64,000 bases of DNA from Mesorhizobium sp. B2-8-5 (GTDB lineage Bacteria; Pseudomonadota; Alphaproteobacteria; Rhizobiales; Rhizobiaceae), in NCBI RefSeq assembly GCF_006440675.2, contig NZ_CP083951.1, positions 2,513,501 through 2,577,500 on the forward strand, read 5' to 3'. The notes beneath the pieces were generated by a model. It saw nothing but the letters and a program-made list of their open reading frames with translations, was not told where the DNA came from and did not search any database. Each line of letters opens with the position of its first letter. The first letter of the stretch is position 1. This document shows positions 1 to 64,000 of the stretch, one piece after another. The translations under genes and the position numbers were made by a program.

Positions 1-1389
1 CCGATCGTCGGCGCCTTTCATCACCACTTCGCCTTCCGGATTCTTGACGCCGATGGTGCGGAACCAGCGGCTCCAATGCGGCGGCTCGCTCGCCGAGCCG
101 TCGAGCCCGCGCGTCACCGGATGGCGCTGGCCGAGATCGGTCAGGCGCGGATAGAATGCCTTGTCCACCACCTCGCCGGTCGGCATGGCCGGCAGCGCGG
201 CGTTCAGCGGCGTGCGGGCAATGGAGTTTTCGCCGGCATATTCGGGGCCGGCGGCAATCAGCAGCGCGCCGCCCTTTTCGACATATTCGGAGATGTAATC
301 GTAATACAGGATCGGCAGCACGTCGCGGTGCTGGTAGCGGTCGAAGATGATCAGGTCGAAATCCTTGATCTTCTCGACGAACAGCTCGCGCGTCGGGAAG
401 GCAATCAGCGACAGCTCGTTGATCGGCGTGCCGTCCTGCTTTTCCGGCGGGCGCAGAATGGTGAAGTGGACGAGATCGACCGATGCGTCCGACTTCAAAA
501 GGTTGCGCCAGGTGCGCTCGCCGGCATGCGGCTCGCCGGAAACCAAGAGCACGCGCAGGTTCTCGCGGATGCCGTCGACCAAAGCGATCGCCCGGTTGTT
601 GGCGTCGGTCAGTTCGCCGGGCTCCCGGTCGATGCCGAGCTGGACGATGTTGCGGCCGGCATTGGGTATGATGACCGAGAGCTTCATCGGCTGGCCGACG
701 GTCGCGTGCTCGACCGAGACCTGCTCGCCATTGACCGAGACGCGCACGTCCACCGGAGCGCCATCGCCTTCCGTCGAAATGACGCGGTAGGTCATGTCGA
801 GCGGCTTGCCCACGAGGCCGAAGCGCGGCGCGTTCTCGAAGCGGATGCGGCGGTCCTTCTCGTGCTCGTTGCCGGTGATCAGCGCATGCAGCGGCGCGTT
901 GAACTCCGGTGCGCCGGCCGGCGCATCATGCACCTCGCCATCGGTGATCATGATCGCGCCGCCGATGCGCGACGGCGGCACGTCGCGGAAAGTGCCCTCC
1001 AGCGCGCTGAACAGCCTGGTTTCGGTGCGCTCGTCAGCGGCTTCGGACTTGCCGGCCTCGACGACACGGACATCGAACTGCTTGAAGCGGGCAAGACGCT
1101 GCTGCAACCCGGCCAGCGCCTCGTCGGTCTGCTTGGCGCGGTCGCCAATGTCCTGGCTCTGGCTGCGATCGACGATGAGAGCGACGACGCTCTTCAGCGC
1201 CTCGCGTTCCTCGGCGAGGAACACCGGGTTGAGCAATGCCGCGGCAAGCGCGAGCAACGCGATGAAGCGCAGCGCCGAGCCGCGTTGGCGGAACCACAGG
1301 CCGACCAGCGCCAGCAGCAGCAACGGCACGAAGAGAAGGCCAAACAGCGGCCAGGAAACCAGCGGTTCGAAGGAGATCGACCAGTTCAT
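1..1389 (-). CDS. Large membrane protein of MoxR/DUF58 cluster, partial (C-terminus off the left edge)
   Basis: An open frame starts at ATG 1389 and runs off the left edge with no stop, giving 463 visible codons. The N-terminus has two hydrophobic segments (about residues 15-34 and 41-58), then VALIVDRSQS, which resembles a degenerate von Willebrand A strand, and a long soluble region. It follows the BatA/DUF4159 gene by three bases, so it is the last visible gene of the moxR operon. Homologues at this position are often labelled glutamine amidotransferase-like, but I see no catalytic Cys-His-Glu set here. It probably acts in the inner membrane or periplasm with its operon partners; the function is inferred from context only. 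Confidence 0.8.
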   Translation of the reverse strand, partial: MNWSISFEPLVSWPLFGLLFVPLLLLALVGLWFRQRGSALRFIALLALAAALLNPVFLAEEREALKSVVALIVDRSQSQDIGDRAKQTDEALAGLQQRLARFKQFDVRVVEAGKSEAADERTETRLFSALEGTFRDVPPSRIGGAIMITDGEVHDAPAGAPEFNAPLHALITGNEHEKDRRIRFENAPRFGLVGKPLDMTYRVISTEGDGAPVDVRVSVNGEQVSVEHATVGQPMKLSVIIPNAGRNIVQLGIDREPGELTDANNRAIALVDGIRENLRVLLVSGEPHAGERTWRNLLKSDASVDLVHFTILRPPEKQDGTPINELSLIAFPTRELFVEKIKDFDLIIFDRYQHRDVLPILYYDYISEYVEKGGALLIAAGPEYAGENSIARTPLNAALPAMPTGEVVDKAFYPRLTDLGQRHPVTRGLDGSASEPPHWSRWFRTIGVKNPEGEVVMKGADDR

Positions 1390-1392
1390 GAC

Positions 1393-4215
1393 CTACTGCC
1401 CCAGCCGTTCGAGCAGCACGGGCACATGCACCTGATCGGATTTGTAATTGCCGGTCAGCATGTACATCATGATGTTGACGCCGGCGCGCAGCGCATAGAC
1501 GCGCTGCATCGGATCCGGCGGCACGGTCGGCAGCATCGGGTCGCCGTTCTCGTCGATGGCCCAGGCGCCGGCGAAATCATTGGCGGTGATCATGATCGGC
1601 GAGACGCCGTCGCCGGTCCGCACCGGGCGGTTCTCGGTGTTGCTGGCCTCGAGCGAGGCCTCGACCCAGAGCGGGCTGCCATTGAAGCGGCCGGGGAACT
1701 CCGGAAGGATGAAGAAGGATTTGGTCAGCACGTGGTCCGACGGCACCGGCTCCAGCGGCGGCACGTTGAGATTGCCGAGGATGTCGCGCAGCCGCTCGGT
1801 CGCCGGGCTTGCCGAGCCGGCGCCGATGCCATTCGAGAACTGGTCGCGCGTATCGAACAGAACCGTACCGCCCTGCTGCATATAGGCGTCGATGCGGGCG
1901 ATCGCCGCCTGGCTGGGCATAGGCGCCGACGCGTCGATCGGCCAATAGATCAGCGGAAAGAAGGACAGCTCGTCCTTGGCGATGTCGACGCCCGCCGGCG
2001 GACCGGGCTCAAGCGCGGTCTTCTCGATGAGGAAGCGCGTGAGGCCTTCGAGGCCGGCGCGGCTGATCGAATCGACGCCGGGCTCGCCGGTGATCACATA
2101 GGCGATGCGGGTTTTCGAAATGTCGTCGATCGCCTGGGCGTCGCCAGGTTTCGAATCGTCGGCGCGGGCAAGGTCGGCGTGGCCGAAGAGCCCACCGAGC
2201 ACGACCAGAACGGCCGCGGCGGTTGCTACAGCCCTAGCGCGGCGCGGCCAGCGCGCCAGCAGCCCGCCCATCCAGAACACGGCCAAGGTGTCGAGCACCA
2301 TCAACAGGAGCGCGATGGCGACGAGCGGCCCTTTGAGGTTTTCCGATTCGTCGAAGGCATAGGGGACGGTTGTCACCGGCAGCGAAACCTGCGGGCGCGC
2401 CAGCGGCGCGAATGTGCTCGAAGCGTTGAGAAGATTATGCGCGAACACACCGGTCTCCGAGCCGTAAAGGCCTGGCGGGTTTTCCAGCGTCACCGGCAGC
2501 GGACCGGCGCCGGGCACCAGCGGCCGCGCATCGGGCGAGGGCGGCGTCAGCGTGCCGTCGGCGCCGATCATACGGTAGGGCGCGAGCGACGCCGCGGCGG
2601 CTTCGGCATTGGCGATCGCGGCGCCCTGGTTGCGCGACAATTGCACGACGCGCCGCAGCATCTCGACGAAGCTGCCGGAGATCGGCAGGTTCGACCAGGT
2701 CGCCTCGGGCGTGACATGGAAGAGCACCAGGGTGCCCTTCTCCTTCTTCATGCCCGTCACCAGCGGCGTGCCGTCGGCAAGCGTGGCCCAGGTGCGCTCG
2801 ACGATGTCGGGCGTCGGCTCGGCCAGAACCTGCCGGCTGACCGTCACCTCGGAAGGCGGTGAAAGATCGGCAAAGGGGCCGTTCTTCGGGAATTCAGTCA
2901 CCGCCTGCGGCGTCGTCCACGACAGCGCGCCGCCCAGCGCGCGCTCGCCGCTGCGCAGCCTGACCGGCAGGAGGTCGTCGTCATTGCCGGCCGCGGCGAG
3001 GCGCGGGCCGGCAAAGCGCATCAGCGTGCCGCCCTTGTCGACCCAGTCGACCAGCCGCTGCTTGACCTGCTCCGGGATGGTGCCGACATCGGCCATGATG
3101 ATCATCGCCGGCTTCTGGTCGAGAAGCTGCGGAATGGCGTCGGCGAGATCGGCGCTCGACGGCTCGACCAGATCGGCAAAGGGCTGCAGGGCGCGGCGGA
3201 TATAGTAGAGCGGCGACAGAAGCGGCTGCGCCTGGTCGGCCTCGGCCTGCGACAGAAGGCCGACGCGCCGGCGTTTCGAACTCTCGTCGAGCACGCGCAC
3301 GGCGCCGGCCTGGTGCTCGCCGTCGAGCGCGATCGAGGCGAAATCGTTGCGCAGTTCGAACGGGACCGCCATCGTGGCCGTGGTCGCGGCCTCGCCCGGC
3401 GCGAAGGTCAGCGTCGCATCGGCGATGCGGCGGCCCTTGTCGTCGAAGGCGCCCGCGGTGACCTGCGCCGGGGCCGGATCGCCCGGCGCGCGGATGGCGG
3501 TCAGCGCGAAGCCGTCGACCTGGTTGTCGGCGCCAATCAGGCCGGTCAGCGAAGGCCGGTCGGAAATGGCCCAAACCAGCCGTGTCGCGTTCTTTTCGAG
3601 CAGCGTCTTGAAAGCGGCCTCGTCGCCTTTGGCGGCAAGGCCATCCGCGAGCACGGCAACGCTGGCGCCGGGCAGGCGCTCCAACGCGGCGGCGACGCGG
3701 GCGTAGACGGCGGGCCTGTCGGTGGGGATCGGCCGCGGCTTTGCAGCGCGCAGATGGTCGAGCGCGGCCGAGGCATCGAAGGGGCCGATCTCGGCATTGG
3801 GCTTCTCGGCGGTGAAGGCGATGACGACCGGCACGCCGTTCGAGCCGGCGTCGGCGATCAGCCGTTCGGCGGTGGCCACGCGCTTGTTCCAGTCGGCGGC
3901 GCTTGCCCAGCCATTGTCGATGACAAGCGCCAAGGCCGCACCTTCCGCCGGCAGTTTTTCGCGCGGATTGAAGACCGGCTCGGCCAACGCCATCACGACG
4001 AGCGCCGCCATCAGCAGCCGAAGCAGCGTCAACCACCACGGGCTTTGCTGCGGGGTTTCCTCGCGCCTCAGGACCCGGGCGAGGATTTTCAACGGCGGGA
4101 ACACTTCCGTTTGCGGCTTGGGCGGGGTGAGCCGCAGCAACCACCAGATCACCGGCAGCGCCAGAAGTCCCCACAGCACCATGGGCGCCCCGAAGGAAAG
4201 CGGCAGCCAGCTCAT
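1393..4215 (-). CDS. BatA-like N-terminal membrane domain / DUF4159 protein
   Basis: The 940-residue protein begins with a paired hydrophobic region (about residues 10-27 and 60-78) typical of the BatA aerotolerance N-terminal domain. A VWA-like segment with LALVIDNGWAS follows. A further membrane stretch lies around residues 640-695, and the C-terminus is a DUF4159 domain opening with RIAYVITGEPG. Its start overlaps the DUF58 stop by four bases (ATGA), so the two are translationally coupled. Proteins of this build occur with MoxR ATPases and DUF58 proteins and are thought to help assemble or mature envelope or metal-containing complexes. The specific client is unknown. Confidence 0.88.
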   Translation of the reverse strand: MSWLPLSFGAPMVLWGLLALPVIWWLLRLTPPKPQTEVFPPLKILARVLRREETPQQSPWWLTLLRLLMAALVVMALAEPVFNPREKLPAEGAALALVIDNGWASAADWNKRVATAERLIADAGSNGVPVVIAFTAEKPNAEIGPFDASAALDHLRAAKPRPIPTDRPAVYARVAAALERLPGASVAVLADGLAAKGDEAAFKTLLEKNATRLVWAISDRPSLTGLIGADNQVDGFALTAIRAPGDPAPAQVTAGAFDDKGRRIADATLTFAPGEAATTATMAVPFELRNDFASIALDGEHQAGAVRVLDESSKRRRVGLLSQAEADQAQPLLSPLYYIRRALQPFADLVEPSSADLADAIPQLLDQKPAMIIMADVGTIPEQVKQRLVDWVDKGGTLMRFAGPRLAAAGNDDDLLPVRLRSGERALGGALSWTTPQAVTEFPKNGPFADLSPPSEVTVSRQVLAEPTPDIVERTWATLADGTPLVTGMKKEKGTLVLFHVTPEATWSNLPISGSFVEMLRRVVQLSRNQGAAIANAEAAAASLAPYRMIGADGTLTPPSPDARPLVPGAGPLPVTLENPPGLYGSETGVFAHNLLNASSTFAPLARPQVSLPVTTVPYAFDESENLKGPLVAIALLLMVLDTLAVFWMGGLLARWPRRARAVATAAAVLVVLGGLFGHADLARADDSKPGDAQAIDDISKTRIAYVITGEPGVDSISRAGLEGLTRFLIEKTALEPGPPAGVDIAKDELSFFPLIYWPIDASAPMPSQAAIARIDAYMQQGGTVLFDTRDQFSNGIGAGSASPATERLRDILGNLNVPPLEPVPSDHVLTKSFFILPEFPGRFNGSPLWVEASLEASNTENRPVRTGDGVSPIMITANDFAGAWAIDENGDPMLPTVPPDPMQRVYALRAGVNIMMYMLTGNYKSDQVHVPVLLERLGQ

Positions 4216-5129
4216 GCGACCGCCTTTCCGACATTATTGCTACCGTCGGCGGTCAGCGCCATGTGGATGCGCACCAGCGCCTCGGAGGCGAGGCGGTCGG
4301 TGTGGTTGACGGTATAGCTCCAGCCGAGACGCTTGCACCAGGCGGCCAATTCCTCGCGGCGGGCCCGGTAAAGCAGGCGGTATTCCTCGGCCAGCATCTC
4401 GGCGCGGCCGGCGGTCAGCTTGTCGCCGGTCTCGGGATCTGTGAATTCGGTGCGGCCGGCATAGGGGAAGGTTTCCTCGGCCGGATCGGCCACCTCGATC
4501 AGATGCGCGCGCACGCCGTGGCGCGCCAGCACGTCGAGCCAGGCCATGATTTCCTCGACCGGATCGAGGAAATCGCTGACAAGCACGATGTCGCAGAAAC
4601 GGCGGATGGCCGACAGATCGGGCTTGGCGGGAAGCGCGGCGGCGTGGCTCAGCTGGGCGGCGATGCGCTCGGCGCCGTTGCGGGCTGTGAACGGGTCCGT
4701 CAGGCCCGGCCAGGCGATGCGCTCGCCGCTGCGCGACAAGAGCTCGGCCAAGGCGAGCGCCAGCACCAGCGCGCGCGATTCCTTGGAAACGCCGGCGCCG
4801 GCCGATTTGTAGAGCATGGAAGGCGATGGGTCGGCCCAGAGCCAGACGGTGTGCGCGGCCTCCCATTCGCGGTCGCGCACATAGGTGTGGTCGTCCCTGG
4901 CGGAGCGGCGCCAGTCGATGCGCGAGGAATCGCCTTCGACATAGGGCCGGAACTGCCAGAAATTCTCGCCGATGCCGCGCTTGCGGCGGCCGTGCCAGCC
5001 GGCGATCACCGTGTTGACGATACGGCGCGCCTCGACCAGCAGGTCGGGGACCAATGAAGCCCGCAACCGGCCACGGGCGAGCGCATCGCGCGTCGCAACC
5101 GGTGCCTGGACCTCGCCTATTCGACCCAT
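4212..5129 (-). CDS. DUF58 domain-containing protein
   Basis: The 305-residue protein carries the DUF58 signature: the region with PYVEGDSSRIDWRRSAR followed by YVRDREWE, then a VWA-like core (WADPSPSM, DIVLVSDFLDP). It starts at ATG 5129, whose last base is shared with the MoxR stop (TGATG), and it overlaps the downstream BatA/DUF4159 gene by four bases. DUF58 proteins are standard partners of MoxR AAA ATPases and are taken to be adaptors or substrates recognised through the VWA fold. There are no membrane segments. The family call is firm; its cellular role here is not known. Confidence 0.92.
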   Translation of the reverse strand: MGRIGEVQAPVATRDALARGRLRASLVPDLLVEARRIVNTVIAGWHGRRKRGIGENFWQFRPYVEGDSSRIDWRRSARDDHTYVRDREWEAAHTVWLWADPSPSMLYKSAGAGVSKESRALVLALALAELLSRSGERIAWPGLTDPFTARNGAERIAAQLSHAAALPAKPDLSAIRRFCDIVLVSDFLDPVEEIMAWLDVLARHGVRAHLIEVADPAEETFPYAGRTEFTDPETGDKLTAGRAEMLAEEYRLLYRARREELAAWCKRLGWSYTVNHTDRLASEALVRIHMALTADGSNNVGKAVA

Positions 5130-6133
5130 CAGATGCCTTTTGCCAGCTTCGCCACCACGTCACGCACGGAGGTGCCTTCGGCGCGGGCGGCGAAAGTCAG
5201 CGCCATGCGATGCTGCAGCACCGGTTCGGCCAAGGCGCGGACGTCGTCGACCGAAGGTGCCAACCTGCCATCATATAGGGCGCGCGCGCGGGCGCACAGG
5301 GTGAGCGCCTGGCTGGCGCGGGGCCCTGGCCCCCAGGCGACGTGCTTGTCCGTCTCGGCATTGCCCTGGCCGGGCCGGGCCGAGCGCACCAGCTTGAGGA
5401 TCGCCTCGACGACGCTTTCCGGCACCGGCATGCGGCGGATCAGCGTCTGGATTTCCCTCAGTCTGGCCGGCTGCAGCACATTGTCGGCCTTGGCTTCGTC
5501 GACGCCGGTGGTTTCGAGCAGGATGCGGCGCTCCGCCTCGATCTCCGGATAGAGGATGTCGACTTGCATCAGGAAGCGGTCGAGCTGGGCTTCCGGCAGC
5601 GGGTAGGTGCCTTCCTGTTCCAGCGGGTTCTGCGTCGCAAGCACGTGGAAGGGCGCGGGCAGGTCGTGGCGGGCGCCGGCGATGGTGACGTGATATTCCT
5701 GCATCGCCTGCAGCAGCGCCGATTGCGTGCGCGGCGAGGCGCGGTTGATCTCGTCGGCCATCAGCAATTGCGTGAAGATCGGTCCGGAAATGAAGCGGAA
5801 GGAGCGCTTGCCGAACTCGTCCTGCTCCATCACCTCGGAACCGAGGATGTCCGACGGCATCAGGTCGGGCGTGAACTGGACGCGGCGCGAATCGAGGCCG
5901 AGCACGATGCCCAGCGTTTCGACCAGCTTGGTCTTGGCGAGGCCGGGCACGCCGACCAGCAGAGCATGGCCGCCCGCCAGCAGCGCCACCAGCGTGCGCT
6001 CGACGACCGCCTCCTGGCCGAAGATCACCCGGCCGACCGCGTCGCGGACCCTGGAGATGTCTGCCAGCGCCTTTTCGGCTTCGTCGATCATCGCTTTTTC
6101 GCTGATCGGGCTTTCCTTGATCATTACGCTCAT
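5129..6133 (-). CDS. MoxR family AAA+ ATPase
   Basis: A 334-residue AAA+ ATPase. The nucleotide-binding loop is degenerate at GVPGLAKTKLVETL, as usual for MoxR proteins; Walker B is LLMADEINRA, followed by ATQNPLEQEGTYPLPEAQLDRF. The start is set at ATG 6133 (MSVMIKESPI). An in-frame ATG further upstream would add about 45 residues lacking MoxR similarity. It is the first gene of a four-gene operon with DUF58, BatA/DUF4159 and the partial membrane protein, all overlapping or nearly so. MoxR ATPases work as chaperone-like remodelling enzymes for partner VWA proteins. A divergent gene begins 154 bp away, so the promoter lies in that gap. Confidence 0.94.
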   Translation of the reverse strand: MSVMIKESPISEKAMIDEAEKALADISRVRDAVGRVIFGQEAVVERTLVALLAGGHALLVGVPGLAKTKLVETLGIVLGLDSRRVQFTPDLMPSDILGSEVMEQDEFGKRSFRFISGPIFTQLLMADEINRASPRTQSALLQAMQEYHVTIAGARHDLPAPFHVLATQNPLEQEGTYPLPEAQLDRFLMQVDILYPEIEAERRILLETTGVDEAKADNVLQPARLREIQTLIRRMPVPESVVEAILKLVRSARPGQGNAETDKHVAWGPGPRASQALTLCARARALYDGRLAPSVDDVRALAEPVLQHRMALTFAARAEGTSVRDVVAKLAKGI

Positions 6134-6287
6134 GCCGTTCGATCCTTGTGGTTGGAAATACCGGCCTGCACTCTCAATGCCGCAGAATGCCGCGATTCGG
6201 CTTCGCCTGGCGCCTGTATTCGAACTTAAATCACAGACTTGGACGGACAAGGCTGACAATCGGGACAACAGTGACTATTTCGTGACC

Positions 6288-6947
6288 ATGGCCGAACGCA
6301 GCGAACATCGTGAACAAACACCGGGCGAACGGAGTCCGGGCGAGCAGAGCCTGACCGGCGCCACCGAGGCGCGCGGCCTGGAGGCGCTGATCTCGCGCGC
6401 GGCGCGGGCCGGCAAGGGGCCGGCGCCGGTCGAGCGCTGGAATCCGGACTTCTGCGGCGACCTCGACATGGAGATCAAGGCCGACGGGACCTGGTTCTAT
6501 CTCGGCACGCCGATCGGCCGCATGCCGCTGGTGCAGCTCTTTTCCAGCGTGCTGCGCAAGGATGCCGACGGAAAGACCTACCTTGTGACGCCGGTCGAAC
6601 GGGTCGGGATCCGCGTCGTCGACGCCCCCTTCATCGCGGTCGAAATGAACGTATCCGGGAGTGGGAACGACCAGGTCATCACCTTCCGCACCAATGTCGG
6701 CGACGTCGTCGCCGCCGGCCCCGGCCATCCGCTGCGCTTCGTCGACGAAGACGAAACCGGCGGACTGAAGCCCTATGTGCTGGTGCGCGGACGGCTGGAG
6801 GCGCTGGTGGCGCGGCCGGTGATGTATGAACTGGTCGAGCATGGCGAGGAGATCGACATCGACGGCAGGGCGATGTTCGCCGTCCGCTCGGGCGGCGAGG
6901 TCTATCCGCTCATGCCGGCCGAGAAACTGAAGCGGCTGAGCGCGTGA
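6288..6947 (+). CDS. DUF1285 domain-containing protein
   Basis: A 219-residue protein. The first 45 residues are low-complexity and polar; the rest is a DUF1285 domain (PDFCGDLDMEIKADGTWFY, then TPIGRMPLVQLFSSVL). ATG 6288 is chosen because the frame upstream reads through the moxR promoter and coding region. Its stop shares a base with the next ATG (TGATG at 6945-6949), which makes a translationally coupled trio with the NUDIX hydrolase and the CCA-adding enzyme. DUF1285 is a conserved alphaproteobacterial family of unknown function with a two-domain beta fold; no catalytic residues are apparent. Confidence 0.9.
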   Translation: MAERSEHREQTPGERSPGEQSLTGATEARGLEALISRAARAGKGPAPVERWNPDFCGDLDMEIKADGTWFYLGTPIGRMPLVQLFSSVLRKDADGKTYLVTPVERVGIRVVDAPFIAVEMNVSGSGNDQVITFRTNVGDVVAAGPGHPLRFVDEDETGGLKPYVLVRGRLEALVARPVMYELVEHGEEIDIDGRAMFAVRSGGEVYPLMPAEKLKRLSA

Positions 6948-7579
6948 TGGACCAGGTGACGCCGGCGCCGTTTTCGATCGCTGACTTTCGTGCCCGCGTC
7001 GCGGCGCAGGCGGCGATCGTCCCTGGCGACGATTTCGGCGACCATCGCTTCAATCCCGGCCATCCCAGGCTCAAACATGTCAAGCCGCTGCGCGGCGCGG
7101 CGGTGCTGATTCCGGTGATCGACCGTGCCAAGGGCGCCATGGTGCTGCTCACCAAGCGCGCCGAGAAGCTGCGCAGCCATTCCGGCCAGGTGGCTTTCCC
7201 AGGCGGCACGATCGATCCGACCGATCCTGGCCCCGAGGCCACGGCACTGCGCGAGACCTTTGAGGAGATCGGCCTCGAGCGGGATTTCATCGAGATCATC
7301 GGCCGCATGCCCGACTATGTCTCCGGCAGCGGCTACCGCATCGTGCCGGTGCTTGCCATCGTGCGGCCGGGTTTTTCGCTGACGCTCAATGCCGACGAGG
7401 TCGATGCGGCCTTCGAGGTGCCCCTGAGTTTCCTGATGGACCCCGCCAATCACGCGCGCGACAGCCGTTTCTGGAACGACCTCGAATGGTTCTTCTACGA
7501 TATGCCCTATGGCGGCCAGCGCATCTGGGGCGTCACCGCCGGCATCGTCCGCACGCTCTATGAAAGGCTCTATGCGTGA
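6947..7579 (+). CDS. NUDIX hydrolase, probable CoA pyrophosphatase
   Basis: A 210-residue NUDIX protein. The CoA-pyrophosphatase motif region (LTKRAEKLRSHSGQVAFPGG) precedes a NUDIX box of the form G-x5-E-x7-REx2EE-x2-G: the segment from GGTIDP through ETFEEIGL, with catalytic glutamates in ETFEE. Members cleave CoA to 4'-phosphopantetheine and 3',5'-ADP, though other nucleotide pyrophosphates are possible. ATG 6947 overlaps the DUF1285 stop; a GTG three bases earlier is an alternative. The stop overlaps the GTG of the CCA-adding enzyme by four bases. Confidence 0.9.
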   Translation: MDQVTPAPFSIADFRARVAAQAAIVPGDDFGDHRFNPGHPRLKHVKPLRGAAVLIPVIDRAKGAMVLLTKRAEKLRSHSGQVAFPGGTIDPTDPGPEATALRETFEEIGLERDFIEIIGRMPDYVSGSGYRIVPVLAIVRPGFSLTLNADEVDAAFEVPLSFLMDPANHARDSRFWNDLEWFFYDMPYGGQRIWGVTAGIVRTLYERLYA

Positions 7580-8844
7580 GCGCTGAGGTGTCTCTCTCGG
7601 GCAAGGCCGATTGGCTGGCCGAAAAGCATCTGCAGAAGCTGCTTGCCGCGCTGAAGGAGGGCGGCGAGGAAGCGCGTATCGCCGGCGGCGCGGTGCGCAA
7701 CACGCTGATCGGCCAACGGGTCGCCGACGTCGACATCGCCACGACCACGGTGCCCGAGGAAACGATCAGACGCGCCAAGGCCGTCGGCTTCAAGACGGTG
7801 CCGACAGGCATCGATCACGGCACGGTCACAGTGGTCGCGGGCGGCAAGCCCTATGAGGTGACGACGCTGCGCGCCGATATCGAGACCGACGGGCGGCGGG
7901 CAAAAGTGATTTTCGGACGTGACTGGAAAGCCGACGCCGAGCGGCGCGACTTCACTATCAACGCCCTCTATGCCGAAGCGGACGGCGCGGTCGTCGACCT
8001 CGTCGGCGGCATCGCCGACATCGAAGCGCGGCGGCTGCGTTTCATCGGCGACGCGGAGGCGCGCATCCGCGAGGACTATCTGCGCATCCTGCGCTTTTTC
8101 CGCTTCTTTGCTTGGTATGGCGAAGGACGGCCGGACGCGGAAGGGCTGAAGGCCTGCGCCAGGCTGAAGGATGGACTTGCGCGGCTTTCGGCCGAACGCG
8201 TCTGGTCCGAACTGAAGAAGCTCTTGTCGGCTCCGGATCCCTCGCGCGCGCTCTTGTGGATGCGCCAGGCTGGCGTGCTCACCGCCGTGCTGCCGGAAAG
8301 CGAGAAATGGGGCATCGACGCCATCCATGGCCTGATCAAGGCTGGAGAGGATCTCGGCTGGATCGCCGATCCGATGCTGAGGCTGGAGGCGATCGTCCCG
8401 CCCGATGCCGTGCGTATGAAGAGGCTTGGCGAGAGGCTGCGACTTTCGAACGAGGATGCCGATCGCCTGCGGCATTGGGCGCTGACCGTTGCGCCGGATG
8501 CCAAGGCGACCGAGACCGAACTGGCCAAGAAACTCTATTACGGCGATCGCGACGGCTATCTCGACCGTATTCGTCTGGCGCTTGCCGCCGCGCGGACGCG
8601 TGCCGTCGAGGACAATCAGGCGATGATGGAAGCCGGCGGTTTTTCACGCCTGCTCAATTTCACGCTTAAATGGGAAAAGCCGGTGTTCCCGATCAAAGGC
8701 GCCGACCTGACCGAGCTTGGAGCGTCGCCGGGGCCCAAGCTCGGCGCCACGCTGAAGAACCTCGAGAAGGAATGGATGGAGTCAGGCTTCACCCTGGAAC
8801 GCGGCGCGCTGATGGAACGCGCCGCGCAGGCGCTGGAGCTCTAG
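7576..8844 (+). CDS. cca: CCA tRNA nucleotidyltransferase
   Basis: A 422-residue class II poly(A) polymerase/tRNA nucleotidyltransferase. The head domain shows ARIAGGAVRNTLIG followed by the catalytic VADVDIATT (DxD), then RRDFTINALYA and REDYLRILRFFRF, both family hallmarks. It adds or repairs the CCA end of tRNAs using CTP and ATP. It starts at GTG 7576, overlapping the NUDIX stop (GTGA), so translation is probably coupled to that gene. The C-terminal body is alpha-helical as expected, and the length is normal for alphaproteobacteria. No HD domain is visible. Confidence 0.95.
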   Translation: MSAEVSLSGKADWLAEKHLQKLLAALKEGGEEARIAGGAVRNTLIGQRVADVDIATTTVPEETIRRAKAVGFKTVPTGIDHGTVTVVAGGKPYEVTTLRADIETDGRRAKVIFGRDWKADAERRDFTINALYAEADGAVVDLVGGIADIEARRLRFIGDAEARIREDYLRILRFFRFFAWYGEGRPDAEGLKACARLKDGLARLSAERVWSELKKLLSAPDPSRALLWMRQAGVLTAVLPESEKWGIDAIHGLIKAGEDLGWIADPMLRLEAIVPPDAVRMKRLGERLRLSNEDADRLRHWALTVAPDAKATETELAKKLYYGDRDGYLDRIRLALAAARTRAVEDNQAMMEAGGFSRLLNFTLKWEKPVFPIKGADLTELGASPGPKLGATLKNLEKEWMESGFTLERGALMERAAQALEL

Positions 8845-8866
8845 ACGGCCGGAGCGCCGGCGCCAG

Positions 8867-9847
8867 TCAACGTATCGCCACGGGAGCCAGGGCGCGCGAG
8901 AGGCTTGCTTCGCCTTTGCCGTAGATGGACGGGTCGTAATTGACCAGCGTGTCGGTGCGGGCCGTGTTGAGCAGGTCGTTGGTGATCTGCACCGGCGTCG
9001 CCTTGGTGAACTTGCTGCCGATGATCGCGGCGTAGCCCGAGATGATCGGCGCGGCGAACGAAGTTCCATAAAGACCGGTCTTGTTGCCCTCGACGCCGAC
9101 CACCAGGAAGTGGCTCTGCACAGCCGTGTTGGAGCCGGCATAGTCGGAATACCAGGCGAGTTGGGCCTTGTTGGCTGTGGTGCCGTTCGTCGACAATGCG
9201 CCGACGAAGATCGCCGTCGATTTGCCGATCAGGGCAAGGTCGAGGTAGTCCTGCTGCCCGCCCGTGACCCCACCGACAGCGACCGCGTCGTTGCCGGCCG
9301 CCTTCGAGACGATGGCCGAACCCTTGGTGGCGTAGGAGATGATCGAGGACTCCTCTGGACCCCACCAGATCTGGTTCGTGCTGTAGCCCGCAGTTGTGTA
9401 CATGCCGTAGCTCAGGTTAAGCACGTTGCGGCCGGCGGCCAGCGGGACGGCCGTGCCCGTCGAGAAATCCTTGGAGCGAATGGTCGCCGCCGGAGCGATC
9501 ATGCCAGCCTCCTCGCGCGTCCATTCACCGTGCCGCTGGGTCTGCACGCCGATGCCGAAATTGCCGGAAAAGCGCGACGAACTGCTGAAGTCGTCGACCA
9601 TGGTGATGGTGACGCCCTTGCCCTTGTAGCCGGCTGCCCACGCGGCGCCGACGTCGGGGCTCATCCAGCTCTGTACGGCTTGCGTCGTCCGCGCGGCCGG
9701 GATCGTTGCGCTCACGCAGATCGACCCGCCACCATGGCAGAGTGCAGCCATTTCGTCCGGGCTGAGAGCTTCCTGAGCCGATGCCATCGGCGCCGAAAGG
9801 ATGGCGAGGGCAGCGGCGAGGCCGAACTTCAAGGACTTAACCGACAT
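8867..9847 (-). CDS. Secreted subtilisin-like (S8) serine peptidase
   Basis: A 326-residue protein with an N-terminal signal peptide (MSVKSLKFGLAAALAILSAP, cleavage near ASAQ) and an S8 fold. The likely triad is Asp85/86 in ITMVDDF, His106 in QRHGEW and Ser263 in GTSFAAP. The oxyanion Asn is in AAGND near residue 186. ATG 9847 is preferred over ATG 9853 because GGAGA lies six bases upstream of it. It lacks a long propeptide. It sits 79 bp downstream of a small secreted protein on the same strand, probably one operon. Its substrate is unknown; the missing prodomain suggests another way of folding or control. Confidence 0.85.
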   Translation of the reverse strand: MSVKSLKFGLAAALAILSAPMASAQEALSPDEMAALCHGGGSICVSATIPAARTTQAVQSWMSPDVGAAWAAGYKGKGVTITMVDDFSSSSRFSGNFGIGVQTQRHGEWTREEAGMIAPAATIRSKDFSTGTAVPLAAGRNVLNLSYGMYTTAGYSTNQIWWGPEESSIISYATKGSAIVSKAAGNDAVAVGGVTGGQQDYLDLALIGKSTAIFVGALSTNGTTANKAQLAWYSDYAGSNTAVQSHFLVVGVEGNKTGLYGTSFAAPIISGYAAIIGSKFTKATPVQITNDLLNTARTDTLVNYDPSIYGKGEASLSRALAPVAIR

Positions 9848-9926
9848 GTTCATTCTCCAGTCAGACAGAACCAAGACGGACGATCGTGAGTTTCGGGACA
9901 AGATGATTTCATTCGCGGCCCTCCGA

Positions 9927-10505
9927 TCAGAAAGTGAGACGGTAGTTCAGCCAGAGATGCATGCTCTCCGGCTTCGCGCTGACCAGATATTTCAGCGTTT
10001 CCTCGGGCGCCGTCTCGCCGGCCGCCAGCCGGCAGTTGACGCTGTAGGTTCCGAACTCGCCGTAGTCGGCCTCGCAGGGCTTTTCGGTCAGGTTGCCGCC
10101 GATGACCGAGGTGACCGACAGGGACAGGGTGCTGTTCGGATTGGGATGGGTCTGAGCGAGAAAACCAAGCTTGAGGCTCGGCTCGATGCTGTATTTCTCG
10201 CCTTGTTCCCCAGTGCCAAATCCCCAGAGAAAGCCGGTATCGGGCGTGATCTGAGTGAGGAAGTCGACATGCATGTCGACCCAGCTCGCGTGATACCAAC
10301 GGCTGAAGGAGACCCAGCTTCCGCTCTGCAGCTCATAGCCGCCGTTGCCGAGGCCCCTGGCGCGGTCGCTGAGCGGAGAACCCTGATGGATATCGACCAG
10401 CGAGGTGGCCCATTCCTGCGCTGTCGCAGCGGACGCCAAGAGGAAGGCGCACGACAGGAGCACCGCCGTGCAGAGACCGCCTCGGATGTCGGATCGCTCG
10501 CGCAT
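9927..10505 (-). CDS. Secreted protein of unknown function, upstream of S8 peptidase
   Basis: A 192-residue protein. ATG 10505 gives a signal peptide (GGLCTAVLLSCAFLLASAAT, cleavage near TAQEW); a longer start at 10529 is possible. The mature part is rich in alternating aromatic and polar residues (VSFSRWYHASWVDMHVDF, MHLWLNYRLTF) and ends in a C-terminal Phe, which suggests a small outer-membrane beta-barrel or a beta-rich periplasmic protein. Two Cys (in KPCEADY and VNCRL) could form a disulphide. I do not recognise the family. Being directly upstream of the S8 peptidase, it could be a partner, carrier or inhibitor of it. Confidence 0.65.
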   Translation of the reverse strand: MRERSDIRGGLCTAVLLSCAFLLASAATAQEWATSLVDIHQGSPLSDRARGLGNGGYELQSGSWVSFSRWYHASWVDMHVDFLTQITPDTGFLWGFGTGEQGEKYSIEPSLKLGFLAQTHPNPNSTLSLSVTSVIGGNLTEKPCEADYGEFGTYSVNCRLAAGETAPEETLKYLVSAKPESMHLWLNYRLTF

Positions 10506-10789
10506 GCGCGAAGCACCTCGCCCCACCATTCCGGACAGCGCCTTGATGGCGAAGGGCTTCTCGGGCAGCCGCCTCTGGCCGGATCATGCGCGGGAGAATC
10601 GCACGCAGACCGTTACCGCCAGGTTACCTAAGCTGTTACGAATATAAGAATTCGCTGGAATTAAGCATAACCAGTGCCTTGGCAGGCGATCGGAGGATCG
10701 CCGGCGAAAAGGGCGGGATGCGCCGGAAGCAACGATCCGCCATCGTGCCTGTCGGCCGGTGACGTTTGGAAGCCTGCGATCTGGCCCGA

Positions 10790-10975
10790 TCAGGCGGCGT
10801 CGCGAACTTTCTGGATGCGCGAGCGGATCGCCTCGATCATGGTCTCGCGAATAACGGTCTCGCCATGCGTTTCGCGCATATGCTCGACGGCGCGGCGCAT
10901 GACCTCCGCTTCCTCGTCGGCGCGCGTGTGCCAGTCACAGCCGGGAACCAGCGATCCGCATTGGAATTCCTTCAT
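10790..10975 (-). CDS. DUF1059 domain-containing small protein
   Basis: A 61-residue protein starting MKEFQCGSLVPGCDW, the DUF1059 signature (Cys-x5-GC-x-W, then the HMRETHGE region). Two Cys and the His residues resemble a small zinc-finger arrangement. The start is set at ATG 10975, where the family begins; an upstream ATG adds nine non-conserved residues. It stands alone, flanked by about 280 bp and 340 bp without genes. The function of the family is not established. Confidence 0.82.
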   Translation of the reverse strand: MKEFQCGSLVPGCDWHTRADEEAEVMRRAVEHMRETHGETVIRETMIEAIRSRIQKVRDAA

Positions 10976-11045
10976 GACTCTTCCTTTCCTAGCGCGTTTC
11001 ACCGTTTCACGGAAACGGCGAACCGCCCTATCTCTTTAATTTAAC

Positions 11046-11088
11046 GCAATTCCGGACGGAAAACCGATCACACTTTTCCTGGAATTGC
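11046..11088 (+). repeat. Palindromic repeat, GCAATTCC stem type
   Basis: Arms GCAATTCC and GGAATTGC flank a core GGAAAACCGATCACACTTTTCC. The core matches the other palindromes in this window, while the stem is different. Confidence 0.75.
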
Positions 11089-11254
11089 TCTAGCGCGGGT
11101 GGTTCGACCTTGGCCGGCCGGCCGCCCCTGATTTTTTTCTTGGCAGTCCGGGAGGGAAACGGCGGCGCGCCTCTTCCGGTTGCTCTGCCGGACTACCATA
11201 ACACGTGTCGGACGGTTCGGTTGCATCGAAAGTCCCCAATCCCGGAATGGAAGG

Positions 11255-11283
11255 AAAGGCGGAGCACTATGCCCCGCCTTTCC
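11255..11283 (-). terminator. Probable terminator of the DUF1344 gene
   Basis: GGCGGAGC and GCCCCGCC arms (one mismatch) around a short loop, followed on the minus strand by a pyrimidine-rich run. It lies 37 bp past the DUF1344 stop. Confidence 0.45.
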
Positions 11284-11319
11284 CCGCTGCCTGAGAACTG
11301 GACCTTCAGAGCAAGGTCG

Positions 11320-11580
11320 TTACTTCATGATCTTGACGGCCTCGGCGATTTTGTTCTTGCCGCTCATGTCCCAGGACACGCGGACCTTCTCGCCGGCCTG
11401 AACGCCGGGATCCTTGAAGGCCTTGGACAGCTTGAATGTCGACCCATCGTCCAGAACAAGGCTCATGGCCGTTCCATCAAAGCTCTTGACGGTGCCGGTG
11501 GTGTGCTTCACCGCCGCGAATGCGGCGCCACCGGAGGCGAGAAAGGCGGCGGCTGCCGCCGCCACGATAAGCTTGCGCAT
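11320..11580 (-). CDS. DUF1344 domain-containing periplasmic protein
   Basis: An 86-residue secreted protein: MRKLIVAAAAAAFLASGG signal peptide with cleavage after AFA, then a small DUF1344 beta domain (GTVKSFDGTAMSLVLDDG, EKVRVSWDMSG). ATG 11580 is chosen so that the signal peptide starts at the protein start; GGAGAG lies just upstream on the minus strand. DUF1344 proteins are small rhizobial periplasmic proteins of unknown role. It is monocistronic, with a likely terminator downstream and a 258-bp upstream gap shared with the hemF 3' end. Confidence 0.85.
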   Translation of the reverse strand: MRKLIVAAAAAAFLASGGAAFAAVKHTTGTVKSFDGTAMSLVLDDGSTFKLSKAFKDPGVQAGEKVRVSWDMSGKNKIAEAVKIMK

Positions 11581-11838
11581 GGCATGCTCTCCTGGAAACA
11601 AGGGCACCCGTTTGATCAGGCACCCTCCTGGTCAGGGCCGTCAAGTCGCGTCAAGTCACGGCCGGCGGAGACAGGTGATCTCCGCTTCGACCGCCGGCGC
11701 TTCCCGACCCGACGACCCTAAATAGATCAATTTTTTCAAAAGGATATTAGACGAAAAAGATATCGCCCCTGCCACATTGCCCGCCAAGATTCGGCGAATG
11801 GGACAGCAATGCGGCCATGGCCTGGGCTCACCGGATCG

Positions 11839-12753
11839 TTACGGCCATTTTACCTCGGGCGGCAGGCTGGACAGGATCGAGGCGACATTGCCGCCGGTCT
11901 TCAGGCCGAAGATGGTGCCGCGATCGTGAAGCAAGTTGAATTCGACGTAGCGGCCGCGCCGGATCAGCTGTTCGTCGCGCTCGCCGTCGGTCCAGTCCTG
12001 GTTGAAGTTGCCCCGCACCAGATGGGCATAGACGACAAGGAAGGAGCGTCCGACATCCTGGACGAAATTGAGATCGGCATTCCAGCCGCCCCTGTCCTCG
12101 TCCGAATGCAGCCAGTCGAAGAAGATGCCGCCGATGCCGCGCGCCTCGTTGCGGTGCGGCAGGAAGAAGTACTCGTCGCACCAGGCTTTGAATTTGGGAT
12201 AGTCGGCGACGGCGGCGTTCTTCTCGCAGGCGAACTGCATGGCGCGATGGAAGGCAATCGTGTCGGGATCGTCCTGGGTTCGGCGACGGTCGAGCACCGG
12301 CGTCAGATCGGCGCCGCCACCGAACCACTGGCGCGTGGTGACGACCATGCGCGTGTTCATGTGCACGGCCGGCACGTTGGGGTTCCAGGGGTGGGCGATC
12401 AACGAGATGCCGCTCGCCCAGAAACGCGGGTCTTCCTCGGCGCCGGGAATCTGCTTCCTGAACTCGGGCGAGAATTCGCCATGGACGGTCGAGGTGTGAA
12501 CGCCGACCTTCTCGAAGACGCGACCGCGCATCATCGACATGGTGCCGCCGCCGCCACGGCCTTCGTCGCGCTCCCAGGGGGTCTTATCGAAATGGCCGGG
12601 CGACCATGATGCTTGCGGGCCGGTGAGCTCCTGCTCGATCTGCTCGAAGGTGACGCAGATGCGCTCGCGCAAGGCCTCGAACCAGAGGCGGGCCTTCATC
12701 TTCTTCTGCTCGATATCGGCCGGCAGGCCCATCGGAAGATCAGGTCTTTCCAA
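11839..12753 (-). CDS. hemF: Oxygen-dependent coproporphyrinogen III oxidase
   Basis: A 304-residue HemF, which uses O2 to convert coproporphyrinogen III to protoporphyrinogen IX in haem synthesis. Diagnostic segments are [27 protein letters not shown] and the C-terminal [16 protein letters not shown] / FGLKTGGN. The start is TTG at 12753, supported by GGAGA seven bases upstream; an ATG at 12732 has no such site. It is a soluble cytoplasmic dimer in known cases. Its length is normal for the family. It points away from the small gene at 12876, so both promoters sit in the 122-bp gap. Confidence 0.96.
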
Positions 12754-12875
12754 TTCGGTCTCCAGTCACAGGCTTCACTTGCCTGACAAATGACTCGTTT
12801 TTTCTGCGCGCGATCCCTAATCTCTTGAGGACAAGGGTCAAGTCCTGTCTGATCCAGGTGCAGAGGAGTTCCTTC

Positions 12876-13133
12876 GTGCGCACCCCGGCAAGACCGCCGC
12901 TGGATGGCTTGAAGAAGAGGCTGGAGCGCTCACGGGCTGAGCGCGAAAACCAGCCGCGCGACGGTTTCTTGCGCGAAACCTTCGTGCTGCCGCGCCCGGA
13001 TGCGCGCCTCAAGGCCAAGGAGTGGTTCGAGCGTTTTCCGAAGCAGGCCTACTGGACCGAGATCGAAAGCTGGTTCGAACGTCCAGGCGACGTGATCGAG
13101 TTCACCATGCGGCGGTTGCCGGCGGCCGATTAA
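12876..13133 (+). CDS. Conserved small protein of unknown function
   Basis: An 85-residue basic, aromatic-rich protein. GTG 12876 is chosen because GAGGAG lies eight bases upstream; the frame is open further upstream without a good ribosome site. The conserved-looking part is RDGFLRETFVLPRP and KAKEWFERFPKQAYWTEIES, a compact alpha/beta pattern. There is no signal peptide or membrane segment. It is divergent from hemF and its stop codon abuts a large inverted-repeat element. I cannot assign a function. Confidence 0.7.
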   Translation: MRTPARPPLDGLKKRLERSRAERENQPRDGFLRETFVLPRPDARLKAKEWFERFPKQAYWTEIESWFERPGDVIEFTMRRLPAAD

Positions 13134-13300
13134 GGTGCATTGATATTCAGGTGAGGCCGGCCTGCAAACGGCGGCTTCCTGCGCTTCCGGTGCTCACGTA
13201 CTTTAAGTACGCTCCGCTCCGGTTCTCGGAAGTCACCTAGTTTGGTCGCTTCGCGCCCGTCTTCGACTCCGGCTCGGCCTGACCTGAATCTCAATGCACC
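13134..13300. repeat. 167-bp inverted-repeat element
   Basis: The outer ends are 19-bp arms beginning GGTGCATTGA and ending TCAATGCACC (18 of 19 pair). Inside are partly complementary arms around the palindrome CGTACTTTAAGTACG. It starts immediately after the stop of the upstream gene. The look is that of a mobile palindromic or MITE-like element or a dispersed structured repeat. Confidence 0.7.
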
Positions 13301-13314
13301 TTGGCGACAGACTG

Positions 13315-13758
13315 TCAGCGCACCGCCAGCCTTCTCGCCCCCGTCCCCTCCCGGGCCAGCCGGTCTTCCTTGTTCCTCAGCGGGCACTTGTCGATCGACA
13401 TGCAGCCGCAGCCGATGCAGTCGGTCAGGCCGTCGCGCAATTTCTTGAGCTGGGCGATCTTCTGGTCGAGATCGTCGCGCCAGGCCGTTGAAAGCAGGTT
13501 CCAGTCCTCGCGCGTCGGCGTGCGCTCTTCGGGCAGGGACTGGAACGCCTGGGCGATCCCGGCAAGCGAGATGCCGACTTCCTGGGCGACGCGGATTATC
13601 GCCACGCGGCGCAGCACGTCGCGGCTGTAGCGCCGCTGGTTGCCCGAAGTGCGATGGCTGCGGATCAGCCCGCGGGCCTCGTAGAAATGCAGCGCCGATA
13701 CCGCCACGCCGCTGCGCACCGCCACCTGGCCGACCGTCAATTCCCTCACCGGAGCCAT
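13315..13758 (-). CDS. soxR: Redox-sensitive transcriptional activator SoxR
   Basis: A 147-residue MerR-family regulator. The N-terminal winged helix ([20 protein letters not shown]) is followed by a dimerisation helix and the SoxR [2Fe-2S] motif: CIGCGC, then KCPLRN, giving the C-x2-C-x-C-x5-C arrangement. SoxR senses redox-cycling compounds or superoxide through cluster oxidation and untwists a long-spacer promoter. ATG 13758 gives the family length. A near-perfect sox box lies 19 bp upstream. No soxS is seen, as expected outside enterics. Confidence 0.95.
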
Positions 13759-13772
13759 TCTCAAATTCCCGC

Positions 13773-13803
13773 TTGACCTCAAGTTAAGTTGAGCTTGTAG
13801 CGA
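13773..13803 (+). promoter_or_regulatory. SoxR box in a MerR-type promoter
   Basis: CCTCAAGTTAAGTTGAGC at 13777-13794 matches the enterobacterial sox box with two differences. On the plus strand TTGACC (13773-13778) precedes a 19-bp spacer, the long MerR-type spacing. The -10 (TAGCGA) is poor. The box is upstream of soxR, so autoregulation is the simplest reading. Confidence 0.75.
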
Positions 13804-13906
13804 AAGAGTGACGATATGGCAAATGCAGGAGAAGGCGATGTGCGCCTGGGCAAGAATGACGGCGGAAGGGGCAACAGCCCGCGATGGCGAGGAAGCGCAA
13901 AAGCTA

Positions 13907-14365
13907 CTAGCTGAGCTGGCGAAGAGCTTCGCCCGCGACCATGGCGACGGACAGCGCGACATTGATGCTGCGCGCGCCCGGCCGCATCGGAATGGTCAGT
14001 CGCGCGTCCGCCGCCTGGTGGACCTGATCCGGCACGCCGGCGGATTCGCGGCCGAACAGAAGGATGTCGCCGGCAGCGAAAGCAAAGTCGGTGTAGGCGG
14101 CCGTGGCTTTGGTGGTGAGCAGCACGAGGCGGCGCGCGCCGGTCTTTCGCCACTCCTCGAAGGCGTGCCAGTCGGCATGGCGGGAAAGCGCCGCCATTTC
14201 GAGGTAGTCCATGCCGGCCCGTTTCAGCGCCCGGTCGGAGAGCGGGAAACCAGCCGGCTCGATGATATCGACGCCGATATCGAGGCAGGCGGCGAAGCGC
14301 AGGATTGTCCCGGTGTTGCCGGCGATATCCGGCTGGTAGAGCGCGATGCGGAGACGATCGTTCAT
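13907..14365 (-). CDS. trmL: tRNA (cytidine(34)-2'-O)-methyltransferase
   Basis: A 152-residue SPOUT methyltransferase made of the catalytic knot domain only, as is usual for TrmL. Motifs are [15 protein letters not shown] at the N-terminus, [11 protein letters not shown] in motif 2 and [16 protein letters not shown] in motif 3, forming the trefoil-knot SAM site. It 2'-O-methylates the wobble base of tRNA-Leu species. ATG 14365 begins [11 protein letters not shown] as in the family. The gene is separated from soxR by 148 bp containing the sox box. Confidence 0.93.
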
Positions 14366-14505
14366 TTCCGTATCCTGCTAATAAGTGGCAGATCGGCCAC
14401 AGGCGCCTGCGGCTTTCGGCGATTTCTGGACTGGCGGGTGGCCATTTTCTGCGAAGTCGAGTATATGCTGACCATCGTCAACCCGAACCGAAGGAGGGGG
14501 ACCAC

Positions 14506-14583
14506 ATGATGACCATGCACTTCCAGCTCCTCTCCGGGGCACCCCTATGCCCACCGGCGGTTTCGGTACGACGATTCTTCTGA
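14506..14583 (+). CDS. Short leader peptide (25 codons)
   Basis: A small frame opening Met-Met-Thr-Met-His at ATG 14506 or 14509, with AAGGAGGGGG ending five or eight bases upstream, the strongest Shine-Dalgarno seen in the window. The peptide contains LCPPAVSVRRFF, with a Pro-Pro pair, and uses codons that look rare for this GC-rich genome (CTA, tandem CGA CGA) before TGA 14583. It is followed by a hairpin covering the next ribosome site. I read it as a regulatory leader of the ABC exporter operon. It is not a family I recognise. Confidence 0.6.
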   Translation: MMTMHFQLLSGAPLCPPAVSVRRFF

Positions 14584-14605
14584 CACTTTAAGTCCTCATC
14601 GCACC

Positions 14606-14644
14606 GATTCCCGTCGAACCCAGTTTTCGGCCTTCGAAGGAATC
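14606..14644 (+). promoter_or_regulatory. Hairpin sequestering the next Shine-Dalgarno
   Basis: Arms GATTCCCGTCGAA (14606-14618) and TTCGAAGGAATC (14633-14644) pair nearly fully around a 14-base loop. The right arm contains AAGGA (14637-14641), the ribosome site of the ORF at 14650. The end of the leader (GATTCTTC, 14573-14580) could pair with the same arm instead. Confidence 0.6.
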
Positions 14645-14649
14645 TTGCG

Positions 14650-15276
14650 ATGTTTTTCAAACTGCCAAAGGGGCGCCGCGCCCCCGCTGAACGTGTCAAG
14701 ACCGATGCTTGCCGTCGTGTCAAGAACGACGGTTGCCGTCGTGCCGAGGCTGACGCTCGTCGTCCGGTTCCGGCCGATTCGATCCGCGCCTTGGGCCGAA
14801 TGCCGGTGGTCGAGGCCGCATCACCCTTTTTAACGCATTTGCATATGGAGGACGGACCGATGTTCGATCCCTACAAGATACCGGGGTCAAGAAGCCTGCA
14901 TGAGCGCAAGGTGGCTACCTGGGCGTTGCTGATCGGCGAGACCTATTCCTCGGCGGTGCATGCCGAGGAACGGCGCAGGCCGCATCGCGGCATGCTGCCG
15001 GACGTCGATTTCTCGCGTGCGGTGCCCGACCACAGCCGGCCCACGCTGGTGCGCCGGATCATCCGTTTGATCCGGCCGGGCGACAGGAACCGGGCAGGCT
15101 CCGGCCTTTCGTCAGGAACTTCGGGGCCGTCAGGATCGTCAAACGAACCTGTCGGCGAAATGCCGGCGAAACCCTATATTGCGCGGGATAGGGCCGGCGA
15201 CTCGGATGATTCCGTGTCGCCGGTCCGCAATGCCGCGCGGCCGCAAAGCCTTGCCCATCAATCCCGCGCCGCGTGA
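14650..15276 (+). CDS. Uncharacterised protein with octapeptide repeats, heads the ABC exporter operon
   Basis: A 208-residue frame starting at ATG 14650 (AAGGA nine bases upstream, inside a hairpin). The N-terminal part has three octapeptide repeats (RVKTDACR, RVKNDGCR, RAEADARR). An internal ATG at 14860 has its own GGAGGA seven bases upstream and begins MFDPYKIPGSRSLHERKV, so translation may start there, giving 138 residues. The C-terminal half is low complexity and Ser/Gly/Arg rich, with no signal peptide or membrane segment. The stop overlaps a GTG near the start of the first ABC exporter. I do not recognise the family; it may be partly regulatory RNA. Confidence 0.5.
   Translation: MFFKLPKGRRAPAERVKTDACRRVKNDGCRRAEADARRPVPADSIRALGRMPVVEAASPFLTHLHMEDGPMFDPYKIPGSRSLHERKVATWALLIGETYSSAVHAEERRRPHRGMLPDVDFSRAVPDHSRPTLVRRIIRLIRPGDRNRAGSGLSSGTSGPSGSSNEPVGEMPAKPYIARDRAGDSDDSVSPVRNAARPQSLAHQSRAA
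14692..14763 (+). repeat. Three 24-bp imperfect tandem repeats
   Basis: Each unit starts CGTG and ends TGCCGT or TCGTCGT; copies lie at 14692-14715, 14716-14739 and 14740-14763. They encode the octapeptides of the protein at 14650. Confidence 0.75.
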
Positions 15277-15302
15277 GCGCACAGATAAGTCGAGTGCCTG
15301 GA

Positions 15303-17183
15303 ATGTTCCGCTGGTTTGAAAACAGGCTCGATCCGTTCCCCGCCGCGGAGCCGGTCGAGCCGCCGAGGACGCTGATCGCGTTTTGCGTGCACTACACGCG
15401 CGGCGCCTGGCCCTACATCGTCGTCGATGCGGTGCTGGTGACGGCGATCGCCTTCACCGAAGTCTGGATGTTCGGCTTCCTCGGCCGCATCGTCGACTGG
15501 CTGTCGGCGCAGAACCGCGAAACCTTCCTGCAGACGGAGATCTGGAAGCTCGCCGGCATGGCTTTCGTCGTGCTGTTCGCGCTGCCGGGCACGGTATGGC
15601 TGCATTCGCTGCTCAACCAGCAGACGCTGATGGGCAATTATCCCATGCGCATCCGCTGGCAGGTGCATCGCTATCTGCTCAAGCAGTCGATGGCCTTCTA
15701 CCAGGACGAGTTCGCCGGCCGCATCGCCACCAAGCTGATGCAGACGGCGCTCGCCGTGCGCGAATGCGTGATCAAGCTGATCGACGTGCTGAACTACGTC
15801 GTCGTCTACTTCCTCGGCATGTTGTTCATCGTCGGCTCGGCCGACTGGCGGCTGGCCGCACCGCTCGCCGTCTGGCTGGTCGGCTATATCGGGCTCTTGC
15901 GCTTTTTCATTCCACGGCTCGGCAAGGTCGGCGAAGAGCAGGCCAATGCGCGCTCGACCATGACCGGCCGCGTCGTCGACAGCTACACCAACATCCAGAC
16001 GGTGAAGCTGTTTTCGCATGCGCGGCGCGAGGCAACCTTCGCCAGGGAAGGCATGGCGAGCTTCCTCGACACCGTCTACCGCTCGATGCGGCTGGTGACG
16101 GTGCTCTACGGCCTGCTCTACATCTTGAATTCGCTGCTTCTGTTCTCCGTCACGGCAATCTCGCTATGGCTTTGGCTGGGGCAGGCGGTGACGATTGGCG
16201 CCGTCGCCGTGGTCATCGGCCTTGTCCTGCGAATGTGGGGCATGTCGCAATGGATCATGTGGGAGATGTCCGGGCTGTTCGAGAATATCGGCACGGTGCA
16301 GGACGGCATCCAGTCGATCTCGCTGCCGCGCCTGGTCGAGGACAGGCCGGGCGCCAAGGACATCAGTGTCAGCCAGGGTGAGATCCGCTTTGACGACATC
16401 CGCTTCCACTATGGCAAGCAGAAGGGCGTCATCGAGAACTTGTCGCTTACCGTGAAGCCCGGCGAGAAGGTCGGCATCGTCGGCCGCTCGGGCGCCGGCA
16501 AGTCGACGCTGGTCAATCTGCTGCTGCGCTTCTACGACCTGGAAAGCGGCAGGATCCTCGTCGACGGCCAGGAGATCGCGGCGGTGACGCAGGATTCGCT
16601 GCGCGCGCAGATCGGCATGGTGACGCAGGACACCTCGCTGCTGCACCGCTCGGTGAGGGAGAACATCCTCTACGGCCGGCCCGACGCGACCGACGAGATG
16701 CTCACCGAGGCGGCGCGCCGGGCGGAGGCGCTCGATTTCATCGGCGGGCTTTCGGACCACAACGGCCGCAAGGGCTTCGACGCCCATGTCGGCGACCGCG
16801 GCGTCAAACTGTCCGGCGGCCAGCGCCAGCGCGTCGCGATCGCCCGCGTCATGCTGAAGGACGCCCCGATCCTGATCCTCGACGAGGCGACCTCGGCGCT
16901 CGATTCGGAAGCCGAGGCCGCGATCCAGGAGAACCTCTACAAGCTGATGCAGGGCAAGACCGTCATTGCCATCGCGCACCGTCTGTCGACCATCGCGGCG
17001 ATGGACAGGCTCGTCGTCATGGACAAGGGCCGCATCATCGAGGAAGGCTCGCATGAGGAACTCGTCGCCAAGGGCGGGCTCTATGCGCAGCTCTGGCAGC
17101 GCCAGTCCGGCGGCTTCCTGCTCGATGACGCGCCGACCGAGGTTGATGCCAAGGCGCCGGAATCCGAGATGGCAGCTGAGTAA
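15303..17183 (+). CDS. ABC exporter half-transporter 1 (fused TMD-NBD)
   Basis: A 626-residue ABC exporter: six-helix membrane domain (about residues 25-330), then a nucleotide-binding domain with Walker A GRSGAGKST, signature LSGGQRQR, Walker B ILILDEATSALD and the H-loop AIAHRLST. ATG 15303 (MFRWFENRLDPF) is chosen because the two downstream paralogues begin in the same way (MLDRIFTWFES, MMKGVYRWFER); a GTG at 15273 would add ten residues and overlap the preceding stop. It is the first of three tandem paralogues, so heterodimers are possible. The substrate is unknown; similarity to multidrug or lipid exporters is general. Confidence 0.92.
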   Translation: MFRWFENRLDPFPAAEPVEPPRTLIAFCVHYTRGAWPYIVVDAVLVTAIAFTEVWMFGFLGRIVDWLSAQNRETFLQTEIWKLAGMAFVVLFALPGTVWLHSLLNQQTLMGNYPMRIRWQVHRYLLKQSMAFYQDEFAGRIATKLMQTALAVRECVIKLIDVLNYVVVYFLGMLFIVGSADWRLAAPLAVWLVGYIGLLRFFIPRLGKVGEEQANARSTMTGRVVDSYTNIQTVKLFSHARREATFAREGMASFLDTVYRSMRLVTVLYGLLYILNSLLLFSVTAISLWLWLGQAVTIGAVAVVIGLVLRMWGMSQWIMWEMSGLFENIGTVQDGIQSISLPRLVEDRPGAKDISVSQGEIRFDDIRFHYGKQKGVIENLSLTVKPGEKVGIVGRSGAGKSTLVNLLLRFYDLESGRILVDGQEIAAVTQDSLRAQIGMVTQDTSLLHRSVRENILYGRPDATDEMLTEAARRAEALDFIGGLSDHNGRKGFDAHVGDRGVKLSGGQRQRVAIARVMLKDAPILILDEATSALDSEAEAAIQENLYKLMQGKTVIAIAHRLSTIAAMDRLVVMDKGRIIEEGSHEELVAKGGLYAQLWQRQSGGFLLDDAPTEVDAKAPESEMAAE

Positions 17184-17223
17184 CGCGATCGCGATTGCAG
17201 TTTCCGGCGTCTATGAGAGAAAA

Positions 17224-19116
17224 ATGCTCGACCGCATCTTCACCTGGTTCGAAAGCCGCTATTCGCCGGTGGCGCTGGCCGAAGACAGGCAGCCGCCAAT
17301 GGGGCTTTGGCGGTTCTACTGGTATTTCATAAGGCAGTTTCGCACCGCCTATTGGCTGCGCATCGTCATCGTTGCGGTCGCGGCAATCGTGGACGCGATG
17401 CTGCCGATTTTCGTCGGCCTGATCGTGGGCCTGCTCTCCAGCACCAGGCCGGGAGACTTCTTCGCCGCCCATGGGCCGCTGCTCGTGCTGATGGCGTTCG
17501 TCGTGCTGCTGCGCCCGCTGTCGATGGTCATCGACGCGCTTATCCGCAACCATGCCATCGCGCCAAACCTCATCGACCTCATCCGCTGGCAGAGCCATTG
17601 GCATGTCGTGCGCCAGGACTGGTCGTTCTTCCAGAACGACTTCGCCGGCCGCATCGGAACCAAGGTTATGCAAAGCGGCGATTCGATGGAGATGAGCGTC
17701 AACCTCACCGTCGATGCCGTCTGGTATGCACTGGTCTTCGTTGCGGTCGCCATCGTCGTGCTGGCGCGGCTCGATCCGCTTCTCCTGGCGGTCGTGGCGG
17801 TGTGGCTGGTGTTCTATTGCCTGATCTTCTGGTCCGCGATGCCCAGGATCACGCAACGCTCGTCCCAACTGTCGGAGCGGTGGTCCCAGGTGAGCGGCCG
17901 CATGGTCGACAGCTACACCAACATCCTGACGCTCAAGACATTCTCGACCGGCGAGCACGAAGACAAATATGTCTCGCAGGCAGTCGTCGAGCACGCCGAC
18001 ACATTCTACCAGCTGATGCGCGTTTTCACCCTGATGTGGTCGGCCCTGTTCGTCCTCAACGCGGCGCTGCTCATCGCCGTGAGCTGGCTGGCGCTCGTCG
18101 GCTGGAACGCCGGCGCCTTGACCACCGCGGCCGTCGCGACCGCGATACCGTTCGCGCTGCAGATCGCCAACATCTCCGGAAGGATCCTCGACGTCGGCGC
18201 CAACGTCTTCCGGCAGATCGGCGTCGCCAGCAACTCGATGACGACGATCGCGCGGCCGATCGTCATGCAGGACCAGCCCGACGCACCGGCCCTCGTCGTG
18301 ACCGCCGGCGGCATCGAGTTCGACCGGGTGAACTTCAATTACTGGCGCAAGGACGGCAAAGGCGGGGTCATCGACAATCTGTCGCTGAAGATCGCGCCGG
18401 GCGAGCGGGTCGGCCTGATCGGCCGTTCGGGAGCCGGCAAGTCGACGCTGGTCAATCTCGTGCTGCGGCTGTTTGACGTCCAAGACGGCAAGGTGCTGAT
18501 CGACGGGCAGGACATCCGCAACGTCTCGCAGGAAAGCGTTCGGACGGCGATAGGCTTCGTCAACCAGGACACCTCGCTCTTGCATCGATCCGTTCGCGAG
18601 AACCTCAAATATGGGCGCCAGACGGCTAGCGACGAGGCGATGTTCAGCGCCGCCAAAGCCGCCCAGATCGACGATGTGATCGCGGGGCTGACCGATCCCC
18701 ATGGGCAGAGCGGCTATGAGGCGCTTGTCGGCGAGCGCGGCGTGAAGCTGTCCGGCGGCCAGCGGCAACGCATCGCAATTGCCCGCGTTATGCTGAAGGA
18801 CGCGCCGATCCTCATTCTCGACGAGGCCACGTCCGCGCTCGATTCAGAAGTGGAAGCCGCCATCCAGGAGAACCTCTACAAGCTCATGCAGGGCAAGACC
18901 GTCATCGCCATCGCTCACCGCCTGTCCACCATCGCGGCGATGGACCGGCTCGTCGTCATGGACAAGGGCCGCATCGTCGAGGACGGCTCGCATGAGGCGC
19001 TGATCGCCAGGGGCGGGCTCTACGCCCAGCTCTGGCGGCGCCAGTCGGGCGGGTTCCTGCTGGAGGAAAAACCGGTCGCCGACGATCTGGCGACGAAAGG
19101 TGAAGCCGCCGAATGA
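17224..19116 (+). CDS. ABC exporter half-transporter 2 (fused TMD-NBD)
   Basis: A 630-residue paralogue of the preceding gene, 40 bp downstream. It has a six-helix membrane domain, Walker A GRSGAGKST, signature LSGGQRQR, Walker B ILILDEATSALD and the same H-loop. Its last 110 residues are nearly identical to exporter 1 (for example ENLYKLMQGKTVIAIAHRLS), while the membrane domains differ much more. This points to different substrate pockets with a shared, possibly gene-converted ATPase. Its stop overlaps the start of exporter 3 by four bases (ATGA). ATG 17224 aligns with the paralogues. Confidence 0.92.
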   Translation: MLDRIFTWFESRYSPVALAEDRQPPMGLWRFYWYFIRQFRTAYWLRIVIVAVAAIVDAMLPIFVGLIVGLLSSTRPGDFFAAHGPLLVLMAFVVLLRPLSMVIDALIRNHAIAPNLIDLIRWQSHWHVVRQDWSFFQNDFAGRIGTKVMQSGDSMEMSVNLTVDAVWYALVFVAVAIVVLARLDPLLLAVVAVWLVFYCLIFWSAMPRITQRSSQLSERWSQVSGRMVDSYTNILTLKTFSTGEHEDKYVSQAVVEHADTFYQLMRVFTLMWSALFVLNAALLIAVSWLALVGWNAGALTTAAVATAIPFALQIANISGRILDVGANVFRQIGVASNSMTTIARPIVMQDQPDAPALVVTAGGIEFDRVNFNYWRKDGKGGVIDNLSLKIAPGERVGLIGRSGAGKSTLVNLVLRLFDVQDGKVLIDGQDIRNVSQESVRTAIGFVNQDTSLLHRSVRENLKYGRQTASDEAMFSAAKAAQIDDVIAGLTDPHGQSGYEALVGERGVKLSGGQRQRIAIARVMLKDAPILILDEATSALDSEVEAAIQENLYKLMQGKTVIAIAHRLSTIAAMDRLVVMDKGRIVEDGSHEALIARGGLYAQLWRRQSGGFLLEEKPVADDLATKGEAAE

Positions 19117-20996
19117 TGAAGGGCGTCTATCGCTGGTTCGAGCGCTGGGTCTACCCGTTCCGCGAGCCGGCGAATCTGCGGCCGCCCGCCAGCGTCGGCG
19201 GCTTTCTCTGGCACTATGTCGGCCAGGCGAAGCTCGCCTTCTTCGCCATGCTGATCATCGGCGGCATCGCGCCGCTGGTCGAGGCCGGCCTGTTCTATTT
19301 CGTCGGAAGGCTGGTCGATATCCTCGACCAGCTGCCCGGCGAACGCAACTGGCACGCGCTTTGGGCCGCGGCCGGTCCCGAGCTCTTGTTCATGGGCGCG
19401 GTGGTGCTCGTCATCCGCACCGCCGTGGTCGGCCTGTCGGCGCTTGTCGACGAACAGACGATCACGCCCGGCTTCTACAATCTGGTGCGCTGGCAGGCGC
19501 ATCGGCATGTCTCGCGCCAGTCCTACGCCTTCTTCCAGAATGATTTCGCCGGCCGCATTGCCACCAAGGTTTGGCAGGCGGGGCAAGCGACGGGCGACCT
19601 GATGGAAAGCTTCATCGAGGTCGTGTGGTTCATGATCGTCTATACGGTCACCACGCTGGCGCTGGTCGCCGGTCTCGATCTGCGGCTGGCGGTGCTGGTG
19701 GTGATCTGGATCGCCGCCTTCGGCTGGCTGGCGAAACTCTATCTGCCGGCGATCCGCAAGCATGCAGAGGCGACGGCCGAGGCCGGCTCGATGATCAACG
19801 GCCGTATCGTCGATTCCTATTCCAACGTGCAGACGCTGAAACTGTTTTCAGCCGATGGCGACGACCGCTATATTCGCAGCGGCTTCGACATCTATCTCGA
19901 CGCGCTACGGCCGTTCACGCGCCGGCTGACCGGCGTGCGCATGGCGCTGACCATGCTCTCCGGCATCATGATCACGGCGATCGCAGCCTTTGCCATCTAT
20001 CTCTGGGTCGAAGGCTCGATCACGGTCGGCGCCGTTGCCTTCACACTGTCGCTGGTGCTCAGGCTCAACATGCTGCTTGGAAGGCTGATGATGCAGCTCA
20101 ACGGCATCTTGCGAAACCTCGGCGTGCTGGAGAACTCCAAGGCGCTGATTTCGCAGCCGTTGGGCCTGACCGACGCGCCGGACGCCAAGGAACTGGTCGT
20201 CACCGGCGGCCGCATCGAGGTCAGGAACGTCACCTTCCATTACGGCAAGGGGCAAGGCGTGCTCGACGGCATCGATCTCGTCGTGCGTCCGGGCGAGAAG
20301 GTCGGGCTGGTCGGCCCGTCGGGCGCCGGCAAGACGACCTTGGCCAACCTGATCCTGCGCCTCTACGACCTGGAGGGTGGCCAGATCCTGATCGACGGCC
20401 AGGACATCGCCGGGGTCACGCAGAACTCGCTGCGCGGCAATATCGGCGTCGTCAGCCAGGATACCGCGCTGTTCCACCGCTCGCTGCGCGACAACATCAA
20501 GCTCGGCATGCCGAATGCCACCGACGCGCAGGTTATCGCCGCGGCCAGGAAAGCCGAGGCGCATGACTTCATCCTCGGACTGCGCGACAACCGCGGCCGC
20601 GCCGGCTACGAGGCCTATGTCGGCGAGCGCGGCGTGAAGCTGTCCGGCGGGCAGCGGCAGCGCGTGGCGATCGCCCGCGTCTTCCTCAAGGATGCGCCGA
20701 TCCTGATCCTCGACGAGGCGACCTCGGCGCTCGATTCGGACATCGAGGCGGCGATCCAGGAGAATCTGACCAGGCTGATGGAAAGCAAGACCGTGATCGC
20801 CATCGCGCACCGGCTGTCGACGATCGCGGCGCTCGACCGGCTGGTGGTGCTCGACGGCGGCCGCATCGTCGAACAGGGTACGCATGACGAACTGGTGGCG
20901 CTCGATGGGCTCTATGCGCGGCTCTGGAAACGGCAGTCCGGCGGCTTCCTGTTCAATGAGGAAAGCGCGCTGGAAGAGACGCGCCCTGCGGAGTAG
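19113..20996 (+). CDS. ABC exporter half-transporter 3 (fused TMD-NBD)
   Basis: The 627-residue third paralogue: six-helix membrane domain and NBD with Walker A GPSGAGKTT, signature LSGGQRQR, Walker B ILILDEATSALD and AIAHRLST. The C-terminus ends in the same RQSGGFLF motif as the other two (RQSGGFLL). It is the most divergent of the three in the NBD (ENLTRLMESK instead of ENLYKLMQGK). The ATGA overlap with exporter 2 implies coupled translation and a stoichiometric relation. A small DUF6665-like gene follows ten bases later. The substrate is unknown. Confidence 0.92.
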   Translation: MMKGVYRWFERWVYPFREPANLRPPASVGGFLWHYVGQAKLAFFAMLIIGGIAPLVEAGLFYFVGRLVDILDQLPGERNWHALWAAAGPELLFMGAVVLVIRTAVVGLSALVDEQTITPGFYNLVRWQAHRHVSRQSYAFFQNDFAGRIATKVWQAGQATGDLMESFIEVVWFMIVYTVTTLALVAGLDLRLAVLVVIWIAAFGWLAKLYLPAIRKHAEATAEAGSMINGRIVDSYSNVQTLKLFSADGDDRYIRSGFDIYLDALRPFTRRLTGVRMALTMLSGIMITAIAAFAIYLWVEGSITVGAVAFTLSLVLRLNMLLGRLMMQLNGILRNLGVLENSKALISQPLGLTDAPDAKELVVTGGRIEVRNVTFHYGKGQGVLDGIDLVVRPGEKVGLVGPSGAGKTTLANLILRLYDLEGGQILIDGQDIAGVTQNSLRGNIGVVSQDTALFHRSLRDNIKLGMPNATDAQVIAAARKAEAHDFILGLRDNRGRAGYEAYVGERGVKLSGGQRQRVAIARVFLKDAPILILDEATSALDSDIEAAIQENLTRLMESKTVIAIAHRLSTIAALDRLVVLDGGRIVEQGTHDELVALDGLYARLWKRQSGGFLFNEESALEETRPAE

Positions 20997-21005
20997 AACG
21001 GCGTC

Positions 21006-21317
21006 ATGTCGGTACGCATGCCCACCAATTTCGGACGGTCAGGCGCGCAGGAGAGCGCGCTCGACCTGCTCGGCCACGAAATCCTCGCCGAAAAGGCCGC
21101 GGCGCTCGGCCGCGCCGGCCGGCGTGTCGAGGAAACCCTTGCCAAGTTGCGCGAGAGCGGCGAGGGCGAGCATCGTAACCGGCTGCTGAAGGAAGCCGCG
21201 GCGGCCGTCCACGCCTACTTCATCCAGCGCGAGCTTTGCGGCCTGCGCAAGCATGATGCCGTGATCCGCGAATACGACATCCCGCGGGCGGTGCTGGTCA
21301 GGCTCGGCGCCAGCTAG
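21006..21317 (+). CDS. DUF6665-like small protein
   Basis: A 103-residue helical protein (LLGHEILAEKAAALGRAGRR; C-terminal ELCGLRKHDAVIREYDIPRA). The C-terminal segment resembles the DUF6665 family of rhizobial proteins; I hold that family name from memory and it is not certain. There is no signal peptide or membrane segment. It lies ten bases after the third ABC exporter and may be co-transcribed. Its stop overlaps that of the convergent alpha/beta hydrolase gene. Confidence 0.75.
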   Translation: MSVRMPTNFGRSGAQESALDLLGHEILAEKAAALGRAGRRVEETLAKLRESGEGEHRNRLLKEAAAAVHAYFIQRELCGLRKHDAVIREYDIPRAVLVRLGAS

Positions 21318-22168
21318 GCGCCGATTTCCTGGCGAAAGCGCCCCAATCGCGCAGCAAGAGCTCCGGGATTCTCGTCGGCGACGAAGTGGCCGCTAGCCGG
21401 GATGATATCGCCTTCGACATTGGACAGGCCTGCTGCCTTCAAGCCGTCGAGATAATCGGCGATGTCGCCGGATTCGGCCGAACCCCTGAGATAAAGAACC
21501 GGCGTGGTGATCGGCATCGCGGATGGGCGGGAATTGACCTTGGCGTCCTCGGCAAAGGCGCGGTACCAGTCGAAGCCGGCCTTGAGGCTTTCCGGCCGCG
21601 AATAGGCCTTTGCATAGATGTCCCTGGCTTCCGCGGGGATCGCGGTCTTTTCCTTGGAAAGGATATCGAAGAAGAAATCGAAATAGGCGCGCTCTTGGCC
21701 GCCTACCAGCATCTCCGGCAAAGCCGGGATCGCATGAAAGGCAAAATGCCAGATATGCGGATTGCGGATGATTTCTTCCCACGGCGCTACGCCGGGGATG
21801 ACGACGTCCATGATCACCGCGCCGGATAATCCCTCGGGCATGTCGCGTAACAGCGCGAAGACGATCTGGCCACCGACGTCATGACCGGCGACGATGACCT
21901 GCCGCAAGCCGCAAACGGCGATCAGCCCCCTTATCAATCTTGCCAGATATCTCTTTTCGCCAGTCCCGGGCACGTCGTACGAGCCGCCGATGCCCGGCAG
22001 GTCTGGCGCGACCACGTGCTGGTTCTCGGCCAGCCGGTCGATGACTGCCTCGAATGCATATGAACTTTGCGGCCAGCCATGCAGCAGCAGAAGGCCGGGC
22101 GCATCGAACGGTCCTGCTTCCCGGATCGCGATAGCCATCCCCTCGACCTCGACGGCGCGTGTTTGCAT
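21314..22168 (-). CDS. Alpha/beta hydrolase, epoxide hydrolase/dehalogenase-like
   Basis: A 284-residue alpha/beta hydrolase with LLLLHGWPQSS as the oxyanion HGxP region and Asp nucleophile in VAGHDVGGQ. An Asp nucleophile rather than Ser places it with epoxide hydrolases and haloalkane dehalogenases. The catalytic His is in IPASGHFVADENP. A cap domain lies around residues 130-200. The substrate is not evident. ATG 22168 starts MQTRAVEVEG. The gene is convergent with the DUF6665-like gene (stops overlap by four bases) and is followed upstream by the cupin gene on the same strand. Confidence 0.88.
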   Translation of the reverse strand: MQTRAVEVEGMAIAIREAGPFDAPGLLLLHGWPQSSYAFEAVIDRLAENQHVVAPDLPGIGGSYDVPGTGEKRYLARLIRGLIAVCGLRQVIVAGHDVGGQIVFALLRDMPEGLSGAVIMDVVIPGVAPWEEIIRNPHIWHFAFHAIPALPEMLVGGQERAYFDFFFDILSKEKTAIPAEARDIYAKAYSRPESLKAGFDWYRAFAEDAKVNSRPSAMPITTPVLYLRGSAESGDIADYLDGLKAAGLSNVEGDIIPASGHFVADENPGALAARLGRFRQEIGA

Positions 22169-22239
22169 GCGTCGATCTCCATCGTTGCCAGATGGATGGA
22201 ACTAGGTTGCGGTCAGGCTTCGGACAGGCCCAATCAGAA

Positions 22240-22584
22240 TCATTCCAGCCACTCGGTGATGAAGTGGCCGTTCTCGTGGATGTCGGTGCTTTCGAGCGGG
22301 CCGGGGCCGAGATTGGTGAATTTGTGCGGCGTGTCGGGCGGCACGATCAGAATCTGGCCGGCCGTGGCCTCGATTTCCCGGTCGCCGATCGTGAACAGGC
22401 CGGTGCCGGAGCGGATGACGAAGATTTCCGCATAGGGGTGCTTGTGCAGGCGCGGGCCGCCGCCGATCGTCGGCTGATAGTTGAAGATCAGGCAGGAATT
22501 GGCGCCGAATTGGCCGCATTGCAGCTCGCCTATCCAGCGGTCGGCGGCTTCGGCCCAACTGTCGCGTTCGATGACATGCGCCAT
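22240..22584 (-). CDS. Cupin domain-containing protein
   Basis: A 114-residue single-domain cupin. Motif 1 is around HKHPYAEIFVIRSGTG (two His and Glu as likely metal ligands) and motif 2 is around PPDTPHKFTNLG (His). ATG 22584 starts MAHVIERDSW; the frame upstream lacks cupin similarity. Such small cupins may bind a metal and act as isomerases, dioxygenases or sensors, and the sequence does not decide between these. It has the same orientation as the downstream hydrolase with a 71-bp gap. Confidence 0.85.
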   Translation of the reverse strand: MAHVIERDSWAEAADRWIGELQCGQFGANSCLIFNYQPTIGGGPRLHKHPYAEIFVIRSGTGLFTIGDREIEATAGQILIVPPDTPHKFTNLGPGPLESTDIHENGHFITEWLE

Positions 22585-22894
22585 GGCGGGACAATAGACC
22601 GGGCCAGGAGCCGATGTCGAGGCGAACACCGGCTCGATTCACCCCGGATTTCTCGCTGTTTCACGCTGTCCGACGGCCTGGCCGGGAGGCGTCGGCCAAG
22701 GCCGCTGTGCGTCCCCGCGACAATCTGCCCTTGTGCCTTCACCCCGCTGGACAAAAACGGGCTGCACGCATAAACCGAAATCCAAATGCCGGAGGAATTC
22801 GCTAGCCTGTTCGCCATGCGCTGTCGGGCAGGTGCGATTGAGCGGGGACAAGGCTCGGCCTCCGGTTAGGAAGAGGCGAAAGGATCAGGCACCC
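22585..22894. other. petABC upstream region
   Basis: A 310-bp gap between the divergent cupin and petA. It must carry the promoter of the bc1 operon; I see no clear operator, terminator or small gene. Confidence 0.5.
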
Positions 22895-23455
22895 GTGAGC
22901 GCAACCGACATCCACGATCCCAACCGTCGCGATTTTCTCTACGTAGCCACCGGCATGGCCGCCGTTGTCGGCGCGGGAGCCGTCGCGTGGCCGTTCATCG
23001 ACCAGATGCGCCCCGACGCCTCGACGCTGGCGCTGGCCTCGGTGGAGGTCGACGTCGCCTCGCTGCAGCCCGGTTCTTCGCTGATCGTCAAGTGGCGCGG
23101 CAAGCCGGTGGTGGTGCGAAACCGCACCGAAAAGGAAATGAAGGACGGCGAGGCCGTCAACCTCGCCGATCTGAAGGACCCGATCGCGCGCAACGCCAAC
23201 CTGCCCTCCGACGCGCCGGCGACCGATGCCAACCGTACCACACCCGGCAAGGAAGCCTGGATGGTGATGGTGCAGGTCTGCACCCATCTCGGCTGCATCC
23301 CGCTCGGCCAGGAAGGCGATTTCGGCGGCTGGTTCTGCCCGTGCCACGGTTCGCAGTACGACACCGCCGGCCGCATCCGCAAAGGCCCGGCGCCGGAGAA
23401 CATGGCGATCCCGGTATTCAAGTTCATTTCCGATACCAAGATCCTTATCGGTTGA
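22895..23455 (+). CDS. petA: Ubiquinol-cytochrome c reductase iron-sulfur (Rieske) subunit
   Basis: The 186-residue Rieske protein of the cytochrome bc1 complex; it passes electrons from ubiquinol to cytochrome c1. The N-terminus has a Tat motif ([11 protein letters not shown]) that stays as the membrane anchor. The cluster motifs CTHLGC and CPCHGSQYD give the two Cys and two His ligands plus the disulphide Cys pair. It starts at GTG 22895 with AAGGATC upstream. It is the first gene of petABC, 16 bp before petB. Confidence 0.97.
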
Positions 23456-23471
23456 GGCAGGGGATATTTCG

Positions 23472-24773
23472 ATGAGCGAGGGACACTCGACCTATACGCC
23501 CAAAACCGGTATCGAGCGCTGGTTCGACGCCCGCATGCCGCTGCCGCGGCTGGTCTATGACAGCTTCGTCGCCTATCCGGTGCCGCGCAACCTCAACTAT
23601 ATGTGGACCTTCGGCGGCATCCTGTCGATCATGCTGGTCGCGCAGATCCTGACCGGCATCGTGCTGGCGATGCACTACACCTCCGACACCAATCTCGCCT
23701 TCGATTCGGTCGAGAAGATCATGCGCGACGTGAATTCGGGATGGCTCTTGCGCTATCTCCATTCCAACGGCGCCTCGTTCTTCTTCGTGGCCGTCTACAT
23801 CCACATCTTCCGCGGCCTGTTCTACGGTTCCTACAAGGCGCCGCGAGAGCTCCTGTGGATCCTCGGCTGCATCATCTACCTCCTGATGATGGCCACCGGC
23901 TTCATGGGCTATGTGCTGCCCTGGGGGCAGATGAGCTTCTGGGGCGCTACCGTCATCACCGGCTTCTTCAGCGCCATTCCGCTGGTCGGGAACTGGATCC
24001 AGGAACTGCTGCTCGGCGGCTTCGCCGTCGACAATCCGACGCTGAACCGCTTCTTTGCGCTGCATTACCTGTTGCCGTTCATGATCGCCGGCGTCGTCGT
24101 GCTGCACATCTGGGCGCTGCATGTCGTGGGCCAGTCGAACCCGACCGGCATCGAGGTCAAGTCGAAGACCGACACTGTCGCCTTCACGCCCTACGCCACG
24201 ATCAAGGACGCGTTCGGCATGATCGTGTTCCTGTTCGTCTTCGCCTATTTCGTCTTCTACCTGCCGAACTTTCTCGGCCACCCGGACAACTACACGGTCG
24301 CCAACCCGCTGAAGACGCCGGCCCACATCGTTCCGGAATGGTACTTCCTGCCGTTCTACGCGATCCTGCGCGCCATCACCTTCAACATCGGGCCGATCAA
24401 CTCCAAGCTCGGCGGCGTGCTGTGCATGTTCGGCGCCATCGCCATGCTGTTCCTGGTGCCGTGGCTCGACACCTCCAAGGTGCGCTCGGCGGTCTACCGT
24501 CCATGGTACAAGCTGTTCTTCTGGGTGTTCGTGGCCGATGCCGTCCTGCTCGGATGGCTCGGCTCGCAGCCGGCTGAAGGCAGCTATGTGTTCATGGCGC
24601 AGATGGCGACGCTGTTCTACTTCGCCTTCTTCCTGGTCATCATGCCGGTGCTCGGCCTGATCGAGACGCCGCGCAGGCTGCCGAACTCGATCACCGAGGC
24701 CGTGCTTGAAAAGAAAAAGGGCGGCAGCGGACATCCGGCACGTGCTACCGTCGCGCCGGAAACCACGGGCTGA
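23472..24773 (+). CDS. petB: Cytochrome b of the bc1 complex
   Basis: A 433-residue eight-helix cytochrome b. The haem-binding His pairs are in helix B (AMHYTSD region and [13 protein letters not shown]) and helix D (ALHYLLPF and [10 protein letters not shown]). The Qo-site PEWY motif is present as [14 protein letters not shown], and the Qo/Qi regions look intact. GGGGAT lies upstream of ATG 23472. It is the integral-membrane core of complex III. The C-terminal tail is basic and disordered, as in related rhizobia. Confidence 0.97.
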
Positions 24774-24794
24774 GAATCTGAGGGGATTTTGGGT

Positions 24795-25652
<858 letters not shown>

Positions 25653-25677
25653 GGCGCCTTGCTTCCAGAAAAATGCA

Positions 25678-25704
25678 AGGGCGCCGAATGGCGCCCTTTT
25701 CTTT
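25678..25704 (+). terminator. Rho-independent terminator of petABC
   Basis: Perfect 8-bp stem AGGGCGCC / GGCGCCCT with GAAT loop followed by TTTCTTTT, 26 bp past the petC stop. Confidence 0.9.
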
Positions 25705-25749
25705 TCGGCCGCTTGTCGGCAAAACTGTGCGGCAACGGATCAACCGCCC

Positions 25750-26295
25750 ATGAAATCCTCCCTCGAAGACACGCTGCTTGCGGCCATCCGCACCATTCCG
25801 GATTATCCCAGGCCCGGCATCCTGTTTCGCGACATCACCACGCTGCTGGGTGACGCGCGTGCCTTTCGCCGCGCCATCGACGAGCTGGTCCATCCCTATG
25901 CCGGGCTGAAGATCGACAAGATCGCCGGCATCGAGGCGCGCGGCTTCATCCTGGGCGGCGCGGTGGCGCACCAGCTTTCGGCGGGCTTCGTGCCCATCCG
26001 CAAGAAAGGCAAGCTGCCTTATGAGACGGTGCGCGTGGCCTACAGTCTCGAATACGGGCTGGACGAGATGGAGATGCACAAGGACGGCGTCTCGCCAGGA
26101 GAGAAGGTGATAATCGTCGACGACCTGATCGCCACCGGCGGCACGGCGGAAGCCGCGGTGAAGCTGCTCAGGCAAATCGGCGCCGACATCGTCGCGGCCT
26201 GCTTCGTCATCGACCTGCCGGACCTCGGTGGGCGCAAGAAGCTGGAAGCGCTCGGCGTGCCGGTGAGGACGCTGATCGGGTTCGAGGGGCATTAG
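25750..26295 (+). CDS. apt: Adenine phosphoribosyltransferase
   Basis: A 181-residue type I phosphoribosyltransferase that makes AMP from adenine and PRPP. The PRPP loop is [16 protein letters not shown], and the adenine/pyrophosphate region [13 protein letters not shown] is typical of Apt. It starts at ATG 25750 ([20 protein letters not shown]). It follows petABC after a terminator, an order common in this bacterial group. A heptameric repeat hairpin follows its stop and separates it from the convergent MaoC gene. Confidence 0.96.
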
Positions 26296-26297
26296 GA

Positions 26298-26347
<50 letters not shown>

Positions 26348-26351
<4 letters not shown>

Positions 26352-26818
26352 CCCACCTTCACCAGCACGGCGCTGTCGAATTCGATCACCTTGTCGCCGG
26401 TCGAATCGAAACCTTCCGAACGCAGCGTCAGCAAGTTCCAGCCCGGGCGTCCGGCGAGCGGACGGTGCGCCTGCGCGATGCGCGTGAAAGTCACGGTCTC
26501 GCCGGCGTAGACCGGCTTCAGCCATTTCAGGTTACGGAAGCCGGGCGAGGGGCCGAATTCGGGCTGCGGGCCGGGGCCGGTCCAGCGCACGCCCTCGGTC
26601 TCCATGCGCTTTTCCAGGTTGTATTTCATCCAGGTGGCGGCGGTGTGCCAGCCCGAGGCGCAGAGCCCGCCAAGCACGCTCTTCTTCGCCGCCTCTTCAT
26701 CGACGTGGAAGATCTGCGGATCGTATTTTCTGGCGAACGCCTTGATCTCGTCGGCTTCGAATTTATGCGCGCCGAGGGTGACGGTTTCGCCGATCAGGAA
26801 ATACTCGTCCAAAGTCAT
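26348..26818 (-). CDS. MaoC family dehydratase (second of pair)
   Basis: A 156-residue hot-dog fold protein of the MaoC/(R)-hydratase type. The hydratase motif is FARKYDPQIFHVDEEAA (catalytic Asp and His), followed by GGLCASGWHTAA. It would hydrate or dehydrate an acyl thioester. It starts at ATG 26818, overlapping the upstream MaoC gene by four bases. The two proteins share the same architecture, which suggests a heterodimer. The C-terminal stop codon is contributed by the heptamer repeat. Confidence 0.9.
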
Positions 26819-27285
26819 GACAGGTCCCTCGCGGCATCACGCGCGAGGAACATGCCGGTGTTCTCCAGCTCGAAGACGCTTTCGCCGCGCTGGTTGACGA
26901 GCTCGCTGCGCATGGTGATCAAGCCGAGCTGCGGCCTCGATTTCGACTGGCGCTTGGAAAGTATGGTGAGCGTGCCGGTAAGCCTGTCGCCGGCCAGCAC
27001 CGGCTTCTTCCATTTCACATGCTCGATGCCGGGCGAGCCTTGAGAGGTCGAATCGAGCAGGAAAGCGTCGCACAGCATGCGCATGAACATCGCGCAGGTA
27101 TGCCAGCCCGAAGCCGAAAGCCCGCCGAGGATGCTCGCCTTGCCAGCTTCCTCATCGAGATGCATCGGCTGCGGGTCGAACTCGCTGGCGAATTCGATGA
27201 TTTCGGCGGCACTCACGTCCTTGCTGCCGAGGTCGAGCGAGGCGCCCTCGACGAAGTCCTCATAGGCCCAGGTCTTTCCGGTCAT
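26815..27285 (-). CDS. MaoC family dehydratase (first of pair)
   Basis: A 156-residue MaoC/hot-dog protein with the hydratase motif FASEFDPQPMHLDEEAG and GGLSASGWHTCAM. It is paralogous to the gene it overlaps (ATGA). Paired MaoC genes with overlapping starts usually encode a two-subunit (R)-specific enoyl-acyl hydratase. The acyl substrate is not evident, and no polyhydroxyalkanoate or fatty-acid genes adjoin. ATG 27285 starts MTGKTWAYEDF. Confidence 0.9.
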   Translation of the reverse strand: MTGKTWAYEDFVEGASLDLGSKDVSAAEIIEFASEFDPQPMHLDEEAGKASILGGLSASGWHTCAMFMRMLCDAFLLDSTSQGSPGIEHVKWKKPVLAGDRLTGTLTILSKRQSKSRPQLGLITMRSELVNQRGESVFELENTGMFLARDAARDLS

Positions 27286-27399
27286 GCTGACAATCCGGTT
27301 GACAACGCGTGGTCCCCAAAGTCGGGCCTTCCCGGATGAAGGTCCTAGTCAATTTGGTCAAGTGATTTCTGGTAAGCCAGCCGTCGCCGGCCAACCCCG

Positions 27400-28374
27400 T
27401 CAGAGCCAGCCGCGGCGGCGGAAATACCAGAAGGGCAGGATGGCCGAGACCACCATCAGGGCGATGGCGAAGGGGTAGCCGAACTCCCATTTGAGCTCGG
27501 GGATGATGTCGAAGTTCATGCCGTAGATCGAGGCGACCAGCGTCGGCGGCAGGAAGATGACGGCGGCGACCGAGAAGATCTTGATGATGGCGTTCTGCTC
27601 GATCGAGATCATGCCGAGCGTGGCATCGAGCAGGAAGGAGATCTTCTGCGACAGGAAAGTCGCATGGTCGGCGAGCGAGAGCACGTCGCGCGACAGCGTC
27701 TTGATGCGGGCGCGCACATCCTTGCTCATCTTGGTCTGGTCAGCGACATGAGCGAGAAAGCCGGCAAGGCGCTGCAGCGAGATCAGGCTGTCGCGGACCG
27801 AGGAGGCGATGTCCTCCTTGCGGCCGATGCCTTTCAGGAGCTCCTGGAAATCGCGGTTGCGCTTCGAGGCCTTGGTCGAGCGTGCCTCGAAAATGTCGCG
27901 CGAGATTGTTTCGACCTCGCGGCCGGCGCGCTCGAGGATGTCGGCCAGGCGATCGACGATCGCCTCGAGAAGCCCGATCAGGATGGTGTCGCCGCTGGTG
28001 CAGCCGGTCGCCACCTTTTCGGCGCGCTGCGGGAAAGTCTTGAAGGCCTTGGGCTCATGGTAGCGGACGGTGATCAGCCTCTTGCCTGCGAGCGCGAAGG
28101 TTACCGGCGACATCAAAGGATCGTCGGCCTCGGTCTGCGCCGGTAGCACGGCGGTCATGAAGTAGCCGCCATCCTCGATATAGAGGCGGCTCGAAATCTC
28201 GATCTCTTCCATCTCCTCGCGGGTCGGAATGGCAATGCCCAGCCAGCTCTCGATGCGCGCCTCTTCCTCCTTGGTCGGGTTGAAGAGATCGGCCCAGACG
28301 ACCCTGTCGCCATCGGCCGCAAGATCCTCGGTGAGGCGCAGGCGATCATTGTCGACGACGAAGGTTTTTATCAT
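27400..28374 (-). CDS. corA: Magnesium/cobalt transporter CorA
   Basis: A 324-residue CorA-type channel: a long soluble N-terminal domain with coiled-coil helices, then two C-terminal membrane helices. The first is closed by the selectivity motif YGMNFD (GMN), and the protein ends FWYFRRRGWL. It forms pentamers that import Mg2+ and may carry Co2+ or Ni2+. ATG 28374 (MIKTFVVDND) is the family start; an upstream in-frame ATG extends into the gap. It lies 19 bp downstream of ychF on the same strand. Confidence 0.94.
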   Translation of the reverse strand: MIKTFVVDNDRLRLTEDLAADGDRVVWADLFNPTKEEEARIESWLGIAIPTREEMEEIEISSRLYIEDGGYFMTAVLPAQTEADDPLMSPVTFALAGKRLITVRYHEPKAFKTFPQRAEKVATGCTSGDTILIGLLEAIVDRLADILERAGREVETISRDIFEARSTKASKRNRDFQELLKGIGRKEDIASSVRDSLISLQRLAGFLAHVADQTKMSKDVRARIKTLSRDVLSLADHATFLSQKISFLLDATLGMISIEQNAIIKIFSVAAVIFLPPTLVASIYGMNFDIIPELKWEFGYPFAIALMVVSAILPFWYFRRRGWL

Positions 28375-28393
28375 CGCCGGGTCTCCCTGGAGA

Positions 28394-29497
28394 TCAGGTG
28401 TTGAACTTGAACAGCATGATGTCGCCGTCCTGGACGACATATTCCTTGCCTTCGTCGCGCGCCTTGCCGGCTTCCTTGGCGGCTACTTCGCCGCCCAGCG
28501 TGACGAAGTCGTTGTAGGCGATCGTCTGGGCGCGGATGAAGCCGCGTTCGAAGTCGGTGTGGATGACGCCGGCCGCCTGCGGCGCCTTATCGCCCTTGTG
28601 GATCGTCCAGGCGCGCGTCTCCTTCGGTCCGACGGTGAAATAGGTGATCAGATGCAGGAGCTCGTAGCCGGCGCGGATCACCTTGTTGAGGCCGGGCTCG
28701 TCGAGGCCGATCGAGGCAAGGAACTCCATTTCCTCCTCGTCGGAAAGCTGGGCGACTTCCGCCTCGATCGCCGCCGAGATCACCACCGTGCCGGCGCCTT
28801 GCGCGGCCGCCATCTTCTCCACCGCCCTGGTGTGCTCGTTGCCGGTGGCGGCGTCCGCCTCGGAGACGTTGCAGACATAGAGAACGGGATGCGAGGTGAG
28901 CAGGTTCAGCCCCTGCAGGATGCGCAGGTCCTCCGCGGCGATGCCGTGGAGCAGGAAGCGCGTCGGCTTGCCGGCCTGCAGAAGCTCGAGCGCGGCCTCC
29001 ATCATGGGCAGGACGGCCATGGCTTCCTTGTCCTTGCCGGCGGCGCGCTTGCGGATCTGGGCGATGCGGCGCTCGAGGCTTTCGAGATCGGCGAGCATCA
29101 GCTCGGTCTCGACCGTCTCGGCGTCGGCGACAGGGTCGATGCGGCCTTCGACATGGGTGATGTCGTCATCCTCGAAGCAGCGCAGCACGTGCACGATGGC
29201 GTCAACCTCGCGGATGTTGGCGAGGAACTGGTTGCCCAGCCCTTCGCCCTTGGAGGCGCCGCGCACCAGGCCGGCGATGTCGACGAAGGAGATGCGGGTC
29301 GGGATGATCTCCTTCGACTTGCCGATCGCCGCGATCTTCTGCAGGCGCGGGTCAGGCACCGCCACCTCGCCGGTGTTCGGCTCAATGGTGCAGAAAGGAT
29401 AGTTGGCGGCCTGCGCGGCGGCCGTCCTGGTCAGCGCATTGAACAGCGTCGACTTGCCGACGTTGGGCAAGCCAACGATGCCACATTTGAAACCCAT
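28394..29497 (-). CDS. ychF: Redox-regulated ATPase YchF
   Basis: A 367-residue Obg-family P-loop protein. G1 is [15 protein letters not shown]3 is [16 protein letters not shown], and the YchF-type non-canonical specificity region is [13 protein letters not shown]/ubiquitin-like C-terminal domain ends with [14 protein letters not shown]. YchF binds ATP rather than GTP and associates with ribosomes. ATG 29497 starts MGFKCGIVG as in the family. corA follows by 19 bp. Confidence 0.96.
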
Positions 29498-29718
29498 GTT
29501 CGTCCAGTCCTGTCGGAATTCGATTTTGGTGAGGGCTATGGGCGATAGGGGTGACGAACGTCAAGCCCTTCGAAGACGGCAGCCGGCGTCGCCAGTGCCT
29601 GGGCGTGCGGTTTGCAAGCGGCTTGATCAGGGGTTCGTTTAGCGCGGGCGTCGCAATTTGACGCTAGCTTGGCCCGGTCGCATGGACGATAAAAGTCTCG
29701 AGCAAAGGAAATTCTGAC

Positions 29719-30000
29719 ATGGCCGATTTCAATCTGTCCCGTCGTGACAGTCTACGCAACATCGTGGCGCTTGGAGTTGCGGGCGCCGCAGTCGCCGTTG
29801 GCGCGACAGCGCTTGCCGCCACTGAAGCCGAAGCCGCCGGCCAGCCGCATATGAGCCGGGCGCTTGCAGCCCTGGAAACGGCGCTCAACCAGCTTCAGGT
29901 CGCCATTCCCGACAAGGGCGGTCATCGTCTCAAGGCCATCGCACTGGTCAGGGATGCGATCGACGAGACGACCAAGGGCATGGCCGTCGGCGCCATGTAG
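29719..30000 (+). CDS. Small periplasmic protein with Tat signal
   Basis: A 93-residue protein. The N-terminus has a twin-arginine motif (LSRRDSLRNIV) and a hydrophobic h-region ending near AEAAG. The mature part is about 50 residues, helical and amphipathic (SRALAALETALNQLQVAIPD, RLKAIALVRDAIDETTKGM). AAAGGAAATT precedes ATG 29719. Tat export of so small a protein suggests it folds or binds a cofactor first, or the signal may be kept as an anchor. I do not recognise the family beyond similar rhizobial small proteins. Confidence 0.75.
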   Translation: MADFNLSRRDSLRNIVALGVAGAAVAVGATALAATEAEAAGQPHMSRALAALETALNQLQVAIPDKGGHRLKAIALVRDAIDETTKGMAVGAM

Positions 30001-30069
30001 TTCGAGGCGGCGCCGTTCTCCGCGATCGGCGGCTCCTGCCGATCCGATGGGGAGCGGCCCGATGATTTA

Positions 30070-30117
30070 ATGCATGTCGCGCAAAGGTGACCTCGGTTTT
30101 GCGACAACGACATGCAT
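30070..30117 (+). repeat. Palindromic repeat, ATGCATGTCG stem type
   Basis: 10-bp arms ATGCATGTCG / CGACATGCAT. On the minus strand the core reads GCAAAACCGAGGTCACCTT, close to the core of the GAGCATGAT type. Confidence 0.75.
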
Positions 30118-30130
30118 CAAGCAACGACCT

Positions 30131-30168
30131 AAGCGCGTCGCGTGAATCCGTTTCGACGCGACGCGCTT
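30131..30168 (+). repeat. Palindromic repeat, GCGCGTCGCG stem type
   Basis: 12-bp arms AAGCGCGTCGCG / CGCGACGCGCTT. The minus-strand core CGAAACGGATTCACG is a shortened version of the shared core. Its end overlaps the TAA stop of pth. Confidence 0.7.
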
Positions 30169-30890
30169 TAGCCTTTTCCGAACAGCTTCTTCAGCATGGC
30201 GGCCATCGGGCCGCTTTCGGGAAGTTTTGCCGCCGGCTGCTGCGGGCGCGCCTGGCGGACATGGCTTTGCTGCTTCGGCGGCTTGGGCGGCGGGCGGTCG
30301 TCATCGCCGGTCGGCACAAGCTTGTCGCGGAGCGCCAGCGTGACGCGGTTCATGAACGAGCTGTCGTCACCCTTGGCCAGCAGACCGGCGTCGTCGGCGA
30401 TGGCGTCGAGCAGGACGTCGAGCCATTCGCGATCGGCCTTGGCGAAATCGCCGAGCACATGGCCGTGCACCATCTCCTTGACGCCGGGATGGCCGACGCC
30501 GATGCGCACCCGGCGATAGGCGTTGCCGACATGCTGGTCGAGCGAACGAATGCCGTTGTGGCCGCCGGAGCCGCCGCCGACCTTGACCCGGAGCTTGCCG
30601 GCGGCAAGGTCGATCTCGTCGTAGAACACGGTGAGGGCGGCCGGTTCGAGCTTGTAGAAGCGCATCGCTTCGCCGACCGACTGTCCGGACAGATTCATGA
30701 AGGTCCGCGGCTTGATCAGCAGCACCTTCTCGCCGCCGAGCGTGCCTTCGCAGATCAGGCCCTGGAATTTTCGCGACCAGGGCGAAAAGGAATGGCGGCG
30801 GGCAATCGCGTCCGCCGCCATGAAGCCGACATTGTGCCGGTTGTTTTCGTATTTCGCGCCCGGATTGCCGAGGCCTGCAAAGACAAGCAT
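30168..30890 (-). CDS. pth: Peptidyl-tRNA hydrolase
   Basis: A 240-residue Pth, which recycles peptidyl-tRNA by cleaving the ester bond. Motifs are [20 protein letters not shown] (Asn and catalytic His), [12 protein letters not shown] and [18 protein letters not shown]. It is longer than E. coli Pth (about 194 residues) by a basic, proline- and glutamine-rich C-terminal tail ([20 protein letters not shown]). ATG 30890 begins [11 protein letters not shown]. It follows rplY on the same strand with a palindromic repeat in the 110-bp gap. Confidence 0.95.
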
Positions 30891-30906
30891 CGCCGCCTCC
30901 GGACTA

Positions 30907-30955
30907 GAGCATGATGCCGAAAAGTGTGAAGCGGTTTTCGGAAAACATCATGCTC
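30907..30955 (-). repeat. Palindromic repeat, GAGCATGAT stem type (reverse orientation)
   Basis: Arms GAGCATGATG / CATCATGCTC. The minus-strand core is CCGAAAACCGCTTCACACTT. It sits between pth and rplY. Confidence 0.8.
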
Positions 30956-31000
30956 TATTTCTTTGATCTAGAGCCGGATGAAATCATCCGGCCTGGAGAA

Positions 31001-31645
31001 TTACTTCTCTTCGGCCGCCGGAGCCGCCGTCTCTTCCGCAGCCGCCTCGGTGGTCGCTTCCGTCTCCGGCTTCATCGCCGACGAGCCGGCAACGGTCGCG
31101 ATGGTGAAGTCGCGATCGGAGATGACCGGCTTGACGCCGGCCGGCAGCTTGACCGCCGAGATGTGGATCGAATCGCCGATGTCGGTGCCGGTGAGATCGA
31201 TGGTGATGAATTCCGGGATCGCGTTGGCCGGGCAGTGGAACTCGACTTCGGGACGAACGATGTTGAGCACGCCGCCGCGCTTGATGCCGGGCGACTTGTC
31301 CTCATTGATGAAGTGGACAGGCACGTCGACATTGACCTCGGTGTCCTTGCCGATGCGCAGGAAGTCGACATGGACAGGAAAATCCTTGACCGGATCGAGC
31401 TGGAAATCCTTCGGCAGGACCTGGATCTTCTTGCCGTCGACATCGATCGTGGCGATCGTGGTCAGGAACCCGCCGCCGTGGATCTTGTAGAAGAGGTCCT
31501 TGTAGTTCAGCGCAATCGCCAGGGGAGGCTGCTTGTCGCCGTAAATCACTGCAGGCACTTTACCGTTGCGACGAACTGCACGGGCGGACCCCTTACCGAC
31601 CTGTTCGCGCGCTTCGGCTTTCAGCTCATAAGCATCGTGGCTCAT
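31001..31645 (-). CDS. rplY: 50S ribosomal protein L25/general stress protein Ctc
   Basis: A 214-residue long-form L25 (Ctc/TL5 type): N-terminal 5S rRNA-binding domain ([31 protein letters not shown]), then the C-terminal beta domain ([20 protein letters not shown]), and an Ala/Glu-rich tail. It binds 5S rRNA in the large subunit. ATG 31645 (MSHDAYELK) is the family start, with AAGGAA upstream on the minus strand. The frame further upstream is non-conserved. pth follows on the same strand, a standard pairing. Confidence 0.95.
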
Positions 31646-31993
31646 GGCACTTCCTTTCGCATGTTGTGGAGCGTCCACGGCCGGCAAATCCGCCCGTAAA
31701 CGTCGAAAGCCGTCGCGGCCTTGCACGATCTGTCCGATGCGTTTGGCGATCCAAATGCGTCTGGGGATCATGCGAGGCCTGGCCGGCCTTCCTCCGCGTT
31801 GCCTCCAAGGGTGTCTACGCGGGTGGCGGCTCTATAGCGGAAGGCGGCGAGAGGCGCAAGCGGTTGGGCTGGAAGGCTTGCGGGGGCGGGTTCCAGCACC
31901 GAAAGCATAAGCCGGAAATCCGATTTGCGCGAATGTAGGAGCGGGCGGTTCTCGGTCGTCCTGCGGCATGTAACCATCCCAAGAGGACCAACT
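31646..31993. other. Divergent gap between rplY and the GST gene
   Basis: 348 bp that must hold the rplY and GST promoters. I see no structured RNA, tRNA or repeat family member here. Confidence 0.5.
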
Positions 31994-32638
31994 ATGAAAC
32001 TGCTGTTCAGTCGCAATCCCAATCCTCGCCTCGCGGTCGCGACGGCGCGCCATCTCAAGGCTAAGATCGCGTTCGAGTTCGCATCGCCCATGGCGCCGGG
32101 GCAGGCCGAACGCCATCGCGCGCTCAACCCCAATCTGACATTGCCCATACTGGTGGGATCAGGATGGAGCCTGTGGGAGGCCGACGCCATCGCCTGCCGG
32201 CTTTCGCGCGAGGTTCGCTCGGATTTCTGGCGCAGTGGCGACGACGAGCCGGACATGATCCGCTGGATCAGCTGGGGCAAGGAACGGTTCGCTTTCGCCT
32301 GCGATATGGTGCATTTCGAGCGCGGGACCAAGCAGCGCTATGGGCTCGGTCCTATCGACCAGGCGCTGGTCGAGGAGGGGCTGAGGCAATTCCATGGAGC
32401 CGCGGCGATCCTCGAGCCCGAGCTTTCGGGACGCGAGTGGCTGGTCGGCAATTCCATCTCCTATGCCGACTTCCGCATGGCGACGTTCCTGCCTTTCAAC
32501 GACGTCGCCGGATTGCCGCTCGCCGACTACCCGGCGATCCGGCGGTGGTACGGCCGGCTGGAGGCGATCGACGCCTGGCGCGACCCATTCCAGGGGCTGG
32601 AGGCACCGCAACTGCCGCCGGTCAAGATAGAGGCGTGA
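31994..32638 (+). CDS. Glutathione S-transferase family protein
   Basis: A 214-residue GST. The thioredoxin-like N-terminal domain opens MKLLFSRNPNPRLAVATARH (Ser in the catalytic position) and contains the cis-Pro segment LPILVGSG with the WEADAIACRL glutathione site. The helical C-terminal domain has WLVGNSISYADFRMA. Substrates could be electrophiles or peroxides. ATG 31994 is chosen because AGGACC lies upstream and it begins the thioredoxin fold. There are no obvious partners nearby. Confidence 0.88.
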   Translation: MKLLFSRNPNPRLAVATARHLKAKIAFEFASPMAPGQAERHRALNPNLTLPILVGSGWSLWEADAIACRLSREVRSDFWRSGDDEPDMIRWISWGKERFAFACDMVHFERGTKQRYGLGPIDQALVEEGLRQFHGAAAILEPELSGREWLVGNSISYADFRMATFLPFNDVAGLPLADYPAIRRWYGRLEAIDAWRDPFQGLEAPQLPPVKIEA

Positions 32639-32716
32639 CCGGCATCCCCTGAGCCCGTCCAAGGCGCCCGGGACGCAAGCTTGTCCGGTCGCGCCCGCTC
32701 TCTTGTTCAGCACATC

Positions 32717-33160
32717 TCAGACGGCGTCGACCGCAAGGCCGCCGTTCAGCGCGTCGCGCAACGCCTGGATTTGCCGGTTCAAGGCATCGAGTTCAGCCAG
32801 TTTCATGCCTGACCGCTCGATCAGCGTCTCGTTCAGGCAATTGCATTGGACGAGCAAGGCTCGTCCGCCGGGGGTCAGGTCGACCTGCACCTGGCGCTCG
32901 TCCGTCTGGCTGCGCTGGCGGGTGACAAGCCCAGCCTGCTCCATTCGCTTCACCAGCGGCGTGATGGTGCTCGATTCGAGGGCGAGCCGATGCGCGATGC
33001 TGCCCACCGACATGCCGTCCGTCTCTCCCAGCGCATTGAGCACGAGATATTGCGGATAGGTGATCCCCATCTCGTCCAGCATGGGCTTGTAGGTGCGGTT
33101 GATCGCCAAGCTAGTGGCGTAGAGCGTGAAGCAGAGCTGATTGTCCAACGGGAGAGGCAC
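32717..33160 (-). CDS. MarR/OhrR-type transcriptional regulator
   Basis: A 147-residue winged-helix protein: LDNQLCFTLYATSLAINRTY (Cys at the OhrR peroxide-sensing position), LGETDGMSVGSIAHRLALES and DERQVQVDLTPGG (wing). GTG 33160 is preferred, with AAGGAA seven bases upstream; an ATG at 33187 is an alternative. It is divergent from an alpha/beta hydrolase gene, a usual arrangement for OhrR-like repressors and their targets. A second Cys pair in VQCNC may matter for redox control. Two identical palindromes lie in the shared intergenic region. Confidence 0.88.
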   Translation of the reverse strand: MPLPLDNQLCFTLYATSLAINRTYKPMLDEMGITYPQYLVLNALGETDGMSVGSIAHRLALESSTITPLVKRMEQAGLVTRQRSQTDERQVQVDLTPGGRALLVQCNCLNETLIERSGMKLAELDALNRQIQALRDALNGGLAVDAV

Positions 33161-33210
33161 GGCGCATTCCTTTTGCCGACTGAGCATCTATTGCATACCA
33201 CGGAAAATGA

Positions 33211-33220
33211 TATCGCGATA
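33211..33220. promoter_or_regulatory. Candidate MarR operator 1
   Basis: Perfect palindrome TATCGCGATA in an AT-rich 148-bp divergent gap, 50 bp upstream of the regulator start. The same 10-mer recurs 54 bp away. Confidence 0.65.
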
Positions 33221-33264
33221 AATAATTTCATGGACAAGGTTCCCGACCTCCGTTACGAGATAGT

Positions 33265-33274
33265 TATCGCGATA
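33265..33274. promoter_or_regulatory. Candidate MarR operator 2
   Basis: A second TATCGCGATA, 35 bp upstream of the hydrolase ATG. A related imperfect site (TTTATCGTGACATCGATAAA) follows at about 33278-33297, overlapping the likely promoter and leader. Confidence 0.65.
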
Positions 33275-33308
33275 TTGTTTATCGTGACATCGATAAAAGG
33301 AGATTGAG

Positions 33309-34166
33309 ATGACCTCGCAGACCAAGTCGGGTTCGGGCAGCGGCACGATCACCACCAAGGACGGAACGCAGATCTTCTACAAGGATTGGGGGACTGGCCA
33401 GCCTGTCGTCTTCCACCATGGCTGGCCGCTGAGCAGCGACGACTGGGACGTCCAGATGCTGTTCTTCCTGGCACAGGGTTACCGCGTCGTCGCCCATGAC
33501 CGACGCGGCCATGGCCGTTCGAGCCAGACCGATGCCGGCAACGAGATGGACACCTATGCTGCCGACGTGGCCGCGCTCACCGCGCATCTCGGCCTCAAGG
33601 ACGCCATCCATGTCGGTCATTCGACGGGCGGTGGCGAGGTGGCGCGCTATGTCGCGCAATATGGCGGCGGAGGCCGCGTCGCCAAGGCCGTGCTGATCGG
33701 CGCGGTGCCGCCGATCATGTTGAAGACGCCGGCCAATCCCGGCGGCCTGCCGATCGAAGTGTTCGACGGTTTCCGCGCGGCGCTGGCGGCCAACCGGGCA
33801 CAGTTCTTCCACGACGTGCCGGCCGGCCCGTTCTACGGCTTCAACCGTCCCGGCGCCCGGGTTTCCGAAGGCGTCGTCGACAATTGGTGGCGCCAGGGCA
33901 TGATGGGTGGCGCCAAGGCGCATTACGACTGCATCAAGGCGTTCTCGGAGACCGACTTCACCGAGGACCTGAAGAAGATCGACGTGCCGGTGCTGGTCAT
34001 GCATGGCGACGACGACCAGATCGTCCCGATCGCGGACTCCGCGCTGCTTTCGGTCAAGCTGCTCAAGAAGGGCGAGCTCAAGGTCTACAAGGGTTTCCCG
34101 CACGGCATGGCAACGACCCATGCGGATGTCATCAACGCCGACCTGCTGGCGTTCTTCAAGGCCTGA
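33309..34166 (+). CDS. Alpha/beta hydrolase, non-haem chloroperoxidase/arylesterase-like
   Basis: A 285-residue Ser hydrolase. The oxyanion region is [24 protein letters not shown] follows, the nucleophile Ser is in GHSTGGGE, the Asp is in [11 protein letters not shown] and the His is in [12 protein letters not shown]. This pattern matches cofactor-free chloroperoxidase/esterases with perhydrolase activity. It is divergent from an OhrR-like MarR regulator with shared palindromes, so it is probably induced by peroxide or an organic acid or ester. AAAGGAGATTG precedes ATG 33309. Confidence 0.9.
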
Positions 34167-34188
34167 GCCTGCTTGCCGGAAACACGAA

Positions 34189-34212
34189 AGCACCCGCCCT
34201 CTGGCGGGTGCT
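34189..34212 (+). terminator. Hairpin after the hydrolase gene
   Basis: 10-bp perfect stem AGCACCCGCC / GGCGGGTGCT with a CTCT loop, 22 bp past the stop. There is no U-run, so termination efficiency is uncertain. Confidence 0.6.
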
Positions 34213-34306
34213 GCAGGGAGGATGAAGCTCGAAATCGTGCCTGCTGCTTTCTGCTAGATCGTGATGGCGTTTCGTTGAATCGCCGTCTCGATCTAACTCG
34301 TTGTTG

Positions 34307-34356
34307 GAGCATGATCTTTCTCCGAAAACCGGTTCCCACTTTTCGAGATCATGCTC
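34307..34356 (+). repeat. Palindromic repeat, GAGCATGAT stem type
   Basis: Arms GAGCATGATCT / AGATCATGCTC around the core CCGAAAACCGGTTCCCACTT. Its right end is adjacent to, and contributes to, the TAG stop of the gene at 34356. Confidence 0.85.
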
Positions 34357-35273
34357 TAGGGCTGTCGTCCCCGACCGGGTTTACCGAGGAGGCGCGCGAA
34401 TTTGCGCCCCACTCTCGGCCGCAGTTGCGCTCGCCAATCGGGGATGTCGCCGAAGGATATGCTGTCTGCAGCCTTGGCCTTTCGCGCGAGCCAGGTGACA
34501 TCGACGATTGCGCTGCCGATTGCGAGCAATCGGTTCGTCAGCATCTGCTCGTTGAGGATCGCCCTTGCCTTGCTCTCGAAAAGAGGCAGCGTTTCGTCCG
34601 TGAGATCGAACCGGGAGTGCCATCCAGGCCCTTGCCCGGTACCGGCTCCGGTAAGCCATCCAACCAACAGCTGTCTATAGGGGCGCGAGACCGGCGCGTC
34701 TTCCCGGAAGGGCGAAAGCGGATTCCCGCTGAAAATCGGCGCGCCATCGGTCACGCCGACCATCGATCCAAGCGCCTGCAAATGCCTGGGCCGCATCAGG
34801 ATGAACGAGCTTCGGAGCCAAGCCTGCGAGGGAATTCCAAACATCGACACGGGCTCATTGAAGAAATCGATATGGCCGAGCACCGCATTCAAGCCCGACA
34901 GATGCCGCACGACGTCCTGGTCGATCAGCTTGAGATGGTCCGGCGTGTATTCGGCGAATGCAGACGTAGCGAGATGGACCAGGTCATAGTCATTCACCCG
35001 TTTGCCGATGTGGGCAATGCCGCTGTCCCAGGCGGAGAATTCCCAGCTGGAGTTGGAGCCCCCGATCAATTCGACTTCGCGATCAAGCTGGACGCTCCGA
35101 CCTTCCGGCAGGCAATTGTCGATCACAAGCGTGTGGTGCGCCACGTCGGGCATTTGCGCGGCAAACATCGCCTTCAAATCCTGCAGCGCGGTGGGATATC
35201 TGGCGGTGCCATGGCGCGCCAGAAGCGTCAGGATTCGCAACTTGGAAGGATCTCGACCGTTGCTCGACGTCAA
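34356..35273 (-). CDS. Uncharacterised protein, possibly glycosyltransferase-related
   Basis: A 305-residue soluble protein. The opening KLRILTLLARHGTARYPTAL and the later GGSNSSWEFSAWDSGIAHIG resemble the N-terminal nucleotide-sugar region of glycosyltransferase-like proteins found in polysaccharide clusters, but I cannot place it in a family. There is no signal peptide or membrane helix. The C-terminus is Arg-rich (RPRVGRKFARLLGK). It is divergent from a glycosyltransferase gene, which supports a surface-polysaccharide role. The stop codon is formed at the edge of a palindromic repeat. Confidence 0.65.
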   Translation of the reverse strand: MTSSNGRDPSKLRILTLLARHGTARYPTALQDLKAMFAAQMPDVAHHTLVIDNCLPEGRSVQLDREVELIGGSNSSWEFSAWDSGIAHIGKRVNDYDLVHLATSAFAEYTPDHLKLIDQDVVRHLSGLNAVLGHIDFFNEPVSMFGIPSQAWLRSSFILMRPRHLQALGSMVGVTDGAPIFSGNPLSPFREDAPVSRPYRQLLVGWLTGAGTGQGPGWHSRFDLTDETLPLFESKARAILNEQMLTNRLLAIGSAIVDVTWLARKAKAADSISFGDIPDWRAQLRPRVGRKFARLLGKPGRGRQP

Positions 35274-35477
35274 ATGCTTCTTTCCCCTTAGACACGAGTT
35301 GATGCTCTCACCTTTGCAATCGCCGGTTTATCTTGGGCGCACCTGGCATCCATCCACCAACATAATGTCCAGACTGGGCGTCCAATGGTAGTGTCCCGCT
35401 TAAATTGGGGGCCAGAGAATGATTGCGACGTTGAGACGGCCACTTCATGCCGGCGGCTTGGCCATCACATCGATCCG

Positions 35478-36764
35478 ATGAGGTATGTTTCGCTTGGGAC
35501 GTTTCCGATCCAGCGGCCGGTCCATGGCGGTCAGTTGAGGGTGAATGCCATCCACAGGGTCTTGCGGGATTGCGGATGGGAAACACGCCATGTCGTGGTC
35601 ACTCCCAACCGCGGCGCCAGGCGGGAAATGGAGGCCGGCGATCTTTTCATCGAGATGCCACGCAGCTTTCGCAAGAAGATGGCCCGGCGCGAATGGCGTT
35701 CCGATGTCGCCGCCGCTGAATTCATCGCAGGCAGCAAGTCCCATCGCCGCGAAATCGCAAGATTTCTCGATGGCTTCAGGCCGGATGTCATCGCCCTGGA
35801 GCAGTGCTGGCTTTGGCCGGCCTTGCGCGAGTATGTTGAAACGTGCTCGCCCGAGGCACGCTTTTCAATCGTGTACAGTTCGCACAACGTCGAACAGGAA
35901 ATGCTGGCGCAAGAGGCCATGATCGCCGGCGCGGAAATGGACCTCTGGAGTGCTCAACGCGCGGCGGACATCGAGCCCGATCTTGCCGCAAAGGCAGACC
36001 TGATCGTCGCCGTCAGCGAGCAGGATGCAACCTATTTCCGCAAGCTCAATCCAAGCGTGGTGGTCGCCGCCAACGGCATTTGGCCGCGGGAAATGCCTAT
36101 CGGCCTCGATCGTTGGGCGTCGCGGTTCGCCGGCCTGCGCACGGCGCTGTTCGTCGGCTCGGGCCATCCGCCCAACGCCCGCGGTTTTCTCCAGATGACG
36201 GGCCCGGACCTCGGTTTCCTTTCAGCCTCGGAGCGGATCGTGGTGGTCGGCGACGTTGCCGACCAGATACGCAACGATCCCGGATTCCCGCGGCACGGTG
36301 GCGCCGACAAAGCACGGATCGAGCTGCTCGGCGTGCAGGACGGCGCGACCCTCAGCGCGCTGATCGAGCTTGCCGATGTCGTGATGCTTCCGATCCTTGA
36401 GGGCGGCGGCACGAACATCAAGACCGCGGAAGCGCTGTACAATCGCAAGCCCGTCGTGGCGACGACTTTCGCGTTGCGCGGCTACGAGCAATTCAAGCAT
36501 TGGCGGAATGTCCGGCTGGCCGACAGGCCGGATGACTTCCGGGATCTGCTGGCGCAGGCGCTCAGAAGCGAACCGGAGGAGCTGAAATCGGCGGATATCG
36601 CGCAGCTCGATACGCTGCTTTGGACTTCGACGCTTCGGCGGCTTTCCGAGCAGTTCGCAGCGCTGCCGAGGCGGCAACGCCAGGCGACGGCGAACCCGGC
36701 CAATGGCCGAGGCCGCTTTCTTCGCGGCCTTCTGCGGCGCCTGGGTTTGATCGGAAAGAGCTGA
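35478..36764 (+). CDS. Glycosyltransferase (GT4-like)
   Basis: A 428-residue GT-B protein. The N-terminal domain opens MRYVSLGTFPIQRPVHGGQL; the C-terminal domain has TALFVGSGHPPN, the donor-binding ADVVMLPILEGGGTNIK and KPVVATTFALRG. These match GT4-type retaining transferases that use nucleotide sugars. ATG 35478 starts the Rossmann fold; an earlier in-frame start is possible at 35385. The last 30 residues are Arg-rich and amphipathic (RGRFLRGLLRRLGLIGK), consistent with membrane association. The acceptor is unknown. Confidence 0.85.
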   Translation: MRYVSLGTFPIQRPVHGGQLRVNAIHRVLRDCGWETRHVVVTPNRGARREMEAGDLFIEMPRSFRKKMARREWRSDVAAAEFIAGSKSHRREIARFLDGFRPDVIALEQCWLWPALREYVETCSPEARFSIVYSSHNVEQEMLAQEAMIAGAEMDLWSAQRAADIEPDLAAKADLIVAVSEQDATYFRKLNPSVVVAANGIWPREMPIGLDRWASRFAGLRTALFVGSGHPPNARGFLQMTGPDLGFLSASERIVVVGDVADQIRNDPGFPRHGGADKARIELLGVQDGATLSALIELADVVMLPILEGGGTNIKTAEALYNRKPVVATTFALRGYEQFKHWRNVRLADRPDDFRDLLAQALRSEPEELKSADIAQLDTLLWTSTLRRLSEQFAALPRRQRQATANPANGRGRFLRGLLRRLGLIGKS

Positions 36765-36915
36765 TCTCGTGCGCAAGGGCGCCGAGAAAAGAACCTGCGT
36801 TTTGGGCAATGCAAGCGCTGCACCATGAGATGCCCACCGGATCCGGGACCTTCAAGGTCTCAAACCCGGCGGCGATTATAGGCTGAACGGCGGCTTGGCC
36901 GCCGATCTCGCCGGC

Positions 36916-38145
36916 TCAGGCCTTCCGCGCTTCCTTCATGTCGGGCAGAAACACGGTCAGCAGGCCGAGGAAGGGCAGGTACGAGCAGATCTGGTAGACG
37001 AAGTCGATGCCCTTCATGTCGGCGACGACGCCGAGCACCGCGGCGGCGATGCCGCCCATGCCAAAGGCGAAGCCGAAGAAGATGCCGGCGATCATGCCGA
37101 CGCGCCCCGGGACCAGTTCCTGCGCGAAAACGACGATGTTGGAGAAGGCCGACGACAGGATCAGGCCGATCAGCACGGTGAGCACCATCGTCCATTCCAG
37201 ATTGGCGTAGGGCAGCGCCAGCGTGAAGGGCAGCACGCCGACGATCGAGAACCAGATCATCGCCTTCTGTCCATAGCGGTCGCCGAACGGACCGCCGAGC
37301 AGGATGCCCAGCGCCGAGGCGCCGAGGAACAGGAACAGCATCACTTGGCTCATCTGCACCGAAACGCCGAACTTATGCATGGCGTAGAAGGTGTAGTAGC
37401 TGGAGAGCGAGGCGATATAGGCGTTCTTGGTCAGCACCAGCAGCGTCAGCACGGCCAGCGCCCACATCACCTTCTTGCGCGCGAAGGGCGAGACATGGGC
37501 GGCCTGCTTGCGGGTGGCCAGCGAGGCGCGCAGACGGCTGTACCAGCCGCCGACCTGCCACAAGACGACGATGCCGATCAGCGAGCCGACGGCGAACCAG
37601 GAGATGCTGGTCTGCCCGAACGGCACGACGATGAAGGCGGCGAGCAGCGGGCCCATGGCCTGGCCGAAATTGCCGCCCACCTGGAACAGCGATTGCGCAA
37701 GGCCGAAGCGGCCGCCAGATGCAAAGCGGGCGATGCGCGAGGATTCCGGATGGAAGATCGCCGAGCCGATGCCGATCAGCGAGGCGCCGATCAGGAGCAG
37801 CCAGTAATGGCCGGCATGGGCGAGCACCACCAGGCCGACCAGCGACGAGGCCATGCCCCAGGGCAAGGAGTAGGGCATTGGCTTCTTGTCGGTGATCATG
37901 CCGATCACCGGCTGCAACAGCGAGGCCGTCACCTGGAAGGTGAAGGTCAGAAGGCCAATCTGCCAGAAATCGAGACCGTAATTGTCCTTGAGCAGCGGAT
38001 AGATCGCCGAAAGCAGCGACTGCATGATGTCGTTGACACAGTGGCAGAAGCTCACCGCAAGAATGACGGTGAAGGCCGTCGCCTGCGCCGAGATGTTGCT
38101 TGCCGGCGCCGGTGCGGCGACGGAGGTGGCGGTCGTATCAGTCAA
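36916..38145 (-). CDS. MFS transporter, fosmidomycin resistance (Fsr)-like
   Basis: A 409-residue protein with about twelve membrane helices in the major facilitator fold. SFCHCVNDIMQSLLSAIYPL near the N-terminus and the GSAIFHPESSRIARFA loop are typical of Fsr-type exporters. It starts at TTG 38145, supported by GGAG seven bases upstream; no ATG fits. The divergent AraC-type gene probably regulates it, an arrangement like nimT/nimR. A GAGCATGAT palindrome sits in the shared intergenic region. The exported compound is unknown. Confidence 0.9.
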   Translation of the reverse strand: MTDTTATSVAAPAPASNISAQATAFTVILAVSFCHCVNDIMQSLLSAIYPLLKDNYGLDFWQIGLLTFTFQVTASLLQPVIGMITDKKPMPYSLPWGMASSLVGLVVLAHAGHYWLLLIGASLIGIGSAIFHPESSRIARFASGGRFGLAQSLFQVGGNFGQAMGPLLAAFIVVPFGQTSISWFAVGSLIGIVVLWQVGGWYSRLRASLATRKQAAHVSPFARKKVMWALAVLTLLVLTKNAYIASLSSYYTFYAMHKFGVSVQMSQVMLFLFLGASALGILLGGPFGDRYGQKAMIWFSIVGVLPFTLALPYANLEWTMVLTVLIGLILSSAFSNIVVFAQELVPGRVGMIAGIFFGFAFGMGGIAAAVLGVVADMKGIDFVYQICSYLPFLGLLTVFLPDMKEARKA

Positions 38146-38168
38146 GGCAATGCTCCGTAGTCTTGTTG

Positions 38169-38217
38169 GAGCATGATCTTGTCCGAAAACCGGTTCCCAC
38201 TTTTCGGGATCATGCTC
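38169..38217 (+). repeat. Palindromic repeat, GAGCATGAT stem type
   Basis: Arms GAGCATGATC / GATCATGCTC around the core CCGAAAACCGGTTCCCACTT. It lies in the divergent gap between the MFS and AraC genes. Confidence 0.85.
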
Positions 38218-38309
38218 TAGGCGGCGAACCGCAGGCGGCCTTATAGGCCTGTTGCCAAGCGACTTCTTTCGTGGTTTGGTCCAATAGTTTCGCAAGTGGG
38301 CCACATCCG

Positions 38310-39179
38310 ATGCCAAATAGCCGGGAGATATTCAGAGGCGACGCCGCCGAGCTCGGCCGGCTGCATGAAAGCCGCTGGCAATGGCTGGAACAGGCCGTCG
38401 GGCCGGCGGTCGCGCTGCCGACCGAATATCCGGACGGCTATCGCGTGCCGCAGCACCGCCACAGCCGCAGCCAGCTGCTGCACGCGCTGGTTGGCGTGGT
38501 CCTGGTGACGACCAGGCACGGACGCTGGATGGTGCCGCCCGACCATGCGATGTGGATACCGGCCGGCACCGAGCACGCCGTCGAGATGCTCGGCGACGTC
38601 TCGATGCGCTCGGTCTATGTGATGCCGGACGCTATTGCCGGCCTGCCGGAAGGCTTGCGCGTCGTCGGCATCACCGAGCTGATGCACAGCCTGATCGTCG
38701 AATCGGAGAAGCTGCCCCAGGGCGGCGAGCTCGAAGGGCGTGCCGCGCTCGTCATGGGACTTTTGCTGCACGAGATCCCGAGCCTGCCGGAACGGCCGCT
38801 CGGCCTGCCTTTCCCGTCCGATCCGAAGCTCGCGGCGCTTTGCCGGCGCTTCGTGGCAGCCCCTTCACCGCATGCGACTATCGACGAATGGGCGGATGCC
38901 GCGGGCATGAGCCGCCGGTCGTTCACCCGCGCCTTCCACCGCCAGACCGGGCTGTCGCTGTCGACTTGGCGCCAGCAGGCCTGCCTGTTCGCGGCGCTGC
39001 CGAGGCTTGCCGACGGCGAGCCGATCACCAGGGTGGCGCTCGATCTCGGCTATGACAGCGTGCCGGCCTTCATCACCATGTTCAAGCGCATGCTCGGCGC
39101 TTCGCCGCGCGGCTATATGCGTGGCGCGCGCGATGCCGGTGAGAACCAGCGCCGCACAGGCGGTCCGATCGCCGCGTGA
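38310..39179 (+). CDS. AraC family transcriptional regulator with cupin sensor
   Basis: A 289-residue protein. The N-terminal cupin-like domain (VPQHRHSRSQLLHALVG, PPDHAMWIPAGTEHAVEM) is followed by a C-terminal double helix-turn-helix (TIDEWADAAGMSRRSFTRAF; RVALDLGYDSVPAFITMFKR; SPRGY). Regulators of this build (NimR-like) usually control a neighbouring MFS exporter, and here an Fsr-like exporter is divergent. ATG 38310 starts MPNSREIFRG; a possible longer start lies at 38271. The ligand is not predictable. Confidence 0.9.
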   Translation: MPNSREIFRGDAAELGRLHESRWQWLEQAVGPAVALPTEYPDGYRVPQHRHSRSQLLHALVGVVLVTTRHGRWMVPPDHAMWIPAGTEHAVEMLGDVSMRSVYVMPDAIAGLPEGLRVVGITELMHSLIVESEKLPQGGELEGRAALVMGLLLHEIPSLPERPLGLPFPSDPKLAALCRRFVAAPSPHATIDEWADAAGMSRRSFTRAFHRQTGLSLSTWRQQACLFAALPRLADGEPITRVALDLGYDSVPAFITMFKRMLGASPRGYMRGARDAGENQRRTGGPIAA

Positions 39180-39301
39180 AGCAGCGCCCGCGGTATTGAG
39201 CGGTTCGCCCGTTCTCAGCACAGGTTCTATTTTCCAAATACTGATTGCGAATTGCAATCAGTTGTGCTCTTTTTGCTGGAGGCAAAATCGGAGGAAGCCT
39301 A

Positions 39302-39871
39302 GTGGCGACGATCGTCTATGCCATGCTGACATCGCTGGATGGCTACATCGCCGGGCCGAGCGGAGACATCGACCTGCCGGTTCCCGAGGAAGAATTGCAT
39401 CGGCATTTCAACGACGAGATGCGACGGACATCGATCGCGCTTTGCGGGCGCAGGATGTATGAAACCATGCGCTTCTGGGACAGCCCGGAGCGCGGGATCG
39501 CCGCTGAAGACGTCGAGCGGGATTTTGCCCGCGCCTGGCGAGAGACGCCGAAGGTCGTGTTTTCGACCACGCTTCAGGAGGTCGGGCCGAATGCCCGGCT
39601 GGTGAAGGCTGACGCGGAGGCGGTGGCAAGGACCCTCAAGACGGATACAGATGGCGAGATTTCCGTCGCTGGCGCCGAGCTTGCCGGGTATTTTGCGCGT
39701 GCCGCGCTGATCGACGAGTACCGGCTTTACGTGCATCCGGTCGTGCTGGGCGGCGGCAAGCCATATTTCCGGTCCGGCCTGTCGCTGGCGTTGAAGCCGC
39801 TCGGCACGGAGCGCCTTGCGCAAGGGGTGACGCTGCTGCGCTATGCGCCCGCGGCGACCAGTTTTGATTAA
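39302..39871 (+). CDS. Dihydrofolate reductase family protein (RibD C-terminal-like)
   Basis: A 189-residue protein opening [19 protein letters not shown], with [11 protein letters not shown], an NADPH-region [14 protein letters not shown] and [14 protein letters not shown], the RibD_C/DHFR-like fold. These stand-alone proteins are NADPH-dependent reductases of uncertain substrate and are not true folate enzymes. It starts at GTG 39302 with GGAGGA six bases upstream. Its TAA overlaps the TAA of the convergent prs gene by two bases. Confidence 0.88.
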
Positions 39872-40803
39872 TCGAACAGGCTCGACACCGATTCTTCCGT
39901 GGCCGTGCGCGAGATCGCTTCGCCCATCAGGTCGGCGATCGAAATGACACGGATATTCGGCGCGTCGAGTACGCCCTGCGTCGGCTGGATGGAATCGGTG
40001 ATCACCAGTTCCTGCAGCTTCGATCCGGCGATGCGGGCAACGGCGCCGCCGGAGAGCACGCCGTGGGTGATGTAGGCGGTGACGGAGGTCGCGCCATTGG
40101 CGAGCAGCGCGTCGGCCGCGTTGCAAAGCGTGCCGCCGGAATCGACGATGTCGTCGATCAGCAGGCAGTCCTTGCCGGCGACGGCGCCGATGATGTTCAT
40201 GACTTCCGATTCGCCAGGGCGCTCGCGGCGTTTGTCGACGATGGCGAGTTGCGCGTCGAAACGCTTGGCCAGCGCGCGCGCCCGCACCACGCCGCCGATG
40301 TCGGGCGACACGACGACGACGTTGCCGAGCTGCTTGTACTTGGCTTTCACGTCGCGGGCCATCACCGGCACCGAGAACAGATTGTCGGTCGGGATATCGA
40401 AGAAACCCTGGATCTGGCCGGCATGCAAATCGAGCGTCAGCACGCGGTCGGCGCCGGCGCGGGTGATCATGTTGGCGACCAGCTTCGCCGAGATCGGCGT
40501 GCGGCCGGAGGCGCGGCGGTCCTGCCGCGCATAGCCGAAATAGGGGATGACCGCCGTGATGCGTCGTGCCGAGGAGCGCATGAAGGCGTCCATCATGATG
40601 AGCAGTTCCATCAGATGGTCATTGGTCGGATAAGAGGTCGACTGCAGGATGAAGACATCCTCGCCGCGCACGTTTTCCTGGATCTCGACGAAGATTTCCT
40701 GGTCGGCGAAGCGCCTGACGCTGGCCTTCCCCAGCGGGATGTTGAGATAGCGAGCGACCGCTTCGGCCAGCACCCGGTTGGAATTGCCCGCGAAAAGCTT
40801 CAT
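39868..40803 (-). CDS. prs: Ribose-phosphate pyrophosphokinase
   Basis: A 311-residue PRPP synthetase, which supplies PRPP for nucleotide, His and Trp synthesis and for Apt in this window. Motifs are [16 protein letters not shown], the catalytic flexible loop [18 protein letters not shown], and the ribose-5-phosphate loop [20 protein letters not shown] 40803 begins [16 protein letters not shown]. Class I allosteric features appear intact. It is convergent with the DHFR-like gene and separated from the lipoprotein gene by tandem repeats. Confidence 0.97.
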
Positions 40804-40946
40804 GCACCGTTCCTGGTGAAGGATGGAGAGGCCGGAGAGACTCTCATAAGCCTTTTATGCGGGCTTTTAGCGGGCCGGGCCGGTATTGCAAGCCTCGTTG
40901 TGGGGAATCCTTCCGGCGACCGCAACAAACACGGAAAACATCGCAA

Positions 40947-40991
40947 GCCGGCAACAGTTTGGCCGGCAACAGTTTGGCCGGCAACAGTTCG
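40947..40991. repeat. Three 15-bp tandem repeats
   Basis: Unit GCCGGCAACAGTTTG, three copies (the last ends TTCG). They begin one base past the stop of the lipoprotein gene. Confidence 0.85.
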
Positions 40992-40992
40992 G

Positions 40993-41616
40993 TCAACCGG
41001 CGCCGCCGCCGAGCCAGGCGGCGAACTGGTCGATCGTCTGGTCGGCTATGGCCTGCATGGTCGCGGGCGCCACCGTGGGCCAGCCCTCGCCGCTGCCGGC
41101 CGCAGGCGCCTTCTGCAGGCCATTGATGCGGTGCAGGCGATTGCCGGAGGGGTCGTAGATGTCCCAGACATAGATCACGGTCGTGTCCTTGCCCTCGGAC
41201 ATCGTCGAAAAATAGCCTTTCAGCACATGCGTAGCCGTCTGGTCCGTGCTGCCGACGAGCGTCAGGCCGCGCTGCCGGGCTCGGGTCTGCAGTTCCGCCG
41301 TCAAGGGCGCCGCGGCCTCCACCGTGGCGCCGACGATCGGCGCCACTTGCAGCCGCGTCCTGGCGAGGACGGCGGTCTGTGCCGGCGTTGCGCGTGTCGC
41401 GGGCGACGCTGCGGTGGAAGGCGCGGGCGAAGGAGCAGCCGCGGTCGTGGTCGGAGACGTGGCCGTTGTCGATGAGCCCTGCGGGGCAGGCAAAGACTGG
41501 GCCGAACTCGCCGTCGGGGTGATGGCCGAAGGTTCCAGTACGTCCTTGGCGTTGGTGCAGGCGCCAAGCGCCAGCGCCGCAAGCAATGACACGGTCGGCA
41601 CCCGCGATCGTCTCAT
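40993..41616 (-). CDS. Lipoprotein of unknown function
   Basis: A 207-residue protein with a lipoprotein signal (VSLLAALALGAC, lipobox LGAC at about residue 20). A Thr/Ala/Pro/Ser-rich linker of about 60 residues follows, then a compact C-terminal domain (LQVAPIVGATVEAAAPLTAE, HVLKGYFSTMSEGKDTTVIY, VWDIYDPSGNRLHRINGLQ). The linker would let the domain reach across the periplasm. I do not recognise a family. It stands alone, with tandem repeats after the stop. Confidence 0.8.
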   Translation of the reverse strand: MRRSRVPTVSLLAALALGACTNAKDVLEPSAITPTASSAQSLPAPQGSSTTATSPTTTAAAPSPAPSTAASPATRATPAQTAVLARTRLQVAPIVGATVEAAAPLTAELQTRARQRGLTLVGSTDQTATHVLKGYFSTMSEGKDTTVIYVWDIYDPSGNRLHRINGLQKAPAAGSGEGWPTVAPATMQAIADQTIDQFAAWLGGGAG

Positions 41617-41671
41617 TTGCCTGAAAACTCCCTACTGGCGAACGCCCCCGCGTGAACCAACCATTATGGAT

Positions 41672-42823
41672 TCACTGCACGATCAAGTCGAGATCATGGC
41701 GCGACAGCGGCTTCGGCGCCGATTCCGTGGTGAGGTAGGTGCGGCCAAGCGTCATTGCGCTCTCGGTCTCGGAGTCCATGATGATCATATGCGCGAACAG
41801 CGTCATATTGGGTGCGATCGGTTCCGTGTTGCCCTGGTAGAACATCGGCATGTCCATCCAAGACGGCGTGAAGCGGGCGCCGACCGAATAGCCGCAGGCA
41901 TTCAGCCGATGCTTGGTCAGATTGTGCGCTTCGAGCGTGCGGGCATGCGCGTCGAAGACATCGCCGAACGTGTTGCCCGGCGTCATCGCCTTTTCGACCG
42001 CGAGCAGGGCGGCACGGGAAGCGTCGAACAATTCCTGGTGACGTTTCGACACTTTGCCGGTCAGCACGGTGCGCATCATGGGAGCATGATAGTGGTGGAA
42101 GACGCCGGCCCATTCGAGCGTCAGCTGGTCGTTCTTGGTGAGCTTGCGGCGGCCGGCCTTGTAGCGGCAGAGCAAGGCATCGGCGCCGGAGCCGATGATA
42201 TACTCGTTGGCGGGATAGTCGCCGCCGCCGGCAAAGACCGCGCCCTGCATGGCGGCAAGGATGAGCCCTTCGTCGCCGCCCTGCTTGATCAGGGGCAGGG
42301 CGGCTTCCAGCGCGTCGTCGGAAAGATTGGCGGCCTTTTCCGCCTTGGCGATTTCGGCCGGGCTCTTGAACAGGCGCAGGCGGCCAACGATGCCGGAAGC
42401 ATCGGCGATCTGGCCGAAGGTCTGCAATTGCTCGTCGAGGCGCCGGCCGTTATAGGCGGTCAGGCCGTGGGTGTCGTATTCGACGCCGATGCGGGCACCG
42501 AGCAGATCGAGGTCGTTGAGCAGGTTGCGCAGGTCGATCGCCGGGTTGGCGCCCTGACGATCGGTCCACAGCACGATGTTTTCGATGGTCGAGGTATGGC
42601 GCGCCTGCCTGAGATCGGCCGAACGGGTGAGCAGCACCATCGAACCGTCGGCCTTCACCACCAGGCACTGGAAGAAGCAGAAGCCGAACGTGTCGTAGCC
42701 GGTCAGCCAGTACATGCTCTCCTGCGCGAACAACAGCACGGCGTCGAGCTTCTTCTCGGCCATCTCGATCAGCAGCCGGTCGCGCCGCGCGTCGAATTCC
42801 GATCGTTCGAAATGCAGCGCCAT
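41672..42823 (-). CDS. M24 family protein lacking the usual metal ligands
   Basis: A 383-residue protein with the creatinase/prolidase N-terminal domain and pita-bread C-terminal domain. Canonical metallo-aminopeptidase ligands look substituted. The first Asp position is LEWAGVFHHYH, the second Asp region is HAPMMRT, and GHG becomes CGYSVGARF. Creatinase and ectoine hydrolase (DoeA) in the same family also work without these metals. ATG 42823 shares a base with the pgeF stop. It is the last gene of the lgt-midA-pgeF run. The substrate is unknown. Confidence 0.85.
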   Translation of the reverse strand: MALHFERSEFDARRDRLLIEMAEKKLDAVLLFAQESMYWLTGYDTFGFCFFQCLVVKADGSMVLLTRSADLRQARHTSTIENIVLWTDRQGANPAIDLRNLLNDLDLLGARIGVEYDTHGLTAYNGRRLDEQLQTFGQIADASGIVGRLRLFKSPAEIAKAEKAANLSDDALEAALPLIKQGGDEGLILAAMQGAVFAGGGDYPANEYIIGSGADALLCRYKAGRRKLTKNDQLTLEWAGVFHHYHAPMMRTVLTGKVSKRHQELFDASRAALLAVEKAMTPGNTFGDVFDAHARTLEAHNLTKHRLNACGYSVGARFTPSWMDMPMFYQGNTEPIAPNMTLFAHMIIMDSETESAMTLGRTYLTTESAPKPLSRHDLDLIVQ

Positions 42824-43611
42824 TACTCTTTCTCCAGGACGATTGCCGAAACCTGGCGCCCGTAATCCGCTTCCTTGCGGTGTGTGGTGCGCCGGTAGGA
42901 ATAGAAAAGGTCTTCTTCCGCGTAAGTGCAGCGGCCAAGGCCCTCGGCGGTCACGCCGGCCTTGCGCAGCCGGTCGACCGTATATTGGTTGAGGTCGAAC
43001 ATCGAGTGGCCGGCGGTCGTCGATGGCCTGAAATAGCGGGGGTTGTCGGCATCGGCCTCGACGAAGCGGGCGACGAATTCCGGCCCGACCTCGTAATTGT
43101 CGGGGCCGATGGAAGGACCGAGCACGGCGACGATGCGCTCGCGGCGGGCGCCGAGGCCTTCCATGGCAAGGATAGTGTTCTCGAGCACGCCGGTGAAGGC
43201 GCCTTTCCAGCCCGCATGGGCGGCGCCGATGATGCGCGCCTCGGCATCGGCAAACAACACCGGCCCGCAATCGGCGGTCGAGGCGCCGATGGCGATGCCC
43301 GGACGGTCGGTGACGATTGCATCGGCCTTCGGGCGAGGGCCCGCGAAGGGTTCCCTGGCCACAATGACATCCGGCGAGTGGACCTGGTGCGCTGTCAACA
43401 GGTGATCGGCCGGCACGCCCATCCAGTCGGCAACGCGTCGCCGGTTCTCGGCGACCAGTGTCTGATCGTCGCTGGAGCCCGTGCCGATGTTGAGCCCCCG
43501 ATAGATGCCGTCGGAGACGCCGCCGATGCGGGTGAAATAGCCGTGGCGCATGCCTTGCGCCTTTTCAAGCAGCGGCGAGCGTACTGGATCTGGTCTGGTC
43601 TGATTCAGCAT
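42823..43611 (-). CDS. pgeF: Peptidoglycan editing factor PgeF (laccase-domain family)
   Basis: A 262-residue YfiH/laccase-domain protein. Zinc/catalytic residues are in TAHQVHSPDV (His), STADCGPVLFAD (Cys) and AAHAGWKGAFTG (His), the diagnostic triad. PgeF removes wrongly incorporated residues from peptidoglycan precursors; older annotations call it polyphenol oxidase. ATG 43611 starts MLNQTRPDPV. It follows midA on the same strand by 88 bp and overlaps the M24 gene by one base. Confidence 0.93.
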   Translation of the reverse strand: MLNQTRPDPVRSPLLEKAQGMRHGYFTRIGGVSDGIYRGLNIGTGSSDDQTLVAENRRRVADWMGVPADHLLTAHQVHSPDVIVAREPFAGPRPKADAIVTDRPGIAIGASTADCGPVLFADAEARIIGAAHAGWKGAFTGVLENTILAMEGLGARRERIVAVLGPSIGPDNYEVGPEFVARFVEADADNPRYFRPSTTAGHSMFDLNQYTVDRLRKAGVTAEGLGRCTYAEEDLFYSYRRTTHRKEADYGRQVSAIVLEKE

Positions 43612-43699
43612 GGTTGGGTTTGTCGTCCGTGCAAGGCGGTTTCGTCAAGGCGAAGTTCGGACGACAAAGAGGGCCAGGCGGCAGGACGCGCCCGCCGGC

Positions 43700-44767
43700 T
43701 CAAGCAGCTCTCGTCGCCGGCAGGATCTTCATCACCTTGAAAAGCTCGCCCATCGCGTCGGGGCCGGCCAAGCGTTCGACCGCATCGGAGATGGCTTGAC
43801 GGGCTTGCTCATCAGCGTTCGCACCGAGCGCGCCGGCGCGCTCGATCAAGCCCATGCCAAGCAGGAATTCTCCCTGTGTCGTCATCTCGACACGAAGCCC
43901 ATGAGGACGGACCGCTGTCGCAAGGGCGGCGAAATCGACATGCGATGTGAGATCGGCCTCGCCGGGGCCGGCCAGCACGTCTTCACGCCGATGCCGGCGC
44001 AAGGCCTGCAAGGTGTCGCCGATGCCAGGCTGCAAATGGCCGTAGTCGATAAAGAGGCCCGCGCCGCCCTGGGCAGCGATGCGCGCCGCGATCGCCGACA
44101 TCAGTGCTACACGGGCCGGTGCCACTTCGGCGATCGCGCCTTCGGGCGCGTTGGAGGCATCTTCGGGCAACAGCGTGGGGTCGAGCGAGCCCGCGCCGGC
44201 AAAGAAGCGCAGCTCGTCATTGTCGTCGAGGCCGACCACGCGCTCGCGCCAGCTTTCGCCGACATGCACGAACTGCCGGATCGGCACTGCGTCGAAGAGT
44301 TCGTTGCCGACGATGAACAGCGGCTGCCGCGGCAGCGTGTCGATGGTCTGATGCCAGTCCAGCTTTGCGTCCTGGCCGGCAAGCGTCTCTCTTTGGATTT
44401 CGACAAGGCGCGGGCTGGTCTCGATGAGGGCAAACGAGACCTTGCCGGTAAGTGCCGGGTCGAGCTGCGACCAGGTGCGCAGCATGTCCTTCATCAAGGT
44501 GCCGCGGCCGGGACCGATCTCGGCGACGGTCGCGGGCAATGGCCGGCCGGCGCCCTGCCAGGCCTGGTAGAGCCAGACCGCGGCGAGCTCGCCGAACATC
44601 TGGCTGATCTCGGGCGCGGTGATGAAGTCGCCGGCGGCGCCGAAGGGCTCGCGCGTGGTGTAGTAGCCCGCGTCGGGATCGAACAGGCAGAGCGCCATAT
44701 ATTCGCTGACCGGGATCGGCGCCGTCGCGCCGATCAGGCCTTTGATGCGCTCCTTCAGCCGGGTCAT
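43700..44767 (-). CDS. Class I SAM-dependent methyltransferase, MidA/NDUFAF7 family
   Basis: A 355-residue protein of the NDUFAF7/MidA (DUF185) family. It opens [20 protein letters not shown]; the [18 protein letters not shown] and [16 protein letters not shown] segments form the SAM site. The mitochondrial homologue dimethylates an Arg of a complex I subunit, so a role in respiratory complex I assembly is plausible here but not shown. It overlaps lgt by four bases (ATGA). The lgt-midA-pgeF order is conserved in rhizobia. Confidence 0.92.
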
Positions 44768-45618
44768 GCCGTCTGCGGTTGCGCCATCGGCTTTGCGGTG
44801 ACCATGGCCCAGATGCCGGCGAGCACCATCGGCGTGGACAGGATCATGCCCATGGTCAGCCAGTTGGTGCCGAGCAGGTAGCCGAGCTGCTGGTCGGGCT
44901 CGCGGAAGAACTCGACGAAGATGCGCGACAGGCCGTAGCCGCAGATGAAGGCGCCGCCGACGAAGCGCGGCGTTTTCAGCTTGAGGCGCGAATGGGTGAG
45001 GAAGCGCAGCACCAGAAACAGCACCAGGCCTTCGAGCAAGGCCTCGTAGAGCTGGCTAGGGTGCCGAGTGAAGGGCCCGCCATTGGGGAATTCGATCGCC
45101 CATGGCACGTCCGAAGGCCGGCCCCAGAGCTCCGAATTGATGAAGTTCGCGACACGGACCAGGCCCAACCCAACCGGCACGCCGGCCGACACCACATCGA
45201 ACAATGTCCAGGTGTGGATGCGGCGCCTGAGCGAAAACAGCGTCATGGCGAGGATAACGCCAAGCAGGCCGCCATGGAACGACATGCCGCCCTGCCAGAC
45301 CGCGAAGATGTCGAGCGGATGCGCGACGTAGCGCGGCAGGTCGTAGAAGAGCACGTACCCGGTGCGTCCGCCGAGCACGACGCCGATCGCCGCCCAGACG
45401 ATGAAGTCGTCGAGGTCCTCGGGCTTCATCGGCAGGCGGCCGTCCGGCCAGAGGCGAGAATTGGTGACGAGGCGCTTGGCGTACCACCAGGCGAACAGGA
45501 TGCCGACGATATAGCCGACGCCGTACCAGTGCACCGCGAGCGGCCCGATGTTGACGATGACCGGATCGATGTTGGGGAAGGGCAGGGAGGCCAGCGGCAG
45601 CAGGAAATATTCGCTCAA
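44764..45618 (-). CDS. lgt: Prolipoprotein diacylglyceryl transferase
   Basis: A 284-residue integral membrane enzyme with about seven helices. It transfers diacylglyceryl from phosphatidylglycerol to the lipobox Cys, the first step for the lipoproteins in this window. The Lgt signature region is [20 protein letters not shown] (here [17 protein letters not shown]), with HGGLLGV (catalytic His) and the [12 protein letters not shown] motif. It starts at TTG 45618 (MSEYFLLPL) with GGGAGA upstream. midA overlaps its stop. Confidence 0.96.
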
Positions 45619-45722
45619 ACTGGGGTCTCCCGGTTGCGGTCGTCTGTCGGGCGGACCATGCGGCAGGGTTTTGGCAGGGTCAAGGCAAGGTGGTGATTGC
45701 CTTGATTGTCACAGAGGTGGTC

Positions 45723-45962
45723 TTAAACCGGTGGCTTGCCGACGACAATTTGCCTTAGAGCGTCGTTGATCCTGTCCTGCCAGCCGGGACCATCTTCCTG
45801 GAAGTGGTCCAGCACAGCTCGATCGATCCTGATCGAAACAAGCTCTCTGACGTTTGGCGCGGTGGCGGGCTCGCGAATCGTGGGCGCCGGTTTTTTGACT
45901 GGCTTGAAGGCGGCTTCCGCGGCGGCCATCGGATTTGTCGGTCGGCGTGGGGGCGTTGCCAT
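45723..45962 (-). CDS. BrnA-like antitoxin (orphan)
   Basis: A 79-residue protein. A disordered Pro/Ala-rich N-terminus is followed by a ribbon-helix-helix-like C-terminus (VSIRIDRAVLDHFQEDGPGW, then RINDALRQIV), the pattern of BrnA/CopG antitoxins. ATG 45962 is chosen because the longer frame has no such similarity. No BrnT toxin or other partner lies beside it: the flanking genes are lgt and ubiK. It may be a solitary DNA-binding regulator or a remnant of a toxin-antitoxin pair. Confidence 0.75.
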   Translation of the reverse strand: MATPPRRPTNPMAAAEAAFKPVKKPAPTIREPATAPNVRELVSIRIDRAVLDHFQEDGPGWQDRINDALRQIVVGKPPV

Positions 45963-46172
45963 TGGTTGACCCTGGACTGAAGAGCGCTGAAGCAATACGC
46001 AACACACTAGGCGATTGGGTGCCCTCAAGTACAGTCTGGGGCGCTTGCGGAGCTTTGCATAAGGCAATTCACCGCCATGCGCCATAGCAACGCACAGGAC
46101 GCATCAACCCTTAACGTTCTTGCATTCCGCGGCGCTCGCCACTACGTCAAAACGACAAAGCGAGGATCTGCC

Positions 46173-46475
46173 ATGTCGACCGGACCGAACCGCATTCTCG
46201 ATGAATTCGCAAAGATCATGACCGACGCCGCGGGTGCCGCGCAGGGCGTGCGGCGCGAAGTGGAGACGGCGTTCCGGGCTCAGGCCGAGCGCATGCTGAA
46301 CTCCATGGATATCGTGCAGCGCGAAGAGTTCGAGGCCGTTCGCGAGATGGCGGTCAAGGCGAGGGAAGACAACATCCAGTTGGCGACGCGCGTCGAGGCG
46401 CTCGAGGCCAAGCTTGCCGAACTGACCGGACAAGCCGCACCTACGGGTGCTGCAAAGCCCCGCGCAAAAAAATAA
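46173..46475 (+). CDS. ubiK: Ubiquinone biosynthesis accessory factor UbiK (BMFP family)
   Basis: A 100-residue helical protein with the BMFP pattern: NRILDEFAKIMTDAAGAAQG (amphipathic, membrane-binding) followed by the coiled-coil MDIVQREEFEAVREMAVKAR and LATRVEALEAKLAEL. UbiK assists the ubiquinone-synthesis metabolon and binds lipids. The C-terminal tail is Ala/Lys-rich. ATG 46173 (MSTGPNRI) is chosen with GAGGAT upstream; the longer frame is not conserved. It supplies quinone chemistry upstream of the bc1 complex encoded in this window. Confidence 0.88.
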   Translation: MSTGPNRILDEFAKIMTDAAGAAQGVRREVETAFRAQAERMLNSMDIVQREEFEAVREMAVKAREDNIQLATRVEALEAKLAELTGQAAPTGAAKPRAKK

Positions 46476-46788
46476 TCGTTAAACTTTTCCACATAGCGCG
46501 ATCCGAAAAATCGCTTTGCCGTGAATCGCTTACCGGCATTGCATGAATCTCTGTGACAGCCACCTTTCCACATGCGGATGACGCAGTGCGAAAAATTGGG
46601 CTGTTCACGCGACTCCCGATCAATAGACTGAATTTGTTGCATGATTCGAAGCAGGGTCATGCGCCGGGCGGTGGGGTCCGGTTGGGTCTTTGCGTTGGGA
46701 AGTCCTGACCGTCCGAGTTCTAGACAAGATTGTTCGTCGTGTGTGCCCCGCGGAGCGTGTGGCGCTCCCCTGAACACAGGAAGCATTC
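46476..46788. other. GANTC-rich upstream region of the YbjN gene
   Basis: A 313-bp gap with four GANTC sites (46523, 46545, 46611, 46643), the CcrM methylation target in alphaproteobacteria. Two weak DnaA-box-like TTTTCCACA/TTTCCACAT sites occur near 46485 and 46565. A small hairpin GGAGCG / CGCTCC lies just before the ATG. Confidence 0.55.
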
Positions 46789-47289
46789 ATGGAACTCCTC
46801 GAACTCGAATTCTCCCGCGAAATCCACCCGGTGGATGTCATCGAGCAGGTGGCCCACAACAACGACTGGTCCTTCGAGCGCGCCGGCGACGACGAGATTT
46901 CGATTTCGGTGGCCGGCAGCTGGACCGATTACCATGTCTCCTTTTCCTGGATGGAGGATTTCGAGGCGCTGCATCTGGCCTGCGCCTTCGACATCAAGGT
47001 GCCGGAAACGCGCGCGCTGGAAGTGATGCGGCTGTTGTCGCTGATCAACGAACAGATGCTGTTCGGCCATTTCGATCTGTGGGAACAGGAAGGCGCGATC
47101 ATGTTCCGACAGTCGCTGCTGCTTGCCGGTGGGGTCGAGCCCTCGAGCCAGCAGGTCGAGGTGCTTCTGTCCTCAGCGCTGGAGGCTTGCGAATGCTATT
47201 TCCAGGCCTTCCAGTTCGTCGTCTGGTCGGGTACATCGGCCAAGGACGCGCTCTCCAGCGTGCTCTTCGAGACCCATGGAAACGCCTGA
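46789..47289 (+). CDS. YbjN domain-containing protein
   Basis: A 166-residue YbjN-family protein (Tir chaperone-like fold) opening MELLELEFSREIHPVDVIEQ, with WTDYHVSFSWMEDFEALHLA and LSLINEQMLFGHFDLWEQEG. ACAGGAAGC precedes ATG 46789. YbjN proteins modulate motility and stress responses in enterics; in rhizobia the role is unknown, though the gene is conserved. A GANTC-rich upstream region suggests cell-cycle-linked expression. The csaA gene follows by 18 bp. Confidence 0.9.
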   Translation: MELLELEFSREIHPVDVIEQVAHNNDWSFERAGDDEISISVAGSWTDYHVSFSWMEDFEALHLACAFDIKVPETRALEVMRLLSLINEQMLFGHFDLWEQEGAIMFRQSLLLAGGVEPSSQQVEVLLSSALEACECYFQAFQFVVWSGTSAKDALSSVLFETHGNA

Positions 47290-47307
47290 GCCAGGCCGAT
47301 ATCGCCG

Positions 47308-47667
47308 ATGAGTTCCAGCAGCGAGCGCAAGCCGGAGATCAGCTTTGCCGATTTCGACCGTATCGACATCCGTGCCGGCACGATCGTCGAGGCTGAGCCG
47401 TTTCCGGAGGCGCGCAAGCCGGCGATCAAGCTGAAGATCGATTTCGGTCCGGCGATCGGGGTGAAGAAGTCGTCGGCGCAAATCACCAAATACTACGCAC
47501 CGGAAACGCTGATCGGCCGCCAGGTCTTCGCGGTGGTCAATTTCCCGCCGCGCCAGATCGGCCCGTTCATGTCGGAGGTGCTGACGCTCGGCTTTCCCGA
47601 TGAAGAAGGCGCAGTCGTGCTCGGCGCCATCGAACGCAAGGTGCCGGACGGCGGGCGCTTATTCTAG
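47308..47667 (+). CDS. csaA: tRNA-binding protein CsaA
   Basis: A 119-residue single-domain tRNA-binding OB-fold protein ([65 protein letters not shown]). CsaA proteins bind tRNA and have been described as export-related chaperones. ATG 47308 begins [11 protein letters not shown]. The 3' end overlaps the convergent glycosyltransferase gene by nine bases. Confidence 0.92.
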
Positions 47668-48723
47668 GACGAGCCTGGGGCTACCTGGAGCCAGCTGATC
47701 CTGATCGGCGCGCTTGCTTGGCATTCCCAGCGCTTCGTTGACCACGTCGAGGAACATTTCGGCGCAGGCCTGCCAGCTGTAGCGCATCGCGCGCTGGCGT
47801 GCTTCGGCGCGATTGACGTGAAGCGCCTTCATCGCCGCCTCGCCCAGATCGTTCGATACGGCCCCCCCGACGCCATCGCCGACAATGTCGATTGGTCCGG
47901 TCACTGGATAGGCGGCGACGGGCGTTCCGCTGGCCAGCGCCTCGATGATGACGTTGCCGAAGGTGTCGGTGCGGCTCGGGAAGACGAAGACGTCGGCCGA
48001 CGCATAGATCTCGGCCAGCTCGTCGTTCGGGCGGTGGCCGAGGAAATTCGCTTTGGGATAGCGCGCCTTGAGCTTTGCCAGCTCCGGTCCTTCGCCGACG
48101 ATAACCTTGCTGCCGGGCAAATCGAGATCGAGGAAGGCGGCCAGGTTCTTTTCGATCGCGACGCGGCCGACGCACAGGAAAACCGGGCGGGGGAAGCCGG
48201 TTTCCTTGCGCTTGTCGGGCCGGAAATGGTCTGTGTCGACGCCGCGTGTCCAGGGCCTCAGCTTGTTGAAGCCACGCGCAGCGAGATCGTCCGCCAGCGA
48301 TTGCGTCGCGACGAGCGTGCCCTGTCCCGAATTGTGGAAGTCGCGCAGCCAATTGTAGGCCCAGCTCTCCGGCACCGGCAGGCGGGCGCTGAGATATTCG
48401 GGAAAGCGTGTGTGGTAGCTGGTGGTGAAGGGGCGGCCAATCCTTCGGCAATGGCGGCGCGCCATGATGCCGAGCGGACCTTCGGTGACGATGTGGATGT
48501 GGTCGGCCTTGGCGGCGTCGATCATACGCGCGACATGGCCAGGCGTCGTCAATGCGAGCCGGATGTCGGGATAGGTCGGCATCGGCAAGGTGTGAAAGAG
48601 GTTCGGCGTCAGGAAATCGAGCTCGACGTCGAAAGGTTTCAGCGCCTCGGTGAGACGTTCCAGCGTGTGCACCACGCCATTGATCTGGGGCCGCCATGCG
48701 TCGGTGACCATCAGGATCCGCAT
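47659..48723 (-). CDS. Glycosyltransferase (GT4 family)
   Basis: A 354-residue GT-B protein. The N-terminal nucleotide fold has [20 protein letters not shown] and a glycan-binding region [14 protein letters not shown]. The C-terminal donor domain has [33 protein letters not shown] and [12 protein letters not shown]. This resembles GT4 transferases that make sulfoquinovosyl-, glucosyl- or mannosyl-diacylglycerol or act in glycolipid pathways. ATG 48723 begins the fold; the frame is open to 48741. The exact lipid or sugar acceptor cannot be read from the sequence. Confidence 0.9.
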
Positions 48724-48893
48724 GGCGATCCCGATGCGCATGACGGTCCTTTGCCGCGATAGTTCCTGGTCGCGCCGGCGTGGTGCCGGAACGGCAGCCA
48801 GGCAGCAGCTCGCGCCTCGCTCCAGCGCACCCGGGCGGGCACGGGATCGAAGCGGGGCGGCAGGGCCGAATCAACGAAGGTCGCGCGCTTCAT
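48711..48893 (-). CDS. Possible small ORF upstream of the GT4 gene
   Basis: A 60-residue frame (MKRATFVDSALPPRFDPVPA, then WSEARAAAWLPFRHHAGATR), basic and without a recognised domain. Its end overlaps the GT4 start by 13 bases, which would fit translational coupling, but there is no clear ribosome site and the call is weak. A further in-frame ATG lies at 48917. Confidence 0.25.
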   Translation of the reverse strand: MKRATFVDSALPPRFDPVPARVRWSEARAAAWLPFRHHAGATRNYRGKGPSCASGSPCGS

Positions 48894-48946
48894 GCGCGCT
48901 CTTGACCATGATTTCATGACGGGCGGATGAAGCTGCTTTTTTGATC

Positions 48947-48995
48947 GAGCATGATCTTATCCGAAAACCGGCTTTCACTTTTCGGGATCATGCTC
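48947..48995 (+). repeat. Palindromic repeat, GAGCATGAT stem type
   Basis: Arms GAGCATGATC / GATCATGCTC around the core CCGAAAACCGGCTTTCACTT. It ends three bases before the stop of the histidine kinase gene. Confidence 0.85.
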
Positions 48996-48998
48996 GGG

Positions 48999-50414
48999 CT
49001 AGGCAGGAACCTTGATGACGGCGCGCAGGCCGCCGAGCGGGCTGTCCTCGAGACCGATGTCGCCGCCGTGGCTGCGGGCGATGTCGCGGGCGATCGACAG
49101 GCCAAGTCCGGTGCCGCTGGCGTCGAGGTTGCGCGCCTCGTCGAGCCGCAGGAAAGGCTTGAAAACCTCTTCGCGCTTGTCGGGCGCGATGCCGGGGCCG
49201 TTGTCGTCGATGGTGACGGTGAGCGAGCCGCGGCCGTGATTGGCGTGGACCTCGACGGTCTTGGCATAGCGGAAGGCATTGCCGATGACGTTCGACAGCA
49301 AACGGGCAAAGGCGTTCGGCCGCACATGCACGGTCGGATCGCCGGTCAGCGCCGTCGTGAGCTTGCAGCCGCGCAATTGCGCTTCCTCGCCGAGTTTCTG
49401 GAAATAGGTTTCGAGATCGAAACGGCCGGTGTCCTCCGCCCCCTCGCCGCGGGCAAAGGAAAGATAGCCCTCCAGCATCGACTGCATGTCGTCGATGTCC
49501 TGGTTCAGCGCCGCCTTGGTCTCGGATTTGCCGCCGGCCAGCGCCAGTTGCAGCTTGAAGCGGGTGAGGATGGTCCTGAGGTCGTGGCTGACGCCGGTCA
49601 GCATCGCGGTGCGCTGCTCGATCTGGCGCTCGATGCGCTCACGCATCTGGATGAAGGCGAAGCCGGCGCGACGGACTTCCTCGGCGCCGCGCGGGCGGAA
49701 ATCGCGCGGCATCGGCCGACCCTTGCCGAAACTCTCGGCGGCCTCGGCGAGCGTCAGGATCGGCCTGATCTGATTGCGCAGGAAGGGGATGGCGATCATC
49801 AACAGCACCAGAGAGGTGCCGACCATCCAGATCAGGAAGATGTGGGTGTTGGAGGCATAAGCCTGGCTGCGCCGCACGAAGACGCGCAGCACTTTGCCTT
49901 CAAGCTGGACGCGAACCTCGACGACGTTGGAGTTTCCGACCGTGTCGATCCAGAACGGACGGTTGATCTGCTTCGTGATCTCCGACGACAAGGCCTCGTC
50001 GAGGATCGAGAAGAACGGTTTCGGGCCGGGCGGCGGCAGCGGATCTGGCGGCAGCAGATCCACCTTCAACTGCATGCGGTCCTGGGCGATGCGGATGATG
50101 TTGGCGTAATCGGCGTCGTGCGGATAGGTCTCCATCATGTCGATGACGGCCGCTATGTCCGAGATAGTCGCCTGCGACAGGCGCTGCGTGACCGTCTGCC
50201 AATGGCGCTCCATGAAGACGAAGGCGACCACCGACTGCAGCAGGATCATCGGGGCGATCACGATGATCAGCGAGCGGGCGTAAAGCCGCTTCGGCATATA
50301 GAGCGCGACCAGACGCCAGAACCGGTTCCAGGCGCGCGGCATCGCCCTCAGCGTCCGCAATGCGAGATCGCCGAGACCGCTTCCTTTCGGCTTGTCCAGT
50401 TGCGTGGTCGCCAT
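48999..50414 (-). CDS. Two-component sensor histidine kinase (partner of the OmpR-type regulator)
   Basis: A 471-residue membrane kinase. The TM segment is around LYARSLIIVIAPMILLQSVV, with a periplasmic loop to about residue 200, a second TM (THIFLIWMVGTSLVLLMIAI) and a HAMP region. The H-box is GVSHDLRTILTRFKLQLALA, where the Pro usual after HDLRT is Ile. The ATPase domain has VIGNAFRYAK (N-box), DNGPGIAPD (G1) and SGTGLGLSIAR (G2). It lies 50 bp downstream of its response regulator, in an operon with a MarR gene. The signal is not predictable. Confidence 0.92.
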   Translation of the reverse strand: MATTQLDKPKGSGLGDLALRTLRAMPRAWNRFWRLVALYMPKRLYARSLIIVIAPMILLQSVVAFVFMERHWQTVTQRLSQATISDIAAVIDMMETYPHDADYANIIRIAQDRMQLKVDLLPPDPLPPPGPKPFFSILDEALSSEITKQINRPFWIDTVGNSNVVEVRVQLEGKVLRVFVRRSQAYASNTHIFLIWMVGTSLVLLMIAIPFLRNQIRPILTLAEAAESFGKGRPMPRDFRPRGAEEVRRAGFAFIQMRERIERQIEQRTAMLTGVSHDLRTILTRFKLQLALAGGKSETKAALNQDIDDMQSMLEGYLSFARGEGAEDTGRFDLETYFQKLGEEAQLRGCKLTTALTGDPTVHVRPNAFARLLSNVIGNAFRYAKTVEVHANHGRGSLTVTIDDNGPGIAPDKREEVFKPFLRLDEARNLDASGTGLGLSIARDIARSHGGDIGLEDSPLGGLRAVIKVPA

Positions 50415-50464
50415 TCGCCTTCCGCTCGTCGATGGCCGTTCAGCAAAGGGCCTTCGACGGTAGC

Positions 50465-51184
50465 TTATTCGACGCTGAGCCGATACCCAATACCGCGCAC
50501 CGTCTGCAGCCACACGGGATTGGACGGATCGCGCTCGATCTTGCGGCGCAGCCGGTTGATCTGCACGTCGATGGTGCGCTCGCCGACATCCGATTCATCG
50601 CCCACCAGCTCATGGCGCGGTATGGTCTCACCCGCACGCGCAGCGAAGATCGCGAGGATCTCCTGCTCGCGGTCGGTCAGCTTAAGCGCCTCGCCGCCGC
50701 GCTTCAATTCGCGCTTGGCGATCTGGAACGTGTAGGGCCCGAACACCAGCTGCTCCACCTTCGGCGTCGCCGCCGGGCCGCCACGGCGCAGGATGTTGTT
50801 GATGCGCAGGATCAGCTCGCGCGGATCGAACGGTTTCGGCAGGTAGTCATCGGCGCCGGCTTCCAGCCCGGTGATGCGGCTGTCGGTCTCGGACAGCGCC
50901 GTCAGCATCAGGATCGGCACGTTCTTCTCGGCCCGCAGCGCCTTGGTGAGGTCGACGCCGGTCTCGCCCGGCATCATCACGTCGAGCACCAGAAGGTCGA
51001 AGTCGAGGCCGGCGAGCTTGCGCCTGGCCTCGCCGGAATTGCCGGCCACGGTGACGCGAAAACCGTTCTCGGACAGATACTGCTTGAGCAGGTTGCGGAT
51101 ACGCGTGTCGTCGTCGACGACCAGGAGATGCGGCGCGTCATCGTCGGGCGCTGACGGATGATCAACCTTCTCAATGGTCTCCAT
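50465..51184 (-). CDS. OmpR-family response regulator (PetR-like)
   Basis: A 239-residue regulator. Receiver: LLVVDDDTRIRNLLKQYL (acidic pair), phosphoacceptor Asp in LLVLDVMMPGETG, conserved Thr in MLTALSE and Lys in YLPKPFDPREL. The C-terminal winged helix ends VGERTIDVQINRLRRKIERD / TVRGIGYRL. The MarR gene upstream overlaps it by 14 bases. A MarR-OmpR pair of this type corresponds to PetP-PetR of Rhodobacter, linked there to cytochrome bc1 expression. That orthology is inferred from arrangement and family. Confidence 0.93.
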   Translation of the reverse strand: METIEKVDHPSAPDDDAPHLLVVDDDTRIRNLLKQYLSENGFRVTVAGNSGEARRKLAGLDFDLLVLDVMMPGETGVDLTKALRAEKNVPILMLTALSETDSRITGLEAGADDYLPKPFDPRELILRINNILRRGGPAATPKVEQLVFGPYTFQIAKRELKRGGEALKLTDREQEILAIFAARAGETIPRHELVGDESDVGERTIDVQINRLRRKIERDPSNPVWLQTVRGIGYRLSVE

Positions 51185-51698
51185 GGTTCTTCCCCGATGT
51201 TTGCGCAGGCACAATGTCGATCTGCGCTCTTAGTTCCGGATTGACCATCGCTTCCAGGAAGCGCTCGATCGTGGCGCGTTCGGTGGTTCCGGAATCCTCC
51301 AATGCCGCACGGATGCGGCGTGACTGTGGCCGTGCCAGCGCCAAGGCCAACGCGCGACCCTTGGCGGTCGGATAGAGTTCGCGCTGCCGGCGGTCGCGCG
51401 GACCCTGCACCTGGACGATATGGTCGGTGTCGATCAACTGCTTCAAAACCCGCGCGAGGCTCTGCTTGGTGATCTTCAGCACATCGAGCAATTCGGCGAC
51501 GGTGAGGCCCGGCCTGCGGTTGACGAAGTGCAGCACGCGATGATGGGCGCGGCCGAAGCCGTAATCGGCCAGGATCTGGTCCGGATCGGAGGTGAAATCG
51601 CGATAGGCGAAGAAAAACAGTTCGATGATGGCGAAGTCGATGCCGTCCTCATCGGCGATCGCCGTCCTGATCGGTTTACCGGCTGCGGTGGTCGTCAT
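51171..51698 (-). CDS. MarR-family regulator (PetP-like)
   Basis: A 175-residue winged-helix protein (IDFAIIELFFFAYRDFTSDP; LTVAELLDVLKITKQSLARV recognition helix; GPRDRRQRELYPTAKGRAL wing). ATG 51698 has GGAGA five bases upstream on the minus strand; ATG 51701 is adjacent. Its stop lies inside the start of the response regulator gene, so the two are translationally coupled. It resembles PetP of Rhodobacter. An inverted repeat 22 bp upstream of the start is a good candidate autoregulatory operator. Confidence 0.88.
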   Translation of the reverse strand: MTTTAAGKPIRTAIADEDGIDFAIIELFFFAYRDFTSDPDQILADYGFGRAHHRVLHFVNRRPGLTVAELLDVLKITKQSLARVLKQLIDTDHIVQVQGPRDRRQRELYPTAKGRALALALARPQSRRIRAALEDSGTTERATIERFLEAMVNPELRAQIDIVPAQTSGKNHGDH

Positions 51699-51720
51699 CA
51701 TTTCTCCATGCGAGGCGGGA

Positions 51721-51745
51721 ATTATGTCAGTACTATTGACGTAAT
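51721..51745. promoter_or_regulatory. Candidate operator of the PetP-like regulator
   Basis: Inverted repeat ATTATGTCA, seven-base spacer, TGACGTAAT (eight of nine positions pair). It is located between the MarR gene and the divergent ilvE, 22 bp from the MarR ATG. Confidence 0.6.
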
Positions 51746-51959
51746 TTCCGGACAATGATAATTTTTGACAAGCTTTTCGGCGGATTGCGAACGAAAAGGC
51801 AAGGGGAAGCCGTTTTTCTGGAACTTCCTGAGTTTGCCACGGATTGAATATCCGCCTACGCTTTCAAGCATTGGCCAGTCTTTCGGATCCTGTGGCGGGG
51901 CCGGTACGAAAGGCTTTAAAACACAACGATTTGCGGGCACTCGCCCGCGGGAGGTTTCC

Positions 51960-52853
51960 ATGGCATCCGTTCCCTTCGATCAATTGGACGGCTTCATCTG
52001 GATGAACGGCGAGTTCGTCAAATGGGCCGACGCCAAGATCCATGTGCTGACCCATGGCCTGCACTATGCCAGCGCCGTCTTCGAGGGCGAGCGCGCCTAT
52101 GGCGGCCAGATCTTCAAGCTGACCGAACACAATGAGCGCCTGCATGAATCGGCGCGCCTGCTCGGCTTCAAGATTCCCTATCCGGTCGCCGAGATCGACG
52201 AGGCCTGCCGCACGCTGTTGAAGAAACAGGGTTTCCAGGACGCCTATGTGCGCCCGATCGCCTGGCGCGGCAGCGAGCAGATGGGCGTTTCGGCGCAGAA
52301 CAACCGTATCAACTGCGCCATCGCCATCTGGCAGTGGCCGAGCTATTTCGACCCCGCGCAGAAGCTCAAGGGCATCCGCCTCGATGTCGCCGAATGGCGC
52401 CGGCCGGATCCGCGCACCGCGCCGTCCAAGTCGAAGGCCGCGGGCCTCTACATGATCTGCACGCTGTCCAAGCACGCCGCCGAGGCCAAGGGCTACGCCG
52501 ACGCCATGATGCTCGATTGGCGCGGCCAGGTGGCGGAAGCCACCGGCGCCAACATCTTCTTCGTCAAGGACGGCAAGATCCATACGCCCACGCCCGACTG
52601 CTTCCTCGATGGCATAACCCGCCGCACGGTGATCGGCCTGGCGAAGGACCGCGGTTTCGAATTGATCGAGCGCGTCATCATGCCGGAGGAACTCGAAGGT
52701 TTCGAGCAGTGCTTCCTCACCGGCACCGCCGCCGAGGTCACGCCGGTTTCCGAGATCGGTCCATACCGATTCGAGGTCGGCGAGATCGCCAAGACGTTGA
52801 TGAATGACTATTCCGCCGCGGTGCAGCCGAAGCACGCAATCGCTGCAGAATAG
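51960..52853 (+). CDS. ilvE: Branched-chain amino acid aminotransferase
   Basis: A 297-residue class IV PLP aminotransferase. Catalytic Lys is in APSKSKAAGLYM, EATGANIFFV binds the cofactor, and the TGTAAEVTPV motif is typical of IlvE. LTHGLHYASAVFEGERAYGG marks the N-terminal domain. It carries out the last step of Leu, Ile and Val synthesis. The start is ATG 51960, with GGGAGG seven bases upstream. It is divergent from the MarR/TCS operon and ends with a terminator. D-amino-acid specificity is possible but less likely. Confidence 0.94.
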   Translation: MASVPFDQLDGFIWMNGEFVKWADAKIHVLTHGLHYASAVFEGERAYGGQIFKLTEHNERLHESARLLGFKIPYPVAEIDEACRTLLKKQGFQDAYVRPIAWRGSEQMGVSAQNNRINCAIAIWQWPSYFDPAQKLKGIRLDVAEWRRPDPRTAPSKSKAAGLYMICTLSKHAAEAKGYADAMMLDWRGQVAEATGANIFFVKDGKIHTPTPDCFLDGITRRTVIGLAKDRGFELIERVIMPEELEGFEQCFLTGTAAEVTPVSEIGPYRFEVGEIAKTLMNDYSAAVQPKHAIAAE

Positions 52854-52879
52854 CGATAGTCACAGCTTTTTTGTGCAAT

Positions 52880-52910
52880 AGGGGCGGTTTTCGAGCTGCC
52901 CCTTTTATTT
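52880..52910 (+). terminator. Terminator after ilvE
   Basis: AGGGGC / GCCCCT stem followed by TTTATTT, 27 bp past the ilvE stop. Confidence 0.8.
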
Positions 52911-52999
52911 AAGCGCACGCGCATTTGACTTTCAAACAATTCGGCGTCTCATGATGGCGTCGGCCCGAGGAGGCTGGCGGCTATGGAGGGACTAGTTAC

Positions 53000-53308
53000 A
53001 TGGACAGCAACACGATTATCCAGATCGTTGTACAGGTAATTGCCGGCGTTATCGGTGGCCAGGCGGTTGGCGCGGCGTTGAAGCAGGCGGCGATGGGCCA
53101 AGTCACCAAAATCCTCGGCGGTGCGATCGGCGGCGTCGGCGGCGCGGCCATTCTCGGCAGTTTGCTCGGCGGCGGCGGCGTTGACGCGGCAGCGGCGGCG
53201 GGTGGCATCGGCAGCGCGCTCGACCTGAAGAACCTCCTCGGCGGTGTTGGTGGCGGTGCGATCCTGACCGGCATCATCGGCGCGGTCATGAATGCGATGA
53301 AGAAATAG
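53000..53308 (+). CDS. Small Gly/Ala-rich membrane-active protein of unknown function
   Basis: A 102-residue protein, almost entirely Gly, Ala, Val, Ile and Leu. Segments are IIQIVVQVIAGVIGGQAVGA, an AILGSLLGGGG loop region and AILTGIIGAVMNAMKK. There is no signal peptide. The pattern of hydrophobic stretches with glycine zippers (GxxxG) suggests a membrane-inserted or self-assembling protein. ATG 53000 follows a GGAGGG-like site. A hairpin terminator follows at once. I do not recognise the family. Confidence 0.8.
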   Translation: MDSNTIIQIVVQVIAGVIGGQAVGAALKQAAMGQVTKILGGAIGGVGGAAILGSLLGGGGVDAAAAAGGIGSALDLKNLLGGVGGGAILTGIIGAVMNAMKK

Positions 53309-53329
53309 GTCCGGTTCTTTCGGACCTTT
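53307..53329 (+). terminator. Terminator of the Gly/Ala-rich gene
   Basis: 7-bp stem AGGTCCG / CGGACCT followed by a short T-run. It overlaps the last bases of the stop codon. Confidence 0.6.
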
Positions 53330-53330
53330 G

Positions 53331-53438
53331 CCATGGGCGGCCTCGGCCGCCCATTCCTTTTGGGAACATGGCCGGCAGCCTTGGCCGCCCATTTGTTTTG
53401 GAACATGGCCGGCAGCCTCGGCCGCGCATTTCCTGCCG
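53331..53438. repeat. 37-bp tandem repeats, about 2.9 copies
   Basis: Units start AACATGGCCGGCAGCC at 53365 and 53402; a partial, more palindromic copy lies at 53331-53364. Each contains a GGCCGCCC/GGCAGCC inverted motif. They lie between the Gly/Ala-rich gene and the MBL gene. Confidence 0.8.
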
Positions 53439-53521
53439 AAGTTCGGACAATGGTGGACGAGGTTCGCCGGGCTGTCTACATCAGGCGACACTTCGAAGGA
53501 AAGCGGTGGGAAAGGAAAGCC

Positions 53522-54163
53522 ATGGGTCAGCTCAATGCCAGCATCGTGCCGGTCACGCTCTTCCAGCAGAACTGCACCATCCTATTCGACATGGACGACA
53601 GGAACGGCGTCGTCGTCGATCCCGGCGGCGATGTCGACAAAATACTATCGGTGCTGAAGGACAATGCCATCACCGTCGGCGCGATCTGGATCACGCACGG
53701 CCATATCGACCATGCCGGCGGCGCGATGGAACTGAAGGATGCGCTCGGCATCGACATCATCGGCCCGCACGAGGCCGACAAACCACTGCTTGCCAATCTC
53801 GAGAACCAGGCCAAGCGCTTCGGCCTCACCGACCCGGTGCGCAATTGCGTGCCGGACCGTTTTCTGACCGAAGGCGAGGTCGTGTCCTTCGGCGGCCATC
53901 GGTTCGAGGTGCTGCATTGCCCGGGGCATGCGCCGGGCCATGTCGTCTACTACAACCGGGCGGCCAAGTTCGCGCATGTCGGCGACGTGCTGTTCCGGGG
54001 CTCGATCGGGCGCACCGATCTGCCCGGCGGCGACCATGCCGCGCTGATCGCCTCGATCAAGGACAAGCTTCTGCCGCTTGGCGACGACATCGGTTTCATC
54101 TGCGGCCATGGCCCGGGCAGCCGCTTTGGCGACGAGCGGCGGACCAATCCGTTTCTGACCTGA
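53522..54163 (+). CDS. MBL-fold metallo-hydrolase (glyoxalase II-like)
   Basis: A 213-residue metallo-beta-lactamase fold protein. Metal motif ITHGHIDHAGG (HxHxDH), third His in VLHCPGHAPGH, the Asp in HVGDVLFRGSIGRTD, and last His in ICGHGPGS. This pattern is that of YcbL/hydroxyacylglutathione-hydrolase-like enzymes without the C-terminal glyoxalase II domain. ATG 53522 is chosen (GGAAAG upstream); the frame extends back through the tandem repeats without a credible start. A strong terminator follows. Confidence 0.92.
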   Translation: MGQLNASIVPVTLFQQNCTILFDMDDRNGVVVDPGGDVDKILSVLKDNAITVGAIWITHGHIDHAGGAMELKDALGIDIIGPHEADKPLLANLENQAKRFGLTDPVRNCVPDRFLTEGEVVSFGGHRFEVLHCPGHAPGHVVYYNRAAKFAHVGDVLFRGSIGRTDLPGGDHAALIASIKDKLLPLGDDIGFICGHGPGSRFGDERRTNPFLT

Positions 54164-54180
54164 CCCGCAGGTAAAGAAAA

Positions 54181-54204
54181 AGCGCCGCTGGAGGCGGCGC
54201 TTTT
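54181..54204. terminator. Bidirectional terminator
   Basis: Perfect AGCGCCGC / GCGGCGCT stem with A-rich left and T-rich right flanks, between convergent MBL and BA14K genes. Confidence 0.85.
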
Positions 54205-54230
54205 GCCTGGGCAGGGAACCCTGGGTTTTC

Positions 54231-54644
54231 TTAATTGGCAACGCAGAAATGCTGGGCGCCATCATTGCCGGTGAAGGTGCCGGTGCGCGAATTGAAGCTG
54301 CGGTAGCGATCCGAGCAATACTCGTACCAGCCGCGGGTCCACGGTTCGGCGTAGCGGTCGGCATAGACGACACGCGGCTGCTGCACGTAGTAGCGACGCA
54401 CCGGCCGGTCGACATAATAGCCGTCATCATAGGCCGGGTCGTAGTAGCGCGGCCCAGGGTTGCTGAGCGCACTGCCGATCAGGGCGCCCGCCGCGAGGCC
54501 GACAACGCCGGCAGCAAGGGCGTCACCGCGGTGACTGCGATGATGGTGCCAGCGCCAGTCGTCGGCATTGGCCGCCGAGAAGGTGGCCAAGGTGGTCGCG
54601 GCAATGCCAACGCTCAGAATGGCGGTCTTGAGAAAGCTATTCAT
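54231..54644 (-). CDS. BA14K family protein
   Basis: A 137-residue secreted protein: signal peptide (MNSFLKTAILSVGIAATTLA, cleavage near ANA), a His-rich stretch, a Gly/Ala hydrophobic segment (LAAGVVGLAAGALIGSALS), then the BA14K core (RGWYEYCSDRYRSFNSRTGT, and GAQHFC). BA14K was first described as an immunoreactive, lectin-like Brucella protein and is a Hyphomicrobiales hallmark. ATG 54644 begins the signal peptide. The two Cys probably form a disulphide. Confidence 0.92.
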   Translation of the reverse strand: MNSFLKTAILSVGIAATTLATFSAANADDWRWHHHRSHRGDALAAGVVGLAAGALIGSALSNPGPRYYDPAYDDGYYVDRPVRRYYVQQPRVVYADRYAEPWTRGWYEYCSDRYRSFNSRTGTFTGNDGAQHFCVAN

Positions 54645-54785
54645 TTTCGGTCTCCTTCGCGCCGGCCCGCGCATTTTTTCGGGGGATACGGACCGGCTTT
54701 AGCAAAGGTTAATAGAAGACCGTGGCTGAACGGAGGCTGAACGGAAGTCGGCGCAAACGATTTTTCGTGGCTTGCCGATTTTCAA

Positions 54786-54857
54786 GCCCGGGCGACTTTT
54801 GGAGCCTGGGCGATTTTTTTGAAGCCGGGGCGACTTTTCCGGGCCTGGGCACGATCC
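54786..54857. repeat. Imperfect 18-20 bp direct repeats, 3.5 copies
   Basis: Units begin GCCCGGGCGA, GCCTGGGCGA and GCCGGGGCGA, each followed by a T-tract, and end in a partial CCTGGGCACG. They lie in the 271-bp gap between BA14K and the first cold-shock gene. There is no gene here. Confidence 0.7.
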
Positions 54858-54915
54858 ATTCCGGGCGGGAGCGGTCCCGCCTGAAAGGCCTCCGTCGGAT
54901 CCGTCGTGGGCCGGC

Positions 54916-55128
54916 TTAGCCGATCGACAGATTGACGGCCTTCGGACCCTTGCCGCGCTTGTCCGGCTCGGTGTCGAATGTCACTTTCTGCCCATCCTCA
55001 AGACCGGGAAGGCCCGACGCCTGCACAGCCGAGATATGGACGAAGACATCCTTCGCGCCATCATCGGGCGTGATGAAGCCGAAGCCCTTGGCATGGTTGA
55101 AGAATTTGACGGTGCCGGTCTGCGGCAT
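54916..55128 (-). CDS. Cold-shock protein (CspA family) 1
   Basis: A 70-residue OB-fold RNA chaperone: [20 protein letters not shown] (RNP1-like) and [14 protein letters not shown] (RNP2). It lies 238 bp downstream of a close paralogue in the same orientation. AAGGAG precedes ATG 55128. It would bind single-stranded RNA or DNA and melt structures at low temperature. A terminator for the upstream paralogue separates the two, so each has its own promoter and leader. Confidence 0.94.
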
Positions 55129-55254
55129 GGGAAACTCCTTTGATCCCATCAAGTCAAGTCTCGGGCCGGCAAACTGCCCGAGAGGAAATTTGTCCTTTAT
55201 TTTAGCGCTATCGGCAAGAGAAAGTTTTCGCCTGCCGATCCAAGCATTTGCGCG

Positions 55255-55285
55255 CAAAAAAGGCGCGACCGTCTCGGTCGCGCCT
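55255..55285 (-). terminator. Terminator of cold-shock gene 2
   Basis: 10-bp perfect stem AGGCGCGACC / GGTCGCGCCT, followed on the minus strand by TTTTTT. Confidence 0.9.
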
Positions 55286-55366
55286 TCGCAATTTCAGGCC
55301 TGTGCAGAAGCCGGTTCATGATCCTGCCGCACCATTGCATCCGCAAGGATAAGGCTGTTGCGGGGA

Positions 55367-55579
55367 TCAGGCGGCGCGCAGGTTGACCGCCTTCGGGCCC
55401 TTGCCCATGCGGTCCGGCTCGACGTCGAAGGTGACCTTCTGACCGTCGACCAGCGTGCGCAGGCCTGAGGCCTCGATCGCGGAAATGTGGACGAACACGT
55501 CCTTGGCGCCACCATCCGGCGTGATGAAGCCGAAGCCTTTGGTGGCATTGAAGAACTTTACGGTACCGGTCTGGGCCAT
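55367..55579 (-). CDS. Cold-shock protein (CspA family) 2
   Basis: A 70-residue CspA-type protein ([34 protein letters not shown]), about 80% identical to the protein encoded at 54916. AAGGAG lies upstream of ATG 55579. A long upstream region (over 400 bp to the next gene) could give the structured leader typical of cold-shock mRNAs. A strong terminator follows at 55255-55285. Confidence 0.94.
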
Positions 55580-56028
55580 TGGGGAAACTCCTTCACCCGT
55601 GTCAGTCTTGTGGTTCGCCCGCTGCCTCGCGCCTCGGGCAAATCCCGGTGGTTGCTTCGGCGGTCATGCATTCGCGCATGGTCAAACCCCCCGCCGAAAA
55701 ACGGGGTTGTCAGAGATTCACACTTGTCGGGGAAAGGTCGTCCAAAACGTTCCGCTCTCCGGGTCGCAAATGCCCGAACATGATTTTTATTACACGGAAA
55801 CGTGATGCTTGCAAGACGACGCTCGCGGGCGGCCCGCGGCGCGTCCAACGCTGGGGCCTCGATAGACCCGGCCTCATCACCGGTCATCGGCCAGAGACGG
55901 GCCAAGCATGGGCCAGAATGAGGGTAGCGACCATGGGTCGTGCGCTCCACAAACGATGGTTGCGTTTACCGCGCGGGATGCGAGGATATCGCGAGCCGGC
56001 ATCACGCGTCGGGATGGAGGAGGGACAT
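55580..56028. other. Divergent gap between cold-shock gene 2 and the Kazal lipoprotein
   Basis: 449 bp. It holds the csp leader/promoter, with a CCCCGCCGAAAAACGGGG-type hairpin near 55685-55706, and the promoter of the Kazal gene. No convincing gene is seen. Confidence 0.5.
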
Positions 56029-56430
56029 ATGCGGTTTCTTGCGGTCTGGCGGCAGGGCGTCGTCATTTTCATGCTGTCCGCGCTGCTGGCAGCCTGTACC
56101 GTCGTCGTCGACGATGGGCCGCGCCCGCGGCCGCCCCGGCCACATCCGCAGCTCTGCACCATGCAATACGAACCGGTCTGCGCGCGGCGCGGCGGCGACC
56201 GCCAGACCTTCGCCAATGCCTGCCTGGCCGAAAGGGAAGGCTACCGCATCGTGCGCGACGGTCCTTGCCGCGATGGTGGTGGTGGAGGCGGTGGCGGCGG
56301 GGAGCAGACATTCTGCACGCGCGAATACGCGCCGGTCTGCGCCAGGCGACATGGGCAAGTGCGCACCTTCCCGAACGCATGCGAGGCCCGCGCGGCGGAC
56401 TATCGCATCGTCGGCGACGGGCCGTGCTGA
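56029..56430 (+). CDS. Lipoprotein with two Kazal-type protease inhibitor domains
   Basis: A 133-residue protein with a lipoprotein signal (VVIFMLSALLAAC, Cys near residue 23) and a Pro/Arg-rich spacer. The first Kazal-like domain has YEPVCARRGG, FANACLAERE and RIVRDGPC. A linker of nine glycines leads to the second domain (YAPVCARRHG, FPNACEARAA, RIVGDGPC). Each domain has four Cys, fewer than classical Kazal domains. ATG 56029 has GGAGGAGGG seven bases upstream. It may inhibit serine proteases in the periplasm or at the surface. Confidence 0.85.
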   Translation: MRFLAVWRQGVVIFMLSALLAACTVVVDDGPRPRPPRPHPQLCTMQYEPVCARRGGDRQTFANACLAEREGYRIVRDGPCRDGGGGGGGGGEQTFCTREYAPVCARRHGQVRTFPNACEARAADYRIVGDGPC

Positions 56431-56622
56431 GAAAACCGCGGTGTCCATCCGCGCAAATGGACACCGCGACGCGCGCTGACGCTTTGTCTTGAATCTCTTG
56501 CCCGCATGGCTTAGGTCCGGCGGACCAACAAATACGGCAGGTTTCCCATTAGCAAAGATCACAGAAGAGCGGCAAACGCCGGCGGCAGGCCAGGTGGCTC
56601 GGCCAGCCCGCTCGACCCGTAT

Positions 56623-58257
56623 GTGCAAAAGGCGCTGCAACTGCATCAGGCGGGGCGCCGCCAGGAGGCCGAGGCGCTCTACCGGCAGGTCCTGGGGCAG
56701 CAGCCGAACCATGCCGCCGCGCTGCATTTCCTCGGATTGCTGCTGCACCAGACCGGCAGGAGCGAGGAAGGGCTCGATCTCATCGAGCAGTCGGTGACGC
56801 TGCAACCCGAGAATGCCGACTTCCTCAACAATATGGGCACGGTCATGCGTGACCTCGGGCGCGTCGCCGCCGCGATCGATTTCTTCCGCGGCGCGGTCGA
56901 TATCCGGCCCGACCAACTGGCCGCGCGCGACAATCTCGGTTCGTCGTTGACGCAACTCGGGCAGTTCGACGCCGCCGAGGAGATCTATCGCGGCACGATC
57001 GGCCGCAATCCGTTCCATGTCCGCGCGCGTGTCGGTCTCGCCGAAACGCTGCAGGAAGCCGGGCGGTTGGACGAGGCGATCAAGCTGTTCCGCGAGGCGC
57101 TGTCGATCCGGCCGAAGGACGCCGAGCTGCTCTACGGGCTGGGCGTCGCGATGATGGAGAAGGGCAAGCTCGACGAGGCAACCGATCTCGCCCGCCAGGC
57201 GCTGGCGATCGCCCCGAACATGGCCAGGGCCTGGCTACTGCTCACGCAGGTCAAGCGCCAGACCGAGCGCGACAAGGAGCTTTCCGGCATGGAGGCCGAG
57301 CACGCCAAGGCGCCGCAGGGCAGCCTGGCGCGCATGCAGCTCTCCTTCGGCCTGGGCAAGGTCAATGACGACCTCAAGGACTATGGCCGCGCTTTCGACT
57401 ATTTCGCCGAGGGCAATGCCATCCGCCACAAGGCGATCGACTACGATCCCGCGCGCACGCGCGGCGAATTCGAGGCGATGAAGGCGGCCTTCGACACAGC
57501 CTTTTTCGAAAAGCACAAGCCAAGCGGCATTTCCGACGACACGCCGATCTTCGTCGTCGGCATGCCGCGTTCCGGCACCACGCTGGTCGAGCAGATCATC
57601 GCCAGCCACCCACAGGTCCTTGGCGCCGGCGAGTTGAACATCCTGAAGACGGCCGTCGGCAAGCAGTTTCCGATGAACATGCCGGGCGGCTTCCCGGCCG
57701 GTATCGCCGACATGCCCGGCAAGGCGTTCGCCGAAGCCGGCCAGGCCTATCTCGACATGCTGCATAGCCGCTATCCGGGGTACCGCCATGTCACCGACAA
57801 GATGCCGGGCAACTTCCTTCTGGTCGGCTTCCTGCACATGATGCTGCCGAAGGCCAAGATCGTCCATTGCGCGCGCGACGCGGCGGCGACGTGCCTGTCG
57901 ATCTTCAAGGTGCATTTCCGCGGCGACAGCCATCGCTACGGCTATGATCTCGGCGAGCTCGCCGATTTCCACAACCTCTACACCGACATCATGGCGCATT
58001 GGCACAAGGTGCTGCCGGGCGTCGTGCACGATGTGCGCTACGAGGATTTCGTCGCCGACCAGGAAGGGCAGACGCGGGCGCTGATGGCGTATCTCGGCCT
58101 GCCCTGGGACGACAAGGTCCTGTCGTTCCACGAGACGGACCGGCCGGTGCGTACCGCATCGGCGGCGCAGGTGCGCCAGCCGATGTATCAGGGCTCGGTC
58201 GATCTGTGGAAGCGGTATGGGGACCGGCTGAAGCCGCTGCTGGATAAGCTAGCATAG
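56623..58257 (+). CDS. TPR-repeat sulfotransferase family protein
   Basis: A 544-residue protein. The N-terminal half has about six tetratricopeptide repeats (ALQLHQAGRRQEAEALYRQV and following). The C-terminal half is a sulfotransferase domain with the PAPS loop GMPRSGTTLVEQIIASHP, 3'-phosphate region CARDAAATCLSIFK and VRYEDFVAD. It would sulfate a protein or glycan. The start is uncertain: GTG 56623 has no ribosome site, and the frame continues upstream to an ATT at 56548 with GCAGG before it. No signal peptide is seen. No sulfate-activation genes adjoin. Confidence 0.87.
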   Translation: MQKALQLHQAGRRQEAEALYRQVLGQQPNHAAALHFLGLLLHQTGRSEEGLDLIEQSVTLQPENADFLNNMGTVMRDLGRVAAAIDFFRGAVDIRPDQLAARDNLGSSLTQLGQFDAAEEIYRGTIGRNPFHVRARVGLAETLQEAGRLDEAIKLFREALSIRPKDAELLYGLGVAMMEKGKLDEATDLARQALAIAPNMARAWLLLTQVKRQTERDKELSGMEAEHAKAPQGSLARMQLSFGLGKVNDDLKDYGRAFDYFAEGNAIRHKAIDYDPARTRGEFEAMKAAFDTAFFEKHKPSGISDDTPIFVVGMPRSGTTLVEQIIASHPQVLGAGELNILKTAVGKQFPMNMPGGFPAGIADMPGKAFAEAGQAYLDMLHSRYPGYRHVTDKMPGNFLLVGFLHMMLPKAKIVHCARDAAATCLSIFKVHFRGDSHRYGYDLGELADFHNLYTDIMAHWHKVLPGVVHDVRYEDFVADQEGQTRALMAYLGLPWDDKVLSFHETDRPVRTASAAQVRQPMYQGSVDLWKRYGDRLKPLLDKLA

Positions 58258-58312
58258 CAGGGCGAAGCCTCTCGGCTTCGTCATAGGATGACGAAGCGAA
58301 GGGCCGAGTTCT

Positions 58313-58666
58313 TCAAAGCTCCACGAACGGCTGGAAGCCGCCGAAGATCATGCGCTTGCCGTCGAACGGCATGGCAGACCAGTCCATCTTGAGGCGCTCG
58401 TCGGCCATCACCTTGGCCATGACCGCGTCGCGGCTCTGTCTGGACTCGTAGACGACCCAGGCGAAGATGACGATCTCCTCGTCCTTCGCCTGCACGGCGC
58501 GCGGGAACGATGTCAGCTCGCCATAGGGCACGTCGTCGCCGACGCATTCGACGTAGGAGAGCGCGCCATGCTCCTTCCAGACGGCGCCGGCGTTCGCAGC
58601 CATTTTCTTGTACGCATCGAGATTTGCCTTCGGCACGGCGAGCACGAAGCCATCGACATAGGACAT
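58313..58666 (-). CDS. DUF1428 domain-containing protein
   Basis: A 117-residue protein of the DUF1428 family (dimeric alpha/beta ferredoxin-like fold): MSYVDGFVLAVPKANLDAYK at the start, then ARVV-like beta strands and a C-terminal MPFDGKRMIFGGFQPFVEL. GAGGAG lies upstream of ATG 58666. It is a common small protein next to VOC-family genes, as here, but its activity is not known. Confidence 0.92.
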   Translation of the reverse strand: MSYVDGFVLAVPKANLDAYKKMAANAGAVWKEHGALSYVECVGDDVPYGELTSFPRAVQAKDEEIVIFAWVVYESRQSRDAVMAKVMADERLKMDWSAMPFDGKRMIFGGFQPFVEL

Positions 58667-58774
58667 GGTGGACTCCTCTTTGCTGAAATCAGGCGCCGGG
58701 CCGGCGGGGGGGCGACCCGGCGCGAGTGAGCGCGACATGCCCGCCATTGGCGGGCGCCGCTGCTCGCCAGGAAA

Positions 58775-59191
58775 TCACTTCACCGGCGCGTTCATCGCCC
58801 AGGCGACGCCGAAGGGGTCTTTCACCTGGCCCCAGCGGTCGCCCCAGAACATCACCTGCAGCGGGGTGACGACTTCGCAGCCGGCATCGACCGCGCGCTT
58901 CCACCAGGCATCGATATCGTCGCCGCCGAGATGGAGCTGCAGCGTGTAGCCCTGCGCCGCCTGGTGCGGATGGCCGTGCTCGGGATAGGCATCGCCCAGC
59001 ATCAGCGTCGAGCCGTTGACGTAGAGATGGATGTGCATGGTGCGGCCCCTGTCGTCCGGCGGATAGGCGAACACTTCCTCCGCGCCGAAAGCCTTCTTGT
59101 AGAATTCGGCGGCCTTGATGGCGCCGTCGACCTGCAGGTAGGGGGTCAATCCGCCAAGGACCTTGGCGCGGGGCGGGGTCTGGTCGTTCAT
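58775..59191 (-). CDS. VOC family protein (PhnB/glyoxalase-like)
   Basis: A 138-residue single-chain VOC fold: GLTPYLQVDGAIKAAEFYKK at the N-terminus and a C-terminal metal-face motif FWGDRWGQVKDPFGVAWAM. Members include PhnB-like proteins, bleomycin-resistance proteins and glyoxalases; metal ligands are not certain here. ATG 59191 begins MNDQTPPRAK. It is upstream of the DUF1428 gene on the same strand by 108 bp. Confidence 0.9.
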   Translation of the reverse strand: MNDQTPPRAKVLGGLTPYLQVDGAIKAAEFYKKAFGAEEVFAYPPDDRGRTMHIHLYVNGSTLMLGDAYPEHGHPHQAAQGYTLQLHLGGDDIDAWWKRAVDAGCEVVTPLQVMFWGDRWGQVKDPFGVAWAMNAPVK

Positions 59192-59336
59192 TCTCGTGTT
59201 CCTCTTCACGGGGTTGATCTGGCCACCCAAGGACGGACGAACCGGCGGCGATCCTACATGCCTCTCGAAAATTTCTTAAAGGGCCGGTTCCCGGCAGCCG
59301 GGGCGACCGGAGAACAATCGCATTGGATATGCCATT

Positions 59337-59519
59337 TTATATGACCTTCGCCGAGAAGGTGGCGGCACGGCGGCTTTCCCGCGTTTCGAAAATCTCCGGA
59401 AAGCCGATGTCCTTGCGCAACTCGGCGGGCAGCGAAAGCAGGATGCGCTCGCTGCGATGACGGGCACGCGCCGCGGCATACCGGTTGGCGAGGCGGCCGA
59501 TGGATGACAGTACCGACAT
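59337..59519 (-). CDS. DUF1127-like small protein
   Basis: A 60-residue basic protein (MSVLSSIGRLANRYAAARAR, ELRKDIGFPEIFE). The RKDIGFP-like segment is the DUF1127 (YjiS) signature. Short DUF1127 proteins in rhizobia affect RNA turnover, phosphate or cell-envelope phenotypes and may bind RNA. There are no membrane segments. It lies between the VOC and SnoaL-like genes in the same orientation. Confidence 0.8.
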   Translation of the reverse strand: MSVLSSIGRLANRYAAARARHRSERILLSLPAELRKDIGFPEIFETRESRRAATFSAKVI

Positions 59520-59611
59520 ATTGGTTCTCCCTGGTTGATGCCGGCATCACCGTGTCGGCATCCCAAGGACGAGGCGGCAACAGGCGATCCGACAGATCGC
59601 CTCAATCTTTT

Positions 59612-60001
59612 TCAGAACACCGACGCCGCCAGCGCGGTGTCGTAATATTCCACCATCTCGATGATCTCGCCGTCGCGCACCGTCCAGAAATTGGCGGTGC
59701 GCATGATGAACTCCTCGCCGGTGGCGCGGCGTGTCATGTAGATCTCGACCTGCGCGGCGACCTTGTCGCCGCCGTCGATGATCTCGACCGGGACGAAGTG
59801 CCGGTATTCGAAGTCATCGTCGAGCGCCAGGAGCCTGGCGAGGAATTCCTGCTTGCCGTGCGCGGTGCCGGCATGACGCGATTGCCGGGGATCGGCAATC
59901 CAGCGGAATACGACATCCTCGGCGCAATGGGCGAGGGCGCCCTCGATGTCGCGGTCCGCATAGGCTTTGTAGAGATTGCTGACGATTTCCACTGCACGCA
60001 T
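59612..60001 (-). CDS. SnoaL-like/nuclear transport factor 2 family protein
   Basis: A 129-residue NTF2-fold protein (VEIVSNLYKAYADRDIEGAL; HGKQEFLARLLALDDDFEYR; EEFIMRTANFWTVRDGEIIE). Such cone-shaped proteins include ketosteroid isomerase-like enzymes and polyketide cyclases, but most small ones have no known substrate. ATG 60001 begins MRAVEIVSN. It is downstream of the ABC-F gene on the same strand after a terminator. Confidence 0.9.
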   Translation of the reverse strand: MRAVEIVSNLYKAYADRDIEGALAHCAEDVVFRWIADPRQSRHAGTAHGKQEFLARLLALDDDFEYRHFVPVEIIDGGDKVAAQVEIYMTRRATGEEFIMRTANFWTVRDGEIIEMVEYYDTALAASVF

Positions 60002-60063
60002 GGCCCGTTCCCTCCATGGCTGAGCAATTCAAGATGCTCCTTTTTTAGCAGATGGAAAAGTAT

Positions 60064-60120
60064 TGCCGGGCCGGCAGCAAAGCCTGCCGGGCCGGCGTTG
60101 CTTCGAATGCTGGCCCGGCA
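60064..60120 (-). terminator. Hairpin after the ABC-F gene
   Basis: Long GC-rich arms TGCCGGGCCGGCA (60064-60076) and TGCTGGCCCGGCA (60108-60120), with a further inner GC-rich arm, followed on the minus strand by ACTTTTCC. Probable terminator. Confidence 0.65.
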
Positions 60121-60133
60121 GATGTATCGTTTC

Positions 60134-61660
60134 TCAGTTCGGCGTTTCGGCGACGGAGCGGAAGAACGCTTCCGGGTCGTCGACTTCGGTCAGCCGCCGC
60201 CTGTCGATCAGCCAGAAGCGGTTGCCGACGGCGCGGATGAAGGAGCGGTCATGCGAGGCAAGCAGGCAGCTCGCCTGATGCTTCAGCAATTCGTCCTCCA
60301 ACGTTTCCTGACCGTCGATGTCGAGGTGGTTGGTCGGCTCGTCGAGCAGATAGAAATTGGGATGGATGAGCCGCAGTGCCAGCATCATCAGTCTCGACCT
60401 CTGTCCGCCGGACAGAAGTCCGATCTTCCGCTCCTGCATTTCGATGGCGATGCCGGCGCCGGCGAGCAGAGAACGGGCGCGCTGCTCGCCGACATCGAAG
60501 CGGCGCGAGAGCATCGCCAGCGGCGTGTCGTCGCCATCGATGCCCGACAACGCCTGATCGCTGTAGCCGAGCGCGGTCGAGGGCGTCACCTTGACGTTCG
60601 CGACCGAACCTGGCTCGGCGACGGCGTCGCGGATCATCGCGATGAAGCGCGTCTTGCCGACGCCGTTTCGGCCGAGCAGCACGATGCGATCGTCTTGGCA
60701 GATATGGCGCTTGCCGGACCTGAACAGCAGCGTGCCGTCAGGGGTTTCGACCGCCGCGTCCTCGAGCGTGATCAGCACCTTGGCGTGGGTGCCGCGGTTG
60801 GCGAGCCGGATTGCGCCGGCCGAGCGTTCGCGGTGAGCCGCCACCGCCGCATCTTCCAGCTTCTCCGCCCGCTCCTTGAGCTGCCTGGTCTTCACCGTCA
60901 AAAGGTCGCTGCCGGAATTGATGCCGATATTGTTCAGCTTGGCGGCCTGCTTGCGCAGCTGCTGGGCGGTTTTCATATCGCGCTCGAACTTCCGCGCCGT
61001 CGCCGCATCGACCTCGTCGAGGGCCTGCCTGGCGCGCGAATACGGCAAGGCGAACACCGGTGACTCCTCCGGACGCAGGAACAGTGTGCGGTTGGTGGTG
61101 GCGTCGAGGAAGGCGCGGTCGTGGCTGGCGATAATCACCGGCACCTCGCGGGGCAACGCGTTGAGCCATGTCTCGAGTTGGCTGATCCTGGCAAGGTCGA
61201 GATGATTGGTTGGCTCGTCGAGCAGGAGCACGTCCGGATCGGTGACCCAGACGCGCGCGATCAGCGCCAGCCGCTGCCAGCCGCCGCTCAGGGCGCGCAT
61301 TCTCCGCTCGCGCATGTCCTCCGACACGTCGAGCGAATCCAGCACCACGTCAACGCGCCAGAGCTCGCTGTCGCGCTGTTCGGGCGGCAAAGCATTGGCG
61401 ACGACGTCATGGAAGCTGCGGTCGAGCAGCGCGTCGGGGACGGCTTGCTCGACATGGCCGACGCGCAAGCCGCGCGAGCGGGTGATGTCGCCGGTGGTGG
61501 CTTCGAATTCGCCGGCCAGGCATTTGAGCAAAGTGGATTTGCCACGGCCATTGGCCGCGACGATGCCGAGCCGGTCGCCGGCGCCGATGATGAGGTCGAG
61601 ATTGGAAAAAAGCGGCGCACTCATGGTGACGCCGAGGGATTTGAGGCTGATCAGGGCCAT
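60134..61660 (-). CDS. ABC-F family ATPase
   Basis: A 508-residue protein with two ABC domains and no membrane segments, joined by a charged helical linker (RKFERDMKTAQQLRKQAAKL). Domain 1: Walker A AANGRGKSTLL (the first Gly of the motif is Ala), signature LSGGWQR, Walker B LLLDEPTNHLD. Domain 2: GRNGVGKT, LSGGQRSR, YLLDEPTNHLD. ABC-F proteins act on the ribosome; some confer antibiotic resistance, others are housekeeping. Which one applies here is not clear. ATG 61660 starts MALISLKSLG. Confidence 0.92.
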   Translation of the reverse strand: MALISLKSLGVTMSAPLFSNLDLIIGAGDRLGIVAANGRGKSTLLKCLAGEFEATTGDITRSRGLRVGHVEQAVPDALLDRSFHDVVANALPPEQRDSELWRVDVVLDSLDVSEDMRERRMRALSGGWQRLALIARVWVTDPDVLLLDEPTNHLDLARISQLETWLNALPREVPVIIASHDRAFLDATTNRTLFLRPEESPVFALPYSRARQALDEVDAATARKFERDMKTAQQLRKQAAKLNNIGINSGSDLLTVKTRQLKERAEKLEDAAVAAHRERSAGAIRLANRGTHAKVLITLEDAAVETPDGTLLFRSGKRHICQDDRIVLLGRNGVGKTRFIAMIRDAVAEPGSVANVKVTPSTALGYSDQALSGIDGDDTPLAMLSRRFDVGEQRARSLLAGAGIAIEMQERKIGLLSGGQRSRLMMLALRLIHPNFYLLDEPTNHLDIDGQETLEDELLKHQASCLLASHDRSFIRAVGNRFWLIDRRRLTEVDDPEAFFRSVAETPN

Positions 61661-62028
61661 GTCGATATCTCTGGTCTTGCCGACACTTCGTTGGAGCATG
61701 ATCTTTCCCGAAAAACGGTTCCCACTTTTCGGGATCATGCTCTAGCGGCTCAATGCACCTAGACGGTGCGCCGGCGGGCCATCAGGCCAGGTTCAGCGAC
61801 ACCACGAAGGGCAGACCAAAAATCGAAGCGGGAAAACCCGGACCGTCCTGGTCAGCCCTGCAAGCAAGCTCGCAGGGCACAAATCGGGCCACGCTGACGA
61901 TGGTGATAGTAGTTCACGCAGCCCTCCTTTCCAGATGTTCGAGTATGCTAAGCGACTACATCAAAGGCGAGGGTGAGGGCAAGTGGGCCCGCACTTTCTT
62001 TCTCCCACACGGGGAGAAGGAAAAGGCG
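61661..62028. other. Gap between ABC-F and uvrB
   Basis: 368 bp. It contains the palindrome at 61694-61742 and an imperfect TTCTCCCACACGGGGAGAA-type hairpin near 62001-62019. The rest holds no gene I can support. Confidence 0.5.
61694..61742 (+). repeat. Palindromic repeat, GAGCATGAT stem type
   Basis: Arms GAGCATGATC / GATCATGCTC around the core CCGAAAAACGGTTCCCACTT, just upstream of the ABC-F gene. It is followed by CTCAATGCACC, the end sequence of the 13134-13300 element. Confidence 0.85.
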
Positions 62029-64000
62029 CTACTGCCCCGGCCGACCAGTCTTGCCCGGCCGGCGTTTCTGGCGGCGCTCGTCGGCTGGATCCTCGTAGGA
62101 GCCGATGCCGGCGCGCTGGCGGACGATGGGTTTGTCGTCGCGTTCCTTCGCGCCCCCCTCTGTCCTGCCGGACATTTCGCCCCCAGGGGGGGAGATCGGC
62201 TGCGGCTTAGCCGGCTTCTTGCCTTCGACGGGCTTCTCGGTGCGGCGCACCGTCATCTCGTCAAGCGAGTTCTTGCGGAACAGCGGTTTGCTGCGGTCGC
62301 CGGGAATGCCGAAATCGGAACCATGCGCTTCCTGCGCGCTCTGCTTCTTGAACAGCGAACGCGAGACGGCGCCGGCCGGGGTCGTCATGTCGGTGCCGGG
62401 GCCCATGTCGTCGATTGACGGCTTGGCGAAAAGCGGCTTCTTCACCGGCACGGCACCGTCGGCGCCCATCTCGTCGAGATGCGGCTTGCGGAACAGGTTG
62501 GGCCGGGCAGCTTTGGCCGCTTCGTCGGCGGCACGCGCTTCATCGAGCTTGCGGAACCGCTCCTGTTCCTCGACCGTACGATGTTTGGCCACGCCCTTGT
62601 TGTGCTTGCCCTTTTCGCGGCCCGATGCAGGACTTTGCCCTTCCACCTCGCGCGCCAGCGGATCGTCGGAGATGGCGAGCTCCATCTCGCGCAGCCGCTT
62701 GATCTCGTCGCGGACGCGCGCCGCCTTCTCGAAGTCGAGATTGGCGGCGGCATCGCGCATCTGCTTGTCCAACGCCTCGAGATGGGTCTTGAGGTTGTTG
62801 CCGATCATCGCCCCGGCATCGTCGGTGAACTGCGAGATGTCGGCGCGGACATGGTCCTTCTCGTAGACCGAGTCGAGGATGTCGGCGATGCGCGACTTGA
62901 CCGATTCCGGCGTGATGCCGTTGGCGAGATTCCACTCCATCTGCTTCTCGCGGCGGCGGTTGGTCTCGGCCATCGCCCGCTCCATCGAGCCGGTGATCTG
63001 GTCGGCGTAGAGGATGACCTTGCCATCGACGTTACGGGCGGCGCGGCCGATGGTCTGGATCAGTGAGGTTTCCGAACGCAGGAAACCTTCCTTGTCGGCA
63101 TCGAGAATCGCTACGAAGCCGCATTCGGGAATGTCGAGGCCTTCGCGCAACAGGTTGATGCCGACCAGCACGTCGAAGGCGCCGAGGCGCAGATCGCGCA
63201 GGATCTCGATACGCTCCAGCGTGTCGATATCGGAATGCATGTAGCGGACGCGGATGCCGTTCTCATGCAGGTATTCGGTGAGGTCCTCGGCCATGCGCTT
63301 GGTCAGCACTGTGACCAGCGTGCGGTAGCCGGCCCTTGTCGTGTCGCGGATCTCGCCGACGACGTCGTCGACCTGGCTCTTGGCCGGACGCACCTCGACC
63401 GGCGGGTCGATCAGGCCGGTCGGGCGGATGACCTGCTCGGCGAAGACGCCGCCGGACTGGTCGAGTTCCCAACTGCCCGGCGTCGCCGAAACCGCCACCG
63501 ACAGCGGGCGCATGGCGTCCCATTCCTCGAAGCGAAGCGGCCGGTTGTCCATGCAGGAAGGCAGGCGGAAACCGTACTCGGCCAAGGTCGCCTTGCGGCG
63601 GAAGTCGCCGCGATACATGCCGCCGATCTGCGGCACGGTAACGTGGCTTTCGTCGATGAAGACCAGCGCGTTGTCGGGAATGTATTCGAACAAGGTTGGC
63701 GGCGGATCGCCCGGCTGGCGTCCGGTTAGATAGCGCGAATAGTTTTCGATGCCGGCGCAGGAACCGGTCGCCTCAAGCATCTCCAGGTCGAAGCGGGTGC
63801 GCTGCTCCAGCCGCTGCGCCTCCAGCAGGCGGCCAGCCTTTTCAAGCTCTTGCAAGCGAAGCTTGAGCTCTTCCTTGATAGACTTGATGGCTTGATTCAA
63901 GGTCGGGCGCGGCGTCACATAGTGCGAATTGGCGTAGATCTTGACGCTTTTCAGCTCGCCGGTCTTCTGGCCGGTCAGCGGGTCGAACTCGGTGATGGAC
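62029..64000 (-). CDS. uvrB: Excinuclease ABC subunit B, partial (N-terminus off the right edge)
   Basis: 657 codons are visible; the start lies beyond the right edge. UvrB is the damage-verifying helicase-like subunit of nucleotide excision repair. Visible motifs are [60 protein letters not shown] and QTIGRAARN (helicase motifs), then the UVR domain ([20 protein letters not shown]). After it comes an unusually long tail of about 190 residues with repeated LF-x-K-x-S-x-D-x-M units and a Pro/Gly-rich segment. E. coli UvrB ends soon after the UVR domain. Confidence 0.96.
62140..62202 (-). repeat. Probable intergenic palindromic repeat inserted in frame in uvrB
   Basis: About 63 bp encoding a tail segment starting [10 protein letters not shown] and ending GAKER. 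The C-run/G-run and GTTCCTTCGCGCC motifs match, from memory, a repeat usual in mesorhizobial intergenic regions. This was not checked by search. Confidence 0.5.
62254..62496 (-). repeat. Four decapeptide repeats in the UvrB tail
   Basis: Encoded units are [30 protein letters not shown] and [10 protein letters not shown], spaced about 20-26 residues apart. Three keep the (H/S)-(L/I)-D-(E/D)-M core. Confidence 0.75.

Follow-up and report, generated by a model that had tools for sequence, protein, structure and literature searches.

Why does a short ORF with its own ribosome site stand ahead of an operon of ABC exporters, and is it the peptide or the passage of the ribosome that matters? The question is raised by one region of the window, as we call the whole 64000-nt stretch of Mesorhizobium sp. 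B2-8-5 DNA analysed here. A minus-strand gene (13907–14365), whose product belongs to the SpoU methylase family and which we take to be trmL, and three ABC half-exporters flank this leader/switch region (Table 1). The genes beyond the exporters presumably encode a Rieske protein and cytochrome b, judging from their sequences.

A sequence-only reading of the region had proposed the erm-type layout, with two exclusive RNA structures, one hiding the next ribosome site, ahead of three ABC exporters. Our analysis bears out that layout, and the interpretation as a whole is partly supported. The 25-codon leader ORF with its own Shine–Dalgarno (SD) sequence, which that reading had described, was confirmed. 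The proposed stem (14606–14618 with 14633–14644) was also recovered in the predicted fold, where it buries the ribosome site of the next ORF (ORF2). A longer stem adds CATCGC (14597–14602) paired with GCGATG (14647–14652), so that both the SD sequence and the AUG (14650) of ORF2 are paired in the prediction. This predicted fold has a z value of −1.8, with six of 200 dinucleotide shuffles folding equally well.

Table 1. Positions of the leader, the switch segments and the downstream genes in the window
Feature	Position	Strand	Remarks
Segment 1 (CCGAACCGA)	14483–14491	+	Abuts the leader SD on its upstream side; able to pair with segment 2
Leader ORF SD, AAGGAGG	14491–14497	+	Read in the window sequence
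Leader ORF, 25 codons, MMTMHFQLLSGAPLCPPAVSVRRFF	14506–14583	+	Extended type
Segment 2 (CGGCGGTTTCGGTACGACG)	14555–14573	+	Best-conserved stretch; partner is segment 1 or 3
Segment 3 (CATCGCACCGATTCCCGTCG)	14597–14616	+	Partner is segment 2 or segment 4
Apical hairpin GTCGAA/TTCGGC	14613–14631	+	Within the sequestering stem
Segment 4: ORF2 SD (GAAGGAA) and AUG	14633–14652	+	Buried by the predicted 3:4 stem
ORF2, 208 aa	14650–15276	+	Stop overlaps the ABC1 start
ABC half-exporter 1 (ABC1)	15273–17183	+	PF00664 and PF00005; GTG start
ABC half-exporter 2	17173–19116	+	PF00664 and PF00005; start codon provisional
ABC half-exporter 3	19113–20996	+	PF00664 and PF00005

Distribution of the element

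A nucleotide search matched the DNA region in all 37 same-genus genomes examined, the organism's own included, with two of the matches weak (E values of 3.5e-5 and 3.1e-4), and in none of 24 genomes of other genera. Of 394 genomes from the family, 69 were matched at E≤0.01 by a covariance model built from 13 same-genus sequences. At the same threshold a second model, built from 56 diverse loci, matched 136 of them, spread over 55 of 109 genera, and these figures include chance matches; at E≤1e-6 it matched 102 genomes and 35 genera, a manual count from the score table in which the model-building loci are included. ABC1 lay downstream in 100 of these 102 genomes, the exceptions being L090 (at a contig end) and L137, and 95 of the 100 had trmL upstream within the sequence retrieved. 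By search round, ABC1 was downstream at 64 of 70 first-round loci, the excluded ones being L090 and five with no same-strand ABC1 (L099, L102, L105, L106 and L108), and at 37 of 40 second-round loci (L137, L161 and L162 excluded), none of the 40 having been used in any model. The organism's own genome held one copy at E≤0.01 with the covariance model. Among 297 order-wide genomes, 36 had a match; the 27 from other families were all weak, with best E values between 1e-4 and 1e-2, and were regarded as chance. One exact core pattern was found in 15 named contigs (seven Mesorhizobium, three Pseudaminobacter, one Aquamicrobium and four other MAGs).

Four alignments were made. A1 held 13 hand-picked loci; A2 began with the 64 first-round loci and 16 of the 38 same-genus loci found earlier, 80 in all, of which a 93% identity filter left 70 before L069 was removed; A3 held 56 of the 69 A2 loci; and A4 comprised 37 loci, seven second units and the window. 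These second leader-plus-switch units lie 559–600 nt downstream of the first in seven genomes, six of them from one genus (L126, L133, L134, L136, L142, L143, plus L097), and the second leader of L142 reads MDYSMLTSLAGLRPWFTARREA. At L069 and L075, two overlapping or adjoining matches lie approximately 110 nt apart, with a leader and a segment-2-like stretch upstream of the matched copy. L137 has, at approximately 1200 in the oriented stretch, a unit in which a leader precedes an ORF of 73 aa that begins at the buried start. Neither trmL nor ABC1 was matched in the sequence retrieved for this locus, where the switch may serve ORF2 alone. Its neighbours, named by eye from the sequence, are presumably fumarase-like and aldo/keto-reductase-like genes.

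No Rfam 15 family matched the window at the curated cut-off, and across seven loci Rfam 15 gave a single weak match at E≤1, away from the element. Upstream of the element in L142 (905–974), a similarity to the Brucella sRNA CI27 reached 27.6 bits compared with a cut-off of 59.8 and is probably due to chance. The comparison covered Rfam 15 families; the Rhizobiales-1 motif is printed in PMC2864571 without an Rfam number. Searches of an open-access full-text library yielded no description of the element, and the family is apparently undescribed, its kind, a leader-ORF translational attenuator, being already known.

Comparative evidence for exclusive helices

The stem that buries ORF2 joins segments 3 and 4 (helix 3:4), and segment 2 can pair with its 5′ arm (helix 2:3). 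The alternative helix of the sequence-only reading had used the 3′ arm instead, paired with GATTCTTC (14573–14580). That pairing is possible in the window and is unconserved in relatives, which carry GATTCTCC, GCTT.. and others at this place, and it was rejected.

For helix 3:4, 82.3% of the cells across 69 loci were paired, 49 cells showed double changes, and the covariation was 0.207 compared with 0.152 (S.D. 0.006) in shuffles, none of 500 being as high. Helix 2:3 was paired in 87.2% of cells with 17 double-change cells, and its covariation of 0.089, compared with 0.057 (S.D. 0.004), was again reached by none of 500 shuffles; sliding the partners by −2 gave 0.083, close to the real value, though with only 42.4% paired. 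Since the shuffles leave relatedness uncontrolled, changes were also counted on a tree. Parsimony on a TrmL plus ABC1 tree of 56 loci gave 12 double compensated replacements in 3:4, eight of them at one pair, and six in 2:3, where one pair falls on a gap column and contributes nothing. The compensatory stem changes that the sequence-only reading had suggested seeking in relatives are therefore found in 3:4; in its outer part, which contains the AUG, the same count gave zero.

We also examined 44 further units, which had entered no model's construction, together with the window in a rougher alignment. Shuffles with covariation as high numbered one of 500 for 3:4 and five of 500 for 2:3. This set leans towards 3:4 because its search model contains that helix, and two measures for 3:4 stood at the shuffle level (333/500 and 355/500), with a slide of +1 giving 58 double-change cells compared with 47. 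For 2:3, slides of −1 and −2 scored 0.137 and 0.112, above the real 0.107, with 56.6 and 44.5% paired respectively compared with 84.8%.

In a test that needs no alignment, segments from the same locus were set against swapped partners by their pairing energy, using 74 representatives. The z values were −9.5 for 3:4, −7.0 for 2:3 and −5.2 for segment 1 with segment 2 (helix 1:2), whereas the negative controls gave −0.9 (segment 2 with segment 4) and 0.1 (the 5′ region with segment 3). Helix 1:2 shows no column covariation and is retained, as probable, on its partner-swap value. For the leader body, segment 2 of the same locus was a worse partner than segment 2 of other loci (z +4.5). In a scan of 5087 column pairs, a 3:4 pair ranked first and ranks 2–7 came from neither helix. 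RNAalifold picked 2:3 without the 3:4 stem on both A1 and A3 (the A3 consensus energy being a weak −2.5 kcal/mol), and for this reason the two helices were counted separately. The stretch from segment 2 to the AUG folded with a mean z of −1.07 compared with −0.66 for the stretch past the AUG; a hairpin in the 3′ half of the leader was too weak to be kept (mean z −0.44 compared with −0.14 for a control stretch). The comparisons support two exclusive helices, 3:4, which would bury the ORF2 ribosome site, and 2:3, which would free it, and make an attenuator of this layout highly probable.

The leader stop and the leader peptide

A leader ORF of 14–30 codons with an SD-like word ahead of its start was present at 106 of 106 loci, a count made after removing L069, where the matched copy lacks such a leader. 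The SD criterion was loose and was demanded by the script (one of five G-rich four-base words 4–16 nt upstream of the start). In the leader-stop analysis, for which GTG starts were barred by hand at L058, L067, L083 and L140, the stop codon ended one base ahead of where GGCGG lies in segment 2 at 82 of the 106 loci, and two more loci departed from this place by one base, making 84; for second-round loci the GGCGG position is the start of the model match plus 7, where some loci have other bases. A tally of 80 such stops comprised 72 TGA, four TAA and four TAG codons, and the position was held whatever the peptide sequence. That one place is maintained through three different stop codons speaks against a metabolite riboswitch, in which a ligand around segment 2 would select 2:3 or 3:4 and the leader ORF would be incidental, as does the presence of the leader and its SD-like word at every locus. 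Segment 2 does have the most invariant columns, beyond apparent pairing needs, and no Rfam family fits the element, yet no large structured pocket was seen beyond the helices, and we consider such a riboswitch very improbable.

At 22 of the 106 loci, the window among them, the leader is of an extended type that continues through segment 2. Eighteen of them, 17 from the window's genus plus L048 of another, have SVRRF or SVRHF and a further residue as their C-terminus, and the remaining four, from a third genus, terminate with GSTLP, in a different frame; L034–L036, which belong to the window's genus, have the short form. Leaders outside this genus carry a different peptide and mostly terminate ahead of segment 2. 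Because short leaders stop before segment 2 and other extended ones differ in frame, the conserved C-terminus ...VSVRRF of the Mesorhizobium leaders is most simply explained as RNA segment 2 read as codons. Of the peptide, the conservation of which the sequence-only reading had proposed to look for, this end is conserved and the Mesorhizobium body is not.

Leaders could be extracted from 31 of the 38 same-genus loci. The Pro-Pro pair that had been put forward as part of a stalling site occurs in three of these 31, the window included, and does not stand as a conserved signal. The tandem CGA codons fared better within the genus (26 of 31 leaders) but fail as a family-wide signal, and coding constraint is absent from the Mesorhizobium-type leaders; CGA is indeed rare here, accounting for six of 149 arginine codons in five window genes. 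In codons 2–17 of 14 Mesorhizobium-type leaders, departures numbered 37, 45 and 38 at codon positions 1, 2 and 3 respectively (kinship ignored), so no coding constraint was detected on the leader body in this set. The MEFMMTVDIHRP type gave 15, 10 and 31 departures by codon position in codons 2–12 of 19 leaders, again with kinship ignored, and 26 of 56 changes were synonymous compared with 20% expected, indicating a coding constraint seen in this set only.

R-x-R is a macrolide arrest motif, and [RK]-x-[RK] occurred in 20 of 51 non-redundant short-type leaders compared with 11.4 expected from within-peptide shuffles (P=0.001). Together with the constraint in the MEFMMTVDIHRP type and the exporter downstream, this enrichment favours nascent-peptide arrest in the strict erm sense, in which a drug bound in the exit tunnel would halt translation at one set leader motif, such as R-x-R, and so switch the exporter on. 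Codon 11, however, is arginine in 42 and cysteine in 20 of 83 leaders, and codon 12 proline in 26 and leucine in 24; because these two codons preserve the bases GCC, the motif may derive from the RNA, and as an arrest motif it was set aside as confounded with RNA conservation. With peptides that diverge widely among genera and a Mesorhizobium body free of coding constraint, strict arrest appears unlikely to us. With compensatory evidence in approximately 35 genera of one alphaproteobacterial family, nature supplies a set of leaders whose peptide, stop position and helices vary independently of one another, so that one can ask whether leaders read the peptide or the position of the ribosome.

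Ribosome position, downstream genes and known systems

The loci were folded with a ribosome placed on the leader, omitting the RNA upstream of and beneath it, with the leader stop set in the A site and L029 excluded. In transcripts ending before segment 4, 2:3 (at least six expected pairs) formed at 104 of 105 loci with a ribosome at codon 7, compared with 10 of 105 with one at the leader stop, whose footprint extends over segment 2; this masking by a terminating ribosome depends on an assumed footprint. In the full transcript, a ribosome at the stop left 3:4 (at least six) in 98 of 105 loci, and one at codon 7 gave median expected pairs of 8.1 for 3:4 compared with 2.4 for 2:3. Access to the ORF2 start changed little across 106 loci, being 0.346 for codon 7 compared with 0.298 for the stop, and was higher at codon 7 in 80 of the 106; in the window it was constant at 0.13 for every ribosome position. 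Helix 3:4 is thus predicted to be favoured at equilibrium, in the window outright. For that reason an ON state would need kinetic trapping, with 2:3 formed before segment 4 is made. Truncated folds without any ribosome still form 2:3 (mean of 9.0 pairs), so untranslated RNA might be ON as well.

The dominance of 3:4 at equilibrium would also suit a constitutive stem that merely lowers translation, with 2:3 and the leader having no regulatory role. Against it, 2:3 co-varies in its own right and the leader stop keeps its place with respect to segment 2, and we regard a constitutive stem as improbable. The best explanation, which we hold to be rather probable, is a leader-ORF translational attenuator that senses ribosome progress. 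A ribosome that reaches the leader stop would cover segment 2 and prevent 2:3, so that 3:4 would form and leave ORF2 and the coupled ABC genes untranslated. If a drug, starvation or slow initiation instead kept the ribosome at an earlier point of the leader, segment 2 would stay free, 2:3 would form ahead of the synthesis of segment 4, and ORF2 would be translated. This assignment, ON when ribosomes are held early and OFF at the stop, is the simplest reading of the folds and has perhaps an even chance of being right. The signal in Mesorhizobium would be the position of the ribosome rather than a fixed peptide, and the peptide may also contribute in the MEFMMTVDIHRP type. As for the input, antibiotic or translation stress is a possible reading that we put forward with reserve. 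More broadly, and with slightly less than even confidence, we propose an undescribed family of Rhizobiaceae riboregulators whose conserved input would be a ribosome reaching a stop codon set against the switch segment, independently of the peptide. Such regulators, the unit of which has been duplicated in tandem and can stand without the exporter, would respond to translation stress by setting the expression of an ABC exporter and of a small protein that changes quickly.

Leader-ORF translational attenuators are known mainly from Gram-positive resistance genes. As described in PMC11264731, ermB and ermC share with the present element a short leader ORF, two exclusive hairpins with a common segment and a buried next start, and hairpin 1 was predicted there after removing the last 12 nt, as with the truncated folds here. 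The target of these and other erm systems is an rRNA methyltransferase, whereas here it is ORF2 followed by ABC half-exporters; unlike in ermB and ermC, the peptide is unconserved across loci and the stop codon beside segment 2 is mostly kept.

Two rhizobial leaders come from Sinorhizobium meliloti, which belongs to the same bacterial family as the window's organism. The DUF1127 uORF, likened here by its description, is proposed in PMC12218461 to monitor ribosome availability and is induced by tetracycline; it differs in acting by transcription attenuation, with C-rich codons at the uORF start serving as the element, and in its target gene. The leader peptide peTrpL/rnTrpL is tied to antibiotic exposure and differs in being a 14-aa trp attenuator peptide that acts in trans, at another operon, according to PMC10117765. 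The same paper mentions seven novel small ORFs within transport-system operons, found by Ribo-seq in S. meliloti, which may overlap the element.

In Escherichia coli, the toiL uORF of toiL–topAI is proposed in PMC12121999 to sense translation stress by ribosome position, with the next ribosome site occluded by structure as here. There toiL itself pairs with the target SD, a task that falls to the separate segment 3 here, and topAI–yjhQ is a toxin–antitoxin system, unlike the present target. Both the DUF1127 leader (PMC12218461) and toiL–topAI (PMC12121999) are precedents for Rho-dependent attenuation; as the main effect here, it would mean that Rho terminates the transcript ahead of the ABC genes when ORF2 is untranslated. 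No intrinsic-terminator-like site (a GC-rich hairpin with a T run) was found within 14360–14880, which is in keeping with this idea, but the conserved parts hide or expose a ribosome site, and we doubt that Rho termination is the principal outcome.

Under the preferred translational attenuator, ORF2 is the predicted direct target, because it begins at the buried AUG, and the exporters would follow by translational coupling. The ORF from the buried start ends at most 50 nt from the ABC1 alignment or overlaps ABC1 at 51 of 69 loci, and earlier at the other 18. The element also offers a handle on the ABC exporter operon. ORF2 ranges from 31 to 208 aa across loci and had no Pfam or NCBIfam match; its relatives bear Mesorhizobium names, and of the 329 found, the 120 listed are hypothetical or uncharacterized where named. 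Within ORF2 of the window, a second SD-like site with an in-frame ATG (MFDPYKIPGSR...) lies at 14845–14863, and shorter database relatives (132–138 aa) may have been annotated from this ATG. Near the N-terminus of ORF2 (14690–14770) there is a repetitive Asp/Cys-Arg-Arg stretch, the length of which differs among related genomes.
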